49,458 nt of DNA, taken from contig JAFGLL010000058.1 of assembly GCA_016928095.1 (NCBI GenBank), forward strand, positions 1 through 49,458, given 5' to 3'. The DNA comes from Thermoplasmatota archaeon. Lineage in GTDB: Archaea; Thermoplasmatota; Penumbrarchaeia; Penumbrarchaeales; Penumbrarchaeaceae. Shown in pieces: positions 1-49,458 of this stretch. Made by a program: the position numbers and the translations under genes. Numbering within the stretch: the stretch's first letter is position 1; every line of letters starts with the position of its first letter. Under the pieces are notes generated by a model, which did not search any database, was not told where the DNA came from, and worked only from the letters and a program-made list of their open reading frames with translations.

Positions 1-282
1 AACCTGCGAAATGATATAGGCAACGGCATCCCTCGTGTTTATCTTGCCTGCCGCAAGCATCGCAATGGTTATTGCAGGGTTGATATGGCATCCGGATATC
101 GGTCCGATGGCATATACCATTGCCAGGACCGTAAGACCGAACGCGAACGATATGCCCAGGAATCCGATCTTGTCACCTGCGATCACGGCGCTCCCGCAAC
201 CGATAAGGACCAATGCAAGTGTTCCGATCATCTCTGCAATATACTTATTGTATGCCAGAGGCTCCACTTTGACATCTTCCAA
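1..282 (-). CDS. Aquaporin / MIP-family channel, N-terminal part (runs off the window)
   Basis: This is the first 94 codons of a major intrinsic protein family channel, an integral membrane pore for water, glycerol or other small neutral solutes. The first transmembrane segment reads like a MIP helix 1 ([18 protein letters not shown]), and the pore signature [11 protein letters not shown], containing the first NPA box, lies at about residues 66-76. There is no in-frame ATG. I place the start at TTG 282-280, 7 nt after a GGGGG ribosome site; TTG 288-286 is the alternative. The second NPA box and substrate-selectivity residues lie outside the window, so substrate cannot be inferred. Family assignment is secure; the start is less so. 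Confidence 0.88.
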
Positions 283-648
283 TTTCAAACCCCCGATGTT
301 TATTTCATACCGGCTCCATATACCGGTGGTGAAGAACGAATCAGATATGACGGTTCTACATAGATAATTGTTATTGTCATCCCTATTGACCATTCATTCC
401 GATCATCGCTCCGTCATCGCCCGGGACCTGAAAGGCAATACCTGTTCGGGCTTCCCTTCCACGCTCTCTTTTATCCATCCCCGGAAGGATCTGATGGCAC
501 CCCGGAGGGATCCCAATGTGCGAGATGGGGGCATGATGCAGTATCTCGCATTCAACTTAGCACTGTTCCGAAGGGTGGAACATCACGACCATCCTGCAGT
601 GGAAAAGGTAAGGGATCGGTGATAGGATGCGGTCTTCGAAATGACCTA
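283..648. other. Intergenic stretch with no recognisable gene
   Basis: This 366-nt gap separates the aquaporin start from the stop of the next minus-strand gene. Short open frames here have no recognisable family features. It contains an 8-bp inverted repeat (519-526 / 543-550) and the presumed upstream promoter of the aquaporin gene (AT-rich around 360-375). I see no tRNA, repeat array or other structured element. Confidence 0.5.
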
Positions 649-1194
649 TCAGGGTATCCTATCGGTGTCCTGAAGTTTCCCGTCATAATATACGCTGATC
701 TTCAGAACAAAATCATCGATAGGATCCTCCACCGTGACACTGATCGATGTGGACCTGCGTTCTCCGGCCGGTATATCGGAGCCTGGCCAGGGAATGGTCT
801 CATCGGCGATGTTGTCACCATGTATCTTCAGGGTGATCTTTTCCGACAGCGCTGTCTCCTTTCCCGCGTTCTTGATGTCGAAACGAATATCATCGGTATC
901 CACGTAAAGAGTGTCCCCCAAGTGAAACCCCCCCTTGTTAATATAGACCTCCAGATCGGTGTCCGGTCTCAGATCGACCATGGCAAGAAGAACGACACCC
1001 AGAAGCATCAGGAAGCAAACCCCGGCGGTAACAAGTATGATGATCGTTCCCGCGCTCAAGCCTTTTTTCTTTTCTGGTTGCGGGGGTGGAGGTGATGGTT
1101 GTTCCGGCTGTTTCATCTCATAGGTGGGGAACTGATCGGACCGGGGTCGTGAATCCTTGTAAAAGTCGAAATCGTTTCCTTCCACTTCACACAC
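649..1194 (-). CDS. Membrane-anchored hypothetical protein with extracytoplasmic beta-rich domain
   Basis: The 181-residue protein has a hydrophilic, proline-rich N-terminus of about 45 residues (a PPPP run near residue 35). One transmembrane helix follows at about 47-70 (GTIIILVTAGVCFLMLLGVV), then a domain of about 110 residues with alternating hydrophobic strands, resembling Ig-like or CARDB-like modules in archaeal surface proteins. The topology suggests an N-in, C-out anchored protein. No catalytic motif is visible and I do not recognise the family. An AT-rich promoter region lies upstream near 1200-1235 (minus strand). It appears to be monocistronic. Confidence 0.7.
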   Translation of the reverse strand: MCEVEGNDFDFYKDSRPRSDQFPTYEMKQPEQPSPPPPQPEKKKGLSAGTIIILVTAGVCFLMLLGVVLLAMVDLRPDTDLEVYINKGGFHLGDTLYVDTDDIRFDIKNAGKETALSEKITLKIHGDNIADETIPWPGSDIPAGERRSTSISVTVEDPIDDFVLKISVYYDGKLQDTDRIP

Positions 1195-1337
1195 CTCACA
1201 TTAAAATTGGTAAACTTGTATATTGAATTTTTCTTCCATTCAAAGACAGCTTGATAATTTTTATTTCGGCGTCCTCCCCCGGCAAACTGTTTTTCTATCA
1301 CCCCTGCAATGGAATGGTCCCTCAGGGGGAGGACAAT

Positions 1338-1454
1338 ATGTACGCGGGAAATCTATCGATATGTCCGGAATGCGGTCAGATGACGCTTGGAAGACAGGGG
1401 CGCTGCGATTTTTGCTTCAATCCGGAATGCTGGCTAAAAGGCTGTTCCCTCTGA
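1338..1454 (+). CDS. Small zinc-ribbon protein (38 residues)
   Basis: This short frame starts at ATG 1338, preceded by a strong GGGGGAGG ribosome site at 1326-1332. It encodes 38 residues with a CPEC pair near residues 9-12, a CDFC pair near 23-26 and two further cysteines at about 30 and 35. Paired CxxC knuckles are typical of small zinc ribbons that bind nucleic acid or act as structural zinc domains. Conventional gene callers could miss it because of its length. The ribosome site plus cysteine pattern makes it a plausible gene. The function is unknown. Confidence 0.6.
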   Translation: MYAGNLSICPECGQMTLGRQGRCDFCFNPECWLKGCSL

Positions 1455-1623
1455 CGGTGTCTCATGACGGACATCAGGGGATTTCGTCATGCGACAGATA
1501 AACCTGGTGTCATGGGACGAAACATGGTGATCTTTATAGTAATAAAGAACAGATAAGGAAACCTTTAATATGACAGTGAGGTTCCCTGCCCCGTCCAACC
1601 AATCCTTCATGGACGGTGGCTCG

Positions 1624-3519
1624 ATGGGAAAGATCGGAATCACTGAATTGATCCTAAGGGATGCGCATCAATCTGTTTTTGCAACGAGAATGAGGACGGA
1701 GGACATGGAGCCGATCCTCTCGAAGATGGACAAGGTTGGCTTCTGGGCGGTTGAGATGTGGGGCGGTGCAACCTTCGATGTCCCACTCCGATATCTGAAC
1801 CAGAACCCGTGGGACAGGTTGAGGCTCATAAGAAAGCTCATGCCCAATACTAAGCTCATGATGCTCCTTCGGGCCCAAAACATCGTGGCATATCGCAACT
1901 TCCCCGACGATATCGTCCGGAAGTTCGTTCACTACGCCCACAAGAACGGGATAGACGTTTTCAGGGTCTTCGATGCCCTCAACGACCTCAGGAACATGGA
2001 TGTCCCGATGAAGGCCGTCAAGACCGAAGGCGCTCATCTTCAGGCATGCGTTTCATACACCATCTCCCCGGTGCACACGACGGAATATTATATCAAGTTC
2101 ATGCAGGAGCTAGATAAGAGGGGATCCGATAGCATCTGCATCAAGGACATGGCCGGTATGATCTCCCCCAAGAGGGCTTATGATATCATCAAGGGATACA
2201 AGGACAGGGGGGGGAAGTGCCCCGTGGAGCTCCACTCTCACTCCACCTCCGGGATGACCGGACTGGCATATCAGAGGGCTGCTGAGGCAGGTGTGGACGT
2301 CGTCGATACCGATATATCTCCCGTTGCCGAAGGGACCGGGCATCCTGCCACCGAATCCGTCGTTTATGCGTTCAAGGACACGGAATGGGATACGGGGCTT
2401 GACATGGACCTGCTTCTTGAGATGAGGGAATATTTCAAGAAGATCGTCAAGAAGTACAGGCATCTGATCAGGATGGAGGCCCTGAGGCCCGACCCCTCCA
2501 TTGTCCTGCACCAGATACCGGGAGGAATGATATCCAATCTGGTATCTCAGCTCGAGCAGCAGAGGGCCGCTGACCGGCTGGATGAGGTCCTCCATGAAAT
2601 CCAGAAGGTCAGAGAGGAAATGGGTTATCCGCCCCTGGTCACACCGACCTCCCAGGTGGTCGGCGTTCAGGCTGTCATGAACGTTCTCTTCGGCAGATAC
2701 AAGAAAATACCCACGGAGACCGTCGATTACGTCAAAGGGATGTATGGAAGGTCACCCGCTCCGATCTCCGATGAGATCAAGGAGATGATCCTCGGGCCTG
2801 ATTGGAAGGAGCAGGTCATCACGTGCAGGCCTGCGGACCTTCTCGAACCGGAATGGGACATCAGGGAGAAGGAGCTCAAGGAGATGGGGCTCTACAGAGA
2901 GCCCGAGGACGTTCTGATATATGCCATCTATCCGCAGATAGGATTGAAGTTCCTGAAAGGTGAGGCCAGGGCCGAGTTCAATTCGGAGAGCCTCCCTCTT
3001 CCAATAGACCACCCGATGACAAGAGCCTTCGTCAAGTCGTTCTTCCCCGAGCACAAGGAGATCTATCTGTCAGAGAAGGACCCGGCTCTGATGGTCAGGG
3101 AAGCCCTTGATTCGGCCCCCGCCAAACAGGCAAGGCCCGAAGGTCCGGAAACCTTCAAGGTCAAGGTCGGAGAGAACGAATATGATGTCACCGTCTATCC
3201 TCCCGGGATCGGTCCGGGGATGGAGGTGACAAGGTCCGCCTCCCTCCCTGCCCGGAACGCTCCCGTACAGGGACCGTCCCCGGCCAGACCGGTCGGACCA
3301 GTGAAAGGCGAGAAGGTGAAAAGTCCGATGCTCGGGACCATCTTCAAGATCCTTGTCAAGGAGGGTGAAAGAGTGAAGAAGGACCAGACCCTGCTGATAC
3401 TGGAGGCCATGAAGATGGAGAACCAGATCATATCTCCCCGGGACGGCACTGTGGCAAAGATCAATGTCACCATAGGACAGGAGGTCGGTAGCAGTGACAC
3501 GCTCCTTATCATTTCCTAG
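1624..3519 (+). CDS. Biotin-dependent carboxyltransferase: oxaloacetate decarboxylase alpha / pyruvate carboxylase subunit B
   Basis: The 631-residue protein has the DRE-TIM carboxyltransferase domain (start GITELILRDAHQS), the conserved carboxylase helical domain and a Pro/Ala linker. It ends in a biotinyl domain with the EAMKME motif; the biotin-accepting lysine is about residue 597. It transfers the carboxyl group of oxaloacetate (or pyruvate, in the reverse sense) to biotin in the cytoplasm. No biotin carboxylase gene is adjacent, whereas a gamma-like subunit and the beta subunit of a Na+-pumping decarboxylase follow directly, so oxaloacetate decarboxylase alpha is the better reading. ATG 1624 follows a GGTGG ribosome site and aligns with the family start; the upstream ATG 1570 adds unrelated residues. 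The stop is TAG, rare in this window. A TATA-like box lies near 1531. Confidence 0.93.
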   Translation: MGKIGITELILRDAHQSVFATRMRTEDMEPILSKMDKVGFWAVEMWGGATFDVPLRYLNQNPWDRLRLIRKLMPNTKLMMLLRAQNIVAYRNFPDDIVRKFVHYAHKNGIDVFRVFDALNDLRNMDVPMKAVKTEGAHLQACVSYTISPVHTTEYYIKFMQELDKRGSDSICIKDMAGMISPKRAYDIIKGYKDRGGKCPVELHSHSTSGMTGLAYQRAAEAGVDVVDTDISPVAEGTGHPATESVVYAFKDTEWDTGLDMDLLLEMREYFKKIVKKYRHLIRMEALRPDPSIVLHQIPGGMISNLVSQLEQQRAADRLDEVLHEIQKVREEMGYPPLVTPTSQVVGVQAVMNVLFGRYKKIPTETVDYVKGMYGRSPAPISDEIKEMILGPDWKEQVITCRPADLLEPEWDIREKELKEMGLYREPEDVLIYAIYPQIGLKFLKGEARAEFNSESLPLPIDHPMTRAFVKSFFPEHKEIYLSEKDPALMVREALDSAPAKQARPEGPETFKVKVGENEYDVTVYPPGIGPGMEVTRSASLPARNAPVQGPSPARPVGPVKGEKVKSPMLGTIFKILVKEGERVKKDQTLLILEAMKMENQIISPRDGTVAKINVTIGQEVGSSDTLLIIS

Positions 3520-4198
3520 GATAGGGACAACGGCCATGCTGTTCTTGGCCACTGCACTGCTTTCTATGTCCATATTCACGGTCGATCCATCGGATGCCCT
3601 GCCCGACCTCCAGCTGAGCACATCTCAGATATCCCTTGAAGAAGGGTCGGTTTACATTGACGAGATGGTCGTCATCAATGTGACCCTCATCAACATAGGA
3701 TCGGATGACCTCTTCAACGTGTCCGTCGGCGTCTATGATGACGATCCGGGGGACGGGGGTAAACTTCTCTGTCCCGAAAAACGGGTGGATGTCGGTCATT
3801 ACAACTTCACACTGGTGAACTTCACGTTCAAGGCCAAGGAGGAGCACAGGAAGGTGAGGACCATCTGGGTGGCTGCGGATGTGGAGAACGAGGTGAACGA
3901 GCTCAACGAGAACAACAACATCGGGACCGCACAGCTTCGGGTGATGCTGAGAGAGACAATGATGTTCGTTCTTACGGTGGTCGGAAGGGGTTTGCTGCTC
4001 ACCTTCTCCTCGCTGTCGCTCCTTGCCCTGATCCTCTACGCGGTAGGGTACCTACTTAACCGCTTCTTCCCGGAAAAAGAGAAGGAGGAGGAGGATGAAG
4101 AGGTTCTGGTAGAGGCGTCCACCAGTGATGCCAGTAATGAGCAGGAAGAGATAGCCGCGGCCTCGGCCGCCGTTGCGGCCTACAAGAGGGGGGTGTGA
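3494..4198 (+). CDS. Sodium pump decarboxylase gamma-like subunit (OadG) fused to an extracytoplasmic CARDB-like domain
   Basis: This 234-residue protein sits where the small gamma subunit of Na+-pumping decarboxylases is expected, between alpha and beta. It has a signal-peptide-like start (hydrophobic residues 14-30). A CARDB/Ig-like domain follows at about 37-150 with several N-x-T/S sites and the NELNENNN turn typical of CARDB repeats, then one transmembrane helix at about 163-189. The cytoplasmic tail is acidic (EKEKEEEDEE) and ends EEIAAASAAVAAYKRG, which closely resembles the OadG C-terminus. In known complexes gamma assembles alpha and beta and its tail binds alpha and zinc. The GTG start at 3494 follows AGGAGG and overlaps the alpha gene by 26 nt; ATG 3536 is an alternative. 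The gamma-subunit call rests on position, topology and tail motif. The fusion is unusual. Confidence 0.75.
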   Translation: MTRSLSFPRIGTTAMLFLATALLSMSIFTVDPSDALPDLQLSTSQISLEEGSVYIDEMVVINVTLINIGSDDLFNVSVGVYDDDPGDGGKLLCPEKRVDVGHYNFTLVNFTFKAKEEHRKVRTIWVAADVENEVNELNENNNIGTAQLRVMLRETMMFVLTVVGRGLLLTFSSLSLLALILYAVGYLLNRFFPEKEKEEEDEEVLVEASTSDASNEQEEIAAASAAVAAYKRGV

Positions 4199-4202
4199 AC
4201 AG

Positions 4203-5336
4203 ATGGTCAACGACATCTTCAATACAGGCCTGACACAATTGGACCTTCTTACGGTGATAATGTTCGTCATCGGTCTTGTGCTCATTGTCCTGGCCATCAT
4301 CAAGAAATGGGAGCCCTACGAGCTATTGCCATTGGGGGTGGGGATCGTGCTTACGAACTTTCCCCTTACAGCAATGTTCGTGGATGCGGTCGAGGGGTTC
4401 GGACAGCCAGGGATATTGTTCGTATTGTACAATTACGGCATACTGTGGACCCTGCTCCCCGTGCTTATTTTCATCGGCCTCGGGGCCATGGTGGACTTCG
4501 GTCCTCTGCTGGCGGACCCGAAGCTGATAGTCCTGGGTTTTGCCGCGCAGGTGGGTATATTCTTTGCGTTCGTGGGGTCGATCCTGCTGGGTTTCACGAC
4601 GGGGCAGGCCGCCTCCATTGCGATAATAGGAGGGGCTGACGGGCCGACCACGATATTCCTGACCTCCAGGCTGGCCCCCGAGATCCTCGGCGTATGCGCC
4701 GTCGCTGCCTACACCTACATAGGCATGATACCTTTCATCAATCCACCCGTGTCGAAGCTTCTCACCTCGAAGAAGGAGAGGCTTATCAGGATGAAACCGA
4801 ACAGGACCGTTCACCGCTACGAGAGGATCCTCTTTCCGATCATCACCTCGTTCGTGGTCATCCTGCTCATCCCCCAGGCTGGGACGATCGTAGGATGTTT
4901 CATGTTCGGTAACCTCATCAGGGAGAGCGGTGTCGTTCCGAGGCTTAGCAAGGCAGCTCAGAACGAACTTACGAACCTTGTCACCATGTTCCTTTGCTTC
5001 GCCGTGGGTGCATCCCTGAACTCAGGCGTTATAATGGATCTTGGTCCTATCAGGGTTCTCGGGGTATTTGCCCTTGGGATATTCTCGGTCGGGGCGGGGG
5101 CGGCCGTCGGAGTCCTGATAGCGAAGTTCATGAACCTTTTCCTGAAGAACAAGATAAACCCGCTGATAGGCGCCGCAGGCGTATCGGCTGTTCCCGCAGC
5201 TGCAAGGACCGCACAGGCCATGGCCATGGAGGAAGACCCGAACAACCACATACTCATGTACGCCATGGCGCCCAACGTTGCCGGTGTGATAGGTTCCGCA
5301 GCGGTGGCGGGTGTGTTTCTGGGCATGCTGTTCTGA
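4203..5336 (+). CDS. oadB: Na+-translocating decarboxylase beta subunit (OadB/GcdB family)
   Basis: The 377-residue polytopic membrane protein carries family signatures: IIGGADGPTTIF in the first half, a PFINPPVSKLLT block, CFAVGASLNSG, and the C-terminal NPLIGAAGVSAVPAAART and MAPNVAGVIGSA stretches. In this family the beta subunit decarboxylates carboxybiotin and couples this to Na+ export. The length matches a standard beta subunit. The start at ATG 4203 is 4 nt after the stop of the gamma-like gene, so the three genes form one operon giving a complete alpha-gamma-beta pump. Whether the substrate is oxaloacetate, methylmalonyl-CoA or glutaconyl-CoA depends on the alpha subunit, which here looks oxaloacetate/pyruvate specific. 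Confidence 0.95.
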   Translation: MVNDIFNTGLTQLDLLTVIMFVIGLVLIVLAIIKKWEPYELLPLGVGIVLTNFPLTAMFVDAVEGFGQPGILFVLYNYGILWTLLPVLIFIGLGAMVDFGPLLADPKLIVLGFAAQVGIFFAFVGSILLGFTTGQAASIAIIGGADGPTTIFLTSRLAPEILGVCAVAAYTYIGMIPFINPPVSKLLTSKKERLIRMKPNRTVHRYERILFPIITSFVVILLIPQAGTIVGCFMFGNLIRESGVVPRLSKAAQNELTNLVTMFLCFAVGASLNSGVIMDLGPIRVLGVFALGIFSVGAGAAVGVLIAKFMNLFLKNKINPLIGAAGVSAVPAAARTAQAMAMEEDPNNHILMYAMAPNVAGVIGSAAVAGVFLGMLF

Positions 5337-5467
5337 AGTCTCTCCACCCGAACAGTGAAACCTTATATGATATGGGTCGAATATATGTCATTTTGAATGG
5401 ACATAAGTTCTAAAATTCATCCGAGGAATAAAAATACATTTAAATGTCCTCCGAGCATGCCTACGAC

Positions 5468-5695
5468 ATGAGACCCAAGCTCTTCTGGGCATGGACCGTT
5501 GCTCTGGGAATACTCCTGGCAATAATAGGGGGGTTTCTTGTCGTGGTCCCGTACGTCGGCCTTGCGGTCATGGGCATCGGGATACTGATGATGATCATCG
5601 GGATAGTGGCTCTGGTCCCTATACTCATAGGAGAGATGAAGCGGGAAGATCGGGAGATGCACGAGAAGATACATGAGGAGGACCTGAGACCATGA
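5468..5695 (+). CDS. Small two-helix membrane protein
   Basis: A 75-residue protein with two hydrophobic helices (about residues 5-25 and 29-52) and a charged C-terminal tail (KREDREMHEKIHEED). I do not recognise a named family. A TATA-like TTTAAAT at 5438-5444 lies about 27 nt upstream of ATG 5468, suggesting a leaderless message; ATG 5444 in the same frame overlaps that box and is less likely. Its stop overlaps the start of the next gene (ATGA), so the two are co-transcribed and may be translationally coupled. Confidence 0.65.
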   Translation: MRPKLFWAWTVALGILLAIIGGFLVVVPYVGLAVMGIGILMMIIGIVALVPILIGEMKREDREMHEKIHEEDLRP

Positions 5696-6015
5696 GGATG
5701 ACAAATCTGGATCACGTGGCTGGATACGAGGTGACGGAGGACCTCGGTCTTGTCAGGGCGAACATAGTCCGTGCCAAACACATAGGAAAGGACATCATAG
5801 CCGGTTTGAAGAACATCGTTGGAGGGGAGATCAGGGAGTACACGGAGATGATGTCCGAATCAAGGGAGATCGCGATAATGAGAATGACGGAGAAGGCCGA
5901 GGAACTCGGGGCGGATGCCATTGTAAACATTCGATTCATGACCTCCGGGATCATGGGGGGTGCTTCGGAGATAATGGCCTATGGTACCGCTGTAAGGTTG
6001 AAAAAGAAGAAATAA
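5692..6015 (+). CDS. YbjQ / UPF0145 family protein
   Basis: The 107-residue sequence matches the YbjQ (UPF0145, putative heavy-metal-binding) pattern. It has a GYEVTEDLGLVRANIVRA opening, a central helix-rich part with the repeated AxExxAxxLGADAIVNIRF block near 75-90, and a C-terminal strand ending in YGTAVRL. These small proteins form beta-barrel-like pentamers; their physiological role is not settled. It overlaps the preceding small membrane protein gene by 4 nt (ATGA), so that protein may be a membrane partner. A strong hairpin follows at 6021-6045. Confidence 0.9.
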   Translation: MRMTNLDHVAGYEVTEDLGLVRANIVRAKHIGKDIIAGLKNIVGGEIREYTEMMSESREIAIMRMTEKAEELGADAIVNIRFMTSGIMGGASEIMAYGTAVRLKKKK

Positions 6016-6020
6016 TAGCG

Positions 6021-6045
6021 CTGGACCATGGTTAAAATGGTCCAG
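6021..6045 (+). terminator. Hairpin after the ybjQ-like gene
   Basis: A perfect 9-bp inverted repeat (CTGGACCAT / ATGGTCCAG) with a 7-nt loop begins 6 nt after the stop codon. No strong T-tract follows. Position argues for 3' end protection or termination between two convergent units. Confidence 0.5.
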
Positions 6046-6099
6046 ACTGGAACATCCTAGGTAGTCTGTCAAACTTACCTGAAGTTAAAAATAAGATGA

Positions 6100-6124
6100 C
6101 CGCACCCGGTCGGACCGGGTGCGG
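6100..6124 (-). terminator. GC-rich terminator hairpin for the feo-side operon / small basic gene
   Basis: A perfect 10-bp stem (CCGCACCCGG / CCGGGTGCGG) with a 5-nt loop. On the minus strand it lies just beyond the stop of the 6146-6313 gene and is followed by a T-rich run (near 6083-6092), as expected of a terminator. Confidence 0.6.
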
Positions 6125-6145
6125 AATATTCTCTGGAGAGGGCCC

Positions 6146-6313
6146 TTACTTCAGTTCCTTGGCCTGTTTCGCGGATAGGATCCTCCAGCACTCGTGGGGA
6201 CCGGTGGGGGATTTTGCAACCGCGAAGAACCTGCCCTTCTTCTCCCTGATGTCAAACTTCGCTGTCTTGAACTTGTTCTTTGCCTTGACGTCGTAGAACT
6301 CTATCTCTTTCAT
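6146..6313 (-). CDS. Small basic protein of unknown function (55 residues)
   Basis: A lysine-rich 55-residue protein that opens with alternating strand-like residues (MKEIEFYDVKAKNKFKTAKF) and contains an RFFAVAKSPTGPHECWRILS core. The composition would suit a small nucleic-acid-binding protein, but I cannot assign a family. ATG 6313 is chosen because an excellent GGAGG site sits 9 nt upstream; a longer in-frame reading to 6412 has no ribosome site and runs through an AT-rich promoter-like region (6360-6400). It is probably monocistronic and ends at the 6100-6124 hairpin. Confidence 0.7.
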   Translation of the reverse strand: MKEIEFYDVKAKNKFKTAKFDIREKKGRFFAVAKSPTGPHECWRILSAKQAKELK

Positions 6314-6392
6314 CCCTAAACCTCCAAAAGATTTCGGACGCCTCATAAACGGAAATTCCCTATTAAAACTTGTTTGCGCTATGTTGGGCTGT

Positions 6393-6695
6393 TTATATAC
6401 TTTCCGCGCCACCCGAACTCACGGCCATGTCCAAAATGGCCCTCTCCCCCTTTTCTGTGAGCATGAAACCGACCACGGTCCCGTCCTGGCCGCCTACGCA
6501 AGCCCTCGACATATGACATTTGCCGCAGCCGGAGGTCTCGCAGCTCCTGTCGATCTCCACCTTTTTCAGGTATCCCATCCTCTCAAGGATGGAGATGCGG
6601 TCAAGCAGCATATCGCGGTCGATGTCATATTCCAGAGCGATCTCGTTTATACTGCTCCCCCCGGTCCCTATAGCCTTCAGGATATCAAGCATCAT
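6393..6695 (-). CDS. FeoC-like winged-helix protein with a four-cysteine cluster
   Basis: This 100-residue protein begins with a winged-helix fold (ILKAIGTGGSSINEIALEYD, then a recognition helix around 27-40). A cysteine cluster follows with spacing C-x4-C-x2-C-x5-C (residues 52, 57, 60, 66). FeoC proteins combine exactly such a wing with clustered cysteines that bind iron or an Fe-S cluster and are linked to FeoB. It is the third gene of the feo operon; its ATG overlaps the stop of the preceding membrane protein gene (ATGA, 6692-6695). The likely role is iron-responsive control of FeoB activity or stability. The family assignment rests on fold pattern and context. Confidence 0.75.
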   Translation of the reverse strand: MMLDILKAIGTGGSSINEIALEYDIDRDMLLDRISILERMGYLKKVEIDRSCETSGCGKCHMSRACVGGQDGTVVGFMLTEKGERAILDMAVSSGGAESI

Positions 6696-7168
6696 AGAAC
6701 GCCGCCCTCCTTTACATGGTCTTTCGGGGGAAGGTGCCAGTATCCAAGAACAGGCAATATAAGAACAACGAGGATACCCAGGTACAATCCGGGCGTCAGG
6801 TCCTCGGCCGGTGTCCACCCTTCCAGGTCATCGCTGGTGAGCACCAGCGATGAGAAGGCGTTCGAAAGCAGGACAAGAAGGCTCATCGATGAGAGAAGTG
6901 CTCCTGTTATGGATCCTACCCAGGCGAACGCGGTTCCTTCCTTCTTCCCCCTCCAGAGCTTGACCCCTCCCGCCACCAGGAGATAACCCGTGAGCAGGAG
7001 TATCCCGGCCGTTATGATATCCGCCGGGACGTTCAACATCCGAAGCAGGTAGAGCTTACCGGCAAACGTCCTGATCAGATGGAACAAGGAGAACACCAGG
7101 TAAAGGATGCCAGCACCGATGATGATCAAAAGAGGACCACGATGATAACTGTCCGGTTCAGAGGCCAA
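6692..7168 (-). CDS. Four-helix membrane protein in the feo operon
   Basis: The protein of about 158 residues has four predicted transmembrane segments (roughly residues 12-33, 45-74, 84-112 and 127-148) and no recognisable catalytic motif. It lies between feoB and the FeoC-like gene and overlaps both. I favour TTG 7168 because GGGAGG lies 8 nt upstream; GTG 7177 in the same frame sits directly against that site. Position suggests a membrane partner of FeoB. I do not recognise the family. Confidence 0.65.
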   Translation of the reverse strand: MASEPDSYHRGPLLIIIGAGILYLVFSLFHLIRTFAGKLYLLRMLNVPADIITAGILLLTGYLLVAGGVKLWRGKKEGTAFAWVGSITGALLSSMSLLVLLSNAFSSLVLTSDDLEGWTPAEDLTPGLYLGILVVLILPVLGYWHLPPKDHVKEGGVL

Positions 7169-9164
7169 GCAGTCCACCTCCCTGGTATATGATGAAGGCA
7201 GCGATCCAGGCCAGTCCCGTTCCGTAAAGGATGGAGAAGACGGTCCATATCCATGACCCGGTCTCCTGCTTGATCACCCCGACCGTGGCGATACATGGCA
7301 CGTAAAGCAGGGAGAACACCATCAATCCCATGGAGGTCAGCGGGGTGAAGACAGGGTCCTGGGAGATGCTGTCCGTTAGCGCCTGCTCGCTCTCACCCGT
7401 GTTGTAGAGGACCCCCAGGGCCCCGACGACGATCTCCTTGGCAAAGAAACCGAAGATCAGGGCCACTCCGATCTTCCAGTCGAATCCCAGAGGCGATATG
7501 AGCGGCTCGAAGAGGACCCCCAACTGCCCTGCAATGCTAGACCTGCTCCCGTAATCCACCGGAGCCAATCTCAGCGAGTAGTTTGCAAGGGACCACATTA
7601 TCACCGATCCCAGGAGTATCACCGTTCCGGCCTTCCGGATATACATGCTCCCTTTCTCCCAGGTGTGTCTCAAACCTTCCTTCAATGATGGGAGCTGGTA
7701 ATCCGGTAGCTCCATGATGAGAGGTGCGGGTCTCCCTTTCATTATAGTCAATCGAAAAAGCTTGGCGGACCCGATAGCGGCCAGCACTCCAAGCAGATAG
7801 AGTCCGAACACCACGGTCCCTCCCGATCCCTTGAAGAATATCCCGGTGAACAGGATATAGATCGGAAGTCTTGCACCGCATGAAATGAAGGGGTTGACCA
7901 GTATGGTGATCAACCTGTCCTTCCTGTCCTCTATGGTCCGTGTCGCCATGATGGCCGGAACGTTGCACCCGAACCCTATGACCATCGGGATGAAGGATTT
8001 CCCAGACAGGCCGATCTTCACCATCAGACGGTCCATAACATAGGCTGCCCTGGACATATACCCGCTCCCCTCCAGGACGGATATCAGGAAGAACAGTATC
8101 ATTATGTTCGGGAGGAAGACCAGGACGCTACCCACGCCGCCAAGGACCCCCTCGCCCAGAAGTGATGCCAGCCAGTGCGGCGAGACATTATCCATCATAA
8201 ATGTGCCAAGACGGGCGAACCCCCGGTCTATTATCAGGGAGAAGGGTTCCCCGACAGTGAAGGTCAGCTGGAACATGGCCCAGATGATCACCAAGAAGAT
8301 GGGGATCCCAAGATACCTGTGTGTGATCACCCTGTCCAACATATCTGCAAGGGATGCTTTCCGTCGAGCGTATCTGGTCACTTTCCTTGCCAATCTGCTG
8401 GCCAGGTCATACCGGATATCCGTCATCTCAAGCTCCATGGCCTCGCTGTCAACATCCTTGAGGACCTTCATCAGTTCCTCCTTCAACCTTGACCTCCCTG
8501 CCAGCTCAAGGACATCGATGTCACCCTCGATCAGTTTGATGGCGAGCCATCTCTTCGGAAACGGTCCCAGGACCTCCCCCGCACCTTCAAGGATACGTGA
8601 TATCTCCCGTATCTTCGCATCTGTCCGGGGCCCGTAATCGATCGCTTCGGGTATCTTCCGTTTCTTCTTGAAGGAGACGACCATGCTGTCCAGAAGACCG
8701 GTTATACACTCTTCCTTCAGACCCACCGTCGGGATGATGGGCACCTTCAGGATATCTGATAGGTAGCGGACATCGATCCGGTCCCCCCGCTTCAGTAGGA
8801 GGTCCCATTTGTTCAACGCTATCATCAGCGGCGCTCCAAGCTCCAGGAGCTGAAGTGTCAGGAAGAGGTTCCTCTCAAGATTGGTTGCGTCCACCACCTG
8901 GACAACGATATCCGGGTCCTTCTTGAGGATATGGTCCCTTGCGATCCTCTCATCATTGGAATATGCTGAAAGCGAGTAGGTCCCCGGTAGATCGACGATC
9001 TCGATCCTGATACCGTTATGGGTCCTTGCCCCCTCCATCACCTCGACGGTGACCCCGGGCCAGTTACCGACATGCTGGTTGGACCCGGTGAGACGGTTGA
9101 ACAGGGATGTCTTTCCAACGTTGGGGTTACCGGCGAGGGCAACACGAATGGTCCGTTGTACCAT
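7158..9164 (-). CDS. feoB: Ferrous iron transporter FeoB
   Basis: A 668-residue FeoB. The N-terminal G domain has a P-loop (AGNPNVGKTS), the NWPGVTVE switch region, DLPGTYSLS and NKWD. A helical GDI-like linker follows, then the polytopic transport domain with paired gate regions, including the GFGCNVPAIMATR and NPFISCGARLPIY segments typical of FeoB. It imports Fe2+ across the cytoplasmic membrane. Length is close to the archaeal norm. ATG 9164 lies about 25 nt from a TATA-like box (minus strand, near 9188), consistent with a leaderless message; ATG 9173 is in frame and possible. No feoA gene is adjacent. A DtxR-like palindrome overlaps the promoter (9192-9207). Confidence 0.96.
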   Translation of the reverse strand: MVQRTIRVALAGNPNVGKTSLFNRLTGSNQHVGNWPGVTVEVMEGARTHNGIRIEIVDLPGTYSLSAYSNDERIARDHILKKDPDIVVQVVDATNLERNLFLTLQLLELGAPLMIALNKWDLLLKRGDRIDVRYLSDILKVPIIPTVGLKEECITGLLDSMVVSFKKKRKIPEAIDYGPRTDAKIREISRILEGAGEVLGPFPKRWLAIKLIEGDIDVLELAGRSRLKEELMKVLKDVDSEAMELEMTDIRYDLASRLARKVTRYARRKASLADMLDRVITHRYLGIPIFLVIIWAMFQLTFTVGEPFSLIIDRGFARLGTFMMDNVSPHWLASLLGEGVLGGVGSVLVFLPNIMILFFLISVLEGSGYMSRAAYVMDRLMVKIGLSGKSFIPMVIGFGCNVPAIMATRTIEDRKDRLITILVNPFISCGARLPIYILFTGIFFKGSGGTVVFGLYLLGVLAAIGSAKLFRLTIMKGRPAPLIMELPDYQLPSLKEGLRHTWEKGSMYIRKAGTVILLGSVIMWSLANYSLRLAPVDYGSRSSIAGQLGVLFEPLISPLGFDWKIGVALIFGFFAKEIVVGALGVLYNTGESEQALTDSISQDPVFTPLTSMGLMVFSLLYVPCIATVGVIKQETGSWIWTVFSILYGTGLAWIAAFIIYQGGGLLGL

Positions 9165-9191
9165 TTCTATCATCTAGGGTCCAATAATATA

Positions 9192-9207
9192 TTTAGGGAA
9201 CCCTAAA
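9192..9207. promoter_or_regulatory. DtxR-type iron operator over the feoB promoter
   Basis: The sequence TTTAGGGAACCCTAAA is an inverted repeat with 7-bp arms and a 2-nt centre. It resembles operators of DtxR/IdeR/MDR1 metalloregulators, whose sites typically have TTAGG...CCTAA arms. It directly abuts the TATA-like element (9185-9193) of feoB, so an iron-loaded repressor bound here would block transcription. Operator function is inferred; no DtxR gene is in the window. Confidence 0.7.
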
Positions 9208-9346
9208 ACTATGACCTTAAAAGCATTATTTAATGGTTGCTGATGAAAGCCGGGAAATCATCCATCATACGATCCTCAACGCTCTCTCAAAAAGGATGAC
9301 GTTATTTTTAGTGGAACATGTTCAAATGCAGTTACCTGGTCTCTCT

Positions 9347-11050
9347 TCATGGCCGGGATGGCAGGAAGATCATTGTTGTGGTACCGCTCCCCCCACGATC
9401 GACGGTCTGGTCCTCGAACCATATCCTTCCGTTGTATCTGTCGGTTATGGCCTTGACAACGCTCAAGGCCAATCCGCTCCCGGGGGGTTCTCCGCTGATG
9501 CAGAGCCCCCTGTTCATCACCCGCTCACGGGTCTCCTTCGATATCCTGCAGGACCCGTTTTGGAAGGAGAAGAGGTATCCCTTCCTCCCGTCGTATTCCC
9601 ATTTTCGGACCTGTGCATCGAAGGACACTTTCTCATCGGTCGAACCCTCTATCCCGAACCTGAAGATGTTCTGTATGAGCTCGTCGATCAACCCATCGCA
9701 TAGCACGTTCACAGAAGAGAGCCCGGGTTCGTGCTCGAGGACCAGCGTTCTCTTCGGATACTGCCTCTTGACCAGATCGAAGTTCTTCAATATGCTCTTT
9801 GATACGTCCATGATGACGAGGTTAGGTGCCTCTCTCTGCACTCTTGCCAGGACCTTGACCTTCTGGACGATCTGGGATGAGCGCTTGATCTCCTCTCGGC
9901 CGATGTTGATGAACCTCTGGATGTCATGGGCTTTCCTTGTACCGGATTCCATCATGTCCAAAAAGCCCAGCACTGCGGTGTTGATGTTCGAAATGTCGTG
10001 GGACATCAGGTCCATGTAGAATTCTGTCTGCCTCTTGGATTCCCGGACCTTCTCGTCCATCAGAGACCTCTGGGTGACATCCCTTCTGGTCCCTTTGATC
10101 CCCTTGATCCTGGAATCCTTATCAACGCGGAGCATCGATACCTCGAATATCCTCTCCTTCTCCCCGGTCCATCTGCGTTCTATCGCCTTGACCTCTCCCT
10201 TATGGACGACCTCTAATAGCATCCTTAAAAGCTGCTTCTCCTCGAACCCCGTCCGGATATCGGCTCCGAGCCATATACCCTCATCGCACTGGTCCGAGAA
10301 GCTTCGGTTCATCAGGGTGAATGTGCCATTCTCGAACAGTCCACTTACCGCGAGATCGGGTTCCATGTCCATCGGGAGAGAGTTCCTCACCTCGGCTTCG
10401 AAGATACCTTCATCAAGCCTGTCCAGTATATCCAACAGCTTCTCCTTTTCAACCATGATCCTCTGGTTCAGGAAGGAGTTTACGATGGCCGGTGAGATAT
10501 GAGCCCCTATCTCGTCCAGCAGCTTAAGGTCCTTCTGGGTGAAGTAGCTGGCCGTCTCACTTACCAGAGCGATGATCCCGATGACCTCCCCTCCCGAGGT
10601 CACGGGGGTCACGACCGCACTCCTGTACCTGAGCATCTGCACTACACCCTTGGTGGACCTCCGGTCCTTCGTAGCATCCCTGATGATCATGCCTTCCCCG
10701 GTCTGAGCGACCTGTCCTGTCACGTTCTGCCCGAGGTGGATCTTCTGGTAGGTCGCGGCATAGTTGCGATCAAGACCGTAGATCGCCTTGAGCTCGATCT
10801 CGTTGGTCCCTTTGTCAAGGAAATATACACTTCCTCCAAGGGCACCGAATCCCTTGCACAGGATGGACAGTATATTTGTAAGAAGCTCCGATGGTCTGGT
10901 ATATGAAGAAACGACCCGGGCTATCTCGGTCCTCAGCCGAAGCTCTCTGTTGAGGGCTACCACATCGTCCCTGGGCTCAATGGTTGAAGGGATCGGGTCA
11001 GCCTCACGGTCTTTGGCAGGTTGTTCATCATCTGAATGGTATCGGGTCAA
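9347..11050 (-). CDS. Soluble GAF-PAS sensor histidine kinase-like protein with a degenerate ATP site
   Basis: A 567-residue protein without transmembrane segments. Domains in order are GAF (about 45-193), PAS-like (about 205-330), a DHp-like helix pair with the candidate phospho-acceptor His351 in LMSHDISN, and a HATPase-like domain (about 430-563). Asn461 of the N box and the GSGLALSVVK G2 box (524-533) are present. The G1 box, normally DxGxG, reads QNGS (497-500), so the adenine-binding Asp is missing. It probably senses a small cytosolic ligand or redox cue, but kinase activity is uncertain. No response regulator is adjacent. The start is TTG 11050, with no ATG in frame nearby and no clear ribosome site. 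Confidence 0.8.
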   Translation of the reverse strand: MTRYHSDDEQPAKDREADPIPSTIEPRDDVVALNRELRLRTEIARVVSSYTRPSELLTNILSILCKGFGALGGSVYFLDKGTNEIELKAIYGLDRNYAATYQKIHLGQNVTGQVAQTGEGMIIRDATKDRRSTKGVVQMLRYRSAVVTPVTSGGEVIGIIALVSETASYFTQKDLKLLDEIGAHISPAIVNSFLNQRIMVEKEKLLDILDRLDEGIFEAEVRNSLPMDMEPDLAVSGLFENGTFTLMNRSFSDQCDEGIWLGADIRTGFEEKQLLRMLLEVVHKGEVKAIERRWTGEKERIFEVSMLRVDKDSRIKGIKGTRRDVTQRSLMDEKVRESKRQTEFYMDLMSHDISNINTAVLGFLDMMESGTRKAHDIQRFINIGREEIKRSSQIVQKVKVLARVQREAPNLVIMDVSKSILKNFDLVKRQYPKRTLVLEHEPGLSSVNVLCDGLIDELIQNIFRFGIEGSTDEKVSFDAQVRKWEYDGRKGYLFSFQNGSCRISKETRERVMNRGLCISGEPPGSGLALSVVKAITDRYNGRIWFEDQTVDRGGSGTTTMIFLPSRP

Positions 11051-11221
11051 GCGGTTGAATTAGATATATCTACATACTTAAAGATAATGAAATAAATATC
11101 AATGACCGTCCAACCCCCCAAGTACGTTCTGCATCCAGGGACCTTACCCTTTTTTGGGGAACCTGGCCCGTATCACTCCTTTACCGCAAATCATTAATGT
11201 CCCTTTATACTATCATTGGGC

Positions 11222-13261
11222 ATGGCTTCTGGAGAATGGGTCCGCACCCGAAAAGGAATGGTCATTTCGATAGCCATTGCAGCTCTATTTGTCGCGGGAG
11301 GCCTTTACTTCATATTCAGGGGAGGGGAGAAGGAGAGAGGGCCGAGGTACGAACCGGACCTTGAGCTCCCATCCAAATATGTCATCTTGATGGATGCCCC
11401 GGCGGACAATGGTTCCATGATGTTCTCCGCGATGCTATCATCGATCGCCGTGGACAGGACAGGTCAGTACCATCCGATGTTCATCCTGGAGAAGGAGGGG
11501 ACCCTCGATGAGCACCAGATGGACACCATAGACAAGATGGGGCTATCATCCCATGATTTCATCCTCTTCACGAAGGACCCCGAGAACCCACCCGGGGTCT
11601 CCGCGCAGGTGAAGATCACCACCACCCTTGAAATGGTGCCATCATCCCTGGCAAGGTTCAATGGGTTCGACGGCCTGCTCACCGTGTCAAGCTATGAGGA
11701 GGCCCTGTGGGCGGCCTCGATCGCCAACAAGAAGAACCTTGTCATGATCGACGGAGATGCCACCTACCGGTCGCAAGAGGAGGCATGGCAGGAGCTTCAT
11801 ATGCTGGGAGTTCCTTTCGATTACGTCATGGTCGTGAACCCTCTGGACACAACGACCGGGATGCTTCGATCATCGGCCGGGTATGACACATACGATGATC
11901 AGTTCCACATCCCTGCCCTGTCTGCTGTGGCCGGGGAGGTCGCCGCTTACAGAAGCGCCTACGTTCTGACGGAATATGAACCTTCCCAGGAGAACATAGG
12001 TTACATGGACCTCCATCTGAACCAGCGGGCCATAGGCTATTATCTTGGGCTCAAGGAAGCCGTTTCGCTCTACGGACTCCCGAGATATGTTACCCTCGTG
12101 GGATCGGCTTCGGCCATCCCGCAGTTCCAGCTGCCTGATGAGACGGATGCCAACCCCGAGAACGTTGAAGGCGACTACCTGGTAAGCTCCGATGTAGTAT
12201 ACGGTTTCCTGGGAGAGGACCCGTATTACATGGATTCGGCGGTGGGAAGGCTCGTGAACCTGAACGTACAGGGTATGAGCAATCAGATGGTCAGGACATA
12301 TCTCTATGATCTTCACGAGGAGGTATTGTCCATTGATTACCAGTCAGGCACTCAGGATATCACCTGGAGGTCTCATGGAACATCTTTCTCCGGATACGAG
12401 ATCACTTACAAGAGGGGGCAGGTCACACCGGCGAGGTTCTGGTGCAGGGATGCCGAGGACGAAGGCATGTCCTACGATTACATAGGGCCCACGAACATCG
12501 GACGCGACATCCTTGTCGGGGACGGGGTCGATCCCAAGGGGCCAGATGATATGAACAATGCGATGCTGGCGTCCGGATTCGTCGCCTACAGAGGTCACGG
12601 GTCCGAGTATGGTTCCCTCTACATGGTCCCCTATGCCATATCCGGTGACGAGAGCGCGGTCCTCAGGGGGGAGGAGGTGAGAGAGCTCCTCCTGCCTCCG
12701 CAGGTCGGGTTCTGGGTGGCCTGCATGAACACCAAGATCCACGGGTCAGGCTGGTGGAAGCCTGCCGAACCCATAGATGTGGAACGGACATTCGCCCTGA
12801 ACTATCTTTACGGGGGTGCGGTAATAGCCGGAGGCGCGACCGAGGTCAGCTTCTCCAACGTCGCCCAGGATTCCACATCTGCCACGGAGGAATGGCTGCC
12901 CGGCGTCATCAATCCCGATTGGAGTGACAGCAATTACGAATGGGACCTCAATGATGCATGGTTCGCCTTCTTCTGGGATGCGTTGTTCAACAACGAAGAG
13001 CAGTACGGGACCGCCGGAGAAGCCCTGCAGTGGGCCGAGAACCGCTACATCCACAACCCGAACAGGGGACATCCGGTCAGCCCCTTGATCCAGGAGCAAG
13101 ACGACCCCGACTGGTCCGGGGGGCTTCTCGGGGCCCACTGGAAGGAGGTCTCGATGTTCGCTATGTACGGCGACCCCGCATTCTCACCATACCCGAACAA
13201 TCCGGGAGAGGGCTCGTACAGACCATGGACGAACGGACCGGATGATACGGGGGAGCCGTGA
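11222..13261 (+). CDS. Gingipain-type cysteine peptidase (family C25), N-terminally anchored
   Basis: This 679-residue protein has a single N-terminal hydrophobic segment (about residues 15-33) and a large extracellular part. C25 features include a TLVGSASAIPQ strand, the following YMDSAVGRLV segment, catalytic His459 in YRGHGS and catalytic Cys501 in FWVACMNT. The C-terminus keeps the GDPAF motif found near the end of C25 domains. It should cleave proteins outside the cell. ATG 11222 follows a TATA-like TTTATAC at about 11204, so the message may be nearly leaderless; TTG 11216 is also in frame. It converges on the PIN gene with no intervening base. Substrate specificity cannot be read from the sequence. 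Confidence 0.85.
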   Translation: MASGEWVRTRKGMVISIAIAALFVAGGLYFIFRGGEKERGPRYEPDLELPSKYVILMDAPADNGSMMFSAMLSSIAVDRTGQYHPMFILEKEGTLDEHQMDTIDKMGLSSHDFILFTKDPENPPGVSAQVKITTTLEMVPSSLARFNGFDGLLTVSSYEEALWAASIANKKNLVMIDGDATYRSQEEAWQELHMLGVPFDYVMVVNPLDTTTGMLRSSAGYDTYDDQFHIPALSAVAGEVAAYRSAYVLTEYEPSQENIGYMDLHLNQRAIGYYLGLKEAVSLYGLPRYVTLVGSASAIPQFQLPDETDANPENVEGDYLVSSDVVYGFLGEDPYYMDSAVGRLVNLNVQGMSNQMVRTYLYDLHEEVLSIDYQSGTQDITWRSHGTSFSGYEITYKRGQVTPARFWCRDAEDEGMSYDYIGPTNIGRDILVGDGVDPKGPDDMNNAMLASGFVAYRGHGSEYGSLYMVPYAISGDESAVLRGEEVRELLLPPQVGFWVACMNTKIHGSGWWKPAEPIDVERTFALNYLYGGAVIAGGATEVSFSNVAQDSTSATEEWLPGVINPDWSDSNYEWDLNDAWFAFFWDALFNNEEQYGTAGEALQWAENRYIHNPNRGHPVSPLIQEQDDPDWSGGLLGAHWKEVSMFAMYGDPAFSPYPNNPGEGSYRPWTNGPDDTGEP

Positions 13262-13681
13262 TCACGGTTCCATGACCTGAAGATGCCCCTTGCCTCGTAC
13301 AAGCAGAACCTGGATACCCTTCTTTCGCAGACTGGCACGAAGCCTTCTATCCTGGGTCATTACCATCCATCCGGTCCTAACAGCCAGATTGAATATAGGG
13401 GCATCACCCTTGCCCTTGACATCCACCCATGGATATTTACGGGACAGGTCCATGGCCGCCTTCACCCTCCAATCACCCTTTCGCATGAGAGTTTCAAGCT
13501 CTCTTATGACGGAGTATGGTACCAGTGGTTCGAATCCTGGTGCAGCATTCTGGACCTCGATGTCCAGGTTGAAACCTAGTATGAACGGAGATATCAGCGC
13601 GTTTGCATCCAGTATCAGATGGTTCCCTTTTAGGTCCTCGACACGGAAAAGTTGCCCCCCCTGTTCAGAAACATTTGGCAT
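13262..13681 (-). CDS. PIN-domain protein, archaeal FCF1-like (rRNA processing nuclease)
   Basis: A PIN-fold nuclease of about 139 residues with the LDANALI motif and three further acidic positions (RELETL, GDAPIF, TQDRRL) that would form the metal site. It ends LLVRGKGHLQV. The pattern and its position downstream of aIF2 gamma match the archaeal FCF1/Utp24-like group (COG1412) rather than toxin VapC, and no antitoxin is adjacent. FCF1 relatives act in pre-rRNA cleavage. ATG 13681 is favoured because GAGGAGG lies 6 nt upstream; ATG 13687 would abut it. It is the last gene of the S6e operon. Confidence 0.82.
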   Translation of the reverse strand: MPNVSEQGGQLFRVEDLKGNHLILDANALISPFILGFNLDIEVQNAAPGFEPLVPYSVIRELETLMRKGDWRVKAAMDLSRKYPWVDVKGKGDAPIFNLAVRTGWMVMTQDRRLRASLRKKGIQVLLVRGKGHLQVMEP

Positions 13682-13692
13682 GGGCATCCTCC

Positions 13693-14931
13693 TCAAAGGA
13701 TGATCCCGTAGCCTATCAGGCGGAACTTGCTGCCTACCCTGCGGGATATGGCAGCCCTCTGTCCCTTATCAGCGCATACAGGCATCTTGAGGGTCATCTC
13801 CACCTTGTTATCCTGCGGGGAGGTGACTATGCCAACGGTCGTTGTCGTTCCGATATTGAGCATGAGCACCTCCTTGGTCCTGATCTTCTCGACCTTGACC
13901 TCCTCGTCCAGGCCGACAAGGTATTCCATGAGGTGGGTCTCGAGGGTCAGGTCGTTGACGACCGGCGGAAGGGTGCCCGGTTTTCCGACCACGGACCCTA
14001 TGAGCGAATCCGATTTGGTAAGGTTGGGGTCCAATGTGGTACCTATCCCGACGAGTCCCCCGGGGGTAAGCACCTTCCTCTTCATTCCCCCGGCTATCAA
14101 CGATGATGCACGGGTTATCAATGGATGGAACTCCACACGCGAGGAACCCTTCTCCTCCACCTTGATGCCAGGTCTGATCTCCAATTCGTCATTCTCCCGG
14201 ACCTCTCCCTGCAGAAGGCTTCCTCCGAGCACACCACCTGTGAGGAGGTGGTAATCCGTCCCGGGTTTGTTGACGTCGAAGGACCTGGCTATGTACATCC
14301 GCAGCGGGAGTTTGGAGTCGTGGGTCTTGGTTGGTATTATCTTTTCGATTGCCTCGATCAGAAGGTCCAGGTTCGAGCCGTGATGGGCGGAGACCGGGAT
14401 CACTGGAGCGTTCTCGGCGACCGTATCCTTGACGAACTCCTTGATCTCCCTGTAGTTCTGCAACGCTCTCTCCTTGGAGACCAGGTCTATCTTGGTCTGG
14501 ACGATGATAACGTTCTGTATCCCTATGAAATCCAACGCCATCAGGTGCTCCCTGGTCTGCGCCTGTGGGCACTTCTCGTTGGCAGCTATCAGCAGGAGGG
14601 CCCCATCCATGATCGCGGCACCGGAGAGCATCGTTGCCATGAGGGTCTCGTGACCGGGTGCGTCGACGAACGACACGGAACGCAGGAACTTGTTCTTACC
14701 ACCGCAGATCTTGCACTTGGATCTGGTCGAATAGCATTTCGGCTCCTCGCATTTGGAGCACTTGAAGAACTCGGCATCGGCATATCCCAATTTGATGGTG
14801 ATGCCCCTCTTAATCTCCTCTGAATGGGTGGTCGTCCACACATCTGAAAGTGCCTCTGTGAGAGTGGTCTTTCCGTGGTCCACATGTCCCACAAGACCGA
14901 TGTTCACTTCAGGGGGGGACTTTACCTTCAT
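13693..14931 (-). CDS. eif2g: Translation initiation factor aIF2 gamma subunit
   Basis: A 412-residue translational GTPase. It has the P-loop GHVDHGKTT (residues 15-23), the zinc knuckle CSKC ... CKIC (Cys58, 61, 73, 76), switch II DAPGHE and a TKID motif, followed by two beta-barrel domains. As part of heterotrimeric aIF2 it brings initiator Met-tRNA to the small ribosomal subunit. Full length for an archaeal aIF2 gamma. Its ATG overlaps the S6e stop (ATGA at 14928-14931), so translation is probably coupled. Vertical, archaeal-type gene. Confidence 0.97.
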
Positions 14932-15320
14932 TCACTTTCTCCTTGCTTCAGCTGTTCCTCTATGGGTCTCGGACCGAAGGATGTCACCTTGAGGTTTATC
15001 TGGACCATGTCGGCGGAAATGCTGTTCCCCCTGACATATTTCCTCCTTCTCTGTCCGTCGCTAAGGGGGTGGAACCCCACGCCTCCGGAAAGCACTATCT
15101 TCTTCCTCTGCTGGCCCGGAAGGTCCCGTCTCATCGGGAAACCGTCCTTATCGGAACCGCCCGTGATCTTCAGTTTGTATCCGGGAAGGGAGACGAAGAG
15201 GCCGTCGAACTCATCCCCGATCTTCATACCCAGGAGCCTGTTGGCATGCTGGCCCGATACCATTGTCTGGTATGTCCTTCCGTTCTTGACATCGGCGACT
15301 ACAGCCTTGAACTCTACCAT
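14928..15320 (-). CDS. rps6e: Small-subunit ribosomal protein eS6 (S6e)
   Basis: The 130-residue protein matches archaeal/eukaryotic S6e: [12 protein letters not shown], the conserved [13 protein letters not shown] block near residue 53-65, and the basic [11 protein letters not shown] segment. It is a component of the 30S subunit. The gene order S6e - aIF2 gamma - PIN protein is a known euryarchaeal arrangement and anchors the window as archaeal. Confidence 0.96.
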
Positions 15321-15351
15321 GTCCTCACCTCGATTCCATCGGTCCCCGGAG

Positions 15352-15582
15352 TCAGATCTCCAGTATGTTCTGGGCTATCTGTTTCCGGACATCCTCGTCC
15401 AGCGGGATCGTAACGGAGTTCTTGTATCTCTTCTCGTCATTGGTGGTGAAATAACCTCTCGAGATGGATATGAACTCGCTCTGACCGCCATTTCCCAGAA
15501 CAGCTCTCTTTCTTGCCACTTCTATGAAGTTGTTCTTCCCGAAGGGAACGTTCTTGAACTCAATGGTTTCGAAATCTACCAT
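15352..15582 (-). CDS. Small hypothetical protein at the head of the S6e operon
   Basis: A 76-residue acidic/mixed protein that begins MVDFETIEFKNVPFGKNNF and has an FISISRGYFT core. No motif or membrane segment is recognisable. It lies 31 nt upstream of S6e on the same strand and is probably the first gene of the translation operon. A role connected to the ribosome or transcription is guesswork. The open frame, operon context and plausible start make it a real gene. Confidence 0.7.
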   Translation of the reverse strand: MVDFETIEFKNVPFGKNNFIEVARKRAVLGNGGQSEFISISRGYFTTNDEKRYKNSVTIPLDEDVRKQIAQNILEI

Positions 15583-15701
15583 ATCTGATACCCCCAGGTG
15601 GAGTGAGGGGAGTATCAGGTCGCCCTATATAACATTTTGTCCATCTAGTATTCTATGTATCTGATATATTTTGACCGTCCTTGAGATAATATCCGAATAC
15701 G

Positions 15702-15710
15702 TTTATAAAT
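15702..15710 (+). promoter_or_regulatory. TATA box for the giant surface protein
   Basis: TTTATAAAT preceded by a purine-poor BRE-like stretch. Transcription would start near 15735, leaving a leader of about 75 nt before ATG 15809. Confidence 0.5.
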
Positions 15711-15808
15711 CAAGAAACGTTCACCAGGTACAATGAGCGTCCATGCGGACATCTGGACAGATGTTCCCCCGACACCGCATGGGCGTGATGGTGCCCGAGG
15801 TGGTATCG

Positions 15809-18800
15809 ATGCATAGGAGTGAACACAACAACGGAACCGCAATATTTCTAGTTGCCATGATGATGCTTGCAGCCGTGCTCCCATTTCTGGGTACAGCCGT
15901 AGCCCTGACGTTCGGAACGGACGTCTACATCAAACCATATGACCCCGACAACAAGGACCAGAAGAACTACGACATAGCAGCTTCCGGATCCGATGACACA
16001 GCCGAGGTATATGTGGTCTACGAGGACCTCAAAGCGGGTTTCAACGATCCCCACGTATGGTTCCAGAAGTCCTCCAACGGCGGTACCTCATGGCAGACCC
16101 CCTTCGATTTCATGAAAGCGGGCTATCTGTCCGGAGATAAACAATTGGGTCCCGTGATAGATGTGTATGAGAACGGGAACAGCTCTGTCATAGCGGTGGC
16201 CTATCTCGATTCCACTTACAGGGCCATAGCGGGTCTTACCGAACTGGTGATAGTTGTCAGGACATCGACCGATAAAGGTGCGACCTGGTCCGGCGACTAC
16301 CTTGTGACCCCAACTACCATTAGCGGTTATCCCTCGAGCAAGATCAAGGAGGTGGATATGGCATTCGATCCCTACGGGAACCTCTTCGTCACATGGACCA
16401 ATGTCGAACCTTCCAATTCACAGATCGATATAGCATACTCCACGGACCTTGGTGTGTCATGGATCCCCCCTGCCGCAGTCAGGACACAACCCGAGGCACC
16501 GGATCCCAACTGGGGACAGAAGAAATCGACCGTGGCAGCGAACGGTCAGTATGTATTTGTGGGCTGGGAGGTGAATTTCGATTACAAACCTGACACTTTC
16601 ATGTCCAGGGCATCAAGCTCGAATCTCGTGGGATATCCGCCCCTGGTCTTCGAAACGGCATCGAGGATACCGAAACCCGTTGTATACCCGATGTATCAGA
16701 CATTCCTCCCCAATATGGAGGCGGATGGTAACGGAGTTCATCTCACATGGTGGGACTTCTCCACTGACAGCAGCGGGACGGACAACGGAGACATCTCGAA
16801 GGACAGGCCATGTATCAAGTACACGAGGTCAACGAACAACGGTGCCACATGGGAGGTGAGCGGGAATGACAACATCATTGTTAACGTCTCCCAGGAAGCG
16901 GACAAATGGCACGGACGCCCGGACATCGGTCTGGGTCCCGACGGGACCGTAGCCATCAGCTGGATGGACTACACGCTCGGGAACACCAACATCTTCTCGA
17001 CAGTATCCACGGATGGCGGCACAACATGGTCCAAACCAGCAAGGGTGAACGATCATGCACCATCCGTTTACAAGGACGAACCCAGGGTCGCTGTGGATTC
17101 CGGTGGTACCGCTCATGTCATATGGTGGGAGAGACCGGACGCCCTCGAGGATATGGACATCCAGCATGCCAGATCGATAGTGAACCAGATCCCCGAGCCC
17201 ATCGACGACCTCCAGCTCCTCATCACCGATGAGAGATATGCCCTGGTAAGCTGGACACCGAACCTCGAGCCAGACTTCAAGAGGTACAAGACGTATGTCT
17301 GGGAAGGGGCTGATTTCGTTCCTTCGGACGTCGCCTGGCCGGACGGACCTTTATATAACGTATCCAAGAACCAGCTCATGAACATCGAGACCTATAAGAG
17401 GGACATGGAACCGAACACGCAGTACTATGCAAAGGTCGCGGTGGAGGACCAGGAAGGTCTTGTATCCATATCCAACGAGGTGAGTTTCAAGACCAGACCT
17501 GTCAACCAGCCTCCGATATTCACCAGGGAGATCCCGACCATATACCTTCTGGAGGACGAGAGCCGGGAAGAAGCGCTGAATCTATCTTACTGGAGAGAGA
17601 TGGGTTGGATCTGGGATGATAACTACAACGGGTTCGCTGACCTGGAATACGGTTACGAACAGTGGGTCCCCGAACCTAACCTGACCGTGAGGACCCGGAA
17701 GGTGGGGCTTGACACCCCTTACTGGTATTTCGACATCTTCAGGAAGGTTCCCGACTGGTTCGGAAAGGAACAGTTCAGGATCACCGTGACCGATATGGGA
17801 AAGGATGGAGGTTTCGGTACAGGGGACGAGAAGGTCGGATATTCCAACTGGTTCACCGTCCAGGTCAACTCCACCAACGATGCTCCGATCTGGGCCAAGT
17901 TCCAGGACCTGACCACCGGGTACGAGGCCACCATCAGTCCCAATCAGAGGGAGATGAGGCTTCTCCCGAAGGACATCGGGTGCCTGGAAGGTCTGGAATA
18001 CAGTTTTGCGATCACGGCGAACGACATAGACAAGGATTTCCTGGAGTTCACCACCAATGATCCCCGGATAGATGTCGAGAAGGATGCACAGGACCCTCAG
18101 CATAAATCGATATTCACCCTCATCCCCACCAACGACGACGTCCCCGAATTGAACATTACCGTTACTGCCAGGGACGAGAAGGGAGGCATCAAGAACCTCA
18201 CCGTCTACATACCCGTGGAGAACGTGAACAACGCTCCTTTCTTCGTTTCTGTGGATGGGGTGGAGGTGGAGGGGACCGGGGGGGTTGTAAGGTTCGAGGT
18301 CTTCGAGGATGGTTCATTGACCTTCAACGTCTCCGCCGACGATATTGACTTTGCAGATGTTCTGAACCTTGAATCCGTTTCCAACAGACCAACCATCTCC
18401 AAGGTATCTGCTTTGAACTGGACAGTGAGTGTCACAGCTACCGAGGAGGACGCGAACAAGGGCTCCATCGCTTTCGACGTTCAACTCTGGGACCTGCAGA
18501 AGACCGATTACGCCCACCTGTCGGTGAACATCACCGTGAAGAACATCCAGGACCAGCCCGAGTGGGTCGCGGGGTCGGGGAAGATCAAGGTGGACTTCCT
18601 CCAGGACAAGGAGGATGTCTTCGAATGGGGCAACAAGAAGGGCGGTTTGAAATTGCAGGCCGAATGGGGAGAGGATGTCCTGTTCGAGGGTTTTGCCTTC
18701 GACCGTGATTTCGACGAACTGAACTACACATGGACCATCAGCAACGAGAACTCCGGTGGATCGTTCAAGATGTACGGGAACAGGATACTGGTCCGGTTCG

Positions 18801-19954
18801 ATCCGTCCAACGGTAACCTGTCGATCCTGCAGAGCGAGAAGTTCTTCATCAATCTGACGGTCTCCGACGGACATGAGGAGACCATTGACATCTATTACCA
18901 GATCCAGCAGTGGGTCTGGTCCGATGACGATAATGACAACGATGGGATGCCGGACAGGAGAGAGATCTATTTCTGGGGGAGCCTTAATCACAAACCTGAT
19001 GTGGACGAGGATGCTGACGGGTACACCAATGTTCAGGAGATAGGTTTCCAGGTACCCCAGTACGATGAGGAGAAGCTCGTTCCGTTCAGCATACGGGTGA
19101 ACGAGGTCAACCCGACAGATCCGGATGTTTACCCCGGGCATCCGAAACCCGCTCAAAACCCTGATGACGAAGAACGGGACAAGGAAGGGCTGTTCGACAA
19201 GATCCCTCCGTGGCTGTTCTTCAGCCTTATAGCCCTGGTGGTCGTGATCCTGATAATCGCCGTGGGCATCATTGTCGTTATCCGCCTGGCCAAGAAGAGG
19301 GAGGAGGACGAGGACGAGGAGCTCGAGAAGAGGGTCTCTGACATGGAGAGAAGGCAGAAGGAGCTCTCCGGACTCTACGGAGTCCAGAAGGCCGGCGATG
19401 CGGTGGGTCCGGATCAGTCCACGCTGGACGACCTCACGCTGGACCTTGGCGGTCAGATATATCACGAGGAGGGCAAGCAGAAACTGATCTCAAAGAAGGA
19501 GGACGAGGTAAGGTCCGGGCCTGCCTGGGAGACCGGAACGGGTCCCCTTTTCGAGGATTCCGCTCCCAAGATCGAATTCGGTGAGTCCATGGATATGGAT
19601 ACGATGGACATAGATCCCGATACCACCGAGATAGGGCACGATTCCGTGGACGAGAACGCTCTGGAACAGTCCATGGGAGACCTTCTTGAAGCTGCCGAGG
19701 ATTACGATGAGGAAGCCGTAAAAAACGCTGGCGGCGGTAACGTTCAGGTCGGTGCCATGACGATGGAAGAGCAGGTCCAGATGAGGCAGGGAGGGCAGTT
19801 CGCCATAGGTGGACCCAGGGTACCACCGCCGGGACAGCTACCCCCCACCATGCCTTCCGGGCAGGTTCCGCCAGGCATGCAGCCGGCCCCGATACCGCAG
19901 GGGGGTTACATAAGACCGGTTCAACCCCCAAGGAAGACCCCAGAACAGAATTGA
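15809..19954 (+). CDS. Giant anchored surface protein with Asp-box, FN3 and Ig/cadherin-like repeats
   Basis: A 1381-residue type I membrane protein. A signal peptide (residues 10-33) is followed by an Asp-box (BNR/sialidase-like) propeller with at least five S/T-x-D/N-x-G-x-T/S-W motifs (such as NGGTSW, DKGATW, NNGATW, DGGTTW) in the first 420 residues. Then come an FN3-like module near 470-570, several Ig/cadherin-like domains to about 1030, and an Asp-rich calcium-binding segment (DDDNDNDGMPD) near 1050. A transmembrane helix spans about 1130-1155, followed by a cytoplasmic tail of about 220 residues, acidic then Pro/Gly-rich. Start choice: ATG 15809 follows GAGGTGG at 6 nt and opens directly into the signal peptide; ATG 15743 adds 22 residues. 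It is likely involved in glycan or protein binding at the cell surface. No sialidase catalytic set is evident. Confidence 0.85.
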   Translation: MHRSEHNNGTAIFLVAMMMLAAVLPFLGTAVALTFGTDVYIKPYDPDNKDQKNYDIAASGSDDTAEVYVVYEDLKAGFNDPHVWFQKSSNGGTSWQTPFDFMKAGYLSGDKQLGPVIDVYENGNSSVIAVAYLDSTYRAIAGLTELVIVVRTSTDKGATWSGDYLVTPTTISGYPSSKIKEVDMAFDPYGNLFVTWTNVEPSNSQIDIAYSTDLGVSWIPPAAVRTQPEAPDPNWGQKKSTVAANGQYVFVGWEVNFDYKPDTFMSRASSSNLVGYPPLVFETASRIPKPVVYPMYQTFLPNMEADGNGVHLTWWDFSTDSSGTDNGDISKDRPCIKYTRSTNNGATWEVSGNDNIIVNVSQEADKWHGRPDIGLGPDGTVAISWMDYTLGNTNIFSTVSTDGGTTWSKPARVNDHAPSVYKDEPRVAVDSGGTAHVIWWERPDALEDMDIQHARSIVNQIPEPIDDLQLLITDERYALVSWTPNLEPDFKRYKTYVWEGADFVPSDVAWPDGPLYNVSKNQLMNIETYKRDMEPNTQYYAKVAVEDQEGLVSISNEVSFKTRPVNQPPIFTREIPTIYLLEDESREEALNLSYWREMGWIWDDNYNGFADLEYGYEQWVPEPNLTVRTRKVGLDTPYWYFDIFRKVPDWFGKEQFRITVTDMGKDGGFGTGDEKVGYSNWFTVQVNSTNDAPIWAKFQDLTTGYEATISPNQREMRLLPKDIGCLEGLEYSFAITANDIDKDFLEFTTNDPRIDVEKDAQDPQHKSIFTLIPTNDDVPELNITVTARDEKGGIKNLTVYIPVENVNNAPFFVSVDGVEVEGTGGVVRFEVFEDGSLTFNVSADDIDFADVLNLESVSNRPTISKVSALNWTVSVTATEEDANKGSIAFDVQLWDLQKTDYAHLSVNITVKNIQDQPEWVAGSGKIKVDFLQDKEDVFEWGNKKGGLKLQAEWGEDVLFEGFAFDRDFDELNYTWTISNENSGGSFKMYGNRILVRFDPSNGNLSILQSEKFFINLTVSDGHEETIDIYYQIQQWVWSDDDNDNDGMPDRREIYFWGSLNHKPDVDEDADGYTNVQEIGFQVPQYDEEKLVPFSIRVNEVNPTDPDVYPGHPKPAQNPDDEERDKEGLFDKIPPWLFFSLIALVVVILIIAVGIIVVIRLAKKREEDEDEELEKRVSDMERRQKELSGLYGVQKAGDAVGPDQSTLDDLTLDLGGQIYHEEGKQKLISKKEDEVRSGPAWETGTGPLFEDSAPKIEFGESMDMDTMDIDPDTTEIGHDSVDENALEQSMGDLLEAAEDYDEEAVKNAGGGNVQVGAMTMEEQVQMRQGGQFAIGGPRVPPPGQLPPTMPSGQVPPGMQPAPIPQGGYIRPVQPPRKTPEQN

Positions 19955-19998
19955 ACCCTTGGAAAAGCATGACGGGCACGAGACCCGACCAAAAATAT

Positions 19999-20010
19999 TG
20001 ATACGTATCA
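19999..20010. promoter_or_regulatory. 12-bp perfect palindrome upstream of ubiX
   Basis: TGATACGTATCA is a perfect palindrome 15 nt before the ubiX start, just downstream of a TATA-like AAAAATATT (19991-19999). A regulator site at the transcription start is possible; no matching regulator is visible. Confidence 0.3.
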
Positions 20011-20025
20011 TCCTATAGGGGTCCC

Positions 20026-20610
20026 ATGAAAGAGCGAGCTATTATCGTCGCCCTGACAGGGGCGTCCGGGACCGGGTATGGTCTGGAGCTTATCAAAGGC
20101 CTTGACAGTCATAGGAAAGAAGGTATCCACCTGACGGTGATATACAATGATACCGCCCTCTCCATTCTGGAGCGGGAGACGGGGGCCTCCCTGGATGACA
20201 TCCGAAGGTCATGCGACGATCTTGTCCATACCGGCAAAATGGACCACAGATCGGCGTCCGGTTCAAATCCCTTCGGCTCCATGGTCATTTGCCCCTGCTC
20301 CACCTCCACCGCCGCCAAGGTCCACGCGGGTATCGCGGACGATCTGACATCTCGTTGCGCATCGGTCGCACTGAAGGAGAGAAGAAGGCTTATCCTGGTC
20401 GTCAGGGAGACCCCGCTTTCCACACCCGTTCTGAAAGCACTCTACGAACTATCGTCCTGGGGCGTTGTCGTGATGCCGGCATCGCCCCCCTTCTACAACC
20501 TCGGCTCCCCTCTGGTACAGGACCTTCAGAGGTCCCTTACGGGGAGGATCATGGACCTCCTGAACATCGACGACCCGCACACGATCAGGTACGATCCGGC
20601 CACATGGTGA
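20026..20610 (+). CDS. ubiX: Flavin prenyltransferase UbiX
   Basis: A 194-residue protein of the UbiX/Pad1 flavoprotein family. It has the N-terminal LTGASGTGYG nucleotide-binding loop, the VICPCSTSTAAKVHAGIADDL segment, RRLILVVRETPLS and the PASPPFYN motif with its conserved Pro and Tyr. UbiX joins dimethylallyl phosphate to FMN to make prenyl-FMN, cofactor of UbiD-type decarboxylases. No ubiD is nearby. ATG 20026 is consistent with the family N-terminus. The downstream nuclease gene begins 5 nt after its stop, so the two are an operon. Confidence 0.94.
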   Translation: MKERAIIVALTGASGTGYGLELIKGLDSHRKEGIHLTVIYNDTALSILERETGASLDDIRRSCDDLVHTGKMDHRSASGSNPFGSMVICPCSTSTAAKVHAGIADDLTSRCASVALKERRRLILVVRETPLSTPVLKALYELSSWGVVVMPASPPFYNLGSPLVQDLQRSLTGRIMDLLNIDDPHTIRYDPATW

Positions 20611-20614
20611 GTCG

Positions 20615-21367
20615 ATGCTGAAAAAGAGCTTCATATTTTTACCAGGTGTGGGGTCGTCCACGGAGAGGACGATCTGGGACCAAGGCATACCGGATTGGGA
20701 CGAATTCCTACAAAGGGATGAGGCAGGACCCTTGAAAGGCGACCGAAAGTCCAGGTCCGATTCCCTCATCAATGAGGCCATCAGGAACCTTGACCATGGA
20801 AAGCTGGACTTCTTTGCCAGGCTGTTCAGGCCATGCGAGAACTGGAGAATGTGGGAAGAGTTCGGGAGAGATGCTGTCTTTCTGGACATCGAGACCATGG
20901 GCACGAGGAGGTACTCTCCCGTCACGGTGGTGGGCGCCTATGATGGTGAGGAGTTCCGTGCTCTGGTGAGGGGAAAAGACCTCAACACGTGCGGGATATC
21001 GGACCTTTTTAAGGGAGCATCGATGATAGTGACCTTCAATGGGGCTACCTTCGACATTCCTATGCTGGAAGCCCAGTTCCCCGGCTCGGTACCGCACATC
21101 CCACACCTGGACATGAGATTCCTGGCCCGGAGATGCGGGTATATGGGCGGACTGAAATCGATCGAGATTCAGATGGGTATCGTCCGACCGGACGATGTCC
21201 GTGGCATGTCGGGTGAAGATGCGGTCAGGCTCTGGAAGATGTACGAGAGGGATAAGAACAGGAATGCCTTGAAGCTCCTGTTGAAGTACAACATGGAGGA
21301 TATAATCAACCTGTCCCCGATGGCTGTCAGATTGGTCGAGACCATGGAGAAGAAGCTCACGGGATGA
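20615..21367 (+). CDS. RNase H-fold 3'-5' exonuclease-like protein (YprB / RNase_H_2 type)
   Basis: This 250-residue protein has the four acidic clusters of the DEDD-like RNase H superfamily: DIE (Asp91, Glu93), FNGATFD (Asp147), HLDMR (Asp166) and YNMEDI (Glu228, Asp229). The pattern matches the YprB ribonuclease-H-like domain found in bacteria and archaea, presumed metal-dependent exonucleases. Residues 1-85 form a charged N-terminal extension. The GGTGAG ribosome site overlaps the ubiX stop. Substrate (DNA or RNA) is unknown. Confidence 0.85.
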   Translation: MLKKSFIFLPGVGSSTERTIWDQGIPDWDEFLQRDEAGPLKGDRKSRSDSLINEAIRNLDHGKLDFFARLFRPCENWRMWEEFGRDAVFLDIETMGTRRYSPVTVVGAYDGEEFRALVRGKDLNTCGISDLFKGASMIVTFNGATFDIPMLEAQFPGSVPHIPHLDMRFLARRCGYMGGLKSIEIQMGIVRPDDVRGMSGEDAVRLWKMYERDKNRNALKLLLKYNMEDIINLSPMAVRLVETMEKKLTG

Positions 21368-21502
21368 ATCCCTGAGGTCCAGAAGCATCGATAGCGACGA
21401 TCGTGATGCTATTCTATCCGGCAGCTAGCAGCTACAATTAAGGATAGGAACCCTTTAATATCAACTGTATGGTTCCAAATAAGGATCGAGCGAGGGCCGA
21501 CA

Positions 21503-23593
21503 ATGATGCTCAGTAGGTCAGGTTGGGCAGGTATGATGATCTGCCTGTCGCTCCTTGTAATGGTGGTTCCTTTCCCCGTAGAGGATACCGTGGGAGCACC
21601 CGGTTACGATTCAGGTATCTTCGGGACCGTGAAGGACATCAGAACAGGTAAACCACTGCAAAACCTTACCTTGACATTCGCGGCGGATTTTTTCGATACA
21701 GTATACACCAGGACAAATACCTCGGGCGGATATGAGATATCGCTTCCTCCAAAGGTCTTCACCGTTTCCGTATATTCTACGACCGGGGAACTGCTGAACC
21801 GGACCGTTCACGGACTGGAGAGCGCTCAGTGGTTGAACGTTCATCTGAACGTGGACCCGTCCAGACCTCTGAGGGCGGAGATCTCCGGAAAGGTCCTTGA
21901 CAGGCAGGGCGACGGGCTGGCGAAAGCAAACGTTCTTATGAAGAGGGTCGACAACCTGAACCTTTGCTGCAACCTGACGACGGACAGGGACGGGGCGTTC
22001 CGAACGGTCCTGGAGCCGGGAGTATACCTCATCGAGATCATCTACGATGGCAAGCTTTCCCATGAGGAGACGATCGCTTTCAAGCTGGGGAAGGAATACG
22101 ATATCGATATCAGGACCAATATCTCCGCAGTGAAACCCTTCCTTACCTTTCAGGATGTGACCGAATTCATTCAGGAACAATGGATATCGGTGATCGTCCT
22201 GCTCGTAATAATACTCGTCATCCTTCTCCTGTACCTGTTCCTCCTGGGGATACTGGGCTTCTTCCGGAAGAGGAAGTTCGGTTTCATCGAGACCGAATGG
22301 TTCGGAGCTGCCCGAGGTTTCCTGAACAGGATCGCCATACTGGGGATCGTACTGATACTGTCTTGGAGACTGTCATTGATGTTCCCCGCCCTGGAGGACA
22401 ACCTCTGGTTCTGGGTCAAACAGCTGGCGGGTCCAGCGGCCGGGATAATCCTGACCCTGCTCATTTACCGACTGTTGATACTCGGGAACACGAACCTCTG
22501 GGAATGGTTCCGAAAGAAGAAGGAGGGTGGAGGGTCGATCCTCCCCAGGCAGTTCATATCCTATTTCGCCATAATCATTCGATACATTATAGTCGGAGTT
22601 TCATTGGCGACCATAGTGGTCCTCTCCCTGGTAGCCATAGGTCTCAGGGAAAAGGTGTGGCAGGTCATCGGGGATTTCCTCTCCAAGAACGGAGGAAAGA
22701 TAGGTTTCCTGGTTCTCCTTGTGGTTGCCGCATTCTTCATCAAGAAGTTCATAGACCTGTTCTTCAAGGAGCTGGGAACGAGGACCTCCAAGATGAGCAC
22801 ACAGATAGTAAGCATGACCAAGAAAGGAACCACGGGGCTCGTCTATTTTGTCATCACCATGATCTTCCTCTACACCCTGCTGTCCATAGGAGGGCTCGGG
22901 GATATAGGGACCACTTTCATCCTGGTCATCTCCATGATCGTCGGTCTCGTCGTATCCTTTGCGGCCACGGGATCGATCGGCAACATGCTGTCGGGTCTGG
23001 TCCTCATGAGCATGAAGCCCTTCGACAGTGGCGACAGGGTCATGATAGGGGAGACGATCGGTTTCGTGGAGAAGATAGGGATCATGTTCACCACCATCAA
23101 GGACCTGGAATCAAGGTTCATCGAGATACCCAACAACAACGTTCTTGCCAATAACATATTGAACTTCTCGAGATCGGCAGAGGAGGGAGGGTTTGCAGTT
23201 GTCATCGATGTCGGGCTCGGATATGACCTTAGCCCGAAGACGGTCCGACCGCTTCTCAAGAGGGCAGCCCTAACGAGCCCGGGTGTCCTCAAGGACCCGG
23301 TTCCCAAGGTTATCGTCAGGGAATTCCTCGATCATGCAGTCATCTACAGGTTGAGGGCATACATCGACGATCCGACCAACATGCTCTTCATCAGGTCCTC
23401 GGTCATGGAGAGCATCCTGATGATCTTCCATGAGGAAGGCCTGCAGGTCATGAGCCCGCTGCAGCATGTAAAGGTCGAGGGAAAGACCCCGACCAAGGAG
23501 GAGTTGATGCTCCGGGCGCACCCCGAGCAAAAGTCCGAAGAAGCTGCGGCAGGCGGGCTGCTGATGTTCGATTCCATCCCCGCGGACAAGTGA
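21503..23593 (+). CDS. MscS-family mechanosensitive channel with extracytoplasmic carboxypeptidase-regulatory-like domain
   Basis: A 696-residue protein. A signal peptide (about residues 6-32) leads into two beta-sandwich modules (about 33-110 and 125-205) with the SGxVxDxxGxxLxxAxVxL pattern of carboxypeptidase-regulatory-like domains. Multiple transmembrane segments follow between about 225 and 500. The MscS core has a pore helix rich in small residues (GLVVSFAATGSIGNMLSGL), the DRVMIGETIGFVEKIG beta domain, the IPNNNVLANNILNFSRS segment and a C-terminal alpha/beta part. It should gate in response to membrane tension. The extracellular modules are an addition to the usual channel. ATG 21503 follows GAGGG at 8 nt. 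It converges with the TerB-like gene, 3 nt apart. Confidence 0.92.
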   Translation: MMLSRSGWAGMMICLSLLVMVVPFPVEDTVGAPGYDSGIFGTVKDIRTGKPLQNLTLTFAADFFDTVYTRTNTSGGYEISLPPKVFTVSVYSTTGELLNRTVHGLESAQWLNVHLNVDPSRPLRAEISGKVLDRQGDGLAKANVLMKRVDNLNLCCNLTTDRDGAFRTVLEPGVYLIEIIYDGKLSHEETIAFKLGKEYDIDIRTNISAVKPFLTFQDVTEFIQEQWISVIVLLVIILVILLLYLFLLGILGFFRKRKFGFIETEWFGAARGFLNRIAILGIVLILSWRLSLMFPALEDNLWFWVKQLAGPAAGIILTLLIYRLLILGNTNLWEWFRKKKEGGGSILPRQFISYFAIIIRYIIVGVSLATIVVLSLVAIGLREKVWQVIGDFLSKNGGKIGFLVLLVVAAFFIKKFIDLFFKELGTRTSKMSTQIVSMTKKGTTGLVYFVITMIFLYTLLSIGGLGDIGTTFILVISMIVGLVVSFAATGSIGNMLSGLVLMSMKPFDSGDRVMIGETIGFVEKIGIMFTTIKDLESRFIEIPNNNVLANNILNFSRSAEEGGFAVVIDVGLGYDLSPKTVRPLLKRAALTSPGVLKDPVPKVIVREFLDHAVIYRLRAYIDDPTNMLFIRSSVMESILMIFHEEGLQVMSPLQHVKVEGKTPTKEELMLRAHPEQKSEEAAAGGLLMFDSIPADK

Positions 23594-23596
23594 TGT

Positions 23597-23977
23597 TCAA
23601 TCACAGACGAGGCCGAACTCGACAGGAACCTTCAGATGCACACCGAAAGCACGGCAGACCATTTTGATGACCAGCTTCTCCTTCTCGTGGAATATGTCGT
23701 CCGCCAGGGCTATGGCCAGGAGGTCCTCCGTTAGCTCTCTCTTCCTCTTCACGTCAAGGCTCTTCGAAAGCCGGTATATTGCACTCGAGATCGCAGCGTC
23801 ACCCTCGTTGAAATAGGTTATGAAGGACCTGTTGAGGGCAGCCTCCCATTCCTCCCTCCTGATATTGTAGTCCTCCGAGCATTTCTCCATTATGAAGATC
23901 TCCTCCTTCAGTATCTTACAGTCGGCCGCGCTCACAGCAAGGAACAGAAGAATAACATCCTGTGCTATACTGTCCAA
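23597..23977 (-). CDS. TerB-like helical protein
   Basis: A 126-residue all-helical protein. The spacing of acidic residues in the last third (ADDIFHEKEKLVIKMVCRAFGV) is typical of the TerB/DUF533-like fold, where conserved acidic residues bind a metal. TerB relatives accompany tellurite and stress-response systems and membrane-associated complexes, but no other ter gene is present, so no specific role follows. The start is TTG 23977 with a GGGGAT site upstream; no ATG is available. It diverges from the PAPS-reductase-like gene. Confidence 0.65.
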   Translation of the reverse strand: MDSIAQDVILLFLAVSAADCKILKEEIFIMEKCSEDYNIRREEWEAALNRSFITYFNEGDAAISSAIYRLSKSLDVKRKRELTEDLLAIALADDIFHEKEKLVIKMVCRAFGVHLKVPVEFGLVCD

Positions 23978-24105
23978 TCATATCCCCGTTGGTCCAAGGT
24001 CGTATTTGGATTTATAGATTACATATATCCTCCACCTGTTCGAAGGGTGTACAGGGGGCGGCGACCGCAAATCCTATATCCCGATTCAAGTTGGGCTATG
24101 ATGTC

Positions 24106-26103
24106 ATGGCCCGTGTGTTCCATGGAAGGATGGACCTTCATTGGTGCGTTCAATGCCGCTCCCCCCTCATAAAAGGCGGGGCCTGCCCAGCCTGTGGTTC
24201 GCCTTCGAAAGAGGTCGCCCACACGCCGCCAGGGGACATTCGACCCGCCTTCCTTCATGACCTGGACGAGATCATCTCCCTTGCCGATGCCCAGTGGGGG
24301 GAAGGTGCAGGAGCTGCATTGATAGACCCCGATGAGCCAGTGGTCCTGAACCCTTGCCCCGCACCTGACAGGCTTGATGAGGTCATATCAGGAGGGCAGG
24401 TGATTGGCTCGATATCCTTTTCCCTGCAAAGGATGAGAAGCTCGCTCATCCTCCGGGAAGCGGGTGGTAGGGCCCTTGCCCGGCGGGATCTCAAACCGAG
24501 CAGAGGCTATGTGACCGTCGATGACTCCGTGCCGCCTTTTCTCTTTGATGGGAAGAACCTCCTATGCCCTGGGATAGTGGATGCTGATGTGAGCATAATG
24601 GGGGGTGAGGAGGTTCTGGTCCTGGAGGGAGGCGGTCGTATCATCGCGTCGGGAAGCGCCAGGAAAACGGGCAGGGAGATGGTGGGGACCACTGGGTTGG
24701 GTGTCAAGATCAGATGGGCCGGGGAGCTCTCCTCCGGAAAGGAAGGTCCTCCGGGGGAACCCGTTCGGGAGTTATCCCGGGAGGAAGGATGGAAGAAGGC
24801 ATGGAAAAGAGCGGTCGTGGTCAACAGGCCCCATCTCGACCCTATGATAAAGAGATCAGTGGAGTTCATAAGGAAACTCGTATCGAGGAACGATCTTCCC
24901 CTTGCCGTTTCCTATTCTGGCGGTAAGGATTCCATGGCCACTTTACTGCTGGCTCTGGAGGCCGGACTGAGGCCGCCGATCCTTTTCATAGATACAGGGC
25001 TCGAGTTCCCGGAGACCGTCGATCATGTTCATTCGTTCGTGAAGGAGCTGGGGCTCGAGCTGATAGAGGGAAGGCCGGTATCGGGGTTCTTCGAGAACCT
25101 CGAGAGGTTCGGCCCTCCGGGGAGGGATTTCAGGTGGTGCTGCAAGCTCTGCAAGCTGGGACCAATGGCCAGAATGGTCGATGAGCATTTTCCCGATGGT
25201 GTCCTGACCCTGATCGGTCAGAGAAGGTTCGAATCTGACACAAGGGAGCAGAAGGGCCCGGTCTGGAAGAACCCATGGGTGCCGAAGCAGACAGGAGCGT
25301 CACCAGTGCAGAATTGGACCGCCCTCGACGTATGGTTATTCCTGTTCAGCAGGGAGGCTCCTTACAATGAACTGTACGCCAAAGGTTATCCTCGCATAGG
25401 GTGCTGGCTCTGTCCATCATGCGATATGGCCGAGATAGGCCTGGTCACCAATACCAGAGTGGACAGTCGCGAATGGGTGGATCTCCTGGAGCGCGAGCGG
25501 AAGGAGGCCGGACTTCCCCTGGAATGGACCACAATGGGTTATCACAGGTTCAGAGAGCTCCCCCCGCACATGGTCAGGCTGGCAAGCGAGACCGGTCTGA
25601 AGGTAGCTACCCTATCGGGGAGGAGGAGAAGGGGGAGTGGTACTTCCGTTCTCGAGATGGTAGATGGGACCAACACATGCGATGATGGTATCTCGAGGGA
25701 AGGAATACTTGGAAAGGAGGTCTCCTGGGAGGACCTTGTGGATCTGCTCAACATCCTTGGAAAAGTGGAGAAGGATCCCGGGACGGGTGGAATTACCGTG
25801 ACCCCTGATGTCTGGTCCATGAAGCGGAAGGCGATCGAGGTCTTTTCCGACGGGACCCTTGTCATAAGGGCTCCTGACAGGAAGGAGCTCGGAAAGCTCA
25901 ACAGCGGCCTTCTCTCGATAGTCAGAAGGGCGGCGGGATGCATCGGTTGTTCGATATGTGTTGGAAGATGTCCCCATGGGGCATTGAAGGTCCATGTTCT
26001 GAGGGGCAAGGTGGAACTTGACCCTTCCCGATGCAGGCACTGCTCCTCCTGCCTTGGCCCGTGCCCCGCAGAGGTGTTCATCGACGATCCGTTCGTGGTT
26101 TGA
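24106..26103 (+). CDS. PAPS reductase-like protein with zinc ribbon, PUA-like domain and C-terminal 2[4Fe-4S] ferredoxin
   Basis: A 665-residue multidomain protein. It begins with a zinc ribbon (Cys14, 17, 27, 30). A PUA-like RNA-binding region spans about 150-200. A PP-loop ATP-pyrophosphatase / PAPS-reductase domain has SGGKDS at 271-276, a CCKLCKLGP motif and later GCWLCPSCD cysteines. The C-terminal dicluster ferredoxin has CxxCxxCxxxC twice (Cys612, 615, 618, 622 and 643, 646, 649, 653). Archaeal proteins of this architecture are annotated as PAPS reductase-like, but the PUA-like part suggests RNA thiolation or modification instead of sulfate assimilation. No sulfate-activation genes are nearby. 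ATG 24106 fits family N-termini; upstream in-frame codons run through the promoter. Confidence 0.88.
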   Translation: MARVFHGRMDLHWCVQCRSPLIKGGACPACGSPSKEVAHTPPGDIRPAFLHDLDEIISLADAQWGEGAGAALIDPDEPVVLNPCPAPDRLDEVISGGQVIGSISFSLQRMRSSLILREAGGRALARRDLKPSRGYVTVDDSVPPFLFDGKNLLCPGIVDADVSIMGGEEVLVLEGGGRIIASGSARKTGREMVGTTGLGVKIRWAGELSSGKEGPPGEPVRELSREEGWKKAWKRAVVVNRPHLDPMIKRSVEFIRKLVSRNDLPLAVSYSGGKDSMATLLLALEAGLRPPILFIDTGLEFPETVDHVHSFVKELGLELIEGRPVSGFFENLERFGPPGRDFRWCCKLCKLGPMARMVDEHFPDGVLTLIGQRRFESDTREQKGPVWKNPWVPKQTGASPVQNWTALDVWLFLFSREAPYNELYAKGYPRIGCWLCPSCDMAEIGLVTNTRVDSREWVDLLERERKEAGLPLEWTTMGYHRFRELPPHMVRLASETGLKVATLSGRRRRGSGTSVLEMVDGTNTCDDGISREGILGKEVSWEDLVDLLNILGKVEKDPGTGGITVTPDVWSMKRKAIEVFSDGTLVIRAPDRKELGKLNSGLLSIVRRAAGCIGCSICVGRCPHGALKVHVLRGKVELDPSRCRHCSSCLGPCPAEVFIDDPFVV

Positions 26104-26198
26104 CCGGTCCGATGCAGCATGGTGCCATCCATTGAAGAACACGATGTCACCCTGCGAGCGGCAAGGCGGTACCATTAATGTTTAATAACGATGAGAGG

Positions 26199-29100
26199 AT
26201 GGTCAGGTCGATGTGCAGGTCTCCGGGGACACCCATGACCCTGATCGTGGTGGCATCGTTCCTTCTTTCAACCGCTCTGGTCCCTATTTCAGGAGCGTAC
26301 GGAGCCATGAGAGATCCAGTTGATCACTTCACCATCAACCTGAGGAGCGGCCCGAGAGACCCGCTTGCAGGGACCTCTCTCTTCGACCTTGATATGGATA
26401 TCGTACTGGAAGGAGAGGCCTTGCTCGGGCTCTCCTCGGGAGATCTTTACGAATTGGTGATCGATCCGACCCCAAGGTCTCCCGAGCTCCCCTGGGTCGC
26501 GACGATGGTCCTGGTCCGGGGAGATATCTTTGATGTCCACATGATGAGCAGTGTATCTACCCCGATATTATCCTATCCTGAGGTCAGAACGGTCCCGAGA
26601 CCGACATCACCATGGGTAAATGAAGAGCCATGGGGCATCTGGAACGGTGTCGGAAGCTATCCGGACCGCCAGGTAATGGTCGAAAGTCTGGGATACAAGA
26701 GAGTGGACGGGGAACTTCTCCATGCCTATTCCATCTGGATAACTCCCTTCCACCTCGAAGGGGCATCACTGACCTGTAACGACGATCTCGAGGTCGAGGT
26801 CGAATACACGGATCAGATGTCCGGGCCCACGCCGACAAGGATCAGTGGCGACCCTGTATCCGTCCCGGGAACACTCTCGATCTGCAATGTATTAGAGGTC
26901 CACCCGCAGTACATGATCATCACCCGCAAGGACACAGCTGACGAGCTCGGGGTACTGGCCCAATGGAGGAACGGTATGGGTATCGCCACATCCGTCATCG
27001 CGGTCGAGGACATCTATGAACATTATGAAGGGTCCGACGACCCGGCCGATCTTGTGAGGGATTACATCAAGGATGTCCTTGACGAGTGGGGAACACTGGA
27101 GCATGTAATGCTGGCGGGAGACTGGGACACCGTACCCACCAAGAGGGTTGTCGATTCGGAGGCTTTTGCAGGCTGGGATGACGGCTACATACCCGCCGAC
27201 ACATACTTCCAGTGCTTGGACGGTACCTGGGACCTCGATGGGGACGGATCCTACTCGGAGCCGGGGGATATGGAGGATATAATACCTGACCTTTCCGTGT
27301 CGAGACTGGCGATCAACGACCCTATCGTCTGGATGAACAAGATAGCCCAGCTGATAGCATACGAGACAGGGGACCAGGGAAAGGATTGGGCATCGACCGC
27401 GCTGCTTGTCGCAGCAAATACCCATAACTACGGCGACGGGAGCATCCAATCCGAATACCTCTGGGAAAAGTACCTCAACGCGACGTATTCAGGTAAACTA
27501 CCGCTTTACGAGGACAAGGGCACCCTCACCCTTGCAGCGGTCGATCAGGCCATTGAGAGCGGGGCCACATTCGTTCAGTTCGTTGATCACGGAGGGCCGA
27601 CCGTCTGGTGCGACGATTATGGTGCTGGTGTGGTATACAGGGACAGGGATGCACGCGAGCTGACCAATTCGAACATGATGCCGGTCATCTCAACACTGGC
27701 ATGCCTCACCAACTGGTTCGATGACACCTCAGGTTGCCAGAACCAGAGGTTCTCCGAAGGGCTCGGTGAGGCGTTCACGGAGAACGTGAACGGAGGCGCC
27801 CTGGGGTACATCGGATCATCGAGGACCTCTGTGGGGATACTCGGGGCAAACAGGTACCTCCCCTATGACAACGGTCTTCAGGAGGACATCGCCCGGCAGG
27901 TCGGGGGCTTGTATGAATTCACCATGGGGACCGCGTTCACTGATGGAAAGGAGCACTATGCAGAGGTCTGGGGCCAGCAGTTCCCCGGTGGGAATACGGA
28001 GGTGGCAATGTGCTGGCTTGAGTTCACTCTTCTCGGGGAACCGGTAGTGGAGATGTGGACGGACAGTTTCGGGGGCATGCAACTCGAGGTGCATCACGAG
28101 AACGATCTTGACCCGCACATACAGGTCCTGGTGACAGATGAAGGTCTGGATCCCGTGATAGGTGCCAACGTCACCCTGGAGAACTTCGAAAGAGGTGTTT
28201 ACTCAAGGGCTGTTACAGATGGGTCCGGGGCAGCCGTTTTCGATCTGGAACTTGACTGGTTCTGTGACATCAACCTCACCGTCACCAGTCATAACTTCGA
28301 TCAGGTGAGGGATCACATCCGCATATCCGACATCATACCGCCCGTCACCACGGTCATCACCGATCCGCACGATCCCGATGGGAAGAACGGATGGTTCCTC
28401 AGGGAGCCGATCATATCGCTGGTCCCCAATGAGGATGCTGTTGTCCACTATCGTTTGGGACCGTCACGAACGGGAATATTGAACAGATCCTGCAATTACA
28501 CACTGCCCGCGCTGGGTGATGGTATACACAATGTCCATTTCTTCTCCGAGGACGAAGCCGCAAATATCGAGGATGAGAGGCATGCCGAGTTCAGGATAGA
28601 CATTAAGGACCCGAACCTGACGGTATCCCTGAGCCCCGAGAAGCCTGACGGTGAGAACGGATGGTACGGAACCGAACCCCTTCTCACCATCGAACCCTCG
28701 GAAGATGATGAAGGCTCACCGGTCATGGTGCGGTACACGATTGAGGGCATTGAAAATGATTACGATGGCCCGATCTTCGTTCCGGAAGGCATCCACCAGG
28801 TCCGGATCTTCGGGGAGGACCTCTCCGGCAGGAGGTCGGCGGATATCCTGCTCGAGCTGAAGGTGGACACGACGCCTCCCTCAACGGAGATGGCCCTATC
28901 CACTGTCCCCGACGGCAAGAACGGATGGTATATTTCGAGCCCCGAAGCGGAGCTTGTATCCGGCGAAGAGGGGGCCAGGGTGCAGTACAGGCTTTCCAAC
29001 CGGGAAGCATTCAGGGAATATATCGGCCCGTTCCGGATAGGGGACGGAAGCCACTTACTTCAGTACAGGTCCGTGGACCTTTCGGGGAATATCGGTACGA

Positions 29101-30056
29101 CAGGGTCCTATCCCATCAAGGTCGATACCGGACCTCCCTCGGTCGAATGCTCCGTCTTACCGGCAGAACCGGACGGGTTGAAGGGATCCTACGTGACCGC
29201 ACCCGAACTGAGAATGAGCTGGTATGACAACATAGGTTGCACCCTGCATTTCAGCATGGACGGTACGGAAGGAAAAACGGACATCACCAGGTTCGATGTT
29301 CCTGACGGTTCGCATGAAATAATGGTGTATGCAGAGGACGAGGCCGGAAACACATGCTTGGTCCAGAGGTTCCAGTTGAATGTGGACACGGAAACACCAT
29401 CAACGATACTCAATGTCAGGGAGCCGGGACCTTTCGGTTGGTACACCTCTTCTCCACTGATCGAGCTCGTTACCGATACAGATGCCGAGATCGTATACTG
29501 GTGGGAAGGTAGAGAGGAGAGGAACACATACGATAAGCCGATCGATATACCCTCGAGAGAGGGTGTCCTCGTACTGCATTATCATTCGGTGGACACGGCC
29601 GGGAACGAAGAGAGCGAGTGCACTCACCAGTTCAAATTGGACACCAGGGACCCGCTTCTCAGGATGGACATTATTCAGCAGGAGCGGGGTCGTTTTTTAA
29701 TAGACTGCACCGGGTCATCGGACGGGACTGATATCCAGTATCGTGTCCTCAATGGGGATTCGGTCCTGGTCGAATGGACCTCTGACGGGATACTGGAGGT
29801 TGGTCTGTCAGGAGGCGTCCATATTCTCAAAGTGGAAGCAAGGGACATGGCGGGGAACACCGTTTCGACCGAGGTGGAGTTGGAGGTCGAACCCGCATGG
29901 GTACCGTTGGTGACGATCGGAGCGATCGTCCTGGTATTGTCGGTCGCGGCAGTGACCGCATTGGTATTTATCGTACGTGGAAAAGGACGTCGTAGGGGGA
30001 TGGACCGCCCCCTAGACGTTGAAACTGTCATGGAAGCGATCGAACTCGTGAAATGA
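26199..30056 (+). CDS. Large gingipain-type (C25) cysteine peptidase with Ig-like repeats and C-terminal anchor
   Basis: A protein of about 1285 residues. It has a signal peptide (about 10-33) and a propeptide-like beta region to about 220. The C25 peptidase domain contains VMLAGDWDTVP, DLSVSRL, catalytic His464 in FVDHGG and catalytic Cys502 in TLACLTNW. At least five degenerate repeats of about 90 residues follow, each beginning near an xxDGxNGWY motif and containing a paired YRL/YS strand. A C-terminal transmembrane helix (about 1235-1260) precedes a short basic tail. It should be an exposed, anchored endopeptidase. A TATA-like TTTAATA at 26181 favours transcription from about 26208, so ATG 26199 or 26211 is likelier than ATG 26178. 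The repeats probably act as a stalk or substrate-binding region. Confidence 0.88.
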   Translation: MVRSMCRSPGTPMTLIVVASFLLSTALVPISGAYGAMRDPVDHFTINLRSGPRDPLAGTSLFDLDMDIVLEGEALLGLSSGDLYELVIDPTPRSPELPWVATMVLVRGDIFDVHMMSSVSTPILSYPEVRTVPRPTSPWVNEEPWGIWNGVGSYPDRQVMVESLGYKRVDGELLHAYSIWITPFHLEGASLTCNDDLEVEVEYTDQMSGPTPTRISGDPVSVPGTLSICNVLEVHPQYMIITRKDTADELGVLAQWRNGMGIATSVIAVEDIYEHYEGSDDPADLVRDYIKDVLDEWGTLEHVMLAGDWDTVPTKRVVDSEAFAGWDDGYIPADTYFQCLDGTWDLDGDGSYSEPGDMEDIIPDLSVSRLAINDPIVWMNKIAQLIAYETGDQGKDWASTALLVAANTHNYGDGSIQSEYLWEKYLNATYSGKLPLYEDKGTLTLAAVDQAIESGATFVQFVDHGGPTVWCDDYGAGVVYRDRDARELTNSNMMPVISTLACLTNWFDDTSGCQNQRFSEGLGEAFTENVNGGALGYIGSSRTSVGILGANRYLPYDNGLQEDIARQVGGLYEFTMGTAFTDGKEHYAEVWGQQFPGGNTEVAMCWLEFTLLGEPVVEMWTDSFGGMQLEVHHENDLDPHIQVLVTDEGLDPVIGANVTLENFERGVYSRAVTDGSGAAVFDLELDWFCDINLTVTSHNFDQVRDHIRISDIIPPVTTVITDPHDPDGKNGWFLREPIISLVPNEDAVVHYRLGPSRTGILNRSCNYTLPALGDGIHNVHFFSEDEAANIEDERHAEFRIDIKDPNLTVSLSPEKPDGENGWYGTEPLLTIEPSEDDEGSPVMVRYTIEGIENDYDGPIFVPEGIHQVRIFGEDLSGRRSADILLELKVDTTPPSTEMALSTVPDGKNGWYISSPEAELVSGEEGARVQYRLSNREAFREYIGPFRIGDGSHLLQYRSVDLSGNIGTTGSYPIKVDTGPPSVECSVLPAEPDGLKGSYVTAPELRMSWYDNIGCTLHFSMDGTEGKTDITRFDVPDGSHEIMVYAEDEAGNTCLVQRFQLNVDTETPSTILNVREPGPFGWYTSSPLIELVTDTDAEIVYWWEGREERNTYDKPIDIPSREGVLVLHYHSVDTAGNEESECTHQFKLDTRDPLLRMDIIQQERGRFLIDCTGSSDGTDIQYRVLNGDSVLVEWTSDGILEVGLSGGVHILKVEARDMAGNTVSTEVELEVEPAWVPLVTIGAIVLVLSVAAVTALVFIVRGKGRRRGMDRPLDVETVMEAIELVK

Positions 30057-30065
30057 TCTTCAGCC

Positions 30066-31226
30066 TCAACCCTTCAGGGATGAGATGAACCGGGCGATCC
30101 TTCCTATCCCTTCCGTAAGTTCATCCCTCGATGCAGCATAGGACATCCTCATGTAGCTCTCTCCCGCGGTCCCGAACGCAGATCCGGGGGTCAGGGAGAC
30201 ATGTGCTTTCTGGAGGAGCATATCGGCAAGTTCCATGGATGGGATGCCAAGGTCGGTCCTGAAGAATGCATAGAAGGCCCCCCGGGGCATCTCGCAGCTC
30301 ACACCATCGATCTCGTTGAGCATCGGTATGACCATGTTCCTCCTCGCCCTGAACTCCTCCTTCATCGTCCTGACGCATTCATCTCCTTCTCTGAGCGCTG
30401 CAAGGGCACCCATCTGGACGAAGGCAGGAAGACATGTTAGGGAGTGCTGCTGGAGCTTGTTGACCATTTTAACGGTCTCCTTATCGGCCACCATCCACCC
30501 CACTCTCCAGCCGGTCATCGCATAGGATTTCGAGAACCCCGAGATCGTGATCACCCGGTCTCTGATCCTTTCAATGGAGCCTATGGAGAAATGCGTGTCC
30601 TCGTAGACGAGGTTCTCGTAGATCTCGTCGGAAATTATCCGGAGGTCGTGGTCCTCTGCGATATCGCCGATAGCCTTCAGCGTATCGGCCGATATTATGG
30701 ACCCTGTGGGGTTCGATGGTGTGTTCAGTATAATGGCCTTTGTCCGATCGGTCACCTTGGATGCGATGTCCTCGGGCTCCCAGACCCAGCTGTCCTTGTA
30801 TCTCATCCTTACAGGTACAGGTACACCGCCTGCCAGTTCTATCATGGGGCCGTAAGATACCCAGCCAGGATCGGGGTGGATCACTTCATCACCGGGATCC
30901 ACAAGAGCCTGGATGGTCCCGTACAGTGCAAACTTCGTCGGAAGAATGAGTATGTTATCGGAAGCGGCCTTGATACCGTTCTTGTTCGTCACATGAGCTG
31001 CGACCGCCTCCCGGAGCGGGGGGATGCCCGTTGACTGCACGTAATGGGTCATCCCATCGTCAAGGGCTTGTTTGGCTGCATCGATGATATGTTCGGGCGT
31101 TGGGAAGTCAGGCTCTCCCAGTGTGAACGATATCACATCTATTCCCTGGTTCTTCATCTGCTTGACCTTGTTGGCCAACATGACCGTTCCGGAAGGTTGG
31201 ACATCGCGTATCCTCTTTGAGAACAT
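30066..31226 (-). CDS. Class I aminotransferase (aspartate aminotransferase-like)
   Basis: A 386-residue fold type I PLP enzyme. The PLP-binding lysine lies in SGFSKSYAMTGWRVGW, and NTPSNPTGS and SDEIYENLVYE are the conserved cofactor loops. The opening block ISFTLGEPDFPTPEHI is standard for the aspartate/aromatic aminotransferase group of archaea. It transfers amino groups to 2-oxoglutarate in amino acid turnover, consistent with a protein-degrading lifestyle. The substrate among Asp, aromatic and Ala cannot be fixed by sequence inspection. Full length. It lies downstream of the candidate large RNA on the same strand. Confidence 0.93.
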   Translation of the reverse strand: MFSKRIRDVQPSGTVMLANKVKQMKNQGIDVISFTLGEPDFPTPEHIIDAAKQALDDGMTHYVQSTGIPPLREAVAAHVTNKNGIKAASDNILILPTKFALYGTIQALVDPGDEVIHPDPGWVSYGPMIELAGGVPVPVRMRYKDSWVWEPEDIASKVTDRTKAIILNTPSNPTGSIISADTLKAIGDIAEDHDLRIISDEIYENLVYEDTHFSIGSIERIRDRVITISGFSKSYAMTGWRVGWMVADKETVKMVNKLQQHSLTCLPAFVQMGALAALREGDECVRTMKEEFRARRNMVIPMLNEIDGVSCEMPRGAFYAFFRTDLGIPSMELADMLLQKAHVSLTPGSAFGTAGESYMRMSYAASRDELTEGIGRIARFISSLKG

Positions 31227-31302
31227 ATCAGCACCGGGCCACTGAACTTCGAATATGTATAAAACGGTATCTCACGGACAGGACCCTGTATCGACCCTTG
31301 AG

Positions 31303-32280
31303 AAAAAACCTTCAGAAATGACGATGGGGGAAGCAGCCTGAGCCACTTCCCCCATCGGCCCGGTTCCATGCGCATTAATGACCCGAAGGTCTCGGGGCAA
31401 CCTCCCGAGGGAGGTTCTAGGGACCTCGAAGGACCCTGACAAGCCCCCTTGAGGTATTTGGTGGTCCCGGGCGAACCCGGATCCTCCATGATCCTCAGGG
31501 CGGGGAGTCCTCCCGGGGACCGGGCGGACGCCTGTCATTCGGTTCATCCCAGAGCTCTTCTTTGACGGTCCTCTGCTCCCCGAGGGGTGCGGAGGTGTCA
31601 GAGGATCGCTCCTCCCACGAGGTCTTCCTTGGTTTTCGTTCCTCCGAAGAGGAGTGATCCCCAGAAGGATCCCGCAGATGTGGTCCATCTCCTTTTTCGT
31701 TTCCCTTCCGGGGAAGGGGGACGAGGGAAGGTCGAAGGGCCTCAGGATGACCGGTCCTCGCGGAGGGACGTCGTGAGACGTTCCACCACGGGAACGGTTG
31801 GATCCCAGGTCCCATCCATTTACCCGGAACGATCTCCCGAAGGAGATCCCTCTGGGTCCTGGGTGGAGCCTTGGAGATCGGGACCCTTGATGAAAGCAGA
31901 CCCCGAAGGGCCGTATTCCAATAGGGTACCGAACTCCACGGGTCCGATCCGCATGACGGCACTTGTCTCCCCCTATGCCGAGGCATCGGGGTCACCTTAA
32001 CTCCTTTAGGGTCCCTTTTGGGGACCTTTCTCCAAGGCCTTTTCTTCAACGGTCCCGAAGGACAGTATCGGAGCGGGTGTTGGGGATGAGAGAAAAGGTC
32101 GAATCCTTTTGATGTCGATCAAAAATGTTTGAACCGAGGTCCGAACATCCCTGATCGAGCGGTCTCAAATCCAAAGGACCTCTTCCGGAGAAGATTTCCT
32201 TTGGATCCCCTTTTTGCGCCGGAAGCTACATTCCGATCCGGACAACATGGACCGTTGGAACGCAACCGTTACCGGGTAAA
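31303..32280 (-). ncRNA. Candidate large structured non-coding RNA (about 0.98 kb), rich in UUCG-capped hairpins
   Basis: No credible protein gene covers this locus. Read on the minus strand it contains a series of short perfect hairpins. UUCG loops cap stems at 32052-32063, 31899-31912, 31831-31848 (7 bp), 31640-31653 (5 bp), 31467-31480 (5 bp) and 31380-31391. A UCCG loop lies inside a 10-bp outer stem at 32169-32206. CUCG loops cap 31975-31986, 31578-31587 and 31399-31416 (7 bp). Further stems lie at 32008-32028, 31768-31781 and 31703-31718. A TATA box (32299-32311) lies about 27 nt before the 5' end; a 12-bp stem (31322-31357) and T-tract (31303-31308) mark the 3' end. No RNase P, SRP or rRNA core motif was recognised. 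Strand is inferred mainly from UNCG loops; two stems have G-U pairs favouring the plus strand. Confidence 0.6.
31322..31357 (-). terminator. 12-bp hairpin with downstream T-tract at the 3' end of the large RNA locus
   Basis: CGATGGGGGAAG and CTTCCCCCATCG pair perfectly across a 12-nt loop. On the minus strand a run of six T residues (31308-31303) follows about 14 nt later. This could be the RNA 3' end or its terminal helix. Confidence 0.55.
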
Positions 32281-32298
32281 AAACTATATACATAGGCA

Positions 32299-32311
32299 AT
32301 ATATAAAAATT
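32299..32311 (-). promoter_or_regulatory. TATA box for the large RNA locus
   Basis: On the minus strand TTTTTATATATTG is a strong archaeal TATA element, with a second AT-rich run at 32283-32293. Initiation would fall near 32278, at the switch from AT-rich to GC-rich sequence. Confidence 0.55.
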
Positions 32312-32326
32312 TTCGTTCGACTCCAT

Positions 32327-32355
32327 TGGAAATTGTAACTTTTCTACAATTTCCA
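32327..32355. promoter_or_regulatory. 11-bp inverted repeat immediately upstream of the large RNA promoter
   Basis: TGGAAATTGTA and TACAATTTCCA pair perfectly with a 7-nt centre. It lies 16 nt upstream of the TATA box, where archaeal activators bind. It could equally be a 3' hairpin of a plus- or minus-strand transcript. A related CTCCAATGGAAATG occurs at about 32461 (compare CTCCATTGGAAATT at 32321). Confidence 0.4.
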
Positions 32356-32554
32356 CAGGCTTATTTTCATTCATAAGTCAATGGTAGTAATGGCATGAAG
32401 CTTGGTTTTATTGATAACTAATTGACGATAAAGATCAGGATTTAAAGAGAAACCATGCAACTCCAATGGAAATGAAACCCGGCACCTATTTATGGTTTTC
32501 TCCGGAGCGTTTTGGTGAGGGGGTTTGTCCCGGAGGGGTCAAGTCATTTCATCC

Positions 32555-33187
32555 TCAGCCCCTGGAAGAGGGTCCGAGCCGGTTCCTGATGATGCCGACG
32601 GAGGATATTCCCGCTTCTATTTCGTCTCCCGTCCTCAGGGTCCCCTCGCACTCTTTGATCTTGACCGCTAACAGGTCTCCGGGTGCAAGGGTCATGGTCC
32701 CGGAGATATGATGCATGGCATCCTCCAGGTTCATCTGAAGGTCCCTGGTGCTTGACTTGACCAGCTCCATGCCGTTAAGCTGCATGTATACCTCATGACC
32801 GTAGGGGTCTCCGATCTCCTGGGACGGGGTGAATTCGGATAGGGGACAGTAGGTATCACGCCCTTTGGCCATGTCCCATGGAAGCCCCTGCTCTCTTACC
32901 CTTGTGAGTAGATTACCATCGTAGATATCCATTAGCAGCCCGAAACCCAGCACCGAGGACATCTTCGCCTTGATGGAGGTCCCCGTGCGTTCACCGATCG
33001 CCATGGCATAGAAGATACCGAAGGAAAGCTCTCCACCCTCCTCTGGAGGGTTCACCTCCTCATCCTGGTGTATCACGGATGTCGCCGGCTTCAGGAAAAC
33101 GACAGGTGGGCCATCCTCTTCATTCACCTCGATGCAGACGATCTTTCCGATCTCGAACCTGTGGCTGCCCTGGACGAAATGAGGCAT
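32555..33187 (-). CDS. Fumarylacetoacetate hydrolase (FAH) family protein
   Basis: A 210-residue protein with the compact FAH fold. It has the KIVCIEVN and PVVFLKPATSVI opening, and the C-terminal block VYMQLNGMELVKSSTRDLQ leading to GTMTLAPGDLL and LRTGDEIEAGISSVG. FAH enzymes hydrolyse or decarboxylate beta-diketo acids, and small members include acylpyruvases and oxaloacetate decarboxylases. The substrate here is unknown. The length is typical of the short members. The gene is monocistronic and diverges from the 33280 gene. Confidence 0.85.
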   Translation of the reverse strand: MPHFVQGSHRFEIGKIVCIEVNEEDGPPVVFLKPATSVIHQDEEVNPPEEGGELSFGIFYAMAIGERTGTSIKAKMSSVLGFGLLMDIYDGNLLTRVREQGLPWDMAKGRDTYCPLSEFTPSQEIGDPYGHEVYMQLNGMELVKSSTRDLQMNLEDAMHHISGTMTLAPGDLLAVKIKECEGTLRTGDEIEAGISSVGIIRNRLGPSSRG

Positions 33188-33279
33188 GTGAGTGTAGCTT
33201 CCTCTCCATATTTTACCACTTTGCTGTCACAGGCTCCCAAAATGATAAATCCGGATGAACACATCGAGGGTGGATGAAC

Positions 33280-33627
33280 ATGGAGAGGGTAAGAGGTTCC
33301 CCCAGGTACCGGGAATCATTGAGCGTGCTGTGCGGAGGAAAGCTCCCCGGCAATGTACCTCCGTTGCTCGACAGGATCGCCATCTGTCTCGCTGAACCCT
33401 TGATATTCCCCGAACTTGTCGAGGAGATAGTTACAAACGAGGGGATCAAGGAGATCAGGATCCACCTGGCAAGGGTACAGATCGATTCCGAGCTAAGGAT
33501 GAGGCAGGATGTCGACTATCATACACAAAGGCTCTGGATGTCCCAGACCATGGAGAGGATGGTCTTCGGCGGTCTGATAATAGAAGGGGAGAAGACCAAG
33601 AAAGAAAACCATGAAGATGACGAGTAG
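33280..33627 (+). CDS. Hypothetical protein (115 residues)
   Basis: A mostly helical, charged 115-residue protein (central PLLDRIAICLAEPLIFPELVEEI) with an acidic Lys/Glu C-terminal tail. I do not recognise a family. ATG 33280 lies 6 nt after GAGGGTGG; ATG 33274 would abut it. The stop is TAG, rare in this window. It converges with the thioredoxin reductase gene, leaving one base between stops. Confidence 0.6.
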   Translation: MERVRGSPRYRESLSVLCGGKLPGNVPPLLDRIAICLAEPLIFPELVEEIVTNEGIKEIRIHLARVQIDSELRMRQDVDYHTQRLWMSQTMERMVFGGLIIEGEKTKKENHEDDE

Positions 33628-33628
33628 G

Positions 33629-34561
33629 TCAACCGCTCTCCGTCCAGTATGGCTCCATGAGGTAATCGAAGGCTGAAGTGGCAGCTATCGCCCCTTCCCC
33701 CGCCGCCACAACTATCTGCTTCAGGCCGCCGGTCACGTCCCCTGCTGCGAACACACCCGGTACAGATGTGGCCATCTTCCGATCCACCTCGATGTATCCC
33801 TCCCTGTCCAGTTTGACACCGAGGGATCTGGCTATCTCGTTCCTTGGGATCTCTCCAACGGCCACGAATGCACCATCAGCGTGGACCTCCAAGACCTCTC
33901 CGGTCGTGAGGTTCCGAAGCTTTACACCATCCAGTTGTTCCTCCCCCATGAACTCTTCCACCAAGGTATCCATGATGAGGTCCATGTTCAGGGACCGCAC
34001 CTTTTCCTGAAGGGCTTTCTCCCCCCTGAACTCGCTCCGGCGATGTACCAGCTTCACCCTGCAACCGATATTGTGAAGATAGATGGCATAAAGCAGTGCG
34101 GTGCTTCCTCCCCCGACCACGAGCACGTCCTTACCCTTGAAGAAGAACCCGTCACATGTCGCGCAGTAGCTCACGCCCCTTCCACTCAAGGTATCCTCTC
34201 CGGGAACCCCCAGCTTCCTGTGCTCCGCTCCCGTCGCGATTATAAGGGCTTTCGCCACTAGCTCGCCCTCCGGTGTACTGATGGTGAAAAGCCTGTCATG
34301 GCCCACCAGCTCCACCTCGGAGAACTCCCTTATCTTGACATAGCTTTCGACATGCCCCCGGAACTTCATCGAAAGGTCCGGTCCGGATATCTCCTTTTCA
34401 CCCGGCCAGTTCTCGATGGAAGGGGATATGACCACCTGTCCACCTGCCATTTGCCTCTCAAGGATGATCGTATTCAACCCGGCCCTTCCAGCATATATCC
34501 CCGCAGCTGATCCGGCAGGCCCGGCTCCGACGATCGCAAGATCGTATGGTCCTTCTGACAT
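33629..34561 (-). CDS. trxB: Thioredoxin reductase (low-Mr type)
   Basis: A 310-residue FAD/NAD(P) flavoprotein. The N-terminal GAGPAGSAAGIYAGR Rossmann loop, the redox CATC pair (Cys133, Cys136), the VVGGGSTALLYA second nucleotide loop and the C-terminal FAAGDVTGG motif define low-molecular-weight thioredoxin reductase. It reduces thioredoxin or a glutaredoxin-like partner. The second loop has the HRRSEFRG stretch, which includes the basic residues often associated with NADPH preference; cofactor choice is not certain. A GAGGG ribosome site precedes ATG 34561. No thioredoxin gene is adjacent. Confidence 0.95.
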   Translation of the reverse strand: MSEGPYDLAIVGAGPAGSAAGIYAGRAGLNTIILERQMAGGQVVISPSIENWPGEKEISGPDLSMKFRGHVESYVKIREFSEVELVGHDRLFTISTPEGELVAKALIIATGAEHRKLGVPGEDTLSGRGVSYCATCDGFFFKGKDVLVVGGGSTALLYAIYLHNIGCRVKLVHRRSEFRGEKALQEKVRSLNMDLIMDTLVEEFMGEEQLDGVKLRNLTTGEVLEVHADGAFVAVGEIPRNEIARSLGVKLDREGYIEVDRKMATSVPGVFAAGDVTGGLKQIVVAAGEGAIAATSAFDYLMEPYWTESG

Positions 34562-34730
34562 CTTGATCCCTCGTTACCGTCGGATATCCTTCTTTGATAT
34601 TACATTTGCTCCAAAATGAGGTATCTTCATTTAATCGGAAGGTCCAGAACCTTAATATAGGGTCCCTGAATATGAAGCGGTATAACTTATAAACCACTAG
34701 TACCTGCTTCCAGTACACAAGGTGCCTCCC

Positions 34731-36533
34731 ATGAAATGGATGACCATCACCATAGCAGCGATCGCACTACTCGGGAACTTCCTGTACATCATCGATCCCC
34801 CAACCATGGACCAGGATATAGGGAACGAAGATGACGACGAACAAGGTGGGGACGGAGGCGAACTCGAGGGGTCAGATATAACATCTCTTCAAGTACCACC
34901 GATGATGATAGGCGACCAGGCGAGGTACGATTATGAGCTTTTCGCCCAGATGTTCTGGGAGAACAAGACCTCCGGTGAATGGGGCAGGTACACCTTCACG
35001 GGGGAGGGTGAATTCCTTCAGTACGTCGACGAGCTCCAGGAGGCCGAGGATGGGTTCCATACGACCCACGAATCCATGGAGCTGTCCTACGAGACCAGGG
35101 CGTCCTTTGCCCTCAAGATCGAGGGCAGCGATGTTGACACCGTGACGATCCCGGGCACTCTCGAGCTACAGAGATCGGATTACACGAACGTCTTTGACAA
35201 ACATTCCCTGAAAGCTCACAATATTGGAAAGATAGCCGTCGAGAACCTTGGAGCCCTTTTTGGCGGCCAGGGAGCCGCACTGGCCGATGTCTCCTACATG
35301 GTCGACCTGAAAACATATCCCGATCCGAAAGATGATCCGGTCATATCCATGGACGATGCGATCTACGGTATGGACCAGGTCCTGACACTGAACTCCCGGG
35401 GGACCTATGAGGGTGAGCCCATATGGGGCGAGGAGGATCGCCAATATAACTGGACGGTGGAAGGCGCCTATACACTCCTGGAACATGACACTTTCAAGGT
35501 CAATGTCACCAGCGACCTGTGGGATTTCATCTACTTCAACAGGCAGTTCTACATTTCCGATGATTATCCATTCCCCCTCAAAGGTTACACGAGAACCAAC
35601 ACAAGCTACTACGGGAGTGAGGAGAGCTTCTATATCATACTCGAGACCAGGCAGCAGTTGAAGGATGAGGCTGGATCGATGAAGAGGGGTACCACGGAGA
35701 TCCCATGGGGAGACCCAACTGGCCATACGGAATATCCGGACCTGCATCCTGCAGGAGAGTATATGCGGTGGAGGTATGTTCCGGCAGACGGGAGCGAGGT
35801 CGACAGGTCCTCCTTCAGCGGGTTCACCATAAACGAGGCGGTCGACCATGCTATCAACACCTCCCCGGAGCTTCAGGATTTCATAGAAGAGTATGATATG
35901 AGAGGCGAGGTCGTTGTTGAACGAGCCCTCTGGAACAGGTCCTACGAGGACAGGCTGGAGAGGAACCAGACCTATTGGTGGAACCTTACCTTCTCCTATG
36001 TCTATGAGGATGAGGAGCTGTGGGAATACTACGAGGAGAACGAGGAATGGCCCGAATGGAGATACACCATCCTCGTGGCAAGGTCCAGCGAGGAATCCTG
36101 GAACGGGGACAAGGAGGTCTCCACCTTCATTGCAGGAGATGAAGGGGACAAATATTTCGGACGGAGGAGGGGAGGGGTGAGCGAGGAGAGTTTCAATGCA
36201 AACGATGAGATGGTCACTCTCACCCACTCGGAGAAGATCTTCCGTATTGACGATACGGTAAAAACGGGGGCGTTCCAGGACAATGTGCTTACCGATGATG
36301 TATGGTTCTCCTACAGTTTGGTCGGTGTCAACGAGCAGAACAATCAGGGCCTTGTTCTGATCCAGCAGATCACCGGCATCAAGACACCGACATCGGATAA
36401 TTCCTGGAGCCTGCAGAAGGATCAGGTTTGGAGCAGTGGAGCAACCCTGACATCGTCCGTGGATGCCAACACCGGCCAGCTTCTTTCTGTAATGACCGAC
36501 GATGGTTCAGAGCTGGCATCCATTTTCATGTAA
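34731..36533 (+). CDS. Anchored hypothetical surface protein, paralogue A
   Basis: A 600-residue protein. It has an N-terminal hydrophobic anchor (residues 3-20), an Asp/Glu/Gly-rich linker, and a large extracytoplasmic beta-rich region with many N-x-T/S sites. There is no C-terminal anchor and no catalytic motif that I recognise. Residues about 360-440 (a DHAINTSPELQDFIEEY segment followed by a NRSYEDR strand) resemble the same region of the next gene. A TATA-like TATAACTTATAAA at 34680-34693 gives a short leader; ATG 34731 follows AAGGTG, and GTG 34722 is the alternative. It is separated by 27 nt from the paralogue. Confidence 0.65.
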   Translation: MKWMTITIAAIALLGNFLYIIDPPTMDQDIGNEDDDEQGGDGGELEGSDITSLQVPPMMIGDQARYDYELFAQMFWENKTSGEWGRYTFTGEGEFLQYVDELQEAEDGFHTTHESMELSYETRASFALKIEGSDVDTVTIPGTLELQRSDYTNVFDKHSLKAHNIGKIAVENLGALFGGQGAALADVSYMVDLKTYPDPKDDPVISMDDAIYGMDQVLTLNSRGTYEGEPIWGEEDRQYNWTVEGAYTLLEHDTFKVNVTSDLWDFIYFNRQFYISDDYPFPLKGYTRTNTSYYGSEESFYIILETRQQLKDEAGSMKRGTTEIPWGDPTGHTEYPDLHPAGEYMRWRYVPADGSEVDRSSFSGFTINEAVDHAINTSPELQDFIEEYDMRGEVVVERALWNRSYEDRLERNQTYWWNLTFSYVYEDEELWEYYEENEEWPEWRYTILVARSSEESWNGDKEVSTFIAGDEGDKYFGRRRGGVSEESFNANDEMVTLTHSEKIFRIDDTVKTGAFQDNVLTDDVWFSYSLVGVNEQNNQGLVLIQQITGIKTPTSDNSWSLQKDQVWSSGATLTSSVDANTGQLLSVMTDDGSELASIFM

Positions 36534-36560
36534 GATCCGTACCTGCTACGAGGGAGACAC

Positions 36561-38192
36561 TTGCTAAGGAGAACGATATATGCCCTGCTCGTTTGTGCTA
36601 TAATCCTCAACATTGGGGCGGGCATAGTGTACAACGGAGTCCCGGATGAGCTTGGAAGGATACTGGAAGCTCTCGATGACGGATCCCGGGATGACCTGAC
36701 TGTCACATTACCTCTGGCCAGATCGGGAGACCACTACGTGACATCCTGCAATATGACCGTTGATATCAAGCGGTCCGGAGATGAGGGTGCAGTTTACGGC
36801 TCCTTATCTCAGAGCGGCACATTGAAAAGGACCCTGATGAGCGATCGCTTCCTCTGGGAACTCGAGGGCACCCAGGAGATGTACTACAACTCGACAGAGA
36901 CCGGGGAGCTGGAATTGACGGGTGATGTGTCAAGAAGCCGATCCGTCTCCCTTGATCCTGATACGGGTATGATCAGCGAGGAGCGAAAGACCACCCTTCA
37001 GAGCGTGGGATTCATGGGACCGGCACTTCAGTGCTCGGAAATGGAGATGGTCATCCCCCAGGTGAGGAACTCCATCGAGGACCTTCTCTGGAGTTGGCTT
37101 GTGCCGGAGAACAGGACATTTCAAAAAGCGTCGTGGGGGTCCATGGTAGGACACATCTCGGTCAACGAGGTGGGTTTACTCCTTCCGACCTCGGTCTATG
37201 AATGGTATGTCCAGAATATAACGGATGACCATCATGGCAGGACTGCCCGGGTCTGCATGGAAGGTCCTGTCGGAGCGGATATCACCTTTGTTTACCTGGT
37301 GCTCTTTTCCGATGGATGCCCTTACCCTGATTCCGTCAGACTGACGGTCAGGGGATCGTATCGTACCGATGAGGGAATGGCATGGGTGGACCTTGACCTA
37401 TCGGAGGAGACCCGTTATTATCATCCAGGCTCCGGAAGCGTCATTTCATGGCAGTTCCGGAAGGGCGATGACACACAGGATCCCCCCTTCGCCGGAGGAT
37501 TGGATGGGATGGTAGTCTCTTCCGGGAGCGGAGAGAGTTCCTTTTATTCCACACCCGAGGAGTGTCTCGGGACCGCAATTGAAAAAGGGTCCCACCTTGG
37601 GGATTTCATTGAAAGGTACGGTGAGGATGGCATCACCACGTACCGGTCGGTATATTACCGCAACGACACAGGCCTATCAGGCTCCAGGATATGGAACATA
37701 ACCCTCTGCGGACCCGAGACAGACGGGATCACCCCTGCGCTTTCCTTCGAGGTCCTGACACAACCAGGGGGCTCCTCTGTTCTGGACCGGAGGAAGATGG
37801 AGCTACTATCGGAGAATGAACATATACTGACGACGTCCCCTGATCCCTCCCGGAGCATGATATCCCTTTCTGATTTCGAGGAGCTGCTTTCCACCTCCAG
37901 ATACTCCGACCGGTTCATGATCTCCCGGCAGTACGCCCCTGGCATGGTCCTTGAAATAGTAAACCGTGGTAGCAGCGGAGCTTCTCCCTTCTCGACCCTC
38001 CTTTACAATGTTGTGGGAATGGAGAGGATGCATGATCGTGACCTCTTCATCTGTCATGTACCGGACATTTACGATCCCATGAAGATCTACATACTGGTAA
38101 TAGACGGAACCCATGGCAGGATAGTATCGGAGACAGCGGCGAGTGGTTTCTGTACCCTTCTTTTCAGTTCCTACGGTCTAGACCTTGCCTGA
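36561..38192 (+). CDS. Anchored hypothetical surface protein, paralogue B
   Basis: A 543-residue protein with an N-terminal hydrophobic anchor (residues 4-22) and a beta-rich extracytoplasmic part. It shares the ECLGTAIEKGSHLGDFIERY region with the DHAINTSPELQDFIEEY region of the preceding protein, as well as overall length order and the closing strand pattern, so the pair is a diverged tandem duplication. It starts at TTG 36561 with a strong GAGGGAGA site 3 nt upstream; no ATG fits. Its last 29 nt overlap the convergent ribulose-phosphate epimerase gene. The function is unknown. Confidence 0.65.
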   Translation: MLRRTIYALLVCAIILNIGAGIVYNGVPDELGRILEALDDGSRDDLTVTLPLARSGDHYVTSCNMTVDIKRSGDEGAVYGSLSQSGTLKRTLMSDRFLWELEGTQEMYYNSTETGELELTGDVSRSRSVSLDPDTGMISEERKTTLQSVGFMGPALQCSEMEMVIPQVRNSIEDLLWSWLVPENRTFQKASWGSMVGHISVNEVGLLLPTSVYEWYVQNITDDHHGRTARVCMEGPVGADITFVYLVLFSDGCPYPDSVRLTVRGSYRTDEGMAWVDLDLSEETRYYHPGSGSVISWQFRKGDDTQDPPFAGGLDGMVVSSGSGESSFYSTPEECLGTAIEKGSHLGDFIERYGEDGITTYRSVYYRNDTGLSGSRIWNITLCGPETDGITPALSFEVLTQPGGSSVLDRRKMELLSENEHILTTSPDPSRSMISLSDFEELLSTSRYSDRFMISRQYAPGMVLEIVNRGSSGASPFSTLLYNVVGMERMHDRDLFICHVPDIYDPMKIYILVIDGTHGRIVSETAASGFCTLLFSSYGLDLA

Positions 38193-38844
38193 TCCCCTGG
38201 CGCAAGGCCTCGATGTTCTTCTCTATATCCCTTCCGTTAGCGGAAAAGACAGCAGAACCGGCAACGACGATGTCCACCCCCGCCTCCACCACATCAGGAA
38301 CGGTAAGGGGTGTCATTCCTCCATCGATCTCTATCGGAACATCGACCCCAAGATCATCCCTCATCCGGACCAGCTCTCTGACCCGCTCCAATGAACCTCT
38401 GATGAAGGACTGGCCTCCGAAACCTGGATCGACCGACATTATCAGGACCAGATCCACCCGGTCAAGCACACCTCTCAAGGCGTCGATGGGGGTGTTCGGA
38501 TTGAGAGTGACACCACATTTGGCCCCGCATTCCCTGATCGAGGATAAGACCCGGTCAAGGTGTTCCGTGGCCTCGACATGCACCGTGACGATGTCCGCAC
38601 CTGCCTTCACGAAAAGAGGGGCATACCCCTCAGGATCGGTGATCATGAGATGTACGTCGAGCTGGGCATCCAGATGTTTGGAAAGTGCTCCTACCAGAGG
38701 AAGACCGAAGGTGATGTTCGGTACGAAATGTCCGTCCATGACATCGATATGGAACATATCGATCCCGCTTCTCAAGGCCCGGTCGATATCGGAACGGAGG
38801 TCCAAAGGGTCTGCTGACAGTATGGATGGTGATATCCTGACCAT
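38164..38844 (-). CDS. rpe: Ribulose-phosphate 3-epimerase
   Basis: A 226-residue TIM-barrel protein. Its signatures are ISPSILSAD at the N-terminus, HIDVMDGHFVPN, LDVHLMI, the VHVEA strand, MSVDPGFGGQ and EIDGGMTP. It interconverts ribulose 5-phosphate and xylulose 5-phosphate. Metal-binding His and Asp residues are all in place and length is typical. ATG 38844 is preceded by GAGAGG at 6 nt; the longer frame to 38895 has no ribosome site. It is downstream of the M14 peptidase gene, probably co-transcribed. Confidence 0.95.
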   Translation of the reverse strand: MVRISPSILSADPLDLRSDIDRALRSGIDMFHIDVMDGHFVPNITFGLPLVGALSKHLDAQLDVHLMITDPEGYAPLFVKAGADIVTVHVEATEHLDRVLSSIRECGAKCGVTLNPNTPIDALRGVLDRVDLVLIMSVDPGFGGQSFIRGSLERVRELVRMRDDLGVDVPIEIDGGMTPLTVPDVVEAGVDIVVAGSAVFSANGRDIEKNIEALRQGIRQGLDRRN

Positions 38845-38870
38845 GTTATCCTCTCGGTAAAATTTTACAA

Positions 38871-41507
38871 CTACTTGAAATCGCCCCCTTCCCATGGAGG
38901 GGGGGCCCTTCCAAAGGACCTGTTGTGTGCGGGGAAGGTTTTTTCAAGGGGCCTGGCGACCCGCCGACCGTTTCTTTCGCCTGTGGTTCCTTCATCATCT
39001 TCTTTTGGTATATGAGCCCCTTTCCGGATGTACGAGATAATGAAGACCCCAAGTATCAGCATTAATATCAATATAAAGAGGGCCCATGGGAATTCACGAT
39101 CCTCAGCATCCTTCTCCTCTCCACCGATGATGAAAGGAATGCTCTCCTTCGGACCGATCTCGAACGTGACCGGATCGAGGAGGTTCCCCATGGACTCGCC
39201 GTAAATGTGGGTCCGAAGCAGGTATTCCCCCTCTACCGTAGGTGCTCCACGATATCCTATCCAACCTCCTGTCACATCATCTGCGGACATCCCCACATCT
39301 TTCGCCTGTGAGAGAAGCTCGATCCTGTCCGTCTCGGACATATGATCGATCGATAGCCATGTCAATTCATGAAACTCGGTCGTATTATCCTGAACATGAT
39401 GGACCTCCACCTGATAGGTTGTCCTGTAGGTGGATGGAGTGACCTCGTTCAGGCCGTTCCACCTCATGTATACTACCGAGGGTCCGATCGTTAGCATCTC
39501 CCCATCCACCGTTACACGGGGTGATGTGGCGAGGATCTCGGTCCTCAGGTCCATCTGCTGTGATGTCTCCTCCGATCCAGGAAAGCTGCATACCCGAAAG
39601 TGAACGGTCCCGCCGATCCCGGATAGATCTATATCGATGGTCATCGGACCGTAACCGGGCGCTATGAGTCCGGTGGGGGGTATGATCCATCCATCATCCC
39701 ACCAATCTATCGTTGGATCCCTGGACAGGCCATAGAAGACCGTTACCGGTGCAAGAGCTCCATCCACACCGACGTACAATCTGAACATATCCTGCTCACC
39801 TGCCGTCCTGATAACGTTCGTGATCCTGACATACGGGTAAAGCCACATGGTCGAATTCGCATTGAACCTGCCTTTTTCGGTGTCGAGCAGGACCTCCACC
39901 GTAGCTTCCCCCTCGAGAAGCGGTGTAAGGAACTCGTATCTCGAGATGTTCTGGGAGATATCGGTTCCTGCGATATATGTGATCTCCACGTTCCAGTTCA
40001 CCCCGGCGTATATGCTCATATTCAGGGGCATTCCGAGGGATGGCGGAATGTCCAGCGTTATCCAGGCATTCCTCCCCGCTTCCTGATAGAAGGGAGTGAT
40101 CTCGAGGACATTCAATGCGCCCTCGGGTTCGGGTTGCAGTGGCTCTCCTCCAATGACGAAGTGAAGCTCCATCGTGGGGTCCCATCTTGATAAGGAAAGG
40201 ACCGACTGTGGTGCGATCTCGGGGTCACCATCGGGTGCGAACCCGTTCCAGTCCATGTCGAAGGAGAGGCAGAGCTCCGCGTTGTATTCCAGGTTCGGGT
40301 CCGGGAGCTTGTGACTCCCTGTGATATGGTATTCGGGAAGGAATGGGTGCTTATCCAGAGCGAGACCGAGATCCGCTATATGGTCATCCCCCGATCCGAG
40401 CTCCAGATCGGACATCGAGATCGTGGATGCACCAGTGAAGGTGAGGTTGACCTGGCAGGCATCCCCTTCTTTTCTGACCTCACCTGCCACCAGCGGGACC
40501 AGAAGCTGACATGCGGCCAGGGACATCCTGACACCGGCACTGACGGTCCCGTCATTGGCGCCTCCCATATCCAAGACACCGTCAAGGTCACCCAACCTGG
40601 CCTCGTCCTGTCCCTTGGCGCTGACGAGCTCGATGGTCGCTGTTGCAGTGGACCAGGGAAGAATGAACTCACCGGATGCCAGATGCTGGCTGTAGAAGGT
40701 AGACCCGTAGAGATGGTCATCGAAGGCACCCTTGAGATAGCCAAGGGTGCCGAAATCGTTCGCAGGCCCGTGGTTGAGCCTCTTCCCGGAAGCCCTGGAG
40801 AGGACGCCTCCAAGGTCTCTGAACATGTTACGATCGGGTGTGAGGTTGCCCACGTTCTCGGCACCCCATGGAGTGAATATCCCCTCGGAACCCGTGTGGA
40901 AGGACAATGCGATGGAAAAGGGGTACATCTTTGCCAGCGAATGGACCGCATGAGCGCCTGCCGTCGTCAAGGGGATCCCATCGGAGTGAAGGACGGAACC
41001 CTCGGGCTCGAAGGGGTAGTCCCTGTTGGGGTCCTCTCCGTTCTCGTCATATCTGGATTGGTGATCAAGACCGTAGGGGTTCACCACCGGTAATAATGCG
41101 ATGTTGATACCGTTTCGCAGTTCTGCAGGAAAGATACCCGCATATGTATCATTCAAAATGTACTGGGCAAAGGCCAGAACGGTCTCGGCAGAGTCCGGTT
41201 CGTCGCCATGGTGGGCTCCTATGATCATTATCCATGCTCTTTCTTCTTCGGTGCGGTCCCCGATGAACAGGATGGGAATGTCCCTTTCGCCTGGTATCTG
41301 TCTGGTCCCGAGCAGCTCCTGTGCGGTCGTGTATTCAGCGTCATCATGCTGGAGGGAGAGCTGCAACAGCGATGCCGATATCTCGAAGGATGTATGATAG
41401 GTCCACTGTCCCCCATCAGTGACTTCTTCCGCTTGGGTCACACACAAGAGAGGAACAAGGATAGAGACTATCAGGACCAGAGCAGACCTTCTCCCGATGC
41501 TACCCAT
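38871..41507 (-). CDS. Secreted, anchored zinc carboxypeptidase (M14 family)
   Basis: An 878-residue protein with a signal peptide (about 7-26). The M14 catalytic domain has the zinc ligands His100 and Glu103 (HGDE) and His204 (LSFHTG). It also has the substrate-binding NR pair (Asn161, Arg162 in DPNRDYPF) and a late acidic TIELV stretch that could carry the general-base Glu. A large beta-rich region (about 350-800) resembles Ig-like domains and ends in a transmembrane helix (about 806-826) and a basic tail. It should release C-terminal residues from external peptides, complementing the C25 endopeptidases. The TAG stop is followed two codons later by TAA. Confidence 0.88.
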   Translation of the reverse strand: MGSIGRRSALVLIVSILVPLLCVTQAEEVTDGGQWTYHTSFEISASLLQLSLQHDDAEYTTAQELLGTRQIPGERDIPILFIGDRTEEERAWIMIIGAHHGDEPDSAETVLAFAQYILNDTYAGIFPAELRNGINIALLPVVNPYGLDHQSRYDENGEDPNRDYPFEPEGSVLHSDGIPLTTAGAHAVHSLAKMYPFSIALSFHTGSEGIFTPWGAENVGNLTPDRNMFRDLGGVLSRASGKRLNHGPANDFGTLGYLKGAFDDHLYGSTFYSQHLASGEFILPWSTATATIELVSAKGQDEARLGDLDGVLDMGGANDGTVSAGVRMSLAACQLLVPLVAGEVRKEGDACQVNLTFTGASTISMSDLELGSGDDHIADLGLALDKHPFLPEYHITGSHKLPDPNLEYNAELCLSFDMDWNGFAPDGDPEIAPQSVLSLSRWDPTMELHFVIGGEPLQPEPEGALNVLEITPFYQEAGRNAWITLDIPPSLGMPLNMSIYAGVNWNVEITYIAGTDISQNISRYEFLTPLLEGEATVEVLLDTEKGRFNANSTMWLYPYVRITNVIRTAGEQDMFRLYVGVDGALAPVTVFYGLSRDPTIDWWDDGWIIPPTGLIAPGYGPMTIDIDLSGIGGTVHFRVCSFPGSEETSQQMDLRTEILATSPRVTVDGEMLTIGPSVVYMRWNGLNEVTPSTYRTTYQVEVHHVQDNTTEFHELTWLSIDHMSETDRIELLSQAKDVGMSADDVTGGWIGYRGAPTVEGEYLLRTHIYGESMGNLLDPVTFEIGPKESIPFIIGGEEKDAEDREFPWALFILILMLILGVFIISYIRKGAHIPKEDDEGTTGERNGRRVARPLEKTFPAHNRSFGRAPPPWEGGDFK

Positions 41508-41565
41508 GACCGGAGTATCGTATCAAGAGGTTTTTATTATTTTACCATCAGGTTACAAGATAAAT

Positions 41566-41692
41566 AATGGGCCCCGTTATTTCAGGGGCCCGGGAAGAAG
41601 TCGTGTTCCCACCTCTCCTTCCATACTTCAACGCACTCAATCGATGGTCGTATCGGGGTACGACCAACCCACAATGGTGGGTATGACGGACT
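41566..41692 (-). ncRNA. Candidate small structured RNA (about 125 nt) with three hairpins
   Basis: On the minus strand a TATA-like AAATATTTAAAAAG (about 41704-41717) precedes three hairpins. The first is 41667-41682 (ACCCAC/GTGGGT, 4-nt loop), the second 41646-41665 (GGTCGTA/TACGACC, 6-nt loop) and the third 41569-41591 (GGGCCCC/GGGGCCC, 9-nt loop), followed by the AT-rich ATTATTTAT. This looks like an independent short RNA with its own terminator. It could instead be the 5' leader of the M14 gene, whose start is 60 nt further, but that gene has its own TATA-like run near 41535. No known RNA class was recognised. Confidence 0.45.
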
Positions 41693-41870
41693 CGACATTG
41701 GACTTTTTAAATATTTCCCGTCTGATATCATTTCGTCTAATTCGTAGATGTGGAAATATGTCTAATATTCCATATCCCTGGAGATAAGGTCCACTACCGG
41801 TAAACGAATAAATAACCTACAGTTATTAGTGTGATACCGATCTGAAGATCGGGTCCCGGGAGATGGTGCA

Positions 41871-42446
41871 ATGATAACCGAGAATGATATTTATGGTCTT
41901 TTCAAGGAACAGCTAGATGCGATCGAGGATGACAGCATCAGGGATATGGTGGTCAGGGCATGGCATCTGGGATGCACAAGAGGTGGCTGGAAGAGCATCA
42001 ATGACATCCTCGGGATGCCCTTCACTCTGCTCACGGAAACACATGGTGTGGATCTGGTGGAGCATACGATAGCCGTGACCGAAGGGGCAAGGGGCCTGGC
42101 GCTCGCACAGATGAAAGCATACGGCAAGATGCCTTACCGGATAGATATGGACCGATTGATCGCGGGAGGCCTGCTTCATGACATCGGAAAGCTTCTGGAG
42201 ATCGAGCCGAATGGAAGCGGAGGATACAGGAAGAGCAGGAGCGGGGATTGTTTGAGGCACCCTTTCTCCGGGACCGTTCTCGCGGCGGAAGCCGGTTTTT
42301 CCGACGAGTACTTGAACACCATAGCCTGCCATGCGAAGGAAGGGGAGGGGAGGCCACAGGTGGTGGAGACGATATTGATCCATCAGGCCGACTTTGCCAC
42401 CTTCATCCCGCTGGTGAACAAGAACAAGGACTCCTTGATAGAATGA
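41871..42446 (+). CDS. HD-domain phosphohydrolase
   Basis: A 191-residue protein with an HDIG-type core: His65 in DLVEH, the HDIG motif at His103-Asp104 (GGLLHDIGK), a CHAKEG segment supplying a further His, and a late Asp in HQADFA. Such enzymes hydrolyse nucleotides or phosphoesters with a divalent metal. GGGAGATGG precedes ATG 41871. The gene lies 9 nt upstream of the fused aconitase-family gene and is the head of that operon; a link in function is not evident. Confidence 0.85.
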   Translation: MITENDIYGLFKEQLDAIEDDSIRDMVVRAWHLGCTRGGWKSINDILGMPFTLLTETHGVDLVEHTIAVTEGARGLALAQMKAYGKMPYRIDMDRLIAGGLLHDIGKLLEIEPNGSGGYRKSRSGDCLRHPFSGTVLAAEAGFSDEYLNTIACHAKEGEGRPQVVETILIHQADFATFIPLVNKNKDSLIE

Positions 42447-42455
42447 GGGATCGAT

Positions 42456-44258
42456 ATGGGCCGGACCATCATTGAAAAGATAATATCCTTAAGGTCGGGG
42501 AAGGAGGTAAAGCCCGGAGATATTGTGGACGTGTCAATAGATGTCAGGGTCGCCAGGGATTTCGGGGGTGCGAACGTTGTAAAGAACATCCTCGATGCAG
42601 GACTCTCCGTGGATGCCCCGTCCCTGACGTTCTTCACCTTTGACTGTAATCCCGGTGGTTCAGACCAGAAATATGCCGCCAATCAGCAGTTCTGCAGGCA
42701 GTTCGCAAGGGACCATGGGATCAGGGTTTATGATATCGATATGGGTATTGGCACCCATATAGCAATAGATGAGGGACTTGTAAGGCCAGGGGATACTTTC
42801 GTTTCAACGGATTCACATGCGAACATCATGGGGGCCATCGGCGCGTTCGGACAGGGAATGGGGGACATCGATATAGCCGCCGCGTTTTCGAGCGGAAAGG
42901 TATGGTTCAAGGTCCCCGGGTCATTGAAGATCGTTCTGAGGGGCATCCCATCACGGGATGCCACCGCCAAGGATGTCGCCTTGAAGATGCTCGAGGACCT
43001 GGGGGCCCACGGGCTGCTCGGTTATTGCGCGGAACTGTATGGAGAGTATATTGACGGTCTGGGGCTTGCGGGAAGGATGACCATAGCATCGATGTGCACC
43101 GAGATGGGGGGTATCATCATCATTATCCCGCCCAACGATGCGGTGATGCACGAACTGGGGATCGAGGGTGGAGAGATCGTCACGGCGGATAGGGATGCGT
43201 GCTACGACAGGGTATTGGAGATGGATATCAGTGGGCTCAGCCCGATGGTCTCCAGACCTGGTCATCCGGAGGATGTCGTGACCGTGGAGGAGGTGAAGGG
43301 GACCAAGATCGACTCCGCATTCATCGGGTCATGCACCAACGGAAGGTACGAGGACATAAAGGCTGCCGCCGACATACTCAGGGGCAGGAAGGTGGCTCCC
43401 GGAGTGGTGCTGAAGGTGGTCCCGAGCACCAGGAAGGTCTGGGAGAAGTGCCTTGATGAGGGTATTATAAAGACCCTCATGGATTCGGGAGCGCTCGTGG
43501 GGAACGCCGGCTGCGCCGGGTGTGCAGCCGGGCAGATAGGTCAGAACGGACCCGGAGAGGTTACGGTCTCCGCGGGAAACCGCAACTTCACAGGCAAACA
43601 GGGGAAGGGTTCCGTCTATCTTGCCTCCACTGAGACAGTGGCCGCTTCCGCCCTGGCGGGTTACTTGACCACGAAGACGGATATACCGTCCGAACCCGTC
43701 GTCTTCCCCAAGGGCAAAGGGTTTCCTTCGGTAAAGGCTTCGTGCAAGGATGTCAAGATGGTTGAAAGAATGGTCCTGAGGGGAAAGGTATGGTACATCC
43801 CCAGGGACAACATCGATACGGATATGATCTTTCACAACAGATATCTGACCATCACGGATGTCAATGAGATGGGGCAGTATACCTTTGACAACCTCCAGGG
43901 CTTTGAGGATTTCGCAAGGAGGGCCGGGACGGGGGATATCGTCGTGGTCGGTAAGAACTTCGGGGCGGGAAGCTCGAGACAGCAGGCAGTGGAATGCTTC
44001 AGGTCACTGGGAATTTCCGTGATACTGGCGGAATCCTTCGGCGCCATCTACGAGAGGAACGCCATAAACACGGGAATGCCGATAATGGTCTTTGACCCGG
44101 TGGAAGGCGGTTTCGAGGACGGGGACGAACTGGAGGTGGACCTTATCCATGGTCGGATAAGCAATATATCAAAGGGTGTCGATATGAAGGGAGAGCCCTT
44201 CTCCGATGTCCAGCTTGAGATATACAAAAGAGGAGGACTTCTGGTCAGACCCTGCTGA
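42456..44258 (+). CDS. Aconitase-family hydro-lyase, fused large and small subunits (LeuC-LeuD-like)
   Basis: A 600-residue fusion. The large-subunit part (about 1-430) carries the 4Fe-4S cluster cysteines in GSCTNG and in CAGCAAG, and the STDSHAN and NRNFTG motifs. The small-subunit swivel domain (about 445-600) has NIDTDMIF, GKNFGAGSSRQQ and the ESFGAIYERNAINTG segment. Fused members of the LeuC/LeuD group include putative aconitases and 2,3-dimethylmalate dehydratase-like enzymes, so it isomerises or hydrates a small dicarboxylate or tricarboxylate. The precise substrate is unknown. GAGGG precedes ATG 42456. It is followed by a second, split LeuCD. Confidence 0.85.
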   Translation: MGRTIIEKIISLRSGKEVKPGDIVDVSIDVRVARDFGGANVVKNILDAGLSVDAPSLTFFTFDCNPGGSDQKYAANQQFCRQFARDHGIRVYDIDMGIGTHIAIDEGLVRPGDTFVSTDSHANIMGAIGAFGQGMGDIDIAAAFSSGKVWFKVPGSLKIVLRGIPSRDATAKDVALKMLEDLGAHGLLGYCAELYGEYIDGLGLAGRMTIASMCTEMGGIIIIIPPNDAVMHELGIEGGEIVTADRDACYDRVLEMDISGLSPMVSRPGHPEDVVTVEEVKGTKIDSAFIGSCTNGRYEDIKAAADILRGRKVAPGVVLKVVPSTRKVWEKCLDEGIIKTLMDSGALVGNAGCAGCAAGQIGQNGPGEVTVSAGNRNFTGKQGKGSVYLASTETVAASALAGYLTTKTDIPSEPVVFPKGKGFPSVKASCKDVKMVERMVLRGKVWYIPRDNIDTDMIFHNRYLTITDVNEMGQYTFDNLQGFEDFARRAGTGDIVVVGKNFGAGSSRQQAVECFRSLGISVILAESFGAIYERNAINTGMPIMVFDPVEGGFEDGDELEVDLIHGRISNISKGVDMKGEPFSDVQLEIYKRGGLLVRPC

Positions 44259-44268
44259 GGTGAGACGA

Positions 44269-45534
44269 ATGGGAGAGACTTTCGCGCAAAAGGTGCTTGC
44301 AAGGAAGGCCGGTCTTGAAAGCGTTGTTCCCGGTCAGATAGTAACGCTGAGACCAGATCATCTGCTGGCCCATGATAATACAGCTGCGATAATCGGGAAG
44401 ATCTCCGGGGACCTGGACAGGTACGGGATCGTCGATCCGGAGATGCCCATCATCGTCCTTGATCACGTGGTCCCCGCTTCCGATGAGAAGACCGCCTCCA
44501 ACCACAAGAAGGTGCGGGAGTTCGTGAAGAGGTTCGGTATAAAGAACTTCTTCGATGCCGGGGTCGGTGTATGCCATCAGGTCGTTGTTGAGGAAGGTCT
44601 TGCTCTCCCGGGTCAGGTGCTTGTGGGATCGGACTCCCATACCTGCTCCTACGGAGCCGTGGGCGCCTTCGCAACGGGCATAGACAGAACGGAAGCCGCC
44701 GCGCTTCTGTTGAGAGGGGAGATGTGGCTGAAGGTCCCCCATTCGATGAAGATGTCGTTGAGGGGTAGGTTCAGAAAGGGGGTCTATGCAAAGGACCTGA
44801 TATTGAAGGTGATCGGGAACGTTTCGGCGGCCGGGGCTGCCTACAGGAGCGTTGAGTTCCACGGAGATATCAGGAACCTGAGCATCGGAGACAGGTTCAC
44901 CATCTCCAACATGGGGGTGGAGATGGACGCGAAGGCGGCGGTTTTCCCCGTGGATGACATCACGGTCGAATATCTGGAGGATGCAGGAGTGAACAGGGGT
45001 GATTATACCCCCCTTTGGGCCGATAAGGATGCCGATTACTTCTCGGAGCATCAGTTCGACCTTTCCGATATCGTGCCCGGAGTGGCGAAGCCTCACAGGG
45101 TCGATAATTATGCCACCGTGGAAGAGGTCAAGGGGCTCGTTTTCGACCAGTGCTTCCTTGGTACCTGTACGAACGGGAGATACGAGGACCTGAGGATCGC
45201 GGCGGATATCCTGAAAGGGGAGAAGGTGTGCCCGGGCACAAGGCTGATCATAGCCCCAGCGTCCAGCAGGGAACTGTGCATGGCCCTGTCCGATGGAACG
45301 ATACAGACCCTTGTGGAAGCAGGTGGGATGCTCCTACCTCCCGGGTGCGGTCCGTGCCTAGGTGCGCACCAGGGGGTGATGTCCCCCGGTGAGAGGACGC
45401 TCTCGACGGCCAACAGGAACTTCAAGGGGAGGATGGGCTGCAAGGAAGCTGAGATCTATCTGGCTTCCCCGGCGACCGTTGCCGCAACAGCCCTGTATGG
45501 AGAGCTGACCGATCCCAGGGAGGTGTTGGATTGA
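44269..45534 (+). CDS. 3-isopropylmalate/homoaconitate dehydratase large subunit-like
   Basis: A 421-residue LeuC-family protein. It has the VLDHVVPA and GSDSHTCSYGAVGAFATGIDRTE motifs, the Fe-S cysteines in GTCTNG and CGPCLGAH, and a C-terminal NRNFKGR block. Archaeal members of this group act in leucine, lysine, 2-oxosuberate (coenzyme B) or citramalate pathways, which sequence inspection cannot separate. ATG 44269 lies 4 nt after GAGGTGAG; the longer in-frame start at 44206 is within the upstream gene and lacks a ribosome site. TTGA at 45531-45534 overlaps the small-subunit start. Confidence 0.9.
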   Translation: MGETFAQKVLARKAGLESVVPGQIVTLRPDHLLAHDNTAAIIGKISGDLDRYGIVDPEMPIIVLDHVVPASDEKTASNHKKVREFVKRFGIKNFFDAGVGVCHQVVVEEGLALPGQVLVGSDSHTCSYGAVGAFATGIDRTEAAALLLRGEMWLKVPHSMKMSLRGRFRKGVYAKDLILKVIGNVSAAGAAYRSVEFHGDIRNLSIGDRFTISNMGVEMDAKAAVFPVDDITVEYLEDAGVNRGDYTPLWADKDADYFSEHQFDLSDIVPGVAKPHRVDNYATVEEVKGLVFDQCFLGTCTNGRYEDLRIAADILKGEKVCPGTRLIIAPASSRELCMALSDGTIQTLVEAGGMLLPPGCGPCLGAHQGVMSPGERTLSTANRNFKGRMGCKEAEIYLASPATVAATALYGELTDPREVLD

Positions 45535-46013
45535 GGGTATGGAGATACGGTGATTCCGTGAACACGGATATGCTTTTCCCGGGCAAATATACGTATACTT
45601 GTTCAACAGCGGAGGAGGTCAGGCCCCATCTACTCGAGGACCTCGATGCATCCTTTGCTGGAAATGTCAAGGAGGGGGACATCCTCATGGTCGGTGATAA
45701 CTTTGGCTGCGGGTCCTCAAGGGAGCAGCCCGTTTTGGGTTTGAAGGCAGTCGGTGTGCAGGCCATAATAGGGAAGTCGTTCGCAAGGATCTTCTACAGA
45801 GCGGCCATCAACCAGGGATTGATCCTTATCGAGGCTCCCGAAGCGGTAGATGCATACAGAGAGGGGGACGAGATAGAGCTGGACCTGGAGGGGGGGAGGA
45901 TCAAGATCGGCGGAAAGGAGCACTCCTTCCCCAGGCTTCCGGATCAGATACTCGAGATAAGGGACGCTGGCGGACTTCTGGAATATACAAGGAAGAAGCT
46001 CGGGCAAAAATGA
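45531..46013 (+). CDS. 3-isopropylmalate/homoaconitate dehydratase small subunit-like
   Basis: A 160-residue LeuD-family swivel subunit with NTDMLFPGKY, the GDNFGCGSSREQP active-site loop and the KSFARIFYRAAINQGL segment. It completes the active site of the large subunit encoded just upstream. The start is TTG 45531, overlapping the upstream stop (TTGA) with GGGAGGTG 5 nt before it; the nearby ATG at 45539 is out of frame. Translational coupling is likely. Confidence 0.9.
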   Translation: MRVWRYGDSVNTDMLFPGKYTYTCSTAEEVRPHLLEDLDASFAGNVKEGDILMVGDNFGCGSSREQPVLGLKAVGVQAIIGKSFARIFYRAAINQGLILIEAPEAVDAYREGDEIELDLEGGRIKIGGKEHSFPRLPDQILEIRDAGGLLEYTRKKLGQK

Positions 46014-46067
46014 ACATGAAAAAATAAGATATAAATCAGATGAGCCAGATATTATCGGGAGGAAAAT

Positions 46068-46931
46068 ATGTCAAGGCTCATTTCAGCCCTTATGGTTTCA
46101 GCTCTTTCCATGCTTCTGATCATATTCATCTTCCCTGTCAGCGGCAATCCTCTTCCTTCGGACATTGAATGGAGGGGAACTGGCGGTGTTAACCCTATAC
46201 CTGACAATGCTTCGATCCCTATCTATCTGAAGGAGGAATTTGTTAAGGCCGTGATCCAGGGTAAGGAAGCTGAGATGACCTGTGTCTATACGTTCAGCAA
46301 TCATGGAGAAACGGACGCCCGTGTCGAGATCACCCTGCCCTTCGTCGAGGACCCGGGAGGACTGAGTATCAAGATAGATGGCTAGTGGTGCAATTTCCGG
46401 ATGGGATTCTACCATTACGAACCTCTGTCCGAATATATCGAAAGTATGATGAGATACGAACACCCTGGATTGACCTGCCTGATATTCCCTCTCGAGATAG
46501 ATGCCGGGGACGAGGCCGAGGTGAAGGTCGAGTATGACACTCCCTTATCCATCTATGATTCGAGAGCGCTTGGTGGTGAAATATCCTACTGGTACTGTTA
46601 TCTGGTGGGAAGCGGCAGGTACTAGAACCAACCGATCGAGAGGGCCCGTTTCGAGGTGAGGATACCGTCAAATATGTACTCCGAACATGTTTCCGAGGGA
46701 TGGGAGAAGCACAGGGTCTTTACAAAGTTGGTATTCGAAAGGGAGTTCGAGAACTGGGTCCCGGACCAGGACCTGATAGTACTCGAATGGAAGAAGATCG
46801 ATCCCGTTCCTATGGATACCGAATTGAGGGTGGGTATCTGTTTTGGAGCGATCGGAGCGGAGATCGTCCTTATAGCCATAGTAATGGTCTACCTCACCAG
46901 GAAAAGGAAAAAGGAACGGATCGGGGCATGA
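46068..46931 (+). pseudogene. Signal-peptide membrane protein gene interrupted by two in-frame TAG codons (pseudogene or recoded gene)
   Basis: One frame runs 288 codons from ATG 46068 (GGGAGG site 5 nt upstream) to TGA 46929, broken only by TAG at 46383-46385 and 46623-46625. The product would have a signal peptide (about 5-26), an extracytoplasmic beta-rich domain spanning both TAGs, and a C-terminal transmembrane helix (about 258-278) with a basic tail (RKRKKERIGA). Coding character stays continuous across both stops and no frameshift or other stop is seen. At the second TAG the context GSGRY-TAG-NQPIERARFEV would suit an ancestral Trp (TGG to TAG). Either two nonsense mutations inactivate it, or TAG is decoded (for example as pyrrolysine). 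TAG is used as a genuine stop elsewhere in the window. Confidence 0.7.
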
Positions 46932-46950
46932 TCGGTCCCTGAAGCCCAAG

Positions 46951-47091
46951 ATGCATCATATGGACGTCACGAAGGATCGAGGGGGATCTTTCATTCTTGC
47001 ATTCGTTGCGCTGGGAACGCTTTTATCCGCCATTTTCAACGAGTACAGACCGGCGATCAGCGCGGTTCTCGGGATCCCATTCATCCGGTAA
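46951..47091 (+). CDS. Possible 46-residue single-helix protein or gene remnant
   Basis: A frame from ATG 46951 to TAA 47089 would encode 46 residues with one hydrophobic segment (SFILAFVALGTLLSAIF). There is no clear ribosome site. The rest of the gap up to 47356 shows no confident gene; a fragment around 47125-47226 reads like a transmembrane peptide but is broken. It may be remnant sequence next to the interrupted gene. Confidence 0.25.
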   Translation: MHHMDVTKDRGGSFILAFVALGTLLSAIFNEYRPAISAVLGIPFIR

Positions 47092-47356
47092 CTCTTTCAG
47101 GTAACCTCCACTCTCAGAGACAAGATGTCCGGCCTGAAATGGGCGAGGATATTCACATTCTGTGATACAAACGAACTGGGACCGGACCATGTGGTATCTA
47201 TTCTCAATATCGTTATCGCCTGGATGTGGCGATGATATTGTTCATTTAAGCGGTGGTGTGCTTCCAGAGGAAGGAGATCCCGGCCTGAGATGGTATGAGT
47301 TCCTGGTACCGTTACAGGTTCAGTCATATTTCCAAAGTTGCTTGGCAATCCATAAA

Positions 47357-47382
47357 TATAAGAGTATGCTTATACTCTTATA
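47357..47382. promoter_or_regulatory. Perfect 11-bp inverted repeat over the ArsR promoter (auto-operator)
   Basis: TATAAGAGTAT and ATACTCTTATA are perfect inverted arms with a 4-nt centre. They cover the TATA-like AAATATAA (47354-47361) and end one base before ATG 47383. The size, symmetry and position match ArsR/SmtB-family operators, so the adjacent regulator probably represses itself. Confidence 0.75.
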
Positions 47383-47754
47383 ATGAAAGATATGATGTTC
47401 CACTGGGAAAACAAGGGACGTAGAATGGTGGAGGTACTGAAGGCCTTTGCGGACGTAAACAGGATGAAGATAATCAGGGTCCTTGCCGCGAACCCGGAGG
47501 AAAGCGTCTGTGTTTCGGACCTTGCAAGGGTCCTCGGTATTACCCAGCCAGCGGTTTCGCAGAATATCAGGATACTAAAGAGCATAGGATTACTCGCCCC
47601 GAAAAGGGTGAAGAACATGACCTACTACTCCATCGAGATCGATAAACTGAAGGAATACAAGGACGAGATAGACGAGATGTTCATGAGAGCGATGGTAAGG
47701 TGTACCTTCGAAGGGAGCTGCGATGAATGCTCGAAGAGGAGCTGCTTCGAATGA
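47383..47754 (+). CDS. ArsR-family winged-helix regulator with C-terminal cysteine cluster
   Basis: A 123-residue winged-helix protein. An LKAFADVNRMKIIRVLA helix leads to a helix-turn-helix (VSDLARVLGITQPAVSQNIRIL), a wing around LLAPKRVKNMTYYSI and a dimer helix. The C-terminus carries four cysteines within 15 residues (CTFEGSCDECSKRSC), a plausible ligand site for a metal, metalloid or thiol signal. ATG 47383 abuts the operator, which overlaps its promoter; ATG 47395 is a possible alternative start in frame. It probably controls itself and the methyltransferase gene downstream. Confidence 0.9.
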   Translation: MKDMMFHWENKGRRMVEVLKAFADVNRMKIIRVLAANPEESVCVSDLARVLGITQPAVSQNIRILKSIGLLAPKRVKNMTYYSIEIDKLKEYKDEIDEMFMRAMVRCTFEGSCDECSKRSCFE

Positions 47755-47811
47755 TTTTATTATTTTCTATACCATAAGAATATGCGAATGAACTTGCGGA
47801 GGAGGAATGAA

Positions 47812-48378
47812 ATGGGGTACATAAGAGCGATGATGTTCAACAGGAAGGCCGCATCGGGAAGGAGCATGCCCCGAATGGTGCTTGATTCGCTTCCTCTGAA
47901 AAAGGGAAATACGGTGGCAGATATCGGGGCCGGTGGTGGATATTTCACATTGAAGATTGCGGAGAGGATCGGGAAAAGCGGTATGGTCTATGCGGTTGAT
48001 ACAGATGAGAGATCTCTCTCTTTCATCGTGAAGTCTGCCGAAAACTCCGGTCTCGGTAATGTAAAAGCTGTCCATACAGATGGAGGAGTCCCCGACCTTC
48101 CGCCCAGGAGCTTGGATCTCGTCTTAATGAGAAATGTCTGTCATCATATTGGAGAGCCAGAGGATTACTTCAGGAAGCTCAAAGGTGCCCTGAAGCAAAA
48201 GGGAATTGTCGGGATAATCGATTACATGGGCTCGGGTTCCTTCAGCTTCCATTCGCTTTTCCATCACTCCATCGATGAAAAGGAGCTGGTCATGTGGATG
48301 AGGAAGGCCGGATATCGGAAGGTGATATCCTTCGATTTTCTCCCTGAGCAGTCGTTCACACTGTTCGGTCCTGAATGA
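47812..48378 (+). CDS. Class I SAM-dependent methyltransferase
   Basis: A 188-residue Rossmann-fold methyltransferase with the SAM motif VADIGAGGGYF, VYAVDTDE as motif post-I, and LDLVLMRNVCHHI (motif II region). This places it near the UbiE/ArsM-like group (Methyltransf_11/25 type). ATG 47812 follows GGAGGAGG at 5 nt; the upstream in-frame ATG 47782 lacks one. It lies 57 nt downstream of the ArsR-type regulator and is likely in its regulon. The C-terminal cysteines of classical arsenite methyltransferases are not evident, so arsenic methylation is only a possibility. The substrate is unknown. Confidence 0.88.
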   Translation: MGYIRAMMFNRKAASGRSMPRMVLDSLPLKKGNTVADIGAGGGYFTLKIAERIGKSGMVYAVDTDERSLSFIVKSAENSGLGNVKAVHTDGGVPDLPPRSLDLVLMRNVCHHIGEPEDYFRKLKGALKQKGIVGIIDYMGSGSFSFHSLFHHSIDEKELVMWMRKAGYRKVISFDFLPEQSFTLFGPE

Positions 48379-48583
48379 TACTTTTTACAGGAGGAGATCG
48401 TTCTGAAGGCTATCCAGAATTTCATCATCGATCTGATCATGGGGCGTTTTTCCTGATCACTGCGATGAACTTCGGGAATGATGACTCTCACGTAATGTCC
48501 TGACCATTGTTGGTCCTCGTGGTAGTCGTCCATACAGTGCTTCATAGAGAATGGATAAGGGGTTTCATGAAGGGTGGGCAAGG

Positions 48584-48877
48584 ATGAGAAAGGAAGACGC
48601 AACTAAGGAAGATCACGAGATCAGGTCCATTAATATGGACAACAATATCCTGATGAGGGTCCTCTTTACCCTCTCCACGATGACGGCAACGATCCTGATA
48701 TTCATCGACTCCAGACATGTTGCAGGGGTTCATGTCCTTATCAGTCTATTGTTCATACTTACAATGTTCCTTCATACTGCCCGTCACTACCGGTGGATCA
48801 CCACGGTCCTGAAGTCATCCCTCGGTATGACGGTCCAGAAGTGTGAAGGGATCGTTCATTCTCATGACCATACTTGA
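48584..48877 (+). CDS. Small two-helix membrane protein (DUF4405-like)
   Basis: A 97-residue protein with two transmembrane helices (about residues 24-42 and 47-66). The second is followed by HTARHYRWI, a histidine pattern like that of DUF4405 and small cytochrome-b-like membrane proteins. The C-terminus is His-rich (HSHDHT). ATG 48584 follows GGGTGG at 6 nt; ATG 48551 in the same frame has no site. The histidines could bind haem or metal. The family assignment is tentative. Confidence 0.6.
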   Translation: MRKEDATKEDHEIRSINMDNNILMRVLFTLSTMTATILIFIDSRHVAGVHVLISLLFILTMFLHTARHYRWITTVLKSSLGMTVQKCEGIVHSHDHT

Positions 48878-49167
48878 TCTGCCTTTCAATTTCAGACCGT
48901 CTCGGTCCATTCTCTCTTATGTTCTCTTGACCGGACAACAAGGATAAAGAGGATTACGATAAGCATCCAATGAGTTTTTTCTTTGATCACCATCGACCCT
49001 GTCGGGACCCCGCAAGGGTTCTTTCCTTCTTTGATCGAACAGCTCTTTGATATCTAATATGACATAATCCGCATTCAATTTATCAGACGTCTTTCGCATG
49101 CCCTTTATATTATTGCCATATTATGGGACCCGTCTGGCTCTTTCAGGAAAATGAATGGTCCTCCCCA

Positions 49168-49458
49168 TTATGTTAATTTGAGATCGAAAAGGGGGTCATG
49201 CGCCTTCCAATCACCGTGAAGGGTCTGGGCCGCTGCCCTGCATCCTCCAAGACATGTGTCAACCTTTTCGCATTCCCTGCATTCATCGGGAACGACCTCG
49301 TGTTTTCTGAAAGCTCTCAGGAGCGGATGGCCCCATACCTCATCGAACGTCTGCTCCCTCAGATCACCGATGATGGTGGGGGAATGATTGCAGACCCTTA
49401 CACGGCCCGTTGGATCGAGAGCAAGCCAGTCAACTCCCGCGGTGCAGCCGCTGAAGTA
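49168..49458 (-). CDS. Radical SAM enzyme, C-terminal SPASM domain (N-terminus beyond window)
   Basis: The visible 96 codons are the C-terminal end of a SPASM-domain protein. Cysteines appear as FSGC, VCNH, then CRECEKVDTCLGGC, the arrangement that binds auxiliary 4Fe-4S clusters. The linking segment IIGDLREQTFDEVW is typical of PqqE-, anSME- and haem-related SPASM proteins. It will act in peptide modification or haem/cofactor maturation, but the CxxxCxxC radical SAM core lies outside the window. The stop TAA is at 49168-49170. Confidence 0.9.
   Translation of the reverse strand, partial: YFSGCTAGVDWLALDPTGRVRVCNHSPTIIGDLREQTFDEVWGHPLLRAFRKHEVVPDECRECEKVDTCLGGCRAAAQTLHGDWKAHDPLFDLKLT

Follow-up and report, generated by a model that had tools for sequence, protein, structure and literature searches.

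A predicted large structured RNA with paired ORB-like promoter boxes in one family of Thermoplasmatota archaea

The locus, its neighbours and its distribution

The window analysed in this study, the whole stretch of 49,458 nucleotides from a Thermoplasmatota archaeon, contains on its minus strand a segment of about 975 nt, located between the genes of a FAH-hydrolase fold protein and of an aminotransferase (Table 1). From sequence comparison we interpret this segment with high confidence as the gene of a structured non-coding RNA, its transcription being inferred and its predicted ends being accurate only to within a few nucleotides. Past the terminator of the RNA, the downstream aminotransferase has a TATA-like box of its own, equivalents of which were found, among the genomes inspected besides the window, in G002, G004, G006 and G007. 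Since each has its own TATA box, the RNA and the aminotransferase are, judging by sequence, separate units.

Table 1 Predicted features of the RNA locus and its flanking genes (window positions)
Feature	Position	Strand	Basis or remark
Aminotransferase class I/II (aspartate aminotransferase-like), downstream neighbour	30066..31226	-	Pfam PF00155, NCBIfam NF041091
TATA-like box of the downstream aminotransferase, past the RNA terminator	31255..31264	-	sequence
Predicted non-coding RNA	31303..32277	-	z = -10.3, 44 double-compensated pairs, homologs, no Rfam match
U-tract after the terminator hairpin	31303..31308	-	sequence
Terminator hairpin, 16 bp	31322..31357	-	comparison across genomes
P1 3' strand (ACCGGGC)	31358..31364	-	pairing with 32271-32277
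Variable array of tetraloop-capped hairpins	31365..32160	-	consensus structure, pair counts; unalignable between genera
P3 hairpin, UCCG/UUCG cap, long stem	32160..32218 (approximate)	-	5 double-compensated pairs within the genus
P2, conserved 5' hairpin	32224..32267	-	11-bp lower stem, 3-nt bulge AAC, 5-bp upper stem
P2 loop AUGUUGUCC	32240..32248	-	family-wide AYRYURUCC; most conserved sequence of the RNA
P1 5' strand (ACCCGGU)	32271..32277	-	pairs with 31358-31364; compensatory changes in 4 genera
Proximal BRE/TATA promoter of the RNA (CGAAAATTTTTATATA)	32298..32315	-	TATA aligned in all 7 genomes
Proximal ORB-like palindrome TTTCCAATGGAG	32321..32332	-	-72/-73 from P2 in 7/7 genomes
Distal ORB-like palindrome TTTCCATTGGAG	32461..32472	-	same orientation, 140 bp upstream of the proximal one; 7/7 genomes
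Second TATA-like box (CCATAAATAGG), upstream of the distal box	32485..32495	-	conserved ATWWATA column, 7 genomes
FAH-hydrolase fold protein, upstream neighbour	32555..33187	-	Pfam PF01557

Two further proteins of the window lack annotation: a 117-aa protein at 33274-33627, which has no Pfam or NCBIfam match and whose counterparts adjoin trxB in G001, G005, G006 and G007, and a 603-aa protein at 34722-36533, which has a hydrophobic N-terminal stretch, no Pfam match and relatives at the equivalent place in G006 and G007.

A match to a known RNA or gene would have refuted an earlier reading made from the letters alone (hereafter the sequence-only reading), and none was found for the segment. The Rfam scan of the window gave no match at the gathering threshold and none that was credible at E<=1, a match to Spi-1 (E 0.82) being attributed to chance, and the scan of six homologous loci gave no match. 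That reading had also seen no RNase P or SRP motif here; indeed, genuine copies of RNase P RNA (RF00373) and of SRP RNA (RF01857) were each located at other loci in seven of the eight genomes of the family, and neither family matches the present RNA. In the source assembly neither of the two was found, probably owing to an assembly gap. The G001 bin holds two SRP RNA copies (G001:C275:2458 and G001:C114:11628), perhaps a duplicate or contamination.

The full RNA is present in a single copy in the source genome and is 79% and 69% identical to its counterparts in two genus-mates; plain BLAST detects no more than the 5' motif in the family's other genera. Pattern, synteny and covariance searches located the RNA, single-copy and syntenic, in seven genomes belonging to four genera of one Thermoplasmatota family, and its 3' part only, at a contig edge, in an eighth (G003). 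The aminotransferase lies downstream in every genome whose contig extends that far, the contig of G005 stopping within the RNA. A covariance model of the 5' hairpin P2 (R1) matches all seven genomes and found no further member among 390 genomes of the phylum, and the RNA was not found in viral and phage collections. Three weak motif matches elsewhere in the phylum (G144, G376 and G321) were judged to be due to chance, at least those in G144 and G321 falling in protein-coding sequence, as were other GTDB matches to the 21-mer (Natrarchaeobius, Labrenzia, Roseovarius and others), which were judged from taxonomy without inspection of their context. As far as sequence can show, this would be an undescribed RNA family restricted to one family of uncultivated archaea, of a kind, the large ornate RNA, known from bacteria. 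To our knowledge, the members of this kind described to date (OLE, GOLLD and ROOL) come from bacteria and phages; apart from rRNA, we met with no stand-alone RNA as large as this one from archaea in the literature searched.

Folding, covariation and conserved elements

On the minus strand of 31303-32280 we counted 18 hairpins that have a tetraloop and a perfectly paired stem of 4 bp or longer, against 6.0 +/- 2.5 (maximum 13) in 500 dinucleotide shuffles. Nine of them carry YNCG-type caps (five UUCG, two CUCG, one UCCG and one CCCG), for which 500 such shuffles give an expectation of 0.26 and a maximum of 3. The sequence-only reading had listed six UUCG, one UCCG and three CUCG; the density it described is real, and its exact tally differs slightly from ours. 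When stems of at least 5 bp are required, ten such hairpins remain in the segment, while the runner-up among 978-nt blocks of the window contains five and the mean is 1.5.

The whole stretch folds at -474.7 kcal/mol, with z = -18 against 20 shuffles and z = -10.3 against 60, so that the excess of folding energy over shuffled sequence which the sequence-only reading needed does exist (z of about -10, versus -0.6 and -1.7 for protein-coding controls of the same length). Individual 250-nt blocks of 31303-32280 are only moderately unusual, with z between -2 and -4.4, and it is the stretch in its entirety, not its single blocks, that carries the fold excess. ViennaRNA grants its tetraloop bonuses only to sequence written with U; the runs on T-written sequence, among them the 250-nt blocks and the coding controls, therefore understate the sense strand. 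The excess is found on the sense strand of all six homologous RNAs tested (z -5.8 to -10.5). Elsewhere in the window, the 250-nt block 6001-6250 also folds with a strong excess, whichever strand is taken (z -4.3 and -3.5).

The antisense strand folds nearly as well (z -3.6 to -8.1), and its RNAalifold consensus energy is about equal to that of the sense strand, which makes this energy uninformative for choosing between them. The choice of strand rests therefore on the promoter, the terminator, the G-U pairs and the types of loop. Because of G-U pairs, pairing is better on the sense strand, where 100 of 112 cells are paired in P2 (78 on the antisense) and 113 of 115 in P1 plus the terminator hairpin (102 on the antisense). 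The caps are of YNCG (UNCG-like) type in three genera (g1, g3 and g4) and of GNRA type in the fourth (g2; ten GCAA and two GUAA), both being, as predicted from sequence, loop types sensible on the sense strand. Sequence comparison thus supports the minus strand as the sense strand moderately well.

Within the genus, an RNAalifold consensus structure was derived from three genus-mates (69-79% identity). It comprises 326 predicted pairs, and 92.9% of the cells are paired. At 44 of these pairs both sides have changed with pairing kept, while shuffled controls give 18.2 +/- 3.2 (none of 500 reaches 44) and slid controls 11 at most. With only three sequences aligned, these counts are of cells and not of independent events. 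Pair counts between G003 and G004 were set aside, the two being 94% similar and too close to inform.

Across genera the middle of the RNA cannot be aligned and the length varies from 659 to 1556 nt; what is kept across the four genera is the 5' hairpin P2, the end-joining helix P1 and the terminator hairpin with a U-rich tail behind it. P1 occurs as CCCGGU/ACCGGG, CCUGG/UCAGG-type and CCAGU/ACUGG variants. In P2, double changes affect eight of the 16 pairs among seven sequences, with a covariation score of 0.446 versus 0.191 when shuffled; its upper stem, GGUCC/GGAUC, is replaced by GAUUC/GAAUC in G007. The G000 row of alignments A3 and A4 begins with G where the genome has A, at a position outside P2. 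We considered and rejected a pseudoknot in which the P2 loop would pair elsewhere in the RNA, an 8-nt match being present in G007 only (chance 0.04) and absent in the others. The hairpin and T-tract announced for the end of the segment are indeed there, and all 16 pairs of this terminator hairpin form in G000, G001, G002 and G004, and 15 of 16 in G007.

The body of the RNA is modular. The GNRA hairpins of G004 are mostly spaced by 71-79 nt (about every 75 nt), and a 99-nt segment of G007 is duplicated at a 60-nt shift; taken together with the range of sizes, this indicates that hairpin modules are gained and lost in the body while the ends and P2 stay constant. As the locus is single-copy throughout the family and its body has changed almost beyond recognition, it shows which parts selection fixes, namely the end helix, one hairpin and the terminator.

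The homologs in seven genomes and their compensatory changes provide the conservation and covariation whose absence would have counted against the sequence-only reading. Its central proposal, that the minus strand encodes one large structured RNA, is supported by synteny, compensatory changes, indels that ignore codons, and strand-specific G-U pairs and tetraloops, as well as by a promoter and a terminator of its own, in the relatives too.

The promoter and its ORB-like boxes

A TATA box had been proposed ahead of the GC-rich part; it is present, together with a BRE-like sequence, and lies about 25 nt ahead of P1 in each of the seven genomes. Further upstream stand two ORB-like palindromes, a pair that is a new observation of this analysis. 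With up to two mismatches to TTTCCANTGGAR, the pair is found in all seven genomes with a spacing of 138-140 bp (131 in G006). The second TATA-like box, beyond the distal palindrome, is a possible second promoter, a function inferred from its sequence.

The palindrome TTTCCANTGGAR occurs at about ten places in the source genome and is paired within 200 bp only at the RNA locus. One copy lies 128 bp upstream of orc1/cdc6 and another upstream of mcm (L124:1501 and L123:1501), and it is possible that its presence at the RNA gene, orc1/cdc6 and MCM reflects an Orc1/Cdc6 or replication regulon. A regulon of stable RNAs, shared with the RNase P and SRP promoters, is unsupported: the box is not a general stable-RNA element, because the RNase P and SRP genes lack it, save one RNase P gene.

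On the plus strand, CTCCAWTGGAAAT at 32320-32332 and 32460-32472 meets the ORB dyad TCCANTGGAAA(C/T), and the 3' G-string GGGG(T) of ORBs is absent from both of these sites. The dyad agrees, minus the G-string, with ORB consensuses from the archaeal literature, among them that of Methanomassiliicoccales (GTTCCAGTGGAAATGG-AGGGGT; PMC4153887) and TCCA[CG]T[TG]GAAA[TC][GA]AAGGGGT (PMC4164010). Archaeal ORBs share with the promoter boxes the dyad TCCANTGGAAA and a paired arrangement around mostly AT-rich DNA, but the boxes are tandem and not inverted, have no G-string and stand at a fixed distance from the TATA box. With a dyad that matches without the G-string, and a fuller ORB elsewhere in the family, we interpret the boxes as probable regulatory sites of the Orc1/Cdc6 type, an origin being possible and unproven. 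Whether an Orc1/Cdc6-type protein binds the RNA promoter is evenly poised, in the absence of binding data.

Other ORB-like sites were noted in the family. An ORB-like site with the G-string (TCCAATGGAAATGAAGGGGT) is found in G005 (L130:221), where two boxes are 183 bp apart; the region of this type of site is intergenic and conserved, adjoins the gene of a winged-helix regulator in each of four genomes (L130:221, L129:1501, L131:1501 and L132:1501), and is a candidate replication origin. A region common to G000 and G001 (L124 1300-1800; L089) is AT-rich; it lies upstream of orc1/cdc6 and contains one ORB-like box.

Possible role and competing explanations

Starting from the gene, the structure and the promoter pattern that the comparison brings out, we lean towards a trans-acting RNA that scaffolds a ribonucleoprotein, with its own promoter and hairpin/U-tract end and with replication-linked transcription; its function and transcription are inferred, as are the binding of a partner, the scaffolding and the link to replication, and no partner protein or target RNA has been identified. 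That the RNA acts in trans and not on the neighbouring gene is likely; that it is a scaffold rather than a catalyst or an RNA-only cage is put forward more tentatively, at a little under an even chance. In such a scaffold, helix P1 would lock both ends and close the molecule, and P2 with its fixed loop may be what a protein or RNA partner recognises. The hairpin array would provide bulk or a multivalent surface under weak sequence constraint, and could gain or lose modules of about 60-75 nt without loss of function. Transcription might be controlled through the two ORB-like boxes, which would connect the RNA with Orc1/Cdc6 and with either replication or the cell cycle. Archaeal RNase P and SRP RNAs are likewise large and stable, with promoters of their own. 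As its promoter ties the RNA by sequence to the replication initiator, the function is directly testable. A more far-reaching proposal, a giant archaeal RNA family controlled by Orc1/Cdc6 through the ORB-like boxes and helping to initiate replication, organise the chromosome or control the cell cycle, remains speculative and on balance doubtful; if true, archaea would have a structural RNA linked to the replication origin.

An RNA-only machine, either catalytic or, like ROOL and GOLLD, self-assembling into oligomers or cages, is unlikely but cannot be disregarded. GOLLD, ROOL and OLE form homo-oligomers (PMC12286853), and the present RNA resembles them in its size, its tetraloop-rich branching and its lack of an obvious partner; all are stand-alone, heavily branched RNAs of the 600-1000-nt range, supported by covariation and of unknown function. 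It also combines, like GOLLD, a conserved end with a variable part, and its unpaired loop AYRYURUCC is conserved. However, it has no Rfam match to GOLLD, ROOL or OLE, in sequence or by covariance, and the core outside P2 is not conserved in sequence, unlike the active site of a ribozyme. Moreover, the locus is archaeal, chromosomal and syntenic, without viral match, whereas GOLLD and ROOL are carried by phages and prophages, near tRNAs (PMC12286853). The switch of its caps from YNCG to GNRA between genera and the ORB-like promoter boxes further distinguish it from these RNAs.

A cis-acting leader, which would regulate the downstream aminotransferase as a giant riboswitch or attenuator, is improbable. 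The same gene directly follows the RNA wherever the contig extends, and P1 adjoins the terminator hairpin as in attenuators; this synteny is nevertheless unspecific, because the whole block of peptidase, aminotransferase, RNA, small ORF and trxB is conserved. The separate TATA box between terminator and aminotransferase start, in the window as in the four other genomes (predicted promoters, with unmapped start sites), and the lack of a compact conserved aptamer core both oppose a leader.

Compared with the trans-acting scaffold, a purely DNA-level element, in which a replication origin would be flanked by hairpin-prone DNA and the transcript would be incidental, likewise has very little in its favour. 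The two boxes, about 140 bp apart, flank DNA of 68-74% AT in six of the seven genomes, and the ORB3-DUE-ORB2 arrangement of Sulfolobus islandicus, which spans 130 bp (PMC12141716), can be counted for an origin. Against it, the boxes are not inverted and lack the G-string, the spacer of G006 is only 41% AT, a better ORB (TCCAATGGAAATGAAGGGGT) exists elsewhere in G005, and the GC skew takes no clear turn; furthermore, an origin leaves unexplained the RNA-type tetraloops and the compensatory G-U changes of the 1-kb array.

It is highly improbable that the transcript is a precursor cut into many small hairpin RNAs: similar hairpins do repeat, about 75 nt apart in G004 and duplicated at about 60 nt in G007, but they are not conserved in sequence as individual units, and the conserved end-to-end helix P1 and the long-range helices favour one molecule. 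Finally, a protein-coding gene or its remnant, for which the sense-strand open frames of up to 229 codons in the window might speak, is refuted, in line with the sequence-only reading, by the ten indels between G000 and G001, all of 1-2 nt and none a multiple of three (one further indel of 32-33 nt separates genus-mates), and by long open frames that change strand and frame among the relatives.
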